In this document: one piece after another, positions 1 through 34,100 of the stretch
Layout: each line of letters opens with the position of its first letter
How positions within the stretch are numbered: position 1 is the stretch's first letter
Source: a virus
Virus record (IMG/VR): IMGVR_UViG_3300032316_001572
Location: 1 to 34,100 of that record
DNA length: 34,100 nucleotides
Direction: 5' to 3' (one strand)
Program-made: the position numbers and the translations under genes
Notes under the pieces: model-generated
Database searches by the model: none
What the model saw: only the letters and a program-made list of their open reading frames with translations
What the model was told of the DNA's origin: nothing

Positions 1-858
1 ATGAACGAAACCGAGAACAATCCGGGCGACCCGGAACTCTCCGCGCCTGAGCCTGCGCAAGAGCCGAGCGATATTGCAACCGACGCCGACCAAGCCGAGG
101 AAACCCCCGACGACTCGCAAGAGCCGGCAGAGGAATTCGAGGAAGTCGAATACGAAGGCAAGCGATACGCAGTCCCGAAGGAACTGAAGGACGCGGTGCT
201 TAGGCAGGCCGACTACACGCGAAAGACGCAGGAACTGGCGCAGACACGCCAACAAGCCGAAGCGGACTTTGCGAGCAAGACCGCCCGAATCGAAGCAGAG
301 CGGGCAAACATCCAAACGGTTGCACGACTTACCGCTATGGATGAGCGACTGCAAATGTACCAGGGCGTTGACTGGCAGCAACTGAGCCAGACCGACCCGG
401 TGCGAGCGCAGCAGGAATTCTTCCAGTACCAACAGTTGAAGGATTCGCGCCAGCAGTTTGTTTCACAAGTCCAGCAGCACGAGAGCCAACGGGCAATGCA
501 AGAGCAGCAGGAAACTGCACAGCGTCTGCAACAAGCCAACGACGCACTCAAGCGCGAGATTAGTAACTGGTCGCCCGACTACGCACGCGAATTGCGCTCC
601 GTTGCCAAGCAACTCGGAGCCGATGAGAGCGAGCTAGACGGCATCAAAGCACCGTGGATCGTCAAAGCACTCCACGCGCAAAAGGTGCTGTCAGAGATGA
701 CCAAGAAGGCCGGCGCTCCTGCCCCAACTCCAGCACCCAAACCTGTTCGCACGATCAGCGGCGGCAACGCAAAAGGCGTGGTCGATCCTGACCGTATGAG
801 CACCGAGGACTGGATGCGGATGGAAAACGCCCGCATGGCAAAGATGCGCCGCAGGTAG
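1..858 (+). CDS. Phage scaffolding protein
   Basis: This 285-residue protein probably acts as the internal scaffold for procapsid assembly and leaves the head before or during DNA packaging. The first 45 residues are acidic and rich in Glu, Asp and Pro. Residues about 45-70 form a short conserved patch (EYEGKRYAVP). Residues about 75-190 are Gln/Glu/Arg-rich and predicted coiled coil. The end is basic (AKMRRR), like the coat-binding C-terminus of P22-type scaffolds. It lies directly upstream of the coat gene, the usual order. The start codon is the first base of the window, so no ribosome binding site can be checked and an upstream start cannot be excluded. The family call rests on composition, length and neighbours, not on a catalytic motif. 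Confidence 0.85.
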   Translation: MNETENNPGDPELSAPEPAQEPSDIATDADQAEETPDDSQEPAEEFEEVEYEGKRYAVPKELKDAVLRQADYTRKTQELAQTRQQAEADFASKTARIEAERANIQTVARLTAMDERLQMYQGVDWQQLSQTDPVRAQQEFFQYQQLKDSRQQFVSQVQQHESQRAMQEQQETAQRLQQANDALKREISNWSPDYARELRSVAKQLGADESELDGIKAPWIVKALHAQKVLSEMTKKAGAPAPTPAPKPVRTISGGNAKGVVDPDRMSTEDWMRMENARMAKMRRR

Positions 859-880
859 CAGCACACACAACCAAAACACG

Positions 881-901
881 ACCGCCTTCGGGCGGTTTTT
901 T
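881..901 (+). terminator. Rho-independent terminator between scaffold and coat genes
   Basis: The stem ACCGCC / GGCGGT with a TTCG tetraloop is followed by a run of T. It sits 23 bases after the scaffold stop codon and ends 19 bases before the coat start. It could lower the amount of coat mRNA that reads through from upstream, or be overridden by late antitermination. An RNA stem with a UUCG loop is very stable. Confidence 0.85.
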
Positions 902-919
902 CATTTCTAGGAGCCAAAA

Positions 920-982
920 ATGGCATCGAACACGATTCTTACCCCGACCGCAGTCACCCGCAAGGCGCTGCAAATCCTCCAT
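920..982 (+). CDS. Major capsid protein, exon 1 (21 codons)
   Basis: A start codon at 920 follows the ribosome binding site TAGGAG (908-913). The frame reads MASNTILTPTAVTRKALQIL and then His, and meets TAA at 983-985. This N-terminus matches the start of P22-gp5-like coat proteins, which continue with a QKLNFIGTINRQYDD-type sequence; exactly that continuation is found in frame at 1955. So this is the 5' exon of a split coat gene, not a free peptide. The exon ends in T, the base that forms the conserved U.G pair at a group I 5' splice site. Without splicing the ribosome would make only a 21-residue peptide. Confidence 0.9.
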
Positions 983-1954
983 TAAGTTTAGTGGCTTTGC
1001 CTCGTAAGGGGCATCGAATAACGGTGTGAATTCGGTGGAAGCCTAAACCCAGTTATCAGCTTGAGATTGCATCAAAAGCTAAGTATAATTGGGCATGGTA
1101 ATACCGAGCCAAGACCTGATTGAATGCAAAACGTGCGGCAAGGCTGCGAAGCCTCACAAAGCCCACAAACTTCACTGCGAGGCCTGTGCCAAGGCTAAGC
1201 AAGTGGAGTACCAGCGTCAGTACAGAGAAAGAACAAAGGCAGCGAACAAGACTGTGACCTGCAAGGGTTGCGGGGCTAAGTTCACGACGGAGCGATCCGG
1301 GCGAACTTGGCGTTGCGCAGAATGCACGCGGGTTTATCTGGCCGAAAGGCGACAGAAAGACCAGTACAGGCATAACGTGTATGCAAAGCAATATCGAGAA
1401 CGTCTCGGTGTCGCTTACACGGAAAAAATGCGTAACCGGCGCAGAGAGCTAGTTAAAACGCTTCCTCCTGATGAGCTTGAAAAGTTTCGTCAGGCGGAGC
1501 GCGACAAAACTCTCCGAGCGCAAGCTGTAACGAAAGATGCGGTTTTCAAAGCCTACGGCGGCTATCGCTGCGTATGCTGCAATGAAACCGAGCCGCTGTT
1601 TCTGTCTGTAGATCACATCTACAACGACGGAAACGAAATGCGGAAAAAAGGTGTCCATGCGAAGGGTGGCACGTCGTTTTATCAGTGGATAAAGCGGCAT
1701 AACTTCCCGCCTGGATTCCAAATTCTCTGTATGAACTGCAACACTGGCAAACACCGCAACGGCGGCGTATGCCCGCATCAGTCAGGTAAGGTGTAACGAC
1801 TATTCCGTAAGGAAGTAGGGCCAAGCGGCTCGAAGCGCATCGCACCCTAGCAATAGGGTGGTGAGATAGTCTGCTCTGCAACGGAAACTTGCAGCGGCTC
1901 TGTTTTGATGAAAGCAGAGCGGTTTAGGTGTAGCGAGCCTAAGCGAACACAAGG
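983..1954 (+). ncRNA. Group I self-splicing intron (972 nt) in the coat gene
   Basis: The intron separates exon codon CAT (980-982) from CAA (1955-1957) and ends in the required G. Visible core parts: P1, exon CCAU paired with GUGG at 991-994 (U.G at the splice site); P2, 999-1012 with a GUAA loop; P3, GGUGUG (1023-1028) with CGCACC (1841-1846); P4, UUCGGU (1031-1036) with ACCGAG (1103-1108); P5 extension, CCCAGUUAU (1048-1056) with AUAAUUGGG (1085-1093); P7, GACUAU (1798-1803) with AUAGUC (1866-1871); P8, near the GCAA loop at 1850-1853; P9-type hairpins after 1871. Extra stems between P7 and P3' fit subgroup IA, common in phages. The HNH gene sits in the P6 region. Folding was done by eye. 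Confidence 0.93.
1095..1796 (+). CDS. Intron-encoded HNH homing endonuclease
   Basis: The 233-residue protein has two N-terminal Cys4 zinc-binding patches (C11, C14, C28, C31 and C56, C59, C74, C77). A basic linker follows, then an HNH nuclease module near residues 150-225: CVCC at 159-162, VDH with D173 and H174, and CMNCN with C212 and C215. Such proteins cut intronless copies of the host gene so that the intron is copied in by repair. The start is unsure: ATG at 1095, or an in-frame TTG at 1089; neither has a clear ribosome binding site. Both lie in the P5/P4 part of the intron core, and the stop abuts the P7 strand, so the coding region fills the intron's P6 loop. Codon bias is weaker than in neighbouring phage genes, which fits a mobile origin. 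Confidence 0.9.
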   Translation: MVIPSQDLIECKTCGKAAKPHKAHKLHCEACAKAKQVEYQRQYRERTKAANKTVTCKGCGAKFTTERSGRTWRCAECTRVYLAERRQKDQYRHNVYAKQYRERLGVAYTEKMRNRRRELVKTLPPDELEKFRQAERDKTLRAQAVTKDAVFKAYGGYRCVCCNETEPLFLSVDHIYNDGNEMRKKGVHAKGGTSFYQWIKRHNFPPGFQILCMNCNTGKHRNGGVCPHQSGKV

Positions 1955-3097
1955 CAAAAACTCAACTTCATCGGCACCATCAACCGTCAGTACGACGATT
2001 CGTACGCCAACGCTGGCGCGAAAATCGGCGACTCGCTGAAGATCCGTCTGCCCAACCAGTACACCGTCCGTTCCGGTGCCAGCCTTTCGGTGCAAAACAC
2101 CGTCGAGCAGTCCACCACCCTGCAAGTCGCAACGCAAAAGGGCGTGGACATCGAGTTCTCGAGCAAAGAACTCACGATGGACATTGACGACTTCGCCGAT
2201 CGGATTCTTGAACCGGCGATGGCTGTGCTGGCCGCGAACATCGAGGCTGACGCACTGTCGATGTACAAGGACGTTTACAACATTGTCGACAACGACGGCA
2301 ATGCGCTCACGTTCTTGAACATTATGCAGGGCCGCAAGATCCTGAACGACAACCTTGCGCCGATGGACAACAACCGCACCGCGCTGCTGTCCACCGATCA
2401 CACTGCGAAGCTGGTCGATGCGCTCAAGGGCTTGTTCCAGGATTCCAACGCGATCAAGCAGCAGTACAAAGAGGGCATGATGGGTCGCACTGGTGGTTTC
2501 GACTTCTACGAAAACACTTTGCTGGCCAACCACACCACCGGCACCGCTCCCAAGACGACCACCTACACCGTCAACGGCGCAGTGACCACCAACGGCTCGA
2601 CTAGCGTCACCGTTGCAACCGGCACCGCCACCTTCAAGGCTGGCGACATCTTCACCGTTGCAGGCTGCTTCCGCGTTCACCCGGAGACCAAGGTTTCGAC
2701 CGGCGTTCTCCAGCAGTTCGTGGTGACCACTGACTACGCTGGTGGCGCGGGTTCGGTGGCGTTTGCGCCGGCCTTGTACAGCTCGGGCGCTCTGCAAAAC
2801 GTGGTTGCTGCCGGTATGGCAAACAGTTCGGCAATCGTCAAAGTCGGCGCAGGCAATGCGGAGCAGCTTACGCCGTCGATGGTCTACCACCGCGATGCGT
2901 TCACCTTTGCCACCGCCGACCTGGTGCTGCCCAAGGGTGTCGATTTCGCCGCTCGTGAAGTCTACGACGGCATCTCGATGCGGACTGTTCGCCAGTACGT
3001 CATCTCGACCGACCAGTTCCCCTGCCGGATTGATGTGCTGTACGGCTACAAGACGCTGCGTGCCCAACTCGCAGCGCGTCTGCACGCTGACGGCTGA
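1955..3097 (+). CDS. Major capsid protein (P22 gp5-like), exon 2
   Basis: This carries 380 of the 401 residues of the spliced coat protein, which forms the icosahedral shell. Reading in frame from 1955 gives QKLNFIGTINRQYDDSYA, then a GDSLKIRLPNQYTVR-type stretch and DDFADRILEPAMAVLAA, all typical of the P22 coat family with its HK97-like fold. A Thr/Val-rich section around 2550-2800 probably corresponds to an inserted surface domain. The total length is close to, and slightly below, P22 coat. An ATG at 2090 also starts a long open frame, but it would cut off the conserved N-terminal arm, so the spliced form is preferred. The stop is followed by a GC-rich hairpin and then the adaptor gene. 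Confidence 0.92.
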   Translation, partial: QKLNFIGTINRQYDDSYANAGAKIGDSLKIRLPNQYTVRSGASLSVQNTVEQSTTLQVATQKGVDIEFSSKELTMDIDDFADRILEPAMAVLAANIEADALSMYKDVYNIVDNDGNALTFLNIMQGRKILNDNLAPMDNNRTALLSTDHTAKLVDALKGLFQDSNAIKQQYKEGMMGRTGGFDFYENTLLANHTTGTAPKTTTYTVNGAVTTNGSTSVTVATGTATFKAGDIFTVAGCFRVHPETKVSTGVLQQFVVTTDYAGGAGSVAFAPALYSSGALQNVVAAGMANSSAIVKVGAGNAEQLTPSMVYHRDAFTFATADLVLPKGVDFAAREVYDGISMRTVRQYVISTDQFPCRIDVLYGYKTLRAQLAARLHADG

Positions 3098-3121
3098 TCG
3101 TCCTAAGCGTTAGCTAGAACC

Positions 3122-3146
3122 GGGGCCGGCTCACAAGGCTGGCCCC
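3122..3146 (+). terminator. GC-rich stem-loop after the coat gene
   Basis: GGGGCCGGC pairs with GCTGGCCCC across a 7-base loop (9 pairs, one G.U). It is followed by GCTAATT rather than a T run, so it may be an mRNA-stabilising or attenuating hairpin rather than a full terminator. It would help give the coat message a different abundance from the downstream tail genes. Confidence 0.5.
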
Positions 3147-3165
3147 GCTAATTACTGAGGAAACT

Positions 3166-3798
3166 ATGGCGATTGATACGTTCGGCGAACTGAAAACCGA
3201 GGTGGCCGCATGGCTGCATCGCAACGACACGACAAGCAGGATTCCGACGTTCATCCAATTCGCAACTGCCCGCCTTAGCCGCACCATCAAGTCTCCGCGT
3301 CTCGAGACATCCGCATCGCTGTCATTCGTTGCCGGCATCGCATCGCTGCCGACCAACTTCGGCGCGGCCATTGGGATGACCAACGGCAATATCGAGTTTC
3401 GAGCTGTGACCGCCGCTGACATGCGGGCGATCCAGCAAAACGGCATTACCCCGGATTCCAACGTCTACACCATCGTCAATAGCCAGATTCAGATTTACCC
3501 GGCTGACACGGTGTCGGCGACCTTTGTCTACAAATCGAAGCTCGCCAACTTTGTCGCGGACTCCGATACGAATTGGGTGCTGCAAAACTACCCGGATGTT
3601 TACCTGATGGCATCGCTCGCCGAGGCCCGCAAGTACGTCATGGACGACTCTCGCTTGCTGACTTATGAGCAGATGACGATTGCAAGGATCGACGAACTGA
3701 ATCGCAACGAGCTGCGGAATTTCGAGAACTCGGCGACTTTCGCAAAGATCAACGACATGCCGGCGCGTGAGTCGGCCTATGACATTCGGTTCGGCTGA
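3166..3798 (+). CDS. Head-to-tail adaptor / head completion protein
   Basis: The 210-residue protein most resembles the podovirus adaptor proteins (P22 gp4 / SU10 adaptor type) that bind under the portal and begin the tail. The pattern is an N-terminal helix (TFGELKTEVAAWLHR), a middle part rich in short beta strands, and a helical C-terminus with acidic and basic residues (EARKYVMDDSRLLTYEQ). Its position between coat and tail-hub genes supports the role. A GAGG ribosome binding site (3157-3160) precedes the ATG, and the stop overlaps the next start as TGATG. No enzyme motif is seen. The identity is from overall look and context. Confidence 0.7.
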   Translation: MAIDTFGELKTEVAAWLHRNDTTSRIPTFIQFATARLSRTIKSPRLETSASLSFVAGIASLPTNFGAAIGMTNGNIEFRAVTAADMRAIQQNGITPDSNVYTIVNSQIQIYPADTVSATFVYKSKLANFVADSDTNWVLQNYPDVYLMASLAEARKYVMDDSRLLTYEQMTIARIDELNRNELRNFENSATFAKINDMPARESAYDIRFG

Positions 3799-5267
3799 TG
3801 CTGCTTAACCTTGCCACCTTCGCCCCGGACGCTGACCCGGCGGCAGTCGGCGTGCTGCTGGACGCGACCGGCATCATCCCTGTAGAGCGCGGCATAAAGG
3901 CGGCCCCTACCGCTGCGGACGCGGGGATTGATACGCTCGCCGCAGCTTGCATCGGCGCGGCCACTGTGGAGCGCGTAGATAGCTCCAAGACGCTCTATGC
4001 GGGCACCGCCGTCGCGCTGTACAGCACCAGCGGCACGACGTGGGCGGTGGTCACCAGATCGGCCAGTGCCTATGCCGCACCTGCTGCCAGCACCTGGTAC
4101 TTCGCCACCTTCGGCAACCAGGCGCTTGCTGCCAACTCGGGCACGGTGATGCAAGTCTCTACCGGCAGCTTGTTTTCCGACATCAGCGGCGCACCGCGTG
4201 CTGAGATTGTCGAAGTCGCGGGATTGTTTGCGCTGGCCTTCAACGTGTCGGACGGCTCTAGCTGGGACTACCGCGATGGCTGGTGGACATCGGCGCAGAG
4301 CAACGCGACAGACTGGACGCCTGCGATAGCCACCGGCAGCGTGCGCGGCAGGTTTTACCAGACTCCGGGGCCGATCCGTGCTGCCAAGGCGCTGGGCGAG
4401 CAGTGCGTGGCCTACAAATCGACCGGCGTGTATCTCGGTACCAATGGCGGGCCGCCTCTTTGGTGGACATGGCAGCTCGTGCCCGGTGATGCCGGATGCG
4501 TTGGCAAGTTTGCGGTGTGCAACATCGTCAAGGACGGAGCGCCCGCGCATTTCATCGTCGGCCCGCGCAGCATGTACGTTTTCGATGGCACGCGCCCGCT
4601 GCCGATTGGCGATGGGCTGGTCACGCGCTGGTTCTACCAGAAGCTCAACCCGATTTACCGCGACAAGACCGCCTGCGTCGTGGACAAGGCGGCGGGCGCG
4701 GTCTATGTGCTGTTTGCTAACAGCGAATCCACCGGCTCGCTCAACGACTGCTTGATCTACTCCTACCGTACCAATAAGTGGGGCAGGGGGCGCAACTACT
4801 TGGCGGCCTTTGGCCTGCAATACATCACCCCATCGGCGACCTATGCAAACGTGCCGGCGACTGGCGCGACATACGACGACATCAGCGGGGCCAGTTACGA
4901 CGAGTTGTTCTCAGATGCTGAGATGGAAGCGCCGGCCATCGTCACCACCGGCGACAAGATCGCCACCATTAACGGCGCAGCAGCAACTTCGGTGTATCGC
5001 ACAGGCTACTTTGGCACCGATGGCAGTGTGTCGCTCATGCGCCGAGTGCGCCCGCGCCACTTCACCGAGCCGAGCGCGGCATCGCTAACCCTGTACGTCA
5101 GCGACTCCATCGGCGACCCGACCGCGCTCTGGTCAACGTCTGACTTCACTGACAACAGATTCGACATGCTGGCCGAGGCGCGGTGGCATCAGCTCGAGAT
5201 CACCAACACCGGGCCATTCGAGCTTTCGGGACTGGACATCGAGCTTATCCCCGCAAGTGCCGAATGA
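3798..5267 (+). CDS. Tail hub / nozzle protein (P22 gp10-like, beta-rich)
   Basis: The 489-residue protein is almost entirely short beta strands separated by Gly/Asn/Asp turns. It has repeated blade-like units, for example GARFYQTPGP-like, TGVYLGTNGGPPLW and SMYVFDGTRPLPIGDG, as expected of a beta-propeller. P22 gp10 and relatives form the tail nozzle that plugs DNA in the head, and this gene is in the matching place after the adaptor. It overlaps the adaptor stop by one base and the next gene by ATGA, so it is translationally coupled. The residues after about 400 could carry the contact to the next tail part. The propeller is inferred from repeat appearance, not proved. Confidence 0.68.
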   Translation: MLLNLATFAPDADPAAVGVLLDATGIIPVERGIKAAPTAADAGIDTLAAACIGAATVERVDSSKTLYAGTAVALYSTSGTTWAVVTRSASAYAAPAASTWYFATFGNQALAANSGTVMQVSTGSLFSDISGAPRAEIVEVAGLFALAFNVSDGSSWDYRDGWWTSAQSNATDWTPAIATGSVRGRFYQTPGPIRAAKALGEQCVAYKSTGVYLGTNGGPPLWWTWQLVPGDAGCVGKFAVCNIVKDGAPAHFIVGPRSMYVFDGTRPLPIGDGLVTRWFYQKLNPIYRDKTACVVDKAAGAVYVLFANSESTGSLNDCLIYSYRTNKWGRGRNYLAAFGLQYITPSATYANVPATGATYDDISGASYDELFSDAEMEAPAIVTTGDKIATINGAAATSVYRTGYFGTDGSVSLMRRVRPRHFTEPSAASLTLYVSDSIGDPTALWSTSDFTDNRFDMLAEARWHQLEITNTGPFELSGLDIELIPASAE

Positions 5268-5572
5268 GAATCTACGAAGACCCAGCAGTGCCGCCCGCAG
5301 CTGGGCCGACGTTTACTGTTTCGATCAAAACACTTTTTGCCAACATTGCGCGGCAACTCAACGGCGTGACCGAAGGCCGCATCGCTGTCTCGCATGGGGC
5401 GATGACTGCGGCACCGACAACCGGCGACTGGGCGCAGGGCGACATCGTGCGCAACAGCACGCCGACGGAGCTCGGTAGCGCCAGCAGCAAGTACGTCATC
5501 ACCGGCTGGATCTGCACCGCATCTGGAACACCGGGCACATGGCTGCCCATGCGAACTCTCACGGGGAACTAA
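5264..5572 (+). CDS. Small tail-associated protein with fibre-type C-terminal module
   Basis: The 102-residue protein begins inside the stop codon of the tail hub gene (ATGA). Residues about 10-45 look helical (SIKTLFANIARQLNGVTEG). Residues about 55-102 form a small beta module of the kind that ends many phage fibre and appendage proteins, with the pattern GDWAQGDIVRNSTPTE, SKYVITGWIC and GTPGTWLPMR. A longer frame opens upstream at 5183, but that part is a shadow of the hub gene. It probably joins or decorates the tail; no enzymatic residue is visible. Confidence 0.65.
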   Translation: MRIYEDPAVPPAAGPTFTVSIKTLFANIARQLNGVTEGRIAVSHGAMTAAPTTGDWAQGDIVRNSTPTELGSASSKYVITGWICTASGTPGTWLPMRTLTGN

Positions 5573-5934
5573 TGGACGTTGCGGACATTGCATTGCGTGC
5601 GGCGTCTAAAAGCCTTGCGCTGCACCAGGAACACCACTTTGGCGGCGGCATTTACGCCAAGCAGATACACATTCCTGCTGGCTCTTTCATTGTCCAGCAC
5701 AAGCACGAGTTTGACCACTTGTCGGTGCTGGCAAGCGGCAAGGTTTACGTCGGCGTGGGCGACGAAGTTGCCGAGTACACGGCACCCGCCTGCGTCTTGA
5801 TAAAGGCTGGCGCAAACCACGTTATCGAAGCAACAGAGAACGCCGTGTGGTTTTGCGTCCATGCGACTGACTGTGCCGATGCGCAATCGGCTGACAAACA
5901 ATTGATCAAAGGGGTACACACATGCCAATCATGA
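5572..5934 (+). CDS. Cupin-fold protein in the tail operon
   Basis: The 120-residue protein has the cupin signature: HKHEFDHLSVLASGKVYV holds the His-x-His, downstream acidic residue and VLxG of cupin motif 1, and IKAGANHVIEAT resembles motif 2 with its His. Cupins are small beta-barrels that bind a metal or small ligand. The three His suggest metal binding. It starts at TAATG, sharing a base with the preceding stop, and its end overlaps the next gene by 13 bases, so it belongs to the virion operon. An upstream in-frame start at 5539 would lie inside the previous gene and is not preferred. It could be a virion assembly helper, a surface or sugar-binding part, or a cargo gene. Confidence 0.72.
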   Translation: MDVADIALRAASKSLALHQEHHFGGGIYAKQIHIPAGSFIVQHKHEFDHLSVLASGKVYVGVGDEVAEYTAPACVLIKAGANHVIEATENAVWFCVHATDCADAQSADKQLIKGVHTCQS

Positions 5935-6884
5935 CAGCGGCAGCAATCACCGCAGGCGGCAGCGTGCTTGGTGGCCTGCTTGGCAGAAGAGGTGGCGGGC
6001 AGACCACCGCTACGCAATCACTGCCGTCGTGGCTCGAAGCCTACGGCCCGCAGTACGCCGACCAGGTGTACGCCACAAGCCAGATCCCGTATCAGGCATA
6101 CGGCAATAGCCGCGTGGCACCGTTTACCGAAGATCAGCTTGCGGGCATGGACATGACGCGGCAGCAGGCGAACACCTACTCGCCGCTATTCGGCCAGGCT
6201 GAGAATCAGCTATCCAAGACAATCAACGGTGACTACCTGTCGCCCGACAGCAACCCGTACCTTCGCGGCACCTACGACGCCGCAGCGGGCCGCATGGCTG
6301 ACGCCTACAAGATCGGCACTGGGGCGCAGACCAATGCAATGGCGGGCTTTGGTGGCGCATTTGGCGGCAGCGCACAGAGTGAGCTTGCAGGCCAACAGGG
6401 GCGGGCGTTTGGCGACTCTCTCGGCTCGTTTGCGAACCAACTGTACGGCGGCAACTACCAAGCGGAGCGCGGACGCCAGCAGCAGGCCACGTTGGCAGCG
6501 CCAGGGTTTGCAGGCGCACAGCAGCAGTACGGATTCAACAACGCCAACGCGCTGCAAGGCATCGGCGCACAACAGCAGGCGCTCGGCCAGCAGTACATCG
6601 CCGACGACTACGGCCAGTTCCAAGAGGCCATGCAATACCCGTACAAGCAGCTTGATGTCATGGCTAGCATGTTCAATCCAAATCTTGGCCGGACTGCTAC
6701 TAGCTCGCAGTCATTCGATCCGCTAATGAGCGCGGTCGGTGGCGCTACGGGCGGGCTTGGTCTTGCTCGCGGCTTTGGCTTGCTCGGTGGCAGCAACCCG
6801 TTCTCGAGCGGGCCGTCAAGCGCGGACATGCTGGGCTTTAACAACGACGCGGCTCAACAGATTCGCAACGGGTTTGTTTATTAA
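5922..6884 (+). CDS. DNA ejection protein, Gly/Ala/Gln-rich
   Basis: The 320-residue protein begins with a glycine-rich hydrophobic stretch (AAAITAGGSVLGGLLG), as often seen in phage ejection proteins that enter the host membrane. A WLEAYGPQYADQVY segment follows, then long Ala/Gln/Gly helical regions (residues about 90-260), and a second Gly-rich hydrophobic run (SAVGGATGGLGLARGFGLL, about 268-290). The low charge and lack of catalytic residues fit an internal virion protein released with the DNA. It is first in a block of four such genes, the place occupied by gp7, gp20 and gp16 functions in P22-like phages. Confidence 0.7.
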   Translation: MPIMTAAAITAGGSVLGGLLGRRGGGQTTATQSLPSWLEAYGPQYADQVYATSQIPYQAYGNSRVAPFTEDQLAGMDMTRQQANTYSPLFGQAENQLSKTINGDYLSPDSNPYLRGTYDAAAGRMADAYKIGTGAQTNAMAGFGGAFGGSAQSELAGQQGRAFGDSLGSFANQLYGGNYQAERGRQQQATLAAPGFAGAQQQYGFNNANALQGIGAQQQALGQQYIADDYGQFQEAMQYPYKQLDVMASMFNPNLGRTATSSQSFDPLMSAVGGATGGLGLARGFGLLGGSNPFSSGPSSADMLGFNNDAAQQIRNGFVY

Positions 6885-6893
6885 GGGGCGACC

Positions 6894-7361
6894 ATGAACT
6901 ATTCCGACATTTTCGGCGGCTACATGTCGCAACCATTCGCTCAACAAGGCGGCGGCTTGCTTGGCCGTGGACTTACCAACGACATGGGCATGCCGGGCGG
7001 CATAGGCGGTCGTCTGGGCATGGGCATGGGCATGGGCGGCGGCATGGGCGGCCCGTTCGGAGGCCGTGCAGGGTTTGGTGGTTACGGTGCGCTTAGCGCA
7101 TTGTTTGGCGGTGGAATGATCAACAACGACATGGGCATGCCCGGTGGCATAGGCGGTCGTCTGGGCATGGGCGGCGGTAACTCGCGCACGGCGCAGATGA
7201 TGAATCAGTACATGGGCGGTTTGCTTAGCCCGCGTCAGTCCTACATGCCGCCCGCGTTGCAAGCACCGCAGCGCCAAATGCCGCAGTCCTACATGCCGAT
7301 GCAGCCCCACATGCCGGAATTCGGCGTTCATTACAGTGCGCCAACCTACGGAGGCGTGTGA
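6894..7361 (+). CDS. Gly/Met-rich repeat protein of the ejection block
   Basis: The 155-residue protein has no recognised domain. It is remarkable for two near-identical copies of NDMGMPGGIGGRLGMG (about residues 29-44 and 78-93) and for runs of alternating Met and Gly. The C-terminus is Met/Gln/Pro-rich with repeated SYMP units. A GGGGCG stretch lies just before the start, and the stop overlaps the next gene as TGATG. It is wedged between two ejection-type genes, so a virion-internal role is likely. Methionine-rich flexible chains of this kind could be unfolded for passage through the narrow tail tube (inference). Confidence 0.6.
   Translation: MNYSDIFGGYMSQPFAQQGGGLLGRGLTNDMGMPGGIGGRLGMGMGMGGGMGGPFGGRAGFGGYGALSALFGGGMINNDMGMPGGIGGRLGMGGGNSRTAQMMNQYMGGLLSPRQSYMPPALQAPQRQMPQSYMPMQPHMPEFGVHYSAPTYGGV
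6978..7171 (+). repeat. Two direct 47-base repeats in the Gly/Met-rich gene
   Basis: The copies at 6978-7024 and 7125-7171 differ at only two bases, both silent (CCGGGC versus CCCGGT). They encode the same peptide, with 100 bases between copies. The near-identity at DNA level points to a recent duplication or ongoing gene conversion, and gives a place where homologous recombination would delete or add 147 bases (49 codons) in frame. Confidence 0.8.
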
Positions 7362-8614
7362 TGCCGGGACTTCTGAGCAAGGGCGGGTTTGACGATCCGC
7401 TGACGATGGGCCTGCTCGGCGCATCCCAGGCGCTGATGACGCCGATGTCGCAGGGCGGTGGCGTAGGCGCGGCTTTCAACGCATTCCCCGCGGCGCAGCA
7501 GCAGGCAATGCGTCAGCAGTTTCTGCGTCAGCAGATGGAGGGCCAGCAGTCGGAAGCTGAGCTTCGACGGGCGCAACTGATGGCGGCGCAAGAAGAGGCA
7601 CGCAGAAAGATTGAGCTAGACAGTCGACGTCAAGACTTGTTTGGCAGAATTGGGATGCAGCCCCTAACGCAAGCACTTGCAGCAGAGGCGGCGGCGCTTG
7701 GCATTAAGCCAGCAGAGCTTGCCGACATCGCCAATGCAGGCAGGGCAAAAGTTGCGCGGACATTTGAGGTGATGGGGCCAAACAATTTGCCGCAGACACG
7801 GCAGGTTGACGACTACGGCAATCAGGTTGGCGCAGACTTTGCCAAGCCGGTTGAGATGAGAATGGCTGATCTTGGTGGGTCGCTCTCGCCGTACAACCCG
7901 TTTGCGCCACCGTCATCGTTTACTAAGACAATGACGCCGGGCGAAATAGCAAGCAATCGAGTGGCGATGGGCAATCTCGGGGTGGCTCAGGCAAACCTTG
8001 GGCTATCACGCGATCGACTTGCGATGGATACGCGAAACGCTGGAATAAACAACGGGCAAGTGCTGCCAGATCAAGGGCTGATTGTTGACAAGAAAACGGG
8101 CGCAACGATTCCGATTCTTGTTGGCGGGCAGCCGATGGTGCCAGCCGGCAAAGCTCCGACCGAGGCGCAGACAAGAGACAACCTGTTTGCTAGTCGTGCA
8201 GACGCGGCCGATAAAATTATCAACGCTCTAGGTAGCAAGCCCAGCATTGTTGGCGCTGCAATGCAAAACAATATTGCGGGCTTCCCGGTGATTGGCGGGG
8301 CAACTGCCGCCGGACAAAACTACTTTTTGTCTCCAGAGACTCGTCAGTACAACCAAGCAAAACGCAGTTTTATTAACGCGGTGTTGCGCAAAGAGTCCGG
8401 CGCGGTAATCGGTAAAGACGAATTTGAAAGCGCCGATCGACAATATTTTCCGCAACCTAACGACGACGCAGTGACCATTCAACAAAAAGCGGCTGACCGC
8501 CGTCGTCAGATTGAAGGAATCGCATTGGGCGCTGGCCCGTTAGGCAGAGGCGGCGCTGCCGCAAGCCCGCCATCTGGCGGTCGCCCGCCGTTGTCGTCTT
8601 TCGGAGCGCCCTGA
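7361..8614 (+). CDS. DNA ejection / internal virion protein
   Basis: The 417-residue protein starts with a Gly/Met-rich stretch. A Gln- and Arg-rich coiled coil follows (about residues 45-90: AAQQQAMRQQFLRQQMEG and LMAAQEEARRKIELDSR), then a mixed middle region. The C-terminal helical part (about 325-400: RQYNQAKRSFINAVLRKESG and FESADRQYFPQPND) recurs in proteins beside podovirus ejection genes. It ends in a Pro/Gly tail. ATG at 7361 overlaps the previous stop; a GTG one codon earlier is possible. The gene stops one base before the next begins. There is no enzyme signature, so the role follows from context. Confidence 0.65.
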   Translation: MPGLLSKGGFDDPLTMGLLGASQALMTPMSQGGGVGAAFNAFPAAQQQAMRQQFLRQQMEGQQSEAELRRAQLMAAQEEARRKIELDSRRQDLFGRIGMQPLTQALAAEAAALGIKPAELADIANAGRAKVARTFEVMGPNNLPQTRQVDDYGNQVGADFAKPVEMRMADLGGSLSPYNPFAPPSSFTKTMTPGEIASNRVAMGNLGVAQANLGLSRDRLAMDTRNAGINNGQVLPDQGLIVDKKTGATIPILVGGQPMVPAGKAPTEAQTRDNLFASRADAADKIINALGSKPSIVGAAMQNNIAGFPVIGGATAAGQNYFLSPETRQYNQAKRSFINAVLRKESGAVIGKDEFESADRQYFPQPNDDAVTIQQKAADRRRQIEGIALGAGPLGRGGAAASPPSGGRPPLSSFGAP

Positions 8615-8615
8615 C

Positions 8616-10862
8616 ATGGCATTCGACGCAGAAGCGGCACGCGCCGCAGGCTACAGCGATTCGGAGATTGCCACGCATCTTGCTACGTCTGCGAAGTTCA
8701 ACGCGGACGCGGCGCGAAAGGCTGGCTACAGCGATGCGGAGATCGTCGCGCATCTGACCGGCGCACCGAAAGCCATGCCCGCGCCCGACAAGCCGATGGC
8801 CGTGCGTGCAGGCGAAGTCATCCGCGACATTCCCCGGCAACTCGGCCTGACTGCGCGGTATGTCATTGAGGGCGGCGGGGCGCTGCCAGCAATGGTCGCT
8901 GATGTGCCTGGCAGGCTCTACAACCTTGCCGCGACAGGCGTTGATAATCTCGCTGGCACCAAACTGCCGCGTGCGCCTATGGCAATGGATGCGCTGCCTG
9001 CGCTTGCCGACAGGTTTGGCCTACCGCAACCAAGGGACGCCAACGAGCGAGTCGTCGGGGACATCACGCGCACGATGGCCGGTGCTGGCGGGGTTGCTGC
9101 GATGGCATCCAAAGCACCGGGCGCAATTGCGTCAATGCTTGCCGCCAACCCCGGCCAGCAGGTTGCCGCAGCGGCTGGCGCGGGCGGTGCAGGCGGCAGC
9201 GTGAGAGAAGCGGGCGGCGGGCCAGTAGAGCAAGCCATTGCATCACTGTTAGGTGGCGTTGCAACAGGTGTCGCGGTGCCGATGGTGGCGGGCAAAGCTC
9301 AAGCAACAGTGGACGCGATGCGCTCGCGGATTGCGCCGCCATCGCCTGCACAGGTTGACTTGCAGATCGAATTGGCACTCTCGAGACAAGGCATCAACTA
9401 TCGCGCACTGGCTGACGATGTTCGCCAATCGCTACGCGCCGAAGTCTCGGACGCGCTCAAGACCGGCGGCGATCTGCGCCCGGAAGTGCTGGCGCGGCTG
9501 GCAGATTACAGGACGGTCGGGGCAACGCCGACACGCGGCAACATCACGCTTGATCCGGTGCAGATCACACGCGAGCGCAATCTCGCAAAGACGGGCGCTA
9601 ACAGCACCGATGTGGGAATGCAGCGGCTTGCCGGGGTACAAAACGCAAACAACCGCACGCTTATTGACTCGCTAAACAGGCAGGGCGCAGGCACCAGGAC
9701 GGACAGTATCGGCGCTGGCGAGCAGGTGATCGGTACTCTTAGCAACAGGCTTGCCGCAGAGAAAGCCGGTGTGGACAGTCTCTACAGCGCGGCTCGAGAC
9801 TCGCAGGGGCGCTCATTTCCGCTAGACGGTGCGCAGTTTACGCAACGCGCAGCGCAGGCGCTGGACGACAGGTTGCTGGGCGGTTCGTTGCCGCCCGCGG
9901 TGCGCGATCACATGAACCGCATTGCCCGCGGCGAAGTGCCGTTTACGGTTGACTACGCCGAGCAACTGAAGACGGCCATCGGCAACCTGCAACGGGCCAG
10001 CAATGACGGCGCGACACGGTTGGCGCTCGGCGTTGTCCGTAGCGCACTGGATGACACGCCTGTTATGGGCTTGGGTCAGCAGACTGGCGCGGCTGGCGCT
10101 CGCAACGTCAACCCCGGCAACCTGCCCGCCATGCCCAACGCGCCGCAGCTCGGCGAGGATGCTGTTGCAAGTTTCAACCAGGCTCGTGCGGCAAACCGCA
10201 CAATGATGCAGCGCATTGAATCCGTCCCGGCACTGAGGGCGGTTTATGAAGGCGTCGAGCCTGACAAGTTTGTTGCGACCTACATCACCGGGCAGGGCAG
10301 AGAAGCAACCGTAAGCGGCGTCCAGGCGCTGCGCCAAGCTATCGACGGCGACCAGTCGGCAATCGATGCAATTCGCGGGCAGATCGCCGCGCACCTAAAG
10401 TCGAAAGCACTCAACGGCGCAGCAGATGAAGTTGGCAACTTTAGCGCGAGTGGCTATGACAACGCGCTGCGGGCAATTGGCGACCGCAAGCTTGCGCTGT
10501 TCTTCCAGCCGGATGAGATCGCGCAACTGAAAGCAGTCGGGCGCGTGGCGCGGTATGAAAACGTGCAACCGCGTGGCTCTGCCGTCAACAACTCCAACAC
10601 CGGCGCAATGCTTGCCGGGCGCGGTCTGGATCTGCTTGATTCAATCGCGGGCCGCTTGCCAATCGGGCAAGACACGGTGCGCGGGTTTGTGCGCGGGATG
10701 CAGCAATCGCAGGCGCTGGATACGCGAGGACTGCTCGCAATGCAACGCGATCAACCGTCGGTGCGCGGGCTTTTGACTGGCCCGCAGGCTACGCCTTACC
10801 TGACCGGCGGGCTACTTGCGCTTCCGGCCATTCCACCACGCCAAGACAATCGCCGCCCCTAG
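8616..10862 (+). CDS. Large ejection protein (internal virion protein)
   Basis: This is the largest gene of the ejection block (748 residues). The N-terminus has two tandem copies of a 25-residue unit, AARAAGYSDSEIATHL and AARKAGYSDAEIVAHL, a small helical motif met at the start of other phage internal proteins. Residues about 145-235 are Gly/Ala-rich with hydrophobic helices (AGAGGVAAMASKAPGAIASM and ASLLGGVATGVAVPMVAG) that could cross a membrane. The rest is long helices with few Cys or His. It resembles the role of P22 gp16, which forms part of a transient channel for DNA entry. No transglycosylase motif is obvious. It is followed by an 83-base gap holding a weak hairpin (10865-10883). 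Confidence 0.7.
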   Translation: MAFDAEAARAAGYSDSEIATHLATSAKFNADAARKAGYSDAEIVAHLTGAPKAMPAPDKPMAVRAGEVIRDIPRQLGLTARYVIEGGGALPAMVADVPGRLYNLAATGVDNLAGTKLPRAPMAMDALPALADRFGLPQPRDANERVVGDITRTMAGAGGVAAMASKAPGAIASMLAANPGQQVAAAAGAGGAGGSVREAGGGPVEQAIASLLGGVATGVAVPMVAGKAQATVDAMRSRIAPPSPAQVDLQIELALSRQGINYRALADDVRQSLRAEVSDALKTGGDLRPEVLARLADYRTVGATPTRGNITLDPVQITRERNLAKTGANSTDVGMQRLAGVQNANNRTLIDSLNRQGAGTRTDSIGAGEQVIGTLSNRLAAEKAGVDSLYSAARDSQGRSFPLDGAQFTQRAAQALDDRLLGGSLPPAVRDHMNRIARGEVPFTVDYAEQLKTAIGNLQRASNDGATRLALGVVRSALDDTPVMGLGQQTGAAGARNVNPGNLPAMPNAPQLGEDAVASFNQARAANRTMMQRIESVPALRAVYEGVEPDKFVATYITGQGREATVSGVQALRQAIDGDQSAIDAIRGQIAAHLKSKALNGAADEVGNFSASGYDNALRAIGDRKLALFFQPDEIAQLKAVGRVARYENVQPRGSAVNNSNTGAMLAGRGLDLLDSIAGRLPIGQDTVRGFVRGMQQSQALDTRGLLAMQRDQPSVRGLLTGPQATPYLTGGLLALPAIPPRQDNRRP

Positions 10863-10945
10863 GTAGCCCAGCCAGATCGGGCTAACGCCCCACAAGTCTT
10901 CGCCCATTCAAACTCCAGTTATCCCGCAACAAGGGAGCATTATCC

Positions 10946-11470
10946 ATGCCCGTCCCGACAGTAATAACCGATTTGTCCACAACTGCCGCGTCCAACTCCC
11001 CTGCTGGCAGCGAGTCTGCGCGGGGCACGGTGGACGACTACCTGCGGGCACATGCCGCATTCATCGCGCAGACGCGGGCCGGCGCACCGCAACTGGACGG
11101 TAGCGGCAACTTGCTGGTCGGCGCGTCTACCGATGCCGGCTTGGTGAGCAACCTTAAGAAAATGGTCAGCGGCATTTTCTCGACAGTCAACGGCTCGGTG
11201 TCGGCGACTAACGCGAACGGAACCGCGCTATTCACCATCCCCGACGTTAACAGCTCGACGTGGCTGGTGTCGGCGCAATTGCAATCTGGCAACACCGCGA
11301 GCTATGCAGCGTTTGCCATTATCTGCACGCAAAACGGCTCGTTTCGGATCATGTCAAACATCGCGGGCACATTGCTGACGATCAGCCAAGGAAGCGGGCT
11401 GATTGTGCAGGCAACGCAGAGCAGCGGGGCCACGGCAACCATCCACTACTCGGCCATCAGGGTGATGTGA
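10946..11470 (+). CDS. Short tail fibre-like or appendage protein
   Basis: The 174-residue protein opens with VPTVITDLSTTAASNSPAGS, then GTVDDYLRAHAAFIAQ. This N-terminal module is shared by many phage tail fibre proteins and probably fastens them to the virion. The rest is beta-rich and ends in a compact domain (SGATATIHYSAIRVM). Most homologous fibres are longer, so this may be a short fibre or a stub adaptor. It has its own ribosome binding site (AAGGGAG, 9 bases before ATG) after an 83-base gap, so it opens a new unit. Its stop overlaps the next gene as TGATG, tying it to the lysis genes. Confidence 0.7.
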   Translation: MPVPTVITDLSTTAASNSPAGSESARGTVDDYLRAHAAFIAQTRAGAPQLDGSGNLLVGASTDAGLVSNLKKMVSGIFSTVNGSVSATNANGTALFTIPDVNSSTWLVSAQLQSGNTASYAAFAIICTQNGSFRIMSNIAGTLLTISQGSGLIVQATQSSGATATIHYSAIRVM

Positions 11471-11736
11471 TGACAACCGATCCCGGCTTTCTGCGCCTGG
11501 AAGCGAAAGTAGACAAGCTCACCGATGCGGTCATGCGCCTAGTTGTGATCGAGGAGCGCCAGACCGCACAGGCCGAGCGTATCGGCGCGGTCGAAACCAA
11601 GGTCACCGCCAACGAGGTCGCCATCGTCACGGTAGACCGGCGCGTTGACCAGTGGGTGAATCGTGGCATCGGCGTGTGGCTCGCTGCGGTCGCCGTGCTG
11701 GGCCTGTTTAAGCTCGCCGCTCAGTTTTTCAAATGA
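11470..11736 (+). CDS. Small coiled-coil membrane protein, probable lysis factor
   Basis: The 88-residue protein has an N-terminal coiled coil (residues about 8-60, heptad pattern in LRLEAKVDKLTDAVMRLVVI and RIGAVETKVTANEV). One C-terminal membrane segment follows (GIGVWLAAVAVLGLFKLAAQ) with a Lys near the end. This layout is like XhlA-type proteins found with phage holins. It begins in the previous stop and overlaps the endolysin gene by ATGA, so it is made with the lysis genes. It might be a holin, an antiholin or an accessory. A longer frame from 11260 shadows the fibre gene and is rejected as the start. Confidence 0.6.
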   Translation: MTTDPGFLRLEAKVDKLTDAVMRLVVIEERQTAQAERIGAVETKVTANEVAIVTVDRRVDQWVNRGIGVWLAAVAVLGLFKLAAQFFK

Positions 11737-12773
11737 TCACCAACGCTGCCGGCCTGTCGCTGATCCGGCAGGCCGAGGGCTTGCGCCTGCGTGCGTATCT
11801 TTGTCCGGCAGGCGTTTGGACAATCGGCATCGGCACCACCGTCTACCCCGACGGGCGCAAGGTGCAACGCGGTGACAAATGCACAGAACAACAGGCCACC
11901 GACTACTTAGCCAACGACTTGCAAGGATTCGAGCGTGCCGTTGCCGCGATGGTGACGGTGCCGTTGACTGAAAACCAGCTCAGCGCACTTGTGAGCTTTG
12001 CCTACAACGTGGGCGGCGGCGCTTTAAGCAAGTCCACTCTCTTGCGCCTTCTGAATGCTGGCGACTATGCCAGTGCCGCCAACCAGTTTCAACGGTGGAA
12101 CCTAGCCGCCGGTAAGGAACTTCCGGGCTTGGTAAAGCGCCGAGCTGCCGAGCGTGCCCTATTTCTAACCCCCGATTCTGCGCCCCTACAAGCCGTCGGA
12201 CTGATGGCGGCTACCGACATACCAACCAAGGAGTCCACGCCCGTGCTGCCCGTTCTTGCCGCCCTGCTGCCCACGATTGTGGGAATGATCCCGCAGTTGT
12301 CCAAAGTCTTCACCGACGGCACATCCGTCACCGACCGCAACATCGTCGTTGCGCAAAAAGTCGGCGAGCTAATTGTCGACGCCACGCAAGCCACCAACCT
12401 GCAAGATGCCGTCGAAACCATGCAGCGCGACCCGGATGCGTTGCAAGCCGCGACCGCTGCCGTCCAGTCGCAGATGTACGAACTGACCGAAGCAGGCGGC
12501 GGTGGCATTGCGGGCGCTCGAGCATTTGCTGCCAGCGCGGACGGCAAGTTTTTCTACAGCCCCGCCTTCTGGGTGACCGTGCTGCTGATGCCGCTTTTGT
12601 ACGGCACGGTGTGGATCGCACTCACAAGCGAAAGCGGATTCAGCAACGAGGTGCGTGCGGCGATTGCCAGCGCGGTGGTCACCGGCATTCTCGGCGCGGT
12701 GGTGGGCTTTTGGCTCGGATCGTCGTTTACAACGAGCAAGTCTCGAGGACTCGGAGCCGAGGCGAGCAGATGA
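11733..12773 (+). CDS. Endolysin (GH24 lysozyme) fused to a holin-like membrane domain
   Basis: The 346-residue protein has two parts. Residues 1-145 are a phage lysozyme (GH24) that cuts the glycan chain of peptidoglycan: the triad is E15, eight residues, C24, five residues, T30, the known E-(8)-D/C-(5)-T variant, followed by GIGTT, then LSALVSFAYNVGGGAL and a WNLAAGKELPGLVKRR end. No signal peptide or signal-anchor is seen. Residues 171-346 look like a separate phage holin-type protein: PVLPVLAALLPTIVGMIPQL, a helical acidic middle, EAGGGGIAGAR, then two membrane segments (about 277-298 and 309-332) and a basic tail. The halves are usually separate genes. An internal ribosome binding site sits exactly at the junction. 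It is ATGA-coupled on both sides. Confidence 0.88.
   Translation: MITNAAGLSLIRQAEGLRLRAYLCPAGVWTIGIGTTVYPDGRKVQRGDKCTEQQATDYLANDLQGFERAVAAMVTVPLTENQLSALVSFAYNVGGGALSKSTLLRLLNAGDYASAANQFQRWNLAAGKELPGLVKRRAAERALFLTPDSAPLQAVGLMAATDIPTKESTPVLPVLAALLPTIVGMIPQLSKVFTDGTSVTDRNIVVAQKVGELIVDATQATNLQDAVETMQRDPDALQAATAAVQSQMYELTEAGGGGIAGARAFAASADGKFFYSPAFWVTVLLMPLLYGTVWIALTSESGFSNEVRAAIASAVVTGILGAVVGFWLGSSFTTSKSRGLGAEASR
12228..12245 (+). promoter_or_regulatory. Internal ribosome binding site and GTG start for a free holin-like protein
   Basis: A perfect AAGGAG (12228-12233) is followed, nine bases on, by an in-frame GTG (12243-12245), codon 171 of the fusion. Translation from here would give a 176-residue protein beginning MLPVLAALLPTIVGM, exactly where stand-alone homologues of this holin-like family would be expected to begin. 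The gene could thus make both a long fused endolysin and a short membrane protein. An in-frame ATG 39 bases upstream of this GTG has no comparable site. Confidence 0.6.
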
Positions 12774-13060
12774 GCCGCCGCAAGCCCAAGGCCCAGCCAG
12801 CACGCATGGTTGCGGTTACTTGGATTGACGCCGCCATGTCTACCGCGCCGCACTGGCAAGAAGGCCAGCAGCCACCTGTGCCAAAGGGCAAAAGCCATCT
12901 GCGCTGCGTCACCGTCGGCTGGCTGACGCACCTGGGCGACGACTGGTGCCAGATCGTCGCAACTTTGACCGAGGGCGGCCATGCGCATGTCACCGAGATT
13001 CCGACCGGCATGATTGAGTCAATTGAAACGCTGGCAGTTAGCGGCAAGCTGGAGGCGTGA
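12770..13060 (+). CDS. Conserved small phage protein after the lysis gene
   Basis: The 96-residue protein has a basic, Lys/Arg-rich first ten residues. A compact mixed domain follows (VAVTWIDAAMSTAPHW, LRCVTVGWLTHLGDDWCQIV and THVTEIPTGMIESIETL-like), probably a small beta-barrel. It starts within the lysin stop (ATGA) and its stop overlaps the phosphoesterase start. I do not recognise a family with certainty. The hydrophobic strand pattern and two Cys give no function. It may be a co-expressed accessory rather than a lysis protein, since no membrane or lipoprotein signal is present. Confidence 0.6.
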   Translation: MSRRKPKAQPARMVAVTWIDAAMSTAPHWQEGQQPPVPKGKSHLRCVTVGWLTHLGDDWCQIVATLTEGGHAHVTEIPTGMIESIETLAVSGKLEA

Positions 13061-14013
13061 TGGTCGCCCGCAAAGTCCAGGACGAGGCGTTGGTTGATGC
13101 GATGAAGGTCACTACATCGCCGACAGAACTCGCCAAGATGTTCAACATGTCCATTCGCGCAATTCAGACGCGGATGAGATCAATTGGCGTCCCACCGCTT
13201 GCGCACAAAAACGAGGCCCGGCTGACACCGCTGACGGTGGCGCACGAGTCAATCGGCAGGCTAAAGATCGACATCACCGACGGACGCATCGTGGTCTTCT
13301 CGGACGCCCACTTTCAGCCAGGCTGCATCTCCACCGCCAATCGTGCGCTGGTTAAGATGCTGCCGGATCTGCGTCCTAGTGTCGTTGTCTGCAACGGTGA
13401 CGCGATCGATGGCGCGGGTATCTCGAGATGGCCGAAGATGTTTGGCAGCCAACCGCCAACGCCTGCCGCCGAGCTGCGTGCGGTGGATGAGCGGATGGAA
13501 GAGATCGCGGACGCTGCCAAGGGTGCGAAACGAATCTGGACGCTCGGCAACCACGACATTCGCCTGCACTCGTACATACAAAGTGCTGCCCCAGCATTGG
13601 CAGACATGGATTCGATGGATCTGCGGCGACTGTTCCCAAAATGGGAGTTTGCGTGGAGCCTGTGGGTCAACGACTCGACGGTGATCAAGCATCGATTCAA
13701 GGGCGGCATGTATGCCCCTGCGAATAACGTCAAGGGTGCGCTCGGCATGAGTTTTGTCACCGGGCATCTGCACTCGATGAAAGTGATGCCGCTGTCGTCC
13801 TACGCCGACAAGCCGACAAGCTACGGCGTAGATACAGGGATGCTGGCCGAGCCGGAATGGGAAGCCTTTTCGTATCGCGAAGACTCGCCTGCCGACTGGC
13901 GCAGCGGCTTTGTGGTGCTGACATGGCGCGATGGGCGGCTGCTGTGGCCGGAGGTTGTCAGCGTGCTGGCCGAGGGCAAGGTTGAGTTTCGCGGCGAGGT
14001 GCTGGACGTATGA
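13060..14013 (+). CDS. Calcineurin-like metallophosphoesterase with N-terminal helix-turn-helix
   Basis: The 317-residue protein has all motifs of the two-metal phosphoesterase fold: SDAH (D82, H84), GDAID (113-117), GNHD (163-166) and GHLH (235-238). Such enzymes hydrolyse phosphate esters of nucleotides, nucleic acids or proteins. The first 45 residues form a helix-turn-helix (TSPTELAKMFNMSIRAIQTR), so it may act at DNA. The C-terminal part is Trp-rich. ATG at 13060 follows GGAGG and overlaps the previous stop as TGATG; a GTG one codon earlier is less well spaced. It lies beyond the lysis genes, a place where accessory genes collect. The substrate is unknown. Confidence 0.85.
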   Translation: MVARKVQDEALVDAMKVTTSPTELAKMFNMSIRAIQTRMRSIGVPPLAHKNEARLTPLTVAHESIGRLKIDITDGRIVVFSDAHFQPGCISTANRALVKMLPDLRPSVVVCNGDAIDGAGISRWPKMFGSQPPTPAAELRAVDERMEEIADAAKGAKRIWTLGNHDIRLHSYIQSAAPALADMDSMDLRRLFPKWEFAWSLWVNDSTVIKHRFKGGMYAPANNVKGALGMSFVTGHLHSMKVMPLSSYADKPTSYGVDTGMLAEPEWEAFSYREDSPADWRSGFVVLTWRDGRLLWPEVVSVLAEGKVEFRGEVLDV

Positions 14014-14153
14014 GCGCCAACCTTATCGCCATCGTCGGCGTCGTCTACGCCTTCATCGCCGCCAACCTGTACCTGAGCGGCAAGCCCGGTTTGGCGCTGG
14101 CGTTTGCCGGCTACGCCGTGTCCAACATCGGGCTGTACCTGGAGGCGCGTTAG
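14010..14153 (+). CDS. Small two-helix membrane protein
   Basis: The 47-residue frame begins in the phosphoesterase stop codon (ATGA). It encodes two hydrophobic stretches, LIAIVGVVYAFIAANLYL and PGLALAFAGYAVSNIGLYL, with a short SGKPG turn. Third-position C/G bias is as strong as in its neighbours. The size and hairpin topology resemble very small phage holins or inner-membrane peptides, but no family is recognised. It ends against the leftward gene on the other strand, overlapping by four bases, so it is the last gene of the rightward late unit. Confidence 0.6.
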   Translation: MSANLIAIVGVVYAFIAANLYLSGKPGLALAFAGYAVSNIGLYLEAR

Positions 14154-14251
14154 AAAGGCGCAGGCGGCACGTCAGCCGGTTGCGTCGGTTTCGGCGACTT
14201 CACCGGCTTGCGCATCTGGCCGAATGGCCACGCGGGATTGTCCTTGTACAT
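14150..14251 (-). CDS. Small Pro/Lys-rich protein (33 residues)
   Basis: A short frame begins MYKDNPAWPFGQMRK and ends in a Pro/Lys-rich tail. It has a GGAG site seven bases before ATG and almost all codons end in C or G, while the frame of the preceding gene in this overlap is less biased. It starts inside the last 80 bases of the preceding gene and ends tail to tail with the rightward membrane gene. It could instead be the true end of the preceding gene after a frameshift. Function unknown. Confidence 0.45.
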   Translation of the reverse strand: MYKDNPAWPFGQMRKPVKSPKPTQPADVPPAPF

Positions 14252-14399
14252 CGCCACGCTCCAATGCTGCCGCGAAGTCGCGGATTGGCTGATGGTGCTG
14301 CGGTTGCGCCCACACTTCGATCGGTCGCAGGCCGGCGGCACGCAGCCGCGCGCGGTGCGCGGCCACGCGAGTTTTTGAGTCGCGGGGTTTGGCCGTCAC
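14172..14399 (-). CDS. Small basic protein, ribbon-helix-helix or MazE-like antitoxin type
   Basis: The 75-residue protein starts at a GTG that overlaps the preceding stop (GTGA). Its core, RVAAHRARLRAAGLRPIEV followed by W, resembles both the short ribbon-helix-helix proteins common in phages and DUF3018 MazE-like antitoxins: a basic helix, then a turn with LRPIEVW, then a second helix (IRDFAAALERG). These families bind DNA as dimers. No toxin partner with recognisable features is next to it, so a toxin-antitoxin role is not claimed. It may regulate the nearby leftward promoter. Confidence 0.55.
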   Translation of the reverse strand: MTAKPRDSKTRVAAHRARLRAAGLRPIEVWAQPQHHQPIRDFAAALERGDVQGQSRVAIRPDAQAGEVAETDATG

Positions 14400-14839
14400 G
14401 CTGCAATCTCGCACACGGCATCGATCACGACCGCAGGCGCGACGCTGTATCCGGCGCGAAACAACTCAACCGCGCGCTTGTCCTGCTCTGCTGTCAGCGT
14501 AAGCCTGCGAGCGCCGCCACCGTCGGCGTACAGCGTCGCTTCGCTGGCTTCGATCAGAAACCATCCGGTCGAGCGGCGCTCAATGGTCACCGACGTGCCG
14601 CTGCGCGCGTACTTGTACGCATTCGCGACTTTCCCGCCGCTCGTTGCGTTGAACCGCGCGCCGACTGCTGCTTTTTGCGAGCCGACCAGATCGAGCAGTT
14701 GCTTTTCGGCTACCAGCGCAAGGTACTCGATGTCGCCGAAAGTCGTCCAAGTGTGCGCCGTGGCTTTGCCGTTGACGCTGGCAAGGATGGCGACAATTGC
14801 CGCGCGGTTTTGTTCGGTGATGCGGGTTGCTTTGATCAT
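14396..14839 (-). CDS. Unrecognised protein of the leftward accessory operon
   Basis: The 147-residue protein has a clear AAGGAG six bases before ATG. It starts with a helical, positively charged section (MIKATRITEQNRAAIVAILA), then a section with THTWTTFGDIEYLALVAEK-like sequence. A mixed strand region follows (TSVTIERRSTGWFLIEASEA) and a helical end (EQDKRAVELFRAGYSV). No family is recognised. Strong codon bias on this strand confirms it is real. It belongs to the four-gene leftward unit and overlaps the next gene by GTGA. Confidence 0.65.
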   Translation of the reverse strand: MIKATRITEQNRAAIVAILASVNGKATAHTWTTFGDIEYLALVAEKQLLDLVGSQKAAVGARFNATSGGKVANAYKYARSGTSVTIERRSTGWFLIEASEATLYADGGGARRLTLTAEQDKRAVELFRAGYSVAPAVVIDAVCEIAA

Positions 14840-14855
14840 TTGGTTCTCCTTGATG

Positions 14856-14874
14856 CGCCCGCGCTCGGCGGGCG
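14856..14874 (-). other. Stem-loop ahead of the ribosome binding site of the 147-residue gene
   Basis: CGCCCGC pairs with GCGGGCG across a five-base loop in the 42-base gap between the two leftward genes, just upstream of the AAGGAG of the second. It could protect or pause the mRNA; with no T run it is unlikely to terminate. Confidence 0.35.
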
Positions 14875-14881
14875 GGTGGGT

Positions 14882-15064
14882 TTAGGCTGAAAGTTCGCAG
14901 CGGAAGCCCTCGGCTTCCATGCGGGCAACAAAGTCAGGCAAAGCCGACTTGCGGACGTTGAAACTTGCCGCGCCGCACCACCAGTCTTTCGCTGCCTGCG
15001 ATGCACAGACAACGACAGTGGTGGTTGCTGCAAAGTCTGCGGGGAGAATCAGAAAGTCGACCAT
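14882..15064 (-). CDS. Small unrecognised protein, first gene of the leftward accessory operon
   Basis: The 60-residue protein has a good AGGAG site before ATG and is the first gene after the promoter at 15111-15139. The chain reads as beta strands (DFLILPADFAATTTVVVCA), then a Trp/Cys-containing loop (KDWWCGAASFNV) and a final helix (LPDFVARMEAEGFRCEL). It has three Cys. No family is known to me. It may be expressed in the lysogen because its promoter is separate from the switch. Confidence 0.6.
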   Translation of the reverse strand: MVDFLILPADFAATTTVVVCASQAAKDWWCGAASFNVRKSALPDFVARMEAEGFRCELSA

Positions 15065-15368
15065 GTTTGCTGCTCCTTGTTTGGCACCGCGATCCGCAGC
15101 GCATGAACAGATAGTGCGCCGTTACTGGTAACCTGTCAAGGAAATGATCGAAATATTTTTTCGGCACGCCAGACCTGTCTAATACTCGCAACACCACGCT
15201 CGTAAAACGCGGGGATTTTCGATACCGCGCTCGGCCGAAATCTTAGACAGAAAAACAGCAAGATCGGCCACTGTGGCGGGTTTACGGGCGATTTTTCACG
15301 GCATGACCGAATACATTGCCGAGCCGGAGATCGGCTATCCATGCGGGTTTGCGGGCGGCGCTGTCTAA
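15065..15368. other. Intergenic region between leftward accessory genes and int
   Basis: About 300 bases with no convincing gene. It holds the leftward promoter near 15111-15139, an inverted repeat GTTAC/GTAAC inside that promoter, an A/T-rich patch (15150-15160), and several copies of CTGTCTAAT in both orientations. A 68-codon frame on the minus strand (15136-15342) has no ribosome binding site and unlike codon use and is not counted. Confidence 0.6.
15111..15139 (-). promoter_or_regulatory. Leftward promoter for the accessory operon, with operator-like repeat
   Basis: On the minus strand a consensus -35 TTGACA (15134-15139) is followed after exactly 17 bases by CACTAT (15111-15116) as a weak -10. 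The spacer contains GTTAC-N2-GTAAC (15121-15132 on +), a repressor-site-like inverted repeat lying between the two hexamers. The first gene begins about 45 bases downstream of the predicted start of transcription. Confidence 0.55.
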
Positions 15369-15394
15369 TTATTTGGCCCGCTGTCTAATACTCG
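15175..15394. repeat. Repeated CTGTCTAAT elements at the 3' end of int (candidate attP)
   Basis: The 14-mer CTGTCTAATACTCG occurs at 15175-15188 and 15381-15394. CTGTCTAAT also occurs at 15361-15369, and its inverse TTAGACAG at 15243-15250. The rightmost copies overlap the last codons and stop of int. Short sites repeated in both orientations beside int are what integrase core and arm binding sites look like. The crossover sequence cannot be fixed without the bacterial site. Confidence 0.55.
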
Positions 15395-16331
15395 GGCCAG
15401 AAACCACCGGCACGATCTTGTCGCGCAGGTATCGCTGAGTCACCCGCGAGTCGGTGTGGCCGAGCAGTTTCTGAGCGTCGATGCCCTGCGCGTCAGCCTC
15501 CGTTCCGCTCATTGCACGCAGGTCGTGCAAGTTGGCGTCATCGATGCCAGCCAGGCCGCAGGCGATCGTCCATTGTTTGTGAATCATGTGGTAATTCGGT
15601 GGCGCAGATCCAAGCAGGAAAGGCTGCGACACGTTGCCGTGGAGTGCTTTGGCATCGGCGACTGCGGCGCGAAGCTCGGGCGTCCAGGCGAGCATTAGTC
15701 TGCTGCCGGTCTTTTGCTGCTGGACGAAAACACCGGCATCAGTCACGTCTGCTCGTGAAACCTTCAGCACGTCACCGATACGCTGGCCGGTTGCGAAGCA
15801 CAGATCCATGATCACCTTGAGCATTGGCCTGGCCTGCGCTTTGATCAGATCAAACTCGCGCCGACTGATGCGCCTGGTGCGTGCGGCGATTGTCATCCGC
15901 TTGATGCCGACGCATGGGTTGTGGTCGATCATCTGCTCTTCGAGCGCAAAGTCGAAGACAAGCTTTAGCACCGTCAGCAGGCGGTTTGCAATGGCCGGCG
16001 TCGTCGAGTGTGCGCGGCGCAGGGTGGCAACATCGCGGCCGGTGACCTGATGCGGCGCAAAGTCGGCGAATGCCTCGGAAAGTCTCGCGGCGCAGTCGCG
16101 GTACTGCTTTTGCGTCGATGCTGCTTTGCCAGCAGTGATTGTCGGCATTGCTTGTGCTATCAGCGCGGGCATCCCGCCGAGCTTTTGCTCGTGCAGTCGA
16201 GCGTACTCAGCGAGCGCCGCCGGCAGGTCTGCGCCGAGCCTGATCCACTTGTTGCGCTTGACCAGATAGTAGGCGTTGTGCTTCTGATAAACGCAGGCGG
16301 GGAGCTGGCGTTGCTGCTTGCGTTGGCGCAT
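15369..16331 (-). CDS. int: Tyrosine recombinase integrase
   Basis: The 320-residue enzyme joins phage and bacterial attachment sites. All active residues are visible: R184 (GQRIGD), K207 (QQQKTGS), H269 and R272 (HDLRAMSGTEA), H292 (LLGHTD) and nucleophile Y301 (TQRYLRDK). The first 60 residues are basic and hold the arm-binding part (YYLVKRNKWIRLG); residues about 65-140 form the core-binding helices. ATG at 16331 has AGGAGA about ten bases upstream and is chosen over an in-frame ATG at 16367. It is the last gene of the leftward early operon, and its end overlaps repeated elements of the candidate attP. Confidence 0.93.
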   Translation of the reverse strand: MRQRKQQRQLPACVYQKHNAYYLVKRNKWIRLGADLPAALAEYARLHEQKLGGMPALIAQAMPTITAGKAASTQKQYRDCAARLSEAFADFAPHQVTGRDVATLRRAHSTTPAIANRLLTVLKLVFDFALEEQMIDHNPCVGIKRMTIAARTRRISRREFDLIKAQARPMLKVIMDLCFATGQRIGDVLKVSRADVTDAGVFVQQQKTGSRLMLAWTPELRAAVADAKALHGNVSQPFLLGSAPPNYHMIHKQWTIACGLAGIDDANLHDLRAMSGTEADAQGIDAQKLLGHTDSRVTQRYLRDKIVPVVSGPSIRQRAK

Positions 16332-16473
16332 TTTCGATGTCTCTCCTGAATACGACGATAGTGCCATCAGTCCGCAACCGATACGGCACGGCCAGCGCGC
16401 GCAATTCTCGTGCCTGCGCGCTGCGCATTTGCCGGCCGGTCAATACGCGGAGTTCGTCGTCGGTGAGAATCAC
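16207..16473 (-). CDS. DUF4224 protein, possible excision or integration helper
   Basis: The 88-residue frame begins at GTG and holds the DUF4224 pattern ILTDDELRVLTGRQMRSAQ, then LRALAVPYRLRTDGTIVVF. This winged-helix-like domain is often found directly before phage integrase genes and has been proposed to have an excisionase-like role. Its last 40 residues overlap the first 125 bases of int in another frame, an unusually long overlap; the Gln/Arg-rich tail may be a by-product of the int sequence, the real domain ending near residue 50. The ribosome binding site is weak. Confidence 0.7.
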   Translation of the reverse strand: MILTDDELRVLTGRQMRSAQARELRALAVPYRLRTDGTIVVFRRDIENAPTQAATPAPRLRLSEAQRLLSGQAQQVDQARRRPAGGAR

Positions 16474-16485
16474 GGTCGCGCCTGG

Positions 16486-16674
16486 TCAGAAACTCGGGTT
16501 GCCGTTGTCGTCGGCCTGTGTCATAGACTGGCCGCTGTCGCCGACTGTGGCTCGTTTATGAGGCTCAACCACCGGCTCGGCCTGCTTGTGGAGCCTGTCC
16601 CGCAGTTCATCCCTTTGCGCCAGCACGCACGCGGGGCGGGTGCAGTAGTAACTGCACGAATGGATGTCGCTCAT
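16486..16674 (-). CDS. Small Cys-containing protein of the leftward operon
   Basis: The 62-residue protein begins with SDIHSCSYYCTRPACVLAQR: three Cys spaced C-3-C-4-C, which could bind a metal. A charged helix follows (QRDELRDRLHKQAEPVVE) and then a polar tail. It overlaps the preceding gene by ATGA. No family is recognised. Its place among recombination genes suggests an accessory role in early lytic growth. Confidence 0.55.
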   Translation of the reverse strand: MSDIHSCSYYCTRPACVLAQRDELRDRLHKQAEPVVEPHKRATVGDSGQSMTQADDNGNPSF

Positions 16675-16841
16675 TGCAGCTCGTCCAAAACGTCCAGCAC
16701 GTCTTCGGCCCGCTCCAACGCCGCGTCCATCTCTTCGTCGGTCGTCTGCGGCAGGCCGTGCGACTGGCAGTAGGCGGGGTCAAGGCGACGCGTTGCGTCA
16801 ACGAGCTGGCGCAATGCGGCTTCGATTTCGAGTTCGCTCAT
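16671..16841 (-). CDS. Small acidic helical protein
   Basis: The 56-residue protein (start MSELEIEAALRQLVDATR) is highly acidic and mostly helical, ending EDVLDVLDELQ. A longer frame from 16886 runs back into the preceding gene, so ATG at 16841 is chosen: it lies 12 bases after that gene's stop. It overlaps the next gene by ATGA. It may be a partner of the recombination proteins; the function is not recognised. Confidence 0.5.
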   Translation of the reverse strand: MSELEIEAALRQLVDATRRLDPAYCQSHGLPQTTDEEMDAALERAEDVLDVLDELQ

Positions 16842-16854
16842 GTGCGGCGTCCGA

Positions 16855-17133
16855 TCAAAAGGGGATGTCGTCGTCCATATCGTCAAACCCGCCGCTTGCA
16901 GGCGCGGGTTTCGGCGCGGCCTTCTGCGCCGGCTTTGCAGGCGTGGCGTTTTTCGGCTTGACGGACAGCGAGTAAAACGAGCCGCTGCCGTCGGTGCGCT
17001 GCTTCAGCCAGCCGTCGAGCCAGTACTCGGTGCCATCGACGTTGATTTGGCCGCAAATGTCGGGATGCGTGTCCAACTCTTTGCGCGTGTTTTTGCTGAT
17101 GATTCCCTTGTTGGTGTTGTCGTACTGACTCAT
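16855..17133 (-). CDS. Small protein with SSB-type acidic C-terminal tail
   Basis: The 92-residue protein has a compact N-terminal domain (residues about 5-60: GIISKNTRKELDTHPDICGQ, then YWLDGWLKQR and FYSLSVKP), beta-rich and compatible with an OB-like or DUF736-like fold. A Lys/Ala/Pro linker follows, then the ending DDMDDDIPF. This is the same ending as bacterial SSB, which binds host RecQ, PriA, RecO, the DNA polymerase III chi subunit and others. It is made next to a YqaJ exonuclease and an ERF annealase. It either binds single-stranded DNA itself or copies the SSB tail to recruit host enzymes. AAGGGA precedes ATG; longer upstream frames are shadows of the exonuclease gene. Confidence 0.7.
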   Translation of the reverse strand: MSQYDNTNKGIISKNTRKELDTHPDICGQINVDGTEYWLDGWLKQRTDGSGSFYSLSVKPKNATPAKPAQKAAPKPAPASGGFDDMDDDIPF

Positions 17134-17750
17134 GCCGCTTCCCTTTCTGTGAGTTGTTGAAACATCGTTTCCACTTCCGCAAGGAACTTGCGGGCGTGCT
17201 CTTCCACCGCCTGGATCTCTTCCTTCGCGGGCACCCACTCCGCGATAAACAGCCGCTTGCGCTCGTCCCGTATGCGCGGGTCGAAGCTGACGAAAACCGC
17301 ACGCTCGCGCCCGGTGCACGCAAGCTGCGCGAGGATCTGCGGACGGTGCTGCTCGGGCACGCCACCGGCCAAAATCCAGCCAATGTGCGTCGTCGTCTGC
17401 GGGCACTTGAATTCGATGACGCCACCTGGAATCAGTCCGTCTGGCGTTGCGCCAAACTCGCTGATCTGCGGGTGGTCGTAGAAGCCGCAGGGCAGGATCA
17501 TCTGACTGCTTGCCAGCTCGTAAGCCGCTTTTGCTGCCGGCTCCTGCTCGAGGCCCCACTGCATAAACGAATTGACGAAATGCGGCACGGCATCGCCCGT
17601 CAGCCTTTCGGCCAGCAGCTCAACCTTCAGCGCCTTACGTTTGGCGCTGTCCGCACCTTTCGCGGTGAGATCCATCGCATCGGCCATGCGCGACGCGGTG
17701 AGCTTCCCGCAGCGCTGGTTAAGCCAGGCGGCTTTCTCGGCGTCATTCAT
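17130..17750 (-). CDS. YqaJ/lambda-exo type viral recombinase exonuclease
   Basis: The 206-residue protein is a 5'-3' double-strand DNA exonuclease of the PD-(D/E)xK class. The motifs are E68 and E70 in QWGLEQEP, D104 in FGATPDGLI, and E113 and K115 in GVIEFKCP; then Q126-region helices and a Lys/Glu-rich end. It makes 3' tails for the annealing protein encoded just before. ATG at 17750 has AGGTGG upstream and overlaps the ERF stop; the frame is open to 17840 but that part is a shadow of erf. It ends in the start of the SSB-tail protein (ATGA). Confidence 0.9.
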   Translation of the reverse strand: MNDAEKAAWLNQRCGKLTASRMADAMDLTAKGADSAKRKALKVELLAERLTGDAVPHFVNSFMQWGLEQEPAAKAAYELASSQMILPCGFYDHPQISEFGATPDGLIPGGVIEFKCPQTTTHIGWILAGGVPEQHRPQILAQLACTGRERAVFVSFDPRIRDERKRLFIAEWVPAKEEIQAVEEHARKFLAEVETMFQQLTEREAA

Positions 17751-18361
17751 GCGGCCACCTTTGTGCTGGGAAACGCGGGCACTTCCGGCATGTGTACGCG
17801 AGTAGCCACCGCTTTCAACTCGCCCTGGTGCCGCTCCCATACAGCCGCCTTAGTCGGCGAGTTAGGAATCTTCTTAAACCGCGCCTGCAACGCATCCAAA
17901 CCGCTCATGGCCGCATCGCGCAGGCTATCCAGCACCAACGCCGCTTCGGTGTCGTTAATGGCGACTGGCGGCTTCGGGGCAGGCTTGCTGGCGACCGCCG
18001 CGTTGCCGTCGTCGTCTTCTGCCGGGACGCCGAATGCGGCCATTAGCGAATAGCGGCGGCAGTACGTCAGTGCGCTGCCAAAGCCCTGCGCGTCCTGCTT
18101 GCTGGCCGGGACAAACAACGGCCCGCAGGCCAGCGACTCGCCACTTGAGTGATGAATGACCGTCTCAACGCACACACCGCCGTCAGCCGGGTGTGTCACC
18201 TGCCGAAACCACAGGCCATGCTCGGCCAGTGCGGGTTTCACCGCGTCCACGACCGATGACAGATCCGCATACTTGCTGCGGAATGCCGGGTTGGTCTTGC
18301 CCTTTACCGCGCCTTCAATTTTGGCGAAAGCCAGTGCCATCGCTGCTGAAAGTTCTTTCAC
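17747..18361 (-). CDS. erf: ERF family single-strand annealing recombinase
   Basis: The 204-residue protein pairs complementary single strands in phage recombination, as P22 Erf does. The family pattern is present: MALAFAKIEGAVKGKTNPAF, RSKYADLSSVVDAVKPALAE, GLWFRQVTH, GSALTYCRRYSLMAAFGV and an acidic linker DDDGNAA. It starts at GTG 18361 with a GGGGGG site about five bases upstream and overlaps the previous stop (GTGA). The frame stays open to 18628 but upstream is shadow. It works with the YqaJ exonuclease made from the same message, a two-part recombination system like Red. Confidence 0.92.
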   Translation of the reverse strand: MKELSAAMALAFAKIEGAVKGKTNPAFRSKYADLSSVVDAVKPALAEHGLWFRQVTHPADGGVCVETVIHHSSGESLACGPLFVPASKQDAQGFGSALTYCRRYSLMAAFGVPAEDDDGNAAVASKPAPKPPVAINDTEAALVLDSLRDAAMSGLDALQARFKKIPNSPTKAAVWERHQGELKAVATRVHMPEVPAFPSTKVAA

Positions 18362-18567
18362 GACATCACCCCCCACAAAATAATCACAAATGCGGCCAGC
18401 GCGGCCCACATGCCTGCGCCCAACAGGGCCGAGTTCAAAATGCCGGTGATGGTGCTGAGCTCGCCGCGGTCGTCGCCGCAGATGTCTGACCAGTTCAGGT
18501 CGTGGCGGCGCACGCCGTCCATGCGAGTGCCGCCGTAAGGATTGGTAAGGAATGGGGCGCGTTTCAT
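18358..18567 (-). CDS. Small single-pass membrane protein of the leftward operon
   Basis: The 69-residue protein has a basic N-terminus (MKRAPFLTNPYGGTRMDGVR), then an acidic stretch, and ends with one membrane segment, LGAGMWAALAAFVIILWGV. GGGAGG lies four bases before the ATG at 18567. Its end overlaps erf. Small membrane proteins in this part of lambdoid genomes often block superinfection or change host physiology, but no family is recognised. Confidence 0.55.
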   Translation of the reverse strand: MKRAPFLTNPYGGTRMDGVRRHDLNWSDICGDDRGELSTITGILNSALLGAGMWAALAAFVIILWGVMS

Positions 18568-18983
18568 GCCGCCTCCCAATCCGGGCCGCCGTCGTCGAAA
18601 AACTCATCCGACTTGCAGCCGGCTTCAAACTCGGCCTGATGGTCGGCGAATTTGCGAAAGAGCTTGATGTCGGTGCGAATGGGGTTTGTGCAGAAGTCGC
18701 GAGTGTTCGCTGCCGTCAGCAGGTCGGAGTTCTCGGCCAGCCACCAGCCGAATTCCTCAAAAACGCTCACCTCTGTGCGACCGCCAACCGTGGCGCTGCC
18801 GTTAACTTTGACTTGCAGCAGGCTTGGGTAAACGCCTGGACGCCCGGTGCTGCTCATCCCCGCCAGTGCCTCAACGATCTGGTTGCTGCGGTCAATCGTC
18901 CAGGTGTCTCGAGACTCTTGCAGCGTGTCGCTGCGTTCGGCGCGGGCTTCGTGCCTGCGGCGAAAAAAAATGTTCATGTCCAT
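18564..18983 (-). CDS. First gene of leftward early operon, unrecognised
   Basis: The 139-residue protein starts MDMNIFFRRRHEARAER, with GGAGA seven bases upstream of ATG 18983. The early part is basic; the rest is mixed with acidic helices (SVFEEFGWWLAENSDLL, IKLFRKFADHQAEFEAG) and an acidic end (DEFFDDGGPDWEA). It is the first gene read from the leftward promoter at 19026-19053, the place of lambda N-type and anti-host genes. No motif gives a function. An Arg-rich start of this kind could bind RNA, as antiterminators do, but this is only a suggestion. Confidence 0.6.
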   Translation of the reverse strand: MDMNIFFRRRHEARAERSDTLQESRDTWTIDRSNQIVEALAGMSSTGRPGVYPSLLQVKVNGSATVGGRTEVSVFEEFGWWLAENSDLLTAANTRDFCTNPIRTDIKLFRKFADHQAEFEAGCKSDEFFDDGGPDWEAA

Positions 18984-19025
18984 CTCTATCTCTCCTGTGT
19001 CACCGCTTGTTGCGGCATGGATAGA

Positions 19026-19053
19026 AGTATGGCACATCCACACATAGAGTCAA
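19026..19053 (-). promoter_or_regulatory. Leftward early promoter (PL-like) with operator half-site
   Basis: On the minus strand, -35 TTGACT (19048-19053), a 16-base spacer and -10 CATACT (19026-19031). On the plus strand the element reads GAAGTATGG (19024-19032), the same half-site as in the operator at 19535, followed by an imperfect inverted partner near 19038-19046. The same hexamer pair recurs in the rightward promoter, so both are probably held by one repressor. Confidence 0.7.
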
Positions 19054-19082
19054 GCAAATCCAAACTCGCAACGCAAATTTTT

Positions 19083-19481
19083 TTACTTGATCAACTTTTC
19101 GTCGTTTTTTGCGAGCTGCGACAGGTAGCTCGAGAACTCAACGTAAGTGTCGCTCGTGGGCGGGCGAAGGAATTTTGCTGGCGTTGATGTCTGCACGCGC
19201 TCGGCAAGCAACAGGGCTTCTACAACGTACTCGCGCAGTGCTTCGGGCAGCTCTCGAATTCGCTTGTCGTAGCCCGCAGACGCTTCGCGGCCAAGGATCA
19301 GCCAATCCAAGCTGGCCCCGGTTAGCTGCGAAAACTTGACCAGGGCGTCAAGGCTCGGGTGGTAGTAGTCGTTTTCGTACTGGCTCACAGACGCCTTAGT
19401 GGACTGAAGTACATCAGCCACTTGTTGCTGCGTAAGGCCAGCCTGCAACCGGGCCGCCTTCATTCGTTCGCCAATCTTCAT
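19083..19481 (-). CDS. CI-like repressor, XRE helix-turn-helix, no peptidase domain
   Basis: The 132-residue protein has an XRE-type DNA-binding domain at residues 1-62 (LTQQQVADVLQSTKASVSQ, then YENDYYHPSLDALVKFSQ). A helical C-terminal part (EALREYVVEALLLAERVQ) probably makes dimers. It lacks the Ser-Lys peptidase domain of lambda CI, so RecA-driven self-cleavage is not expected; induction must work another way, for example through an antirepressor or unstable repressor. It is transcribed away from the Cro-like gene, and no ribosome binding site precedes the ATG at 19481. Confidence 0.85.
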   Translation of the reverse strand: MKIGERMKAARLQAGLTQQQVADVLQSTKASVSQYENDYYHPSLDALVKFSQLTGASLDWLILGREASAGYDKRIRELPEALREYVVEALLLAERVQTSTPAKFLRPPTSDTYVEFSSYLSQLAKNDEKLIK

Positions 19482-19489
19482 TCGGCGAA

Positions 19490-19495
19490 GTTATA
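19490..19495 (-). promoter_or_regulatory. Probable -10 of the repressor promoter (PRM-like), leaderless start
   Basis: TATAAC on the minus strand ends eight bases before the repressor ATG, so transcription should start at or beside the A of ATG. No good -35 is found 16-18 bases upstream; instead the imperfect operator around 19512-19522 lies there. This suits a promoter that needs the bound repressor for activation, as at lambda PRM, whose mRNA is also leaderless. Confidence 0.5.
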
Positions 19496-19526
19496 GCAAA
19501 ACAAGTGCCTGGATGTACGGATGCGC

Positions 19527-19559
19527 TTGACTATTGAAGTATGGATGAGTCATACTTCA
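19527..19559 (+). promoter_or_regulatory. Rightward early promoter (PR-like) overlapping a palindromic operator
   Basis: The -35 TTGACT (19527-19532) and -10 CATACT (19551-19556) are 18 bases apart. The inverted repeat TGAAGTATG (19535-19543) and CATACTTCA (19551-19559), with a seven-base centre, covers the spacer and the -10. The arms are perfect complements. A bound dimer would block RNA polymerase. The related sequence GTACGGATG at 19514-19522 may be a second, weaker site. Confidence 0.75.
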
Positions 19560-19562
19560 CGC

Positions 19563-19778
19563 ATGACATCAAAAAACCATTGCCCTGACCGGGCAGAACC
19601 ACTAAGCGCAGCGATCAAGGCGGTCGGCGGCTACTCGGCTTTGGCGGCGATTTTGGGGCTGACCAAAGCAAGCGTGCACCAGTGGAAACGGGTTCCTGCG
19701 GAGCGTGTGCTTGCCGTTGAAGCCGCAACCGGCGTTTCCCGCCAGCAGTTGCGGCCCGATTTGTACCCAGCGGAATGA
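19563..19778 (+). CDS. Cro-like repressor (YdaS family)
   Basis: The 71-residue protein matches the YdaS/Cro pattern: LSAAIKAVGGYSALAAILGL, then KASVHQWKRVPAERV, then EAATGVSRQQLRPDL. The GLTKASVHQW part is the recognition helix region. It is the first gene of the rightward early operon and would compete with the CI-like protein at the operator. The start is ATG 19563, only six bases after the -10, with no ribosome binding site, so its message looks leaderless. In-frame ATGs at 19521 and 19545 lie upstream of the predicted transcript start. Its stop overlaps a tiny frame as ATGA. Confidence 0.85.
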   Translation: MTSKNHCPDRAEPLSAAIKAVGGYSALAAILGLTKASVHQWKRVPAERVLAVEAATGVSRQQLRPDLYPAE

Positions 19779-19855
19779 CTGTACGCATGTCCAGTATTTT
19801 GCTCGCCGACTGGCTCATGGCGCGAGCCTGTCAACTTTACCGGCAGTCGGCATGA
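19775..19855 (+). CDS. Possible 26-residue coupling peptide between cro and the replication gene
   Basis: The frame starts in the cro stop (ATGA) and ends in the start of the YdaU-like gene (ATGA), reading MTVRMSSILLADWLMARACQ and a short tail. It has no other feature and no family. Because the next gene has no clear ribosome binding site, passage of ribosomes through this frame may deliver them to that start. A real peptide is possible; the tight fit at both ends is the main support. Confidence 0.4.
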   Translation: MTVRMSSILLADWLMARACQLYRQSA

Positions 19856-20628
19856 ACTACTACCCGTTCCATCTCGGTGATTACGCCACCCATGCCGGGC
19901 ACCTTGACCCGGTAGAGGACTGCGCTTACCGCAGGCTGATCGATCTCTACATGCTCACCGAACAACCGCTGCCGCTGGACGTTGACCTGCTGGCTCGCAA
20001 GATTCGGATGAAAGATTACGCCGCAGCGGTGCGCGATGTACTAAACGAGTTCTTTACGCAGACCGACGACGCATGGACGCATTCGCGCTGCGACCGGGAA
20101 ATCGAGGCCTTTAGGCGTGCGTCTGACAACGCATCGCGAGCAGGCAAGGCGTCCGCGTTGAGCAGAAAGGCAACGCGCGTTGAACGACCGTTGAACGACT
20201 GTTCAACGACTGTGCAACCAACCAAGAGCCAAGAGCCAAGAGCCAAGAGCCAAGAAAAAGAGAGAGAGAGCGCAACAGACGCGGCTGACGCCGCTCCCCG
20301 CTCTCGTTCGATTGCGATACCCGCTGACTTTCCAAGCGAAGCCGAGCTTGCATGGTGCGACTCCGAGCGGCCGGATCTGTCGGCCGGGACTGTCGCCGTC
20401 GCTTTCCGCGATTACCACCTGGCGCACGGCTCAACGATGAAGTCCTGGCCTGCGGCATGGCGCACCTGGGTGCGCAAGGAGCGAGCGCAGATCCGCGCGG
20501 CACCGGCATACGGCAAGACGGCGCTCGACAAGCAGGCCGACGTGATCGCAAAAATCCTGCGGATCGACACCGCGCAACCCTTGGACATCTTCGATGAGCC
20601 ACCAAGACTTTCCGCTGCACGCGATTGA
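19852..20628 (+). CDS. Replication initiation protein, YdaU/DUF1376 type
   Basis: The 258-residue protein begins with the DUF1376 pattern (MNYYPFHLGDYATHAGHLD, DCAYRRLIDLYMLTEQPLP), running to about residue 105. It is followed by a low-complexity linker (about 108-145) encoded by direct repeats. The C-terminal part resembles DnaT-type primosome ends: IAIPADFPSEAELAW and HGSTMKSWPAAWRTW with a KERAQ end. In lambdoid phages such proteins take the place of gpO, binding the origin and recruiting a helicase loader. The lambda P-like gene follows with a 35-base overlap. An upstream open stretch from 19705 is a cro shadow. Confidence 0.82.
   Translation: MNYYPFHLGDYATHAGHLDPVEDCAYRRLIDLYMLTEQPLPLDVDLLARKIRMKDYAAAVRDVLNEFFTQTDDAWTHSRCDREIEAFRRASDNASRAGKASALSRKATRVERPLNDCSTTVQPTKSQEPRAKSQEKERESATDAADAAPRSRSIAIPADFPSEAELAWCDSERPDLSAGTVAVAFRDYHLAHGSTMKSWPAAWRTWVRKERAQIRAAPAYGKTALDKQADVIAKILRIDTAQPLDIFDEPPRLSAARD
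20178..20256 (+). repeat. Iteron-like and heptamer repeats in the replication gene (candidate origin)
   Basis: Three 11-base units in a row, CGTTGAACGAC (20178-20188), the same again (20189-20199) and TGTTCAACGAC (20200-20210), are followed by a degenerate fourth. Next come five units of CCAAGAG (20222-20256, the last ending AAGAA), then an AAAAAGAGAGAGAGAG purine run. In lambda the origin iterons lie inside gene O, encoding its linker; the position here is equivalent. Confidence 0.6.
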
Positions 20629-21082
20629 TCGATTGTTTTCTCGCTTCATCGCAATTTACGGCGCGCAGAAAACCGCGACGGCATGGGGCAATGGCGACGC
20701 AACCGAGCGCGCGCTTGTGTGGCACCAGGCGCTGAGCAAGTACCCGATGACGGTTGTCGGCGATGCGCTGCGCGAGCTTGCAGAAACTGGCACCGGCTGG
20801 CCGCCGACGCTCCCCGAGTTTGTCCAGCTCGTGAAGTCGAAGATGCCGCAGGCCATGCACCAGAAAGCGCTGCCGGTGCCGGATCGCACGAAGGACGAGA
20901 TCGCGGCCGGCGCGGCGCAGATGGCATCAATCCGCGATGCGGTCGCGCCGAAGAAGGACAACGCGCAGTGGGCCTACAAGGTCATCGAGCGATACCGCGC
21001 TGGCGACTCGGTTGTCGCTCATGCGTCCTACAAGATTGCGCTGGAAGCACTGCACAACCTGGGGCGGGAGATACCGGCGTGA
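20594..21082 (+). CDS. Lambda P-like replication protein (helicase loader)
   Basis: The 162-residue protein shows the gpP-type core: DRLFSRFIAIYGAQKTATAW, then WHQALSKYPMTVVGDALREL and TGWPPTLPEFVQLVKSK. Proteins of this kind take host DnaB from its loader and place it at the phage origin with the initiator. It starts 35 bases inside the YdaU-type gene and ends in the start of the next (GTGA), a tight unit. It is shorter than lambda P (233 residues). Confidence 0.75.
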   Translation: MSHQDFPLHAIDRLFSRFIAIYGAQKTATAWGNGDATERALVWHQALSKYPMTVVGDALRELAETGTGWPPTLPEFVQLVKSKMPQAMHQKALPVPDRTKDEIAAGAAQMASIRDAVAPKKDNAQWAYKVIERYRAGDSVVAHASYKIALEALHNLGREIPA

Positions 21083-21345
21083 TTGAGTTACTGACGCCCA
21101 ACCCCGACGCGCTGGCCGCACACGCTCGCCTGGCATCGCTGCCGCGCATCGTGCGGTCAATAAAGCTGGATGGCGACGACGCCGATGCAGACGCTGCTCG
21201 ACTGGCAAAGCTCGCGCTGAAAGCCAGCTACCAGCGGCTGTACGGCCTGCAAAAGATTGCTGCCAATGGCACAGCAGACGCCGCACTGACTGCGGCAATA
21301 CAAGCGGCGAATGCCGACATTTCACGGAGAAAAACAAGTGCTTGA
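21079..21345 (+). CDS. Small helical early protein
   Basis: The 88-residue protein starts at GTG 21079, which overlaps the preceding stop and has GGAG upstream. It has mainly Ala/Asp-rich helices (DADAARLAKLALKASYQRLY and ADAALTAAIQAANADISRR). Its Ala-rich composition is like small helical adaptor proteins. No family is recognised. Its end overlaps the H-NS-like gene by eight bases. Confidence 0.55.
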   Translation: MIELLTPNPDALAAHARLASLPRIVRSIKLDGDDADADAARLAKLALKASYQRLYGLQKIAANGTADAALTAAIQAANADISRRKTSA

Positions 21346-21622
21346 AAACCTAGTCGCCCAACGAGAAGAAATCGAAAAGCAGATCGCGGAGATCCGCGCC
21401 GCAGAACAGGCTGACGCGCTGGAGCGTGTGCGCAACCTTATCCGCCTGCATGGCCTGCAAGCCGCAGACGTTTTCGAGCGCAAAGCCAGCACCAAGCCCG
21501 CTGCTCGCAAAGTCGCGCCGAAGTACCGCGACCCGGCTACCGGCAGCACCTGGGCGGGCAGGGGCCGTGCGCCCGCGTGGTTTGACGCCAGTTGCAAGCA
21601 CCTTTTCGAGATCGGGGGCTGA
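21338..21622 (+). CDS. Phage-encoded H-NS family DNA-binding protein
   Basis: The 94-residue protein has an N-terminal coiled-coil (residues about 1-45: LVAQREEIEKQIAEIRAAEQ) and a C-terminal H-NS domain with KYRDPATGSTWAGRGRAPAW, the conserved AT-rich DNA minor-groove motif. H-NS-like phage proteins can silence phage genes in the lysogen or join and disturb host H-NS. GTG 21338 with ACGGAG is chosen over ATG 21311, which lies in the gene before. Being in the early operon, it will be produced before late genes. Compared with enterobacterial H-NS (137 residues) it is short, with a short dimerisation part. Confidence 0.87.
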   Translation: MLENLVAQREEIEKQIAEIRAAEQADALERVRNLIRLHGLQAADVFERKASTKPAARKVAPKYRDPATGSTWAGRGRAPAWFDASCKHLFEIGG

Positions 21623-21623
21623 C

Positions 21624-21815
21624 ATGCTTGGATCGGAAATTCTGCTGCTGTCCGAAGAGGTGTCGCTGCTTGAGTCGCGGGTGTTGGATCTCACTCGCAC
21701 GATTGGCAAGTGGCAAAACAGGTGTGAGGCACTGCGCGAGCTGCTGGAGGAGTCAACCCAGCACTGCCCGCACGAGCTGCGGGTGAGGATTCTTGAAACG
21801 CTCACCACGCACTGA
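21624..21815 (+). CDS. Small coiled-coil early protein
   Basis: The 63-residue protein is almost all one amphipathic helix with Leu heptads (LGSEILLLSEEVSLLESRVL and LDLTRTIGKWQNRCEALREL), so it probably forms a coiled coil. It starts one base after the H-NS-like gene's stop. No domain is recognised. It may pair with the H-NS-like protein's own coil, which would be a way to tune it, but this is a guess from adjacency. Confidence 0.55.
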   Translation: MLGSEILLLSEEVSLLESRVLDLTRTIGKWQNRCEALRELLEESTQHCPHELRVRILETLTTH

Positions 21816-22014
21816 CAACCGACGGACAGACGACAAACCGCCGTGCGAACAATGTGCTTACAGCCTCCAGCAGCGCCACGAGGGCATCAGCACTCCGGTG
21901 CTGGTGTGCACACATTTGTCGGCGCTGCGTATCAACCACGGCGTTGCATGGTTTCACACACTGGCGCGGGAAATCTGCCGGGGGAAAAGGTTTGAGCATC
22001 GAAACCGACAATGA
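21793..22014 (+). CDS. Small Cys-rich early protein (TTG start)
   Basis: The 73-residue protein begins at TTG with GAGG upstream. It has CEQC (residues 18-21) and two later Cys (VCTHL, EICRG), a possible zinc site. The His and Arg-rich end (GKRFEHRNRQ) is basic. The frame overlaps the genes on both sides by about 23 bases. Codon bias fits coding. No family is recognised; a small zinc-finger-like DNA- or protein-binding role would be reasonable. Confidence 0.5.
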   Translation: MKRSPRTDNRRTDDKPPCEQCAYSLQQRHEGISTPVLVCTHLSALRINHGVAWFHTLAREICRGKRFEHRNRQ

Positions 22015-22168
22015 CCTGGTGCTGGAATGCCTGCGGCAAGTAACCGAGCAGGCTGGCGAGCGGCAGGCCGTGCAGATCGAAGTCATCCTGACGTTCCCCG
22101 ACATGGTGTCCGAGTTTTGGACGACGACGCCGCTGGAAAACACGCGCATCGGCGGGAGCACGCATTGA
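21992..22168 (+). CDS. Small early protein (TTG start)
   Basis: The 58-residue protein begins at TTG just after the purine-rich GGGGGAAAAGG. It reads SIETDNDLVLECLRQVTEQA, then a strand-like VQIEVILTFPDMVSEFW. The open stretch upstream to 21854 belongs to the previous gene's shadow. No family is recognised. It lies in a row of four short genes (21624-22491) with overlaps and non-ATG starts. Confidence 0.45.
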   Translation: MSIETDNDLVLECLRQVTEQAGERQAVQIEVILTFPDMVSEFWTTTPLENTRIGGSTH

Positions 22169-22491
22169 GCAAGGCGACGCCGACCAGTCGCAGCATGGCG
22201 TGGCTACGCGAGCACGGCTATCACGCGGAGGTTGTCGAGCAGACGAAACGCGTAGGCAAGCTGGGAAAGATGAAGGTCTGGAAAGTCGACCTGTGGACAT
22301 TCGGCGACCTGCTGGCGATAAAGCGCGGCGAGGTGTTATGCGTGCAGACGACAAGCTGGACAAACGTCGCGGCGCGGGTGCGCAAGATCACCGCCAGCGA
22401 GTTATTGCCTTTGGTGCGCGAGGCTGGCATCAGGATCGTCGTGCATGGCTGGCACGCAGATGGGCGACTGCGCGAGGTCGATCTGTCATGA
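22165..22491 (+). CDS. Possible nuclease-like protein of the PD-(D/E)xK type
   Basis: The 108-residue protein has the order: an amphipathic helix (RSMAWLREHGYHAEVVEQT), a strand with KVWKVDLWTFGDLLAI (Asp as possible metal ligand), then VLCVQTTSWTNVAARVRKI, where QTT takes the place of the ExK. A helix (ELLPLVREAGIRIVVHGW) follows. This arrangement appears in small restriction-endonuclease-like phage proteins. TTG 22165 follows GGGAG by seven bases; an ATG at 22195 is an alternative. The catalytic set is imperfect, so it may bind rather than cut. Confidence 0.5.
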   Translation: MSKATPTSRSMAWLREHGYHAEVVEQTKRVGKLGKMKVWKVDLWTFGDLLAIKRGEVLCVQTTSWTNVAARVRKITASELLPLVREAGIRIVVHGWHADGRLREVDLS

Positions 22492-22718
22492 GAGCGCCTG
22501 ACCGCCTAAAGCTCGCAAGCCGCGTCGTCGAGAAGATTAACGGCGGCGACCGGATGCTCGCGCTTGCGTGGGTGAGCAACGGCTATGCGGTCATCGCGGT
22601 ACACGACTGGGTGGCGATGCTGACAAACAAGCGGGCAACGCCCGAGGATCTTGTCGCAATCTACGCGCCGCCGATCAACTTGGATCAGGTGCTGGACGAC
22701 CTGCGGAAGCACGGATGA
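22488..22718 (+). CDS. Small early protein, unrecognised
   Basis: The 76-residue protein begins in the stop of the nuclease-like gene (ATGA). It is basic and helical early (RAPDRLKLASRVVEKINGG), then hydrophobic (ALAWVSNGYAVIAVHDWVAM), then acidic (PEDLVAIYAPPINLDQVLDD). It ends in the next gene's ATGA. No family is known to me. The regular spacing makes it a real part of the early operon. Confidence 0.5.
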   Translation: MRAPDRLKLASRVVEKINGGDRMLALAWVSNGYAVIAVHDWVAMLTNKRATPEDLVAIYAPPINLDQVLDDLRKHG

Positions 22719-23044
22719 CCGACGACCGCCTTTCGTACCTGCTGGACGTCTGGCGCGAGTGGATTCGGCAGACGGATCACCGGCACGAGTTGGGCTATCC
22801 CAGCACCGCGGCGGGGATTCGTTACCGCGGCGGCACCGATTTCGAGACGATGACGGACAGCATGGACATGACTCACGCGCTGGCGGTCGATGCGGCGATA
22901 GACAGCCTGGAGCCGATAGAGCGCAGGGCCGTGCATCACGTTCTCATTCGGAGCCAGTGGGCCAGCAGCATTCCGCTCCAGGACGTTTTCGCTCGAGCAC
23001 GAGACATGCTCAAGATCACGCTGAACAGAAGGGGGATCGAATGA
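22715..23044 (+). CDS. Possible late-gene regulator (antiterminator-like)
   Basis: The 109-residue protein is the last but one in the rightward early operon, the place held by Q-type regulators. It has Trp/Arg-rich helices (LLDVWREWIRQTDHRHEL), then DAAIDSLEPIERRAVHHVL with an IRSQWAS end. The pattern 'LEPIERRAVHHVLIRS' resembles helix-turn-helix parts of ArpU/RinA-like or Q-like regulators. I cannot tell these apart. The early operon's terminator lies about 300 bases downstream, and the late genes start just beyond it, so an antitermination role would fit. Confidence 0.45.
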   Translation: MTDDRLSYLLDVWREWIRQTDHRHELGYPSTAAGIRYRGGTDFETMTDSMDMTHALAVDAAIDSLEPIERRAVHHVLIRSQWASSIPLQDVFARARDMLKITLNRRGIE

Positions 23045-23241
23045 AGACGTATCGCAATTGGTACACGACGGCAGAAGTCGCCGCGCTCGCAGGCGTGTCA
23101 CCGCGCACAGTTCACAACTCGCTGTCCGAGAAACGGGCTTATGCAGGAGTCACGCCGCAGAAGTCTCACAACGGCATTCTGCAATGGGACAAAGATCAAG
23201 TTACCGCTGCGCTGAAGCCAAAAACATATCACTACGCCTAA
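23041..23241 (+). CDS. Small helix-turn-helix protein at the end of the early operon
   Basis: The 66-residue protein has a MerR/excisionase-like helix-turn-helix: WYTTAEVAALAGVSPRTVHN, followed by a winged stretch (GILQWDKDQVTAALKP). It may bind phage DNA at the late promoter or the terminase recognition site. It overlaps the preceding gene by ATGA. A 13-codon frame follows directly (TAATG at 23240) but is not called. Confidence 0.7.
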   Translation: MKTYRNWYTTAEVAALAGVSPRTVHNSLSEKRAYAGVTPQKSHNGILQWDKDQVTAALKPKTYHYA

Positions 23242-23348
23242 TGGCGACTCACGACGATACCATTACGCCGCCCGCTCATTAGCCGGAGAATTTGGGTCGG
23301 GAAGGTGTCTCCGCTTTCCGTGTCTGTCTCTCCTCCTCAGACTCATTT
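23242..23348 (+). other. Intergenic control region before the late genes
   Basis: About 100 bases without a gene. It holds the inverted repeat CGGAGA (23284-23289) and TCTCCG (23308-23313), an 18-base loop between them, and a pyrimidine-rich stretch (TCTGTCTCTCCTCCTC). No standard -35/-10 pair is clear. A late-gene promoter or antiterminator loading site could lie here. Confidence 0.4.
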
Positions 23349-23373
23349 GCGCCCGCCTTGGGCGCTTTTTTTT
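23349..23373 (+). terminator. Strong rho-independent terminator ending the early operon
   Basis: GCGCCC pairs with GGGCGC across a five-base loop and is followed by eight T. It ends 28 bases before the terminase small-subunit start, so early transcripts stop here unless an antiterminator is present. The late genes would then depend on readthrough, as in lambda Q control. Confidence 0.9.
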
Positions 23374-23401
23374 ACCCGGAATAATCCCAAGGGAACTCCG
23401 C

Positions 23402-23647
23402 ATGGCTGCTCGACTTAGAACTCGTCACCAAGACGAAATCCGCACAAAGATCCAGACGACTCAGTTAATAAATCGGCTTACCGGTTGCGCACTTGGCGAG
23501 CTTGATCTGAGTCCGACGCAATTGCGATCAATTGAGATTCTGCTGAAGAAATCGCTGCCTGATTTAATGGCGGTGAGCATCGAAGGCCCCGGCGAAGACG
23601 GCGAGTTTCCCGTTACGTTTACATGGGCGAATCAGCCCGCATCGTAA
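23402..23647 (+). CDS. Terminase small subunit-like protein
   Basis: The 81-residue protein has a basic start (AARLRTRHQDEIRTKIQTTQ) and a helical body with ELDLSPTQLRSIEILLKK and then LPDLMAV, a pattern common in small podovirus terminase subunits, which recognise the packaging site and stimulate the large subunit. AAGGGA is placed eight bases before ATG. It overlaps the large subunit by 25 bases. It is shorter than P22 gp3 and has no obvious HTH. Confidence 0.75.
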   Translation: MAARLRTRHQDEIRTKIQTTQLINRLTGCALGELDLSPTQLRSIEILLKKSLPDLMAVSIEGPGEDGEFPVTFTWANQPAS

Positions 23648-24891
23648 TTCCTTACTCGCCACGGGCGGCATTCCTGCCGTTCCACCAGCGCAACCAGCGT
23701 TGGTCGGTGATGGTCTGCCATCGCCGTGCGGGTAAGACGGTCGCGTGCATCAATGACTTGTTGCGCAAGGCGCTGACGACGGATAAGCCTGACTGGCGTG
23801 GCGCATACATCGCGCCGTACTTCGGCCAGGCCAAGGATGTGGCGTGGAGCTACCTGAAGCGTTTCGCATCGGTTGTGCCTGGCGTGCAGTTCAGCGAAGT
23901 GGAGCTACGCGCCGACTTTCCGAATGGATCGCGGATCAGGCTTTATGGCGCAGATAACGCGGATGTGAGATTGCGCGGCATCTACCTGGACGAAGTGGTG
24001 CTGGACGAATACGCCGACTTCGCGCCGCATATCTGGGGCGAGGTAATTCGCCCGCTGCTGGCTGACAGAAAAGGCAGCGCGGTATTCATCGGCACGCCAA
24101 AAGGCCACAACAGTTTCTACCGACAGTTTCAAGAAGCGGACGGTAAAGCTGACTGGTTTCGGCTGATGCTGCGAGCGAGCGAAACCGGCATCCTGCCAGC
24201 CGACGAATTGACTGCTGCGGCGAGTCAGATGACGACCGACCAGTTCGCGCAGGAGTTTGAGTGCAGCTTCGAGGCCGCGATCCAAGGTGCGTTTTACGCC
24301 AAGGATCTGCAAGCCGCTGATGCAGACGGTCGGATCACCGAGGTGCCGATTGACCCGGCAACGCCTGTGCATACAGCGTGGGACTTGGGCGTAGCAGACA
24401 GCACCACGATCATTTTCTTTCAGTCGCCACGCGGCGGCTCGGTTCGCATTGTCGATGCCTACGAAGCCAGCGGCTACGGCCTGGATCACTACGTCCGCGT
24501 AGTCAAGGATCGCGCCTACAACTATGGCGACCACTGGGCACCGCATGACATCGAGGTGCGCGAGCTGGGCACCGGACGCAGCAGGCTGGAGACAGCCGCA
24601 GGGCTTGGCATCAGGTTCCGCATCACGCCTAACTTGCCCGTCCAGGACGGCATCAACGCAGCGCGAATGCTGATACCGCGTGCGTGGTTCAACAAGCGCC
24701 GATGTGCCGGGTTGCTGGATGCGCTGCGCCAGTACAGAGAAAAGATTGACGACAAGCGGCAAGTGTCACTTGGCCCGCTTCACGACTGGACTAGTCACTA
24801 CGCCGATGCGTTTCGCTATCTGGCGGTGGCGAATCAGGAACAACAACCGGCACGCAAAGCGCACGCCGCTGAAATCAACTGGATGGCCTAA
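23623..24891 (+). CDS. terL: Terminase large subunit
   Basis: The 422-residue protein is the packaging motor. Its ATPase shows Walker A CHRRAGKT (residues 32-39), Walker B RGIYLDEVVLDE (from residue 118) and the FIGTPKG coupling motif (155-161). The RNase H-like nuclease begins at HTAWDLGVADS (D254), with further acidic residues in EVRELGTGR and the DWTSHYADAFRY end. It reads P22/T4-type order. The start overlaps the small subunit gene and the stop overlaps the portal start, so the three are coupled. Confidence 0.95.
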   Translation: MGESARIVIPYSPRAAFLPFHQRNQRWSVMVCHRRAGKTVACINDLLRKALTTDKPDWRGAYIAPYFGQAKDVAWSYLKRFASVVPGVQFSEVELRADFPNGSRIRLYGADNADVRLRGIYLDEVVLDEYADFAPHIWGEVIRPLLADRKGSAVFIGTPKGHNSFYRQFQEADGKADWFRLMLRASETGILPADELTAAASQMTTDQFAQEFECSFEAAIQGAFYAKDLQAADADGRITEVPIDPATPVHTAWDLGVADSTTIIFFQSPRGGSVRIVDAYEASGYGLDHYVRVVKDRAYNYGDHWAPHDIEVRELGTGRSRLETAAGLGIRFRITPNLPVQDGINAARMLIPRAWFNKRRCAGLLDALRQYREKIDDKRQVSLGPLHDWTSHYADAFRYLAVANQEQQPARKAHAAEINWMA

Positions 24892-26951
24892 TGTCAGACA
24901 AAGACACTATCGCGAATGCGCGGGAGCGGTTCAAGCTCTCGCACGACGCCGAGGCCGAAAACCGTCAGTGGATGCTCGACGACCTGATGTTTGCCCGCAT
25001 GGGCGAGCAATGGCCGGCAGATGTCATAAAGCAGCGCAAGGCTGATGGCAGGCCGTGTCTGACCATCAACAGAATGCCAGCCTTTGCACGGCAGATTGTC
25101 AACGATGCGAGGATGAACAAGCCGGCGATTCGCATCCGTCCTGCTGACAGCCAAGCAGACCCGAAGACTGCCGAAATCTTTACCGGCCTGATCCGCAATA
25201 TCGAGCAGAGCAGCAATGCGGACGTCGCCTACGACACCGCGCTTGAAAGCGCCGTTTATACGGGCGTCGGTTACTTCCGCATTGACACAGACTACGCTCA
25301 CGACGATACGTTTGATCTTGACATTCTGATTAAGCGAGTCGCCAATCCGTTTACGGTCTACGGCGATCCGCTTAGTCAGGCGGCAGATGCGTCTGATTGG
25401 CGATACGCATTCGTCACCGAGATGCTGCCGACAGACGATTTCCATTCGCGCTACGGCAAGGAAACGCAAGCGAGCGACTGGTCGGCTGATGGCGACGACA
25501 AGGATCAACTCTGGAGCAACGAGGAGTCGGTGCGTATCGCCGAGTACTGGGAGCGCGAGGAGTACACCAAGCCCATCGTCGCGCTGTCCAACGGCCAGGT
25601 GATTAGCGCAGACCAGTACAAGCAGCACCAGGCGCTGTGGCTCGCGCAGGGCGTGACAGTGACCGGCGAGCGCGACACACGGTGCTACCGCGTCACGCAG
25701 TCGCTGATGACCGGCGCAGAGGTGCTGGAGAAGAACTCGTGGCCGGGGCGCTATATCCCCATCGTCCCAGTCTACGGCGACGAAGTGAACGTGCAGGGCA
25801 AGCGGTACTTCCGCAGCCTGATACGCGATGCGCGTGACTCGCAGATGATGTTCAACTTCTGGCGCACTGCAAGCACCGAGCTTGTAGCACTGGCACCGAA
25901 GGCACCATTCATCGGCCCGCGTGGCGCTTTCGATGGCGACCCGAAGTGGCAGTCGGCCAACACAAAGAGCCACCCGTATCTCGAGTACGAAGGTGGCATC
26001 CCGCCGCAGCGCCAACCTTTTGCAGGCGTGCCCGCTGGGGCGCTGCAAGAGGCGCTCAACAGCAGCGACGACATGAAGTCGATCCTGGGGATTTACGACG
26101 CATCGCTGGGCGCTCGCAGCAACGAAACATCGGGCCGCGCAATCATGGCCCGGCAGCGCGAAGGCGATGTTTCAACCTTCCACTTCATCGACAACCTGTC
26201 GCGGGCTATCAAGTACGGCGGGCGCTGCCTGATTGACCTGATTCCGGCCATCTACAACAAGCCGCGCATGGTGCGCGTACTTGGCGAAGACGGCGCGGTG
26301 CGTAACGTCAACATCAACGGCCAGCCGGACGAATACGGGCAGGTGTATGAGCTGGCGCGTGGCAAGTACGACCTGGTGGTCGATACCGGGCCGAGCTTCA
26401 CAAGCAAGCGCGAAGAAATGAGCCAGTTCCTGCTCGAGTTCATGCGATCCGCACCGCAGGCAGGCCCGCTGGTGATGGACATGGTTGCGAAGTCGATGGA
26501 CTTCCCGGAGAGCGACAAGATCGCCCGCAGGTTTCAGTCGATGCTGCCGCCGCAGATCCAGCAGATGGAAAGCCAAGGCGAGAAGGCTGATTCGCCCGAA
26601 GTGCTGATGCAGCAGCTGCTACAAGCTCAGGGCCAGTTGCAGCAGATGGGCCAGCAGATGCAACAGATGCAGCAGGCGCTTGAGATGGAGCAGGTCAAGG
26701 CACAAGCCGACTTGCAGGCCGAGCGCGAAAAGACGCAGATGCAAATTCAGGCCGAGATCGAGAAGGCGCAAATTAAGGCGCAGTCCGAGATCCAGAAAGC
26801 GCAAATGGACATCGAGGGCGACATCGCAAGCGAGCGGATCCGCGCTGACAGTGCCATCAGGCAGGCCCGCATCGGGGCTGTGGCGGCTCGCAACGAGACG
26901 ACTCTCGCCGTCCTGCGTGGCAAGCGTCCCAAGCCTGTGGTGCCGCAATGA
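24891..26951 (+). CDS. Portal protein (P22-like)
   Basis: The 686-residue protein forms the dodecameric ring at one head vertex. The family pattern is clear: LTINRMPAFARQIVNDARMN, then KPAIRIRPAD, then SAVYTGVGYFRIDTDY, NPFTVYGDP and a DSQMMFNFWRTASTELVA-like centre. The last 130 residues are Gln/Glu/Lys-rich (QQMGQQMQQMQQALEMEQVK), like the C-terminal 'barrel' coiled coil of P22 portal. In size it is near P22 gp1 (725 residues). It starts one base into the terL stop and overlaps a small gene by four bases. Confidence 0.93.
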   Translation: MSDKDTIANARERFKLSHDAEAENRQWMLDDLMFARMGEQWPADVIKQRKADGRPCLTINRMPAFARQIVNDARMNKPAIRIRPADSQADPKTAEIFTGLIRNIEQSSNADVAYDTALESAVYTGVGYFRIDTDYAHDDTFDLDILIKRVANPFTVYGDPLSQAADASDWRYAFVTEMLPTDDFHSRYGKETQASDWSADGDDKDQLWSNEESVRIAEYWEREEYTKPIVALSNGQVISADQYKQHQALWLAQGVTVTGERDTRCYRVTQSLMTGAEVLEKNSWPGRYIPIVPVYGDEVNVQGKRYFRSLIRDARDSQMMFNFWRTASTELVALAPKAPFIGPRGAFDGDPKWQSANTKSHPYLEYEGGIPPQRQPFAGVPAGALQEALNSSDDMKSILGIYDASLGARSNETSGRAIMARQREGDVSTFHFIDNLSRAIKYGGRCLIDLIPAIYNKPRMVRVLGEDGAVRNVNINGQPDEYGQVYELARGKYDLVVDTGPSFTSKREEMSQFLLEFMRSAPQAGPLVMDMVAKSMDFPESDKIARRFQSMLPPQIQQMESQGEKADSPEVLMQQLLQAQGQLQQMGQQMQQMQQALEMEQVKAQADLQAEREKTQMQIQAEIEKAQIKAQSEIQKAQMDIEGDIASERIRADSAIRQARIGAVAARNETTLAVLRGKRPKPVVPQ

Positions 26952-27178
26952 TCGACGACTCGCAGGACATGCCGGAAGGGCTGGAGGATCAGCCGCTAGA
27001 GGGCGAGGAATTCGAGGACTTCGACGTAGCGTCAGAGCTGTCTATCGGCATTAGGACGATGGTCGAGCTTCAGCAACAGCAACTGCAACTGATGGCGGCA
27101 CTCGTCGATCAGTTGTCTCGCCCCAAGCGGGTAATCAAAGACGAAGCGGGCCGGGTGATCGGCGTTGCTAGGGAGTAA
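26948..27178 (+). CDS. Small acidic protein after the portal
   Basis: The 76-residue protein is acidic at the start (DDSQDMPEGLEDQPLEGEE). It then has a Gln-rich helix (MVELQQQQLQLMAALVDQL) and a basic end (RPKRVIKDEAGRVIGVARE). ATG at 26948 overlaps the portal stop. Such small genes in this place in podoviruses may help assembly. No domain is recognised. Confidence 0.55.
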   Translation: MIDDSQDMPEGLEDQPLEGEEFEDFDVASELSIGIRTMVELQQQQLQLMAALVDQLSRPKRVIKDEAGRVIGVARE

Positions 27179-27180
27179 GC

Positions 27181-27582
27181 ATGGCTCGACAGTACAGCGC
27201 CGTTGTGCGCAACGCTCAGGCAGACGCCTGGGAAACCGCAATCGGCACCAGTGCCGTCATCAAGATTCGCACTGGCGCACAGCCTGCAACCGTCGCAACG
27301 GCTGACAGCGGCACGGTGCTGGCGACGTTCTCGCTGGCTTCCGACTGGTGCGGCGCTGCATCTGCGGGCGCGAAGGTGCTCAACAGCCTGCCGGTTAGCA
27401 CCACCGCATCGGCTACCGGCACGGCAGCGCACTACCGCATCTATGCGAGCGACGGCACCACCGCGCACGAGCAGGGTAGTGTCGGCACCGGCGCTGAAGA
27501 TATGGTCATTGACAACGCGAGCATCACCAGCGGTCAGACCGTGCGAATCACCGCCTACACGAAGACCTGGCCCGGCGCGTAA
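27181..27582 (+). CDS. Small virion protein, beta-rich
   Basis: The 133-residue protein is Ala/Thr/Ser/Gly-rich with a beta-strand pattern, little charge, and an AVVRNAQADAWETAIG start seen in phage structural proteins. It ends in TSGQTVRITAYTKTWPGA. It is likely a decoration or tail component. It follows the acidic gene by two bases. The next gene begins two bases past its stop with GTG. Confidence 0.6.
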   Translation: MARQYSAVVRNAQADAWETAIGTSAVIKIRTGAQPATVATADSGTVLATFSLASDWCGAASAGAKVLNSLPVSTTASATGTAAHYRIYASDGTTAHEQGSVGTGAEDMVIDNASITSGQTVRITAYTKTWPGA

Positions 27583-27584
27583 AC

Positions 27585-30185
27585 GTGGCAATCCTGCTCG
27601 ACCAGGCGACGAAGGCTGAGTACGACGCACTGTCGCTCGCGTCTGCTCGAGCATCGGCGGTTGTGGCGGCGCTACCCGGCACGGTGGTCGTCGAAGTCTA
27701 TAGCGGCACCGATACGCTGATGGCATCGGGCACGATGGCCGCGCCGTGGGCGACTGCAAGCGGTGCCACGATCACGGTCGGCGAAGTTACCGGCGTTGGC
27801 CTGCTGGTGACGACAGGCGGCGCACCGGACGCTAACTGGTACTGCCAGTTTCGCAGCGGCTCCAGGTTCGTCCGGGGTAGCTTTGGCGTGGCAGGCAGCG
27901 GGCGTGACTTCGTGTGGTCGCTGGCGAGCTTCCAGACGGGCAACAGGGGCACGCTGGGCACAGTGGTTCTGACGGCGACGGGCGCGGCGGTGGTTGTCGA
28001 GAACACTATGTCTTTGTCGCTGCCAGCCAGCACCGCGACAAATTACCCGTACCAGTTCGGGCGCGTGTTCAAACAGGGCGTTATTGCCAACTACCCGCAA
28101 GTGTTGATCGACGGTGTAGCGCAAGCGACGCAGGCCGACGTTAAAAACCGCTGGCCGGATGGCTCGGTCAAGTTTGCGATTCTGTCGCTGATCGTCCCGT
28201 CACTCAGCACAACCGCCAAGACGTTCACTTTTCAGAACCAAGCCACGGTCAACAGTACGCCCGAAACAAAGGCGAACATGTTGGCGAACTATGACTTCAA
28301 TTGCACGATCAACGCTACTAGCGGCGGGTCGCCAATCACAGGTGCGCCGGTAGCAGCACGCACGATTCTGAATGCAATCTCGGACGCTACGCTTGCGTCG
28401 AATACCAGCGGCGACAGTCCTAACTCGCGCTATTGGACGCAAGGGCCGATCTGCACAACGGTCATCCTGTGCGATCACACCGCCAAAACGTATGACTTTG
28501 GGACGAGCGCAAGCAAAGTATTGCGCCCTATTTTTCATGTTCAGTTTTGGCCGACGCTTGCCAAATATAAAGTTCGCGTAATTGTCGAAAGTTCAGATGT
28601 AACGAAGCTACAAGATCAAACTTATGACGTATCTCTATCAACGGGAAACGCTTCTGCTATTACAGTTTATACGCAAACTTCGGTTGCGCATCATGTGGCC
28701 GGACGTTGGACAAAATCATTTTGGTCTGGATATGCCCCGGTATCGATTAGCGTAGATCACAATGCAAACTATTTATCCAACACCAAAACATTACCCTACT
28801 ATGATCCAACAGCAAAACTAACAGAAACTCAAATTCAAGCCCAAGTAACAAGGTTTAGTGCTGTTAGTACCAATTTCTTTGATGGTGGGTTTTGGATGAA
28901 ATCGATGCCCGCTCCGGGCGGTCGAGAAGAAATTGCGTTATTGCCAAATTGGACGGTTGACGCACTTTTATCTGGGGATTATAGACTTCAAAATATTAGT
29001 GATAAGCACGCTGAAATGGCATTGGCTTGGCCGATGAATTTTAGGGAAGGCTCAAGCACTAAATTATACAATGCCGCACAAACAGTAAGCGCAACAGGTT
29101 TGCCTATAAATCTATACGCCAGGCCAGACCTTTTTCTTTTTGATAATAATTATTTGACTGGTTATCAGTATGGTAGCTATTTTACAAATGCTGCGGACAG
29201 GCTGACTTTTGTTGGATGGAATCCAGGCGATTCTTGGCCTACTAACAGTAATGGATGGAATGTCGACGGCGCACATCAGCCTGCGCCGTATTTAGTTCCG
29301 TATGTAACTACAGGCGAATATCTTTGGCTTGAGCAGATGCAGCTTTGGTCGTCTTGGGCGGCTTTTAATTCGCAGAATCAGACGGGAACCGGATCTGGTT
29401 TTTATGGGCGCGGCTCCGCTTTAACGTCTGCCGCCTTGCCGGGAGATACTAGGCGACAGGCTTGGATACTAAGAAATAGAGTAAGCGCCGCAGCTTTTTC
29501 CGTAGATAGCAGCCACGAGAAAACTTATCACACTTACATGGTTAATAGCGCCATAGCTATTGCTGAAGGCATTCGGGAGGTCGCCGGAGGGGCGGGCCAA
29601 GGTAGTGCTGATTACATATGGGGGCAAACTATCGGCCGCGCTGATATGTACGGTAATCTTGGCATAAGCCCTTTGTATTTTTGGGATGCAAACCAAGGCG
29701 GTACTGAGTCGTTTGCATTTCAATATCAAAGTAGGTGGAACGTGCCTATAAGTAGGGCGCAAGCACCTTTTCAAAGTGCGTATATGATAATTGCATTGGC
29801 GCACTCTAAAGATTTGGGATTTGAAACAGCAAACCTTTTAAATTGGCTTGTTAAAATTGCAACAATACCTACAAAAAACAATCAAACCGGATGGTTAATA
29901 GGTAATTTTGTAAATCCTTTGGCTACCACAACTCCGCTTGCTTTTATTGGCAGCTGGGATCAAGTCTACTCTTGTTTTATTGACCAAAATTATCCTCAGA
30001 CAGACGTTTTAAATACAATTAACAGTTCCGATGGCCCGCCAGCTAGTATGGCTGCGGCTATATCTATGATTACGGATCTTACAGACGGACTTACTTGCTG
30101 GAATTGGATTGTTGCAAACTGGATTAGCGCACGCAATCCTTCTTTTCCAATTCCGTCGCGCTGGCGAAATTTGCCGAGGCCATAA
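27585..30185 (+). CDS. Large host-contact or tailspike-like protein with mosaic sequence
   Basis: The 866-residue protein starts at GTG 27585. Residues 1-about 320 are Ala/Thr/Val-rich, GC-rich DNA, and look like an attachment part (VVVEVYSGTDTLMASGT, SGRDFVWSLASF). From about 28540 the DNA becomes AT-rich with A/T third positions, and the protein becomes aromatic-rich with many Trp, Tyr and Asn, like a folded enzyme or sugar-binding domain (HHVAGRWTKSFWSG, WNPGDSWPTNSNGW, HEKTYHTYMVN). The last part contains hydrophobic helices. No catalytic family is recognised. It is likely a receptor-binding or polysaccharide-degrading protein and the two-part make-up suggests horizontal exchange of the binding end. 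Confidence 0.68.
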   Translation: MAILLDQATKAEYDALSLASARASAVVAALPGTVVVEVYSGTDTLMASGTMAAPWATASGATITVGEVTGVGLLVTTGGAPDANWYCQFRSGSRFVRGSFGVAGSGRDFVWSLASFQTGNRGTLGTVVLTATGAAVVVENTMSLSLPASTATNYPYQFGRVFKQGVIANYPQVLIDGVAQATQADVKNRWPDGSVKFAILSLIVPSLSTTAKTFTFQNQATVNSTPETKANMLANYDFNCTINATSGGSPITGAPVAARTILNAISDATLASNTSGDSPNSRYWTQGPICTTVILCDHTAKTYDFGTSASKVLRPIFHVQFWPTLAKYKVRVIVESSDVTKLQDQTYDVSLSTGNASAITVYTQTSVAHHVAGRWTKSFWSGYAPVSISVDHNANYLSNTKTLPYYDPTAKLTETQIQAQVTRFSAVSTNFFDGGFWMKSMPAPGGREEIALLPNWTVDALLSGDYRLQNISDKHAEMALAWPMNFREGSSTKLYNAAQTVSATGLPINLYARPDLFLFDNNYLTGYQYGSYFTNAADRLTFVGWNPGDSWPTNSNGWNVDGAHQPAPYLVPYVTTGEYLWLEQMQLWSSWAAFNSQNQTGTGSGFYGRGSALTSAALPGDTRRQAWILRNRVSAAAFSVDSSHEKTYHTYMVNSAIAIAEGIREVAGGAGQGSADYIWGQTIGRADMYGNLGISPLYFWDANQGGTESFAFQYQSRWNVPISRAQAPFQSAYMIIALAHSKDLGFETANLLNWLVKIATIPTKNNQTGWLIGNFVNPLATTTPLAFIGSWDQVYSCFIDQNYPQTDVLNTINSSDGPPASMAAAISMITDLTDGLTCWNWIVANWISARNPSFPIPSRWRNLPRP

Positions 30186-31477
30186 TGACAAGACCTGTTG
30201 TCGACGTTACAAAAATCACCAAGTCGGCGTTTGATTCCACTGTCCCGACTAATTGGAAAAATGCTGGCGGCAGTAACATCGACGGCGGCAGTTGGTGGGA
30301 CTCAACTGCAACCGGCAACGGTACTTCTGCGTGGGCTACGCAAACTGTTACTGATACGGACACAGTAAAGCTGGTGTCTTTTGATGTAACCACGCTGTTC
30401 CAAGCTATTTACGATAATCCAGACTGGTGCAGCGCCGTAATTATTGGCGCGACAGGCTCTGGAAGCCAACTGTTTGCCGGAAAGGGATATACCACCGATA
30501 CGGCAAAGCGCCCTCAGATCAGTTACGACGGCGGCGCGGATCAGGCAATCACTGACGAATGCACAATAGGCAATGGAGTAGGGGCTGGCTCACAACAAAA
30601 CGCCGCTGAGCAATATGTAATTCCAGACCTTGGGACTTCCGAGGCTACTTATGTCAGATGGATACTCGTTGTCCCCCCGCCTACAACCCGGCCAACGTCT
30701 GCAACGCTCAAGGTTTACACGACGCAGCAGTTCGGCGATTTAGACGTAAAAGTTTTCTGGCTTCGTTACCCGCCCGAATCTGCGCCGACATTATTGGTTC
30801 CGCCCACCGCGCCCAGCGGCGTCACCGCTGGCAGCGTCACCGCCTTTGCCGTCACCGCATCGTGGACGGACAACAGCAGCACCGAAGCCGGATTCAAGGT
30901 GCAGTACGCGCCGTCGCCTTACAGCTCCTGGACAGCCTTTAGCGGCTCGCCCACCGCCGCCAACGCCACGACGCTTGCATCGGGCAACGTGCTGACGCCT
31001 GGCACGAGCTACAAGATCCGCGTTGCCAGCACCAATGCGGGCGGCGACAGCGCGTATGTCGAGTCGGGTGTATTCACCGCCACGCCGCTCACCTTCCTGC
31101 GCCCAATCGCCGACACCAGCAATGGCGCATGGACGGCATCCAGCGGCTCGGATCGTTACGCGATGATCGACGAGTCGGCGACCAACGACTCGGACTACAT
31201 CACCGTCTCGAGCGCCAGCACCTACAAGACGCGGCTGACCACCGTGTCGGATCCAGGTGTGAATACCGACCACTCGGTTGTGGTGCGGGCCAAGGGCGAC
31301 GGCACCAGCCAGCTAACGATTGCGCTGGTGCAGGGCGACCCGACCGAGACGGCGATTGCGTCCACGACGGTCACGCCGACCGTGGGTTATGCCAATTACA
31401 CGCTGACGGTCACATCCGGGCAGGCGGCGAACATCACCGACTACTCGCTCCTTTATCTCAAACTCACGAGTCTGTAA
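30185..31477 (+). CDS. Tail or appendage protein with fibronectin type III domain
   Basis: The 430-residue protein overlaps the preceding stop (TAATG). The N-terminal 200 residues are beta-rich and encoded by AT-richer DNA (to about 30650). Residues about 209-300 form a fibronectin III domain (PTAPSGVTAGSVTAFAVTAS, then TSYKIRVASTNAGGDSAYV). The C-terminal part (FLRPIADTSNGAWTASSG and YAMIDESATNDSDYI) is a module found in many phage appendages. It probably extends from the virion and binds sugars or host surfaces. Confidence 0.75.
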   Translation: MTRPVVDVTKITKSAFDSTVPTNWKNAGGSNIDGGSWWDSTATGNGTSAWATQTVTDTDTVKLVSFDVTTLFQAIYDNPDWCSAVIIGATGSGSQLFAGKGYTTDTAKRPQISYDGGADQAITDECTIGNGVGAGSQQNAAEQYVIPDLGTSEATYVRWILVVPPPTTRPTSATLKVYTTQQFGDLDVKVFWLRYPPESAPTLLVPPTAPSGVTAGSVTAFAVTASWTDNSSTEAGFKVQYAPSPYSSWTAFSGSPTAANATTLASGNVLTPGTSYKIRVASTNAGGDSAYVESGVFTATPLTFLRPIADTSNGAWTASSGSDRYAMIDESATNDSDYITVSSASTYKTRLTTVSDPGVNTDHSVVVRAKGDGTSQLTIALVQGDPTETAIASTTVTPTVGYANYTLTVTSGQAANITDYSLLYLKLTSL

Positions 31478-31923
31478 TGGCCGACAACCTTGCGTACACG
31501 CCCGGCTCGGGCGCGACGGTAGCAACTGACGACATCGGCGGGGCGCACTACCAGCGCATAAAGCTGGCGGCCGGCGCGGATGGCACGGCGGTCGATGTTA
31601 GCGATGCCGCACCACTGCCGATTGCGGCCTACGGCGAGCTGATCGAGGCCATCGAGGCGATGCGGATGGCCGTCCAGTCGCTGACCCGCAGCGTGGGTCA
31701 AATGCAGCCGGACACGGCAGCGCGGATGCGCGTGGCAATCGATGCGATCACCGCTGGCCTAACGCTGGCAACGATTACGACAGTCGGCACGGTAACGACC
31801 GTCACGACTGTCGGCACGCTGACAAACCAAACCAACATCGGCGGCCTGTCCGCAACCGAGCAGATCCCATCCCTTATGCGACTCGGTGCTGACAGCCTGC
31901 GCCGCAACATCTCTGTGAGCTAA
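31477..31923 (+). CDS. Short tail-associated protein with repetitive middle
   Basis: The 148-residue protein starts with an NLAYTPGSGATVATDDIGG motif, a common N-terminal module in phage appendage proteins, followed by HYQRIKLAAGADGTA. The middle contains a helix (YGELIEAIEAMRMAVQSL) and a Thr/Val-rich run, ITTVGTVTTVTTVGT, that may form a beta spiral. It overlaps the preceding stop (TAATG). It may attach or chaperone the neighbouring large proteins. Confidence 0.65.
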   Translation: MADNLAYTPGSGATVATDDIGGAHYQRIKLAAGADGTAVDVSDAAPLPIAAYGELIEAIEAMRMAVQSLTRSVGQMQPDTAARMRVAIDAITAGLTLATITTVGTVTTVTTVGTLTNQTNIGGLSATEQIPSLMRLGADSLRRNISVS

Positions 31924-31926
31924 GCC

Positions 31927-33378
31927 ATGACGACGACAAACGGAAACAGGAAGATTCTCGATCAGAAGCGATGGGAGTTCGGCACGCCCGCTCCGGTTGT
32001 GACAGCCGCTGGCGCATTCGTGGCATCGGCCAGAGATCACCGGCAGTTACAACTCTATGTTCAGAGCAACACCGTTGCATACCTTTTCAACCCTGCCGAA
32101 GAGGGCTGGGTGCAAGTTCCGAATCCGACGCTTCTTAACGCAATTGCGGCGGGAGCCTGCGGAGTCGCTGGCAGCTTCAGCACCGGCATTTCGGCTGGTG
32201 TGTTTTATTTGCAGGCCACCGCAGGCACGACGACAAGCATCACCACCAACCAAACGCTTGCTCGGGATCTGCGCGGTTATTCCGTGCACATCATGGGCGG
32301 GCCGAATGCTGGCAAAACAAAAGTCATTGCATCAAACACACAGACATCCGGCACTTCCGTCATCACGTTTGAGGGTGCGCCGGAGACCAATGCTTTCACC
32401 GATCAAACGCTGTATCGACTGGCTACTCCGGTTTGGTATGTCTTGACCGCAGGCACTGCCGGCTCGGGCATTTTCAAGAAATACGACTTCGCGACGAATA
32501 CATGGGTGACATTAGCTCACACAGGCTTCGCGGGAACAATCGGCACGGATTGTAGGCTGGTCGCCACCCCGTCATGGATTGATGGCGGGTACAAAACCTT
32601 TGTCACCGGCACTGCTACGTCTGGCGGCGTCAATCTGATCAATCACACCGGCAAAAACTGGGCGACAAATCAGTGGGCGAATGCCTACCAGTTACGAATC
32701 ACCGCAGGCACCGGGGCTGGACAAGTTCGACCAATTGCCAGCAACACCGCAACGCAAATCACCGTCGTTTCTGGCGGTAACTGGACGGTTAACCCCGACA
32801 ATACAAGCCAGTACGCCATCGAGGGCAACGACGATTTCCTTTATCTGATTGGAAACAACGCAACTGCAACTTATCGGTACAGCATCAGCGGCAACTCGTG
32901 GAGCAACCTTAGCCCATCGCCTGCGCGGGGCGCTGCGCCGGGCGCGGGTATGTCCGGTCATTGGGTGTGGAGCGCAGCAGAGACAGACTGGAGCGTCGAA
33001 AACGCAATCATCAACGGTCGCCGGATTTATTCGTTTCGCGGTGCGGCTGGCGCTGCCCTCGACTACTACGACATTCCATCAAATGGCTGGGTCAATGCTG
33101 TATATGCACCGAATACAGAAGTCTTCGGCGCAGGCACTAAGTACATCTACAAAGGAAGCAACCTTTACATTCAGAAAGACGCAACCGGCAGGTGGTTTCG
33201 CCACAACTTTGTGATCGGCGAGATGGACGGGTGGGGAACGCTGACCTACACGCAGGGCGCGGCTCTCGTCGGCGACACTGCGTTTGATGTGACGTACAAA
33301 GACGGCGCGACGGAAATCACTTACGCATACATGCTGCTTAATACCAGCACCGTAATGCTTCGACAGATGGTGATCTGA
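31927..33378 (+). CDS. Large beta-rich appendage protein, possibly kelch-like
   Basis: The 483-residue protein is rich in Thr, Gly, Tyr, Trp and Asn. It has repeated units of strand-turn-strand such as GIFKKYDFATNTWVTLAH, TYRYSISGNSWSNLSP and ALDYYDIPSNGWVNAVY. The pattern of Tyr plus NxW at each unit is like kelch beta-propeller blades. It may bind host surface or be part of an adhesin arm. It starts three bases after the previous stop with no strong ribosome binding site, and its end overlaps a small gene. Confidence 0.68.
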   Translation: MTTTNGNRKILDQKRWEFGTPAPVVTAAGAFVASARDHRQLQLYVQSNTVAYLFNPAEEGWVQVPNPTLLNAIAAGACGVAGSFSTGISAGVFYLQATAGTTTSITTNQTLARDLRGYSVHIMGGPNAGKTKVIASNTQTSGTSVITFEGAPETNAFTDQTLYRLATPVWYVLTAGTAGSGIFKKYDFATNTWVTLAHTGFAGTIGTDCRLVATPSWIDGGYKTFVTGTATSGGVNLINHTGKNWATNQWANAYQLRITAGTGAGQVRPIASNTATQITVVSGGNWTVNPDNTSQYAIEGNDDFLYLIGNNATATYRYSISGNSWSNLSPSPARGAAPGAGMSGHWVWSAAETDWSVENAIINGRRIYSFRGAAGAALDYYDIPSNGWVNAVYAPNTEVFGAGTKYIYKGSNLYIQKDATGRWFRHNFVIGEMDGWGTLTYTQGAALVGDTAFDVTYKDGATEITYAYMLLNTSTVMLRQMVI

Positions 33379-33542
33379 TGACAATCAACGACCTCGCATC
33401 GCTGGCACGCGCTCGGCTGACCTACCTGTCGCAGCTTATGTCCAGCTACACCGCGCTCGGCGACGTCGAGGGCATGACTCGCATCGAGGCCGAGATCGCG
33501 CAGACGCAGGCCACGCTTACCGCGTTGGAAGCCATAGGCTAA
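33378..33542 (+). CDS. Small helical protein between appendage genes
   Basis: The 54-residue protein starts in the previous stop (TGATG). It consists of two helices: INDLASLARARLTYLSQLMS and MTRIEAEIAQTQATLTALEA, suggesting a helical hairpin or coiled coil. Very short genes of this type occur beside fibre genes and can act as assembly helpers. Codon bias matches neighbouring genes. Confidence 0.6.
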   Translation: MTINDLASLARARLTYLSQLMSSYTALGDVEGMTRIEAEIAQTQATLTALEAIG

Positions 33543-33545
33543 GCC

Positions 33546-34100
33546 GTGCTGCTGACTCTGCTGGCGACGCAGTCATCTGCGTCGCTCGGGCCGATTGATG
33601 TCTCGCAGGTATACGCCGGCGTACCTATTGTCGCGGCCATTACGGTCGCAACGACCGAAACGCTGCCATCGCTTACGGCTACGTCTGACACGTCATTTGT
33701 CGATGTGCAGGTGTCGCAGGCTTACACGATCCTGCCATACGCTGCCGCGCTGTCGTCTATCTCGGTATCGACCACTGAGACGCTGCCCACGCTGGTATCG
33801 GGCGTTGATACCGGCGCAACCAAGTCCGTCCAGGTGTCGCAAGCCTATGCGGGCGTGCCAGATACCGCGCTTGCTGCGCTGTCAATCACAGTCTCGACCA
33901 CCGAGACGATGCCTACGCTGTCGGCATCCATGTACGACATCATCGGCCAGATCAGCGGCGGCGGCACGATCTCGGATGAGATGCCGCACCGCTCGATCAC
34001 GGTTGCAACGACTGAGACAATGCCGGCGCTGTCGGCTGCCGCAGGTGATGGCACGCTGGCACCGCGCCTGATTACCGTAGCGCAACTGGAGAGCCTGCCA
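33546..34100 (+). CDS. Repetitive beta protein, cut by the window edge
   Basis: The frame starts at GTG 33546 and is open to the end of the window (185 codons, no stop). It contains five copies, the last cut short, of a unit ending in TVxTTETxPxL: TVATTETLPSL, SVSTTETLPTL, TVSTTETMPTL and TVATTETMPAL, then TVAQLESLP at the edge. Spacing is 36-46 residues, with VSQAYAGVP-like links. This kind of repeat suggests a long thin fibre or a surface adhesin made of beta units. A second frame on + (33595-34071) is Arg-rich and is a shadow. The 3' end is not seen. Confidence 0.65.
   Translation, partial: MLLTLLATQSSASLGPIDVSQVYAGVPIVAAITVATTETLPSLTATSDTSFVDVQVSQAYTILPYAAALSSISVSTTETLPTLVSGVDTGATKSVQVSQAYAGVPDTALAALSITVSTTETMPTLSASMYDIIGQISGGGTISDEMPHRSITVATTETMPALSAAAGDGTLAPRLITVAQLESLP

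Follow-up and report, generated by a model that had tools for sequence, protein, structure and literature searches.

The Coat Gene and Its Genomic Setting

The window, that is, the whole stretch of DNA analyzed here, is one entire metagenomic virus record of IMG/VR, with 34,100 bases. A scaffold gene (positions 1-858, phrog_3927 match) opens it and is separated from the coat gene by a hairpin resembling an intrinsic terminator (880-897, plus strand). The coat gene lies on the plus strand in two parts. Exon 1 (920-982) comprises 21 codons, MASNTILTPTAVTRKALQILH, the last being CAT and thus ending in U in the RNA, and is directly followed by TAA at 983-985. The coat frame is picked up again at 1955 (QKLNFIGTINRQ...) and ends at 3097, which gives an exon 2 of 380 codons. 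When joined, the two exons encode a coat protein of 401 aa. Its exon 2 segment is recognized by P22_CoatProtein (PF11651, E 1.8e-35) as well as by phrog_283 (E 3.2e-69). The intervening insert (983-1954, plus strand) is 972 nt long and its last base is G.

The coat relatives retrieved from IMG/VR amounted to 80, of which 64 lack both intron and nuclease, 10 do not extend far enough to be classified, 5 carry an intron with a nuclease, and 1 (L059) has a different intron that matched weakly. Where the upstream DNA is long enough, nearly all of them run without a break (...LQILHQKLNFIG...) through the exact junction. In the intronless L002, L004, and L005 the read-through is MATNTILTPTAVTRKALQILHQKLNFIGTINRQYDD, and in the protein of the ∼64 intronless relatives the junction is LH|QKLNFIG. 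The peptide of exon 1 is the same as in intronless relatives, and compared with the closest of them (again L002, L004, and L005) only one nonsynonymous codon is found among the 3-4 changed, the divergence being mostly synonymous. A previous sequence-only reading of this DNA had set the end of exon 1 at the TAA and the return of the frame at 1955, and both the frames and the intronless read-through confirm it. The identical intron also occurs in a second record (L006), which makes an assembly chimera unlikely. In L059 (171-1027), the coat gene is of the window type and holds another insertion, approximately 33-40 nt farther downstream than that of the window; this insertion contains an unrelated HNH-type ORF (491-940) and its match to the IA2 core is weak.

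Head genes, a large terminase subunit, a portal gene (phrog_156), and an integrase gene (15369-16367, minus strand) are also present. The combination of integrase and portal is consistent with a temperate podovirus, as had been proposed. The nearest coat genes in cellular genomes were those of Pelomonas, Denitrobaculum, and Caulobacteraceae assemblies, with 56-68% identity.

Detection and Subgroup of the Intron

A covariance model (R1) of 21 other introns, none of which comes from the window's own lineage, gave a single match in the 34.1 kb, at 1794-1895 (97.3 bits, E 2.6e-24), and nhmmer gave E 1.5e-23. Together with the intronless relatives and the covariation described below, these matches bear out the proposal that a group I intron splits the major coat gene. 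The expectation that Rfam RF00028 would also detect the region failed: at its gathering score, which is a detection threshold and not a defining feature of group I introns, the intron was missed (12.2 bits vs. 50), and the match below threshold was at chance level (E 3.9) but at the right place. The miss is attributed to the 660-nt ORF, which breaks up the core, and to the poor fit of the general model to subgroup IA2. RF00028 was consequently dropped as proof of the intron.

The last ∼110 nt of the insert form a core that was found by BlastN in 248 phage records, most commonly from phages of Escherichia, Pectobacterium, Klebsiella, and Salmonella. This runs against the earlier view that such introns are less often reported in proteobacterial phages. 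The same core is present in L117, which we take to be a locus like td of T4, and on this ground the intron is placed in subgroup IA2. In agreement with IA2 introns, the window has the catalytic core P3-P4-P6-P7-P8, P7.1 and P7.2 between P7 and P3, and a P1 closed by U.G.

Structural Elements and Covariation

All elements lie on the plus strand. P1 pairs the exon end 979-982 (CCAU) with the guide 991-994 (GUGG) and ends in a U.G pair, and P2 is the hairpin UGCCUC-GUAA-GGGGCA (998-1013) seen in the sequence. The 5′ strand of P3 (1022-1028, CGGUGUG) meets its partner across the ORF, at 1836-1842 (CGCAUCG), and that of P4 (1031-1036, UUCGGU) pairs with 1103-1108 (ACCGAG), with a compensatory change in L124 (UUCGGG/CCCGAG). 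The ORF loop is closed by P6a, through pairing of 1114-1119 (ACCUGA) with 1782-1787 (UCAGGU). P7 consists of 1798-1802 (GACUA) and 1867-1871 (UAGUC), for which L151 has GGCTA/TAGCC. It is followed by the IA2 hairpins P7.1 (1803-1806/1811-1814) and P7.2 (1818-1822/1827-1831), then by P8 (1843-1860, CACCCUA/UAGGGUG) and P9 (1876-1894, CUGCAA/UUGCAG); P7, P8, and P9 were defined with the covariance model. The helices previously paired by eye were right in kind.

Covariation across the relatives was found for P1, P3, P4, P7.1, P7.2, and P9. In the 3′ domain, double-sided changes occur in 17 of the 26 pairs, compared with 8.2 in shuffles, and P7.1/P7.2 have compensatory changes in seven of nine pairs with all cells paired. 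P3 is paired in all 10 introns compared, and both sides change in four of its seven pairs. P3 and P4 together have 130 of 130 cells paired and 15 double changes, a covariation score that none of 500 shuffles reached, their strands having been chosen by eye at fixed anchors, which favors pairing.

As for the 5′ splice site, the guide and the tail of the exon change together in every related intron and always end in U.G. In detail, the exon tail and guide are CCAT/GTGG in the window and GAGAT/GTCTC, GGGT/GCCC, GCAT/GTGC, GGAT/GTCC, CGGT/GCCG, and GGCT/GGCC in other introns. P1 has only 4 bp in the window; it is the best check of this splice site. A P10 pairing was set aside as too weak an argument. 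For the window, the codon 18 site common to its relatives (see below) was ruled out as the splice site, because exon 2 does not contain the intervening 7 nt.

In conclusion, the covariance model, the covariation, the intronless relatives, and the concerted change of exon and guide strongly support the intron, its boundaries, and the need of splicing for a full-length coat protein, as had been claimed. From the same comparisons we infer that the window intron splices.

The Intron-Encoded Nuclease

Within P6a, the intron carries an ORF (1095-1796, plus strand) for a putative HNH-type homing endonuclease of 233 aa, the stop codon of which abuts P7. It matches phrog_1271 (HNH) with E 1.8e-9 and phrog_1035 (endonuclease VII) with E 2.8e-6. 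Its motif is CxCC...DH...CMNCN, with invariant D173, H174, and N216 and paired cysteines of the Zn-binding type, and Cys-rich segments are found in the N-terminal part. The ORF is open and the catalytic-type residues are retained in all 11 sequences compared. A Pfam search with the nuclease gave nothing above the cut-off. Similarly, when the beta-beta-alpha-metal fold was looked for with the AlphaFold2 model, Foldseek against the PDB gave no match with E below 0.001, SciA of T5 and Hpy99I appearing at E ∼1 only. Neither this nuclease nor the pattern of its family at coat genes had been noticed in the earlier sequence-only reading. A sigma-70-like promoter (TTGAGA-17-TATAAT, 1061-1089, plus strand) is predicted in the P5 extension from agreement with the consensus at 11 of 12 positions. 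It lies 5 nt upstream of the nuclease ATG, so the nuclease transcript might be leaderless; the same hexamers occur in L018.

Free, Intronic, and Empty States at P22-Type Coat Genes

The family of this nuclease was surveyed through the best 80 of 334 IMG/VR relatives, and in all 80 a P22-type coat gene adjoins or hosts the nuclease. Among these best 80, 31 nucleases are located inside IA2 introns, with the core between the nuclease and coat exon 2, and 49 are free; with near-copies taken into account, the distinct loci are 27 intronic and 38 free. The free genes (L085-L087, L089-L101, and most of L133-L198) immediately precede an intact P22-type coat gene, the ribosome-binding site of which is located at or inside the 3′ end of the nuclease gene.

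Most of the introns have a common insertion site, after the second base of codon 18, in coats that are only ∼45% identical to each other. The site of the window's lineage is 7 nt downstream of it, that of L106 is 28 nt downstream, and that of L088, as read by eye, is 8 nt upstream. In each of these shifted introns, the guide fits the intron's own site. L289 (3436-3693) has an IA2 intron without ORF in codon 18 of its coat gene, which is of the L086 type. In this intron a GAAA loop closes P6a, and the RNA folds unaided into P1-P6, P7.1, P7.2, P8, and P9 (z −4.4). No nuclease of the window's family was found in the L289 locus, and no genome was found to combine a free nuclease with an ORF-less intron.

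GenBank phages with relatives of the nuclease at other loci include Salmonella phage Munch and Streptomyces phage Keanu. In L280 (MW202512.1, 2300-3100), a related nuclease is located in an IA2 intron within a phrog_334 capsid gene, which belongs to another capsid family and is annotated in GenBank from an internal ATG. In L281 (MW202692.1, 2348-2764), from another podovirus, a related free nuclease is flanked by portal-side genes on one side and by a phrog_422 capsid gene on the other.

Probable Mobility of the Intron

L008 and L018 have the intron at the same place as the window. At 4-fold sites, the nucleases of L008 and L018 differ by 4% and their coats by 15%, and the L018 coat is nearer to that of the intronless L016 (11%) than to that of L008. 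Between the window and L018, the nucleases differ by 27% and the coats by 40%. This mismatch in divergence indicates that the intron either moved between lineages or was lost many times, and on these sequences movement seems the simpler of the two. Rooting the nuclease tree for the order of the free and intronic states was abandoned, since the outgroups were too distant and the root unreliable.

Vertical inheritance of a splicing intron, with its scatter produced by repeated loss and the nuclease as a passenger, is judged unlikely. It draws on the fact that only three distinct window-type lineages have the intron while most relatives lack it, a distribution that losses would also produce. Against it stand the closeness of the L008 and L018 nucleases relative to their coats and the affinity of the L018 coat to L016, together with an ORF that is open and retains its catalytic-type residues in 11 of 11 cases.

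The Codon 16 Mark

Coat genes beside a free nuclease (46) were compared with those without (64) over 760 variable bases. Of the 760 sites, the first base of codon 16 (Leu16) had the strongest association (V 0.87). It is either C or T, which does not alter the amino acid, and T is found in 43 of the 46 genes beside a free nuclease and in 4 of the 64 without; the two groups came from separate searches, and this may be a source of bias. Leu16 is thus TTR next to a free nuclease (e.g., L086, position 3530) and CTN without it, and the base precedes the common intron site by 8 nt. In a coat tree from which the first 150 nt were excluded, the presence of the nuclease changes 16 times, and the Leu16 base follows it 8:0 in independent pairs (p ∼0.008). 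Ser/Ala at codon 15, also considered as a self-protection mark, showed a weak association, in contrast to the strong one of codon 16.

The simplest reading is that the Leu16 change probably protects the phage against its own nuclease. The site is within ∼75 nt of the free nuclease gene, so part of the association could be linkage. In its full form, this alternative holds that the free and intronic nucleases share ancestry but not a target, and that the mark is sequence that hitch-hiked with the incoming nuclease gene; besides the proximity, an association at codon 2 (V 0.55) is in its favor. We consider it possible but the less probable account, as the first position of codon 16 is an isolated peak between less associated sites, the mark occurs both as TTG and as TTA and with either Ala or Ser preceding, and it recurs 8:0 in the independent pairs.

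Discussion

A mobile group IA2 intron appears to be positioned after codon 21 of a P22-type coat gene. To judge from structure, covariation, and the intronless relatives, its RNA would fold around the ORF loop, excise itself, and join the exons into the message of the 401-aa coat. By homology, the HNH-type nuclease would cleave, near codons 18-22, the coat genes of related co-infecting phages that lack the intron, and repair would then copy the intron into the cut gene, as the lateral spread also suggests. The same nuclease family has a second mode here, standing free immediately before an intact coat gene, and the phages in this mode have the synonymous Leu16 change that probably guards them against their own enzyme. 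With the empty alleles and the ORF-less intron at codon 18, the 5′ end of the coat gene presents what collaborative homing would lead one to expect, namely intron and nuclease apart, both combined, and neither. The position of the free nuclease and the protective-type base change likewise fit a presumed target at the insertion site. We regard this picture as a whole as highly probable.

The opposite reading, that the coat gene is broken by an unspliced insertion and a shortened coat is translated from an internal start close to 2090, is very improbable. A frame of 335 aa does open at GTG 2090, and the annotation of the L280 capsid is a related instance, but exon 1 is still conserved as protein, its tail covaries with the guide, and the N-terminal residues are retained in intronless relatives.

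A wider proposal, to which we lean with some reserve, is that the first ∼28 codons of P22-type coat genes may be a homing arena. There, the HNH family would move between free genes and IA2 introns, codon 18 would be found empty, next to a free nuclease with the protective codon, with an ORF-less intron, or with the composite one, and introns would relocate through a changed guide.

The intron itself is of a known kind and its host gene is uncommon but precedented. A group I intron in the capsid gene of LittleE, of the Cluster J mycobacteriophages, has already been reported (PMC3706429), and that paper also cites lactococcal phage Tuc2009. The LittleE intron, for which splicing was shown by RT-PCR and N-terminal sequencing (PMC3706429), resembles that of the window in carrying a nuclease ORF and in lying in the major capsid gene. 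LittleE belongs, however, to another phage group, and its nuclease is LAGLIDADG-like and on the opposite strand.

The td-type IA2 introns of T4 share with the window the P7.1/P7.2 layout, a near-identical P7-P9 core, the ORF in P6a, the U at the exon end, and the G at the intron end. They differ in their GIY-YIG nuclease, the window having an HNH-type nuclease and a P22-type coat gene as host.

Collaborative homing has been reviewed (PMC2988022, PMC3984707), and in ICP1 introns are found in the tape-measure and terminase genes, with nuclease genes enriched near capsid genes (PMC10448857). In those cases (the ICP1 terminase included), as here, a free nuclease adjoins a gene with an intron site at the presumed target. 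Unlike them, a single nuclease family here occupies both states at one coat-gene region, where empty and ORF-less-intron alleles also exist. No report of these two states at the coat gene was found in the open-access literature searched.

A practical caution also follows, namely that the annotated start of a coat gene in an environmental phage record can be an internal codon. The setting matters more than the intron, as it bears on how introns and homing nucleases first join: a short stretch of an essential gene shows, in related phages, the separate, combined, and empty states together with a mark resembling self-protection. If true, the homing arena would be a natural series for the assembly and relocation of mobile introns.

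Follow-up and report, generated by a model that had tools for sequence, protein, structure and literature searches.

In the genome of a temperate phage, we found a gene in which a GH24 phage lysozyme and a whole TeaA-type holin are joined in one uninterrupted reading frame. This fusion is a real, maintained gene, because its junction is open in independent contigs and purifying selection acts on both of its halves. In addition, we think it somewhat probable that this single lysis gene gives rise to two products, namely the lysozyme-holin fusion, which would serve as endolysin and brake and deliver its enzyme in tethered form, and a free holin. The window, that is the whole stretch of 34,100 nucleotides that was analysed, also carries integrase, repressor, portal and large terminase genes. 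The features of the lysis region are the following:

11470..11736, plus strand: upstream 88-aa protein with one C-terminal membrane segment and no family match
11733..12773, plus strand: gene of the lysozyme-holin fusion (346 aa), uninterrupted from its ATG to its TGA
11733..12167, plus strand: GH24 phage lysozyme domain, residues 1-145 (PF00959, phrog_7, solved lysozymes, E15-C24-T30)
12168..12242, plus strand: 25-codon linker with low synonymous divergence between relatives
12191..12212, plus strand: possible RNA hairpin AGCCGTCG-GACTGA-TGGCGGCT, 15 nt upstream of the internal Shine-Dalgarno (SD) sequence
12228..12233, plus strand: internal Shine-Dalgarno-like AAGGAG, preceding GTG 12243
12243..12773, plus strand: predicted TeaA-type holin domain, 176 aa, from the GTG at codon 171 to the stop (hhalign to the TeaA/VHML-ORF20 family)
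12243..12299, plus strand: hydrophobic segment 1, residues 171-189, proline-containing (from hydrophobicity)
12567..12623, plus strand: predicted membrane segment 2, residues 279-297 (strong hydrophobic stretch)
12660..12716, plus strand: predicted membrane segment 3, residues 310-328 (strong hydrophobic stretch)

The sequence-only reading from which this work started had described a single frame running from a lysozyme into a holin-type domain, and had named a missed frameshift at the junction as the error to be excluded. The ORF at 11733-12773 is indeed intact, and its 346 aa are laid out as lysozyme (residues 1-145), 25-aa linker and 176-aa membrane domain. The complete fusion is also present in the IMG/VR contigs L001 (87% identity) and L002 (91% identity), while in L004 and L006 the junction is present and open and the gene is cut by the contig end. 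No stop or frameshift was found in any of these four independent contigs, and the linker has a constant length of 25 codons. A sequencing error or a missed frameshift is ruled out by these open junctions. Specifically, in the comparison of the window with L001 and L002 (dS about 0.5-0.9), the lysozyme part has a dN/dS of 0.17-0.20 and the holin part one of 0.10-0.12, indicating purifying selection on both; this selection, together with the homology of the C-terminal part, also rules out a chance extension of the frame.

The N-terminal half is a GH24 phage lysozyme, with predicted muramidase activity. PF00959 (Phage_lysozyme) matches residues 13-140 with E=8.5e-49 and 165.5 bits, compared to a gathering score of 22.3, the PHROG match of this part is phrog_7 (endolysin, 5.9e-66), and solved phage lysozymes match it with E values down to 1e-48. 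The E-C-T triad that had been read at residues 15, 24 and 30 was confirmed, E15, C24 and T30 following the catalytic pattern E-x8-(D/C)-x5-T; in the GH24 catalytic triad, C is able to stand for D. The fusion had also been taken to be made without a signal sequence, in agreement with which neither an N-terminal signal nor a SAR segment was seen. Two other identities were considered and rejected: a SAR endolysin, as no weakly hydrophobic signal-arrest-release segment lies ahead of the catalytic E15, and SpmX, whose model NF051871 matches the lysozyme part only, with 80.6 bits against a cut-off of 700. Among other viral contigs, L031 (2462-3253) shows another layout of a membrane-tied endolysin, in which a long linker connects a GH24 lysozyme to a single membrane segment at the C-terminus, and dozens of contigs (L038-L100) encode a GH24 lysozyme with a second domain resembling, by eye, an M15-type peptidase.

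A different, unrelated endolysin is fused to the same TeaA-type holin in L003 (2434-3513). The N-terminal enzyme of this second fusion matches phrog_873 (E=8.6e-49) and the PDB entry 7q47 (E=4e-19), its linker to the holin is proline/alanine-rich, and a possible internal ATG start lies at codon 178, the start of the holin. The L003 and window pair would have originated either by an enzyme swap within an existing fusion or by two fusion events. The stop of the upstream ORF overlaps the fusion start as ATGA in the window and likewise in L003, where a counterpart of the 88-aa protein stands in the same place and has one C-terminal membrane segment. The N-terminal part of the window's 88-aa protein appears heptad-like by eye, and this protein is possibly a lysis accessory protein. 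The same order of small protein and lysis gene is found in L102 (1895-2911), where a small protein that has a C-terminal membrane segment comes ahead of a TeaA-like holin.

The GTG at 12243 is codon 171, exactly the first codon of the holin domain, and shows the strongest SD pairing among the 29 in-frame ATG, GTG and TTG codons of the window. At the holin start, the SD outranks that of every other in-frame start in the window (-8.0 kcal/mol), L001 (-9.5), L002 (-8.6) and L004 (-9.5), and in L003 an ATG stands there that shares the top rank. In L001, L004 and L006 a different sequence, GGAGGA, occupies the position of the window's AAGGAG. The fusion gene's own start has no SD (+0.9 kcal/mol in the window). 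When synonymous codons were resampled for the peptides before codon 171 (containing KES, EEK or EDK), an equally strong SD arose in 22-39% of draws for the close group, so that the SD does not exceed what codon choice would give and its strength alone is weak evidence; for L003, an equally strong SD arose in 5% of draws. Therefore, the argument is that the best site coincides with the domain boundary and is retained through sequence change. We propose that a free holin would be translated from GTG 12243 in addition to the fusion. The earlier analysis had set the fusion and separate proteins against each other as exclusive outcomes, an opposition that is probably false, as GTG 12243 with its AAGGAG predicts a free holin too.

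The linker that holds this site shows a dS of 0.13-0.16, compared to 0.5-0.9 in the lysozyme part (Fisher p about 0.0015 for L001 and 0.045 for L002). The hairpin sequence is nearly invariant in five loci and therefore has no covariation support; the linker DNA with the hairpin may be a cis-acting element.

These observations bear on the hypothesis of an obligate single chain, according to which the 346-aa protein is the sole product, forms oligomers through its holin domain and takes the attached lysozyme to the other side of the membrane. This is the self-delivery that the sequence-only reading had suggested. The frame is open in all relatives, the L003 linker is like those of real multidomain proteins, and a cargo-flipping model has been published for a TpeE-endolysin fusion (PMC9527704). 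However, in the window, three close loci and L003 the domain boundary coincides exactly with a candidate internal start that has a ribosome-binding-like site, and the main start is devoid of an SD; we consider an obligate single chain rather unlikely.

The holin-type reading of the C-terminal domain is sustained by profile homology. In the hhalign comparison of the fused holin domain with the TeaA/VHML-ORF20 family, a probability of 98.1%, an E value of 9.4e-14 and a score of 86.6 over 158 columns were obtained, compared to scores of at most 30.1 in 200 column-shuffled profiles and 18.0 for the reversed profile. The alignment begins at residue 1 of both the fused domain and the family, and it extends over the whole length, indicating that a complete holin is attached and not a fragment. 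By homology the C-terminal half is thus a whole TeaA-type holin, which would be expected to form pores. The two membrane segments previously proposed correspond to strong hydrophobic stretches at residues 279-297 and 310-328, but a third candidate at residues 171-189 raises their number to three; AlphaFold models, of low confidence (pLDDT about 40), were uninformative on topology.

The link to TeaA is based on profiles and not on a direct sequence match. A Pfam search of residues 171-346 returned no match to a holin or any other family, with PF11351 absent even at E up to 10, tblastn of the window holin domain against phage records gave no match even at E=10, and scans of cellular genome contigs found no relatives of the domain. 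The link to TeaA was provided by the more distant contig L003, whose holin domain, 55% identical to the window's, weakly matched Halomonas phage phiHAP-1 and Vibrio phage MAR; the MAR protein is 41% identical to TeaA of Vibrio phage ICP1, and both are in the VHML ORF20 family. TeaA has been experimentally shown to be a holin that collapses the proton motive force and is triggered by DNP, and it was assigned to GTA_holin_3TM, PF11351 (PMC7182436). We did not file the fused domain under PF11351, because it has no direct match to this family, which matches only one of eight TeaA-family relatives.

A separate TeaA-family gene stands directly behind the endolysin in VHML-like phages, in MAR, in phiHAP-1 and in VP882, and in Vibrio phage 1.033.O the enzyme directly ahead of it is of the DD-peptidase type. 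Adjacency to the endolysin was seen in L007, L008, L011 and L013, and the spacing in separate-gene relatives is 2-15 bp. The annotated VHML ORF20 (L016, 2501-3043) is shorter than its homology region, which holds an in-frame stop codon, and its relatives in MAR and VP58.5 are intact. Like this family, to which it is homologous along the full length of the holin, the fused domain has a hydrophobic N-terminus and two membrane segments in its C-terminal part. The family holin is encoded by a separate gene, whereas that of the window is fused behind a GH24 lysozyme, without a direct Pfam match.

The homology of the whole domain to a family in which holin function has been shown by experiment, and the position of TeaA-family genes directly behind endolysins elsewhere, also argue against the hypothesis that the C-terminal domain is a mere anchor or localiser, comparable to SpmX, with the 11470-11736 protein or another gene providing the true holin. 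This is unlikely in our view, although the NCBIfam SpmX model does match the lysozyme part, far below its cut-off, one membrane segment is present in the 88-aa protein upstream, and the L031 lysozyme carries a single C-terminal one. SpmX-type proteins (NF051871) share with the window gene a GH24 domain followed by membrane segments, but SpmX is a cellular localisation factor at the cell pole, and its model covers only the window's lysozyme. The lysozyme domain structure 6h9d is presumably that of SpmX. Least probable of all is an incidental loss of the endolysin stop, with separate activities sufficing, the holin made from its old start and the fused product without a special role: the retained holin start and SD and the 2-15 bp spacing of separate-gene relatives would agree with it, but the junction has remained open and its length fixed at 25 codons throughout the divergence of the domains on either side (dS 0.5-0.9), and a second fusion exists with another enzyme.

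We return to the production of both a fusion and a free holin, a model in which internal translation, pore formation, mixing, the brake role and delivery are the parts that we infer. The full-length lysozyme-holin would be translated from 11733 through coupling to the upstream ORF, whereas translation of the free holin would begin at the internal GTG 12243, which has a Shine-Dalgarno sequence of its own. Fused and free subunits would then mix in the inner membrane, and the folded N-terminal lysozyme would prevent its own holin subunit from taking on the active topology, which would make the fusion endolysin and antiholin-like brake at once. Upon triggering of the free holin, the membrane would open and the tethered lysozyme would reach the wall at the lesion. 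The brake role is suggested by likeness to lambda S105/S107; in S107, an N-terminal positive charge holds the inactive topology. Only tentatively do we extend the model to a full assignment of roles, with the fusion as endolysin and antiholin and the internal-start holin as effector; the ratio of the two starts would then set the lysis clock, and the enzyme would be delivered in tethered form at the rim of the lesion.

A TpeE-family holin-endolysin fusion has been reported in Clostridium sporogenes (PMC9527704). Holin and endolysin are joined there in one polypeptide, as in the window, but the holin comes first and the endolysin second, the holin has one membrane helix and the host is clostridial; the passages considered describe no internal start, whereas the window has a candidate one. 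The claim of a potentially new lysis design is therefore to be narrowed: the lysozyme-holin fusion is real, but a fusion of opposite order had already been reported, and what differs in the window is the arrangement. Endolysins produced as two polypeptides through an in-frame internal start are known in phages of Gram-positive bacteria and in mycobacteriophages (PMC9430671; CTP1L, PMC4777826). As proposed for the window gene, one gene yields a full-length enzyme and a C-terminal product, which carries a cell-wall-binding domain in those endolysins and would be a membrane/holin domain in the window. Gram-negative phages were excluded from the survey of two-polypeptide endolysins because their endolysins are mostly single-domain (PMC9430671). 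The combination of a lysozyme-holin fusion with an internal-start holin product was not found in the literature searched (open-licence papers).

In the textbook view, endolysin and holin are encoded by separate genes, and this separation allows timing. The rare fusion layout is shared by related phages and also occurs, with a different enzyme, in one other phage. Endolysin surveys have discarded proteins with membrane segments (PMC12596118), and fusions of this kind would therefore be missed. In conclusion, a conserved fusion with two unrelated enzymes raises the question of how a pore-tied enzyme is silenced until lysis and how it is released. The two halves of the lysis system may be both tethered and separately made, and the internal start allows the question of silencing and release to be tested with single mutations that are synonymous or introduce a stop.
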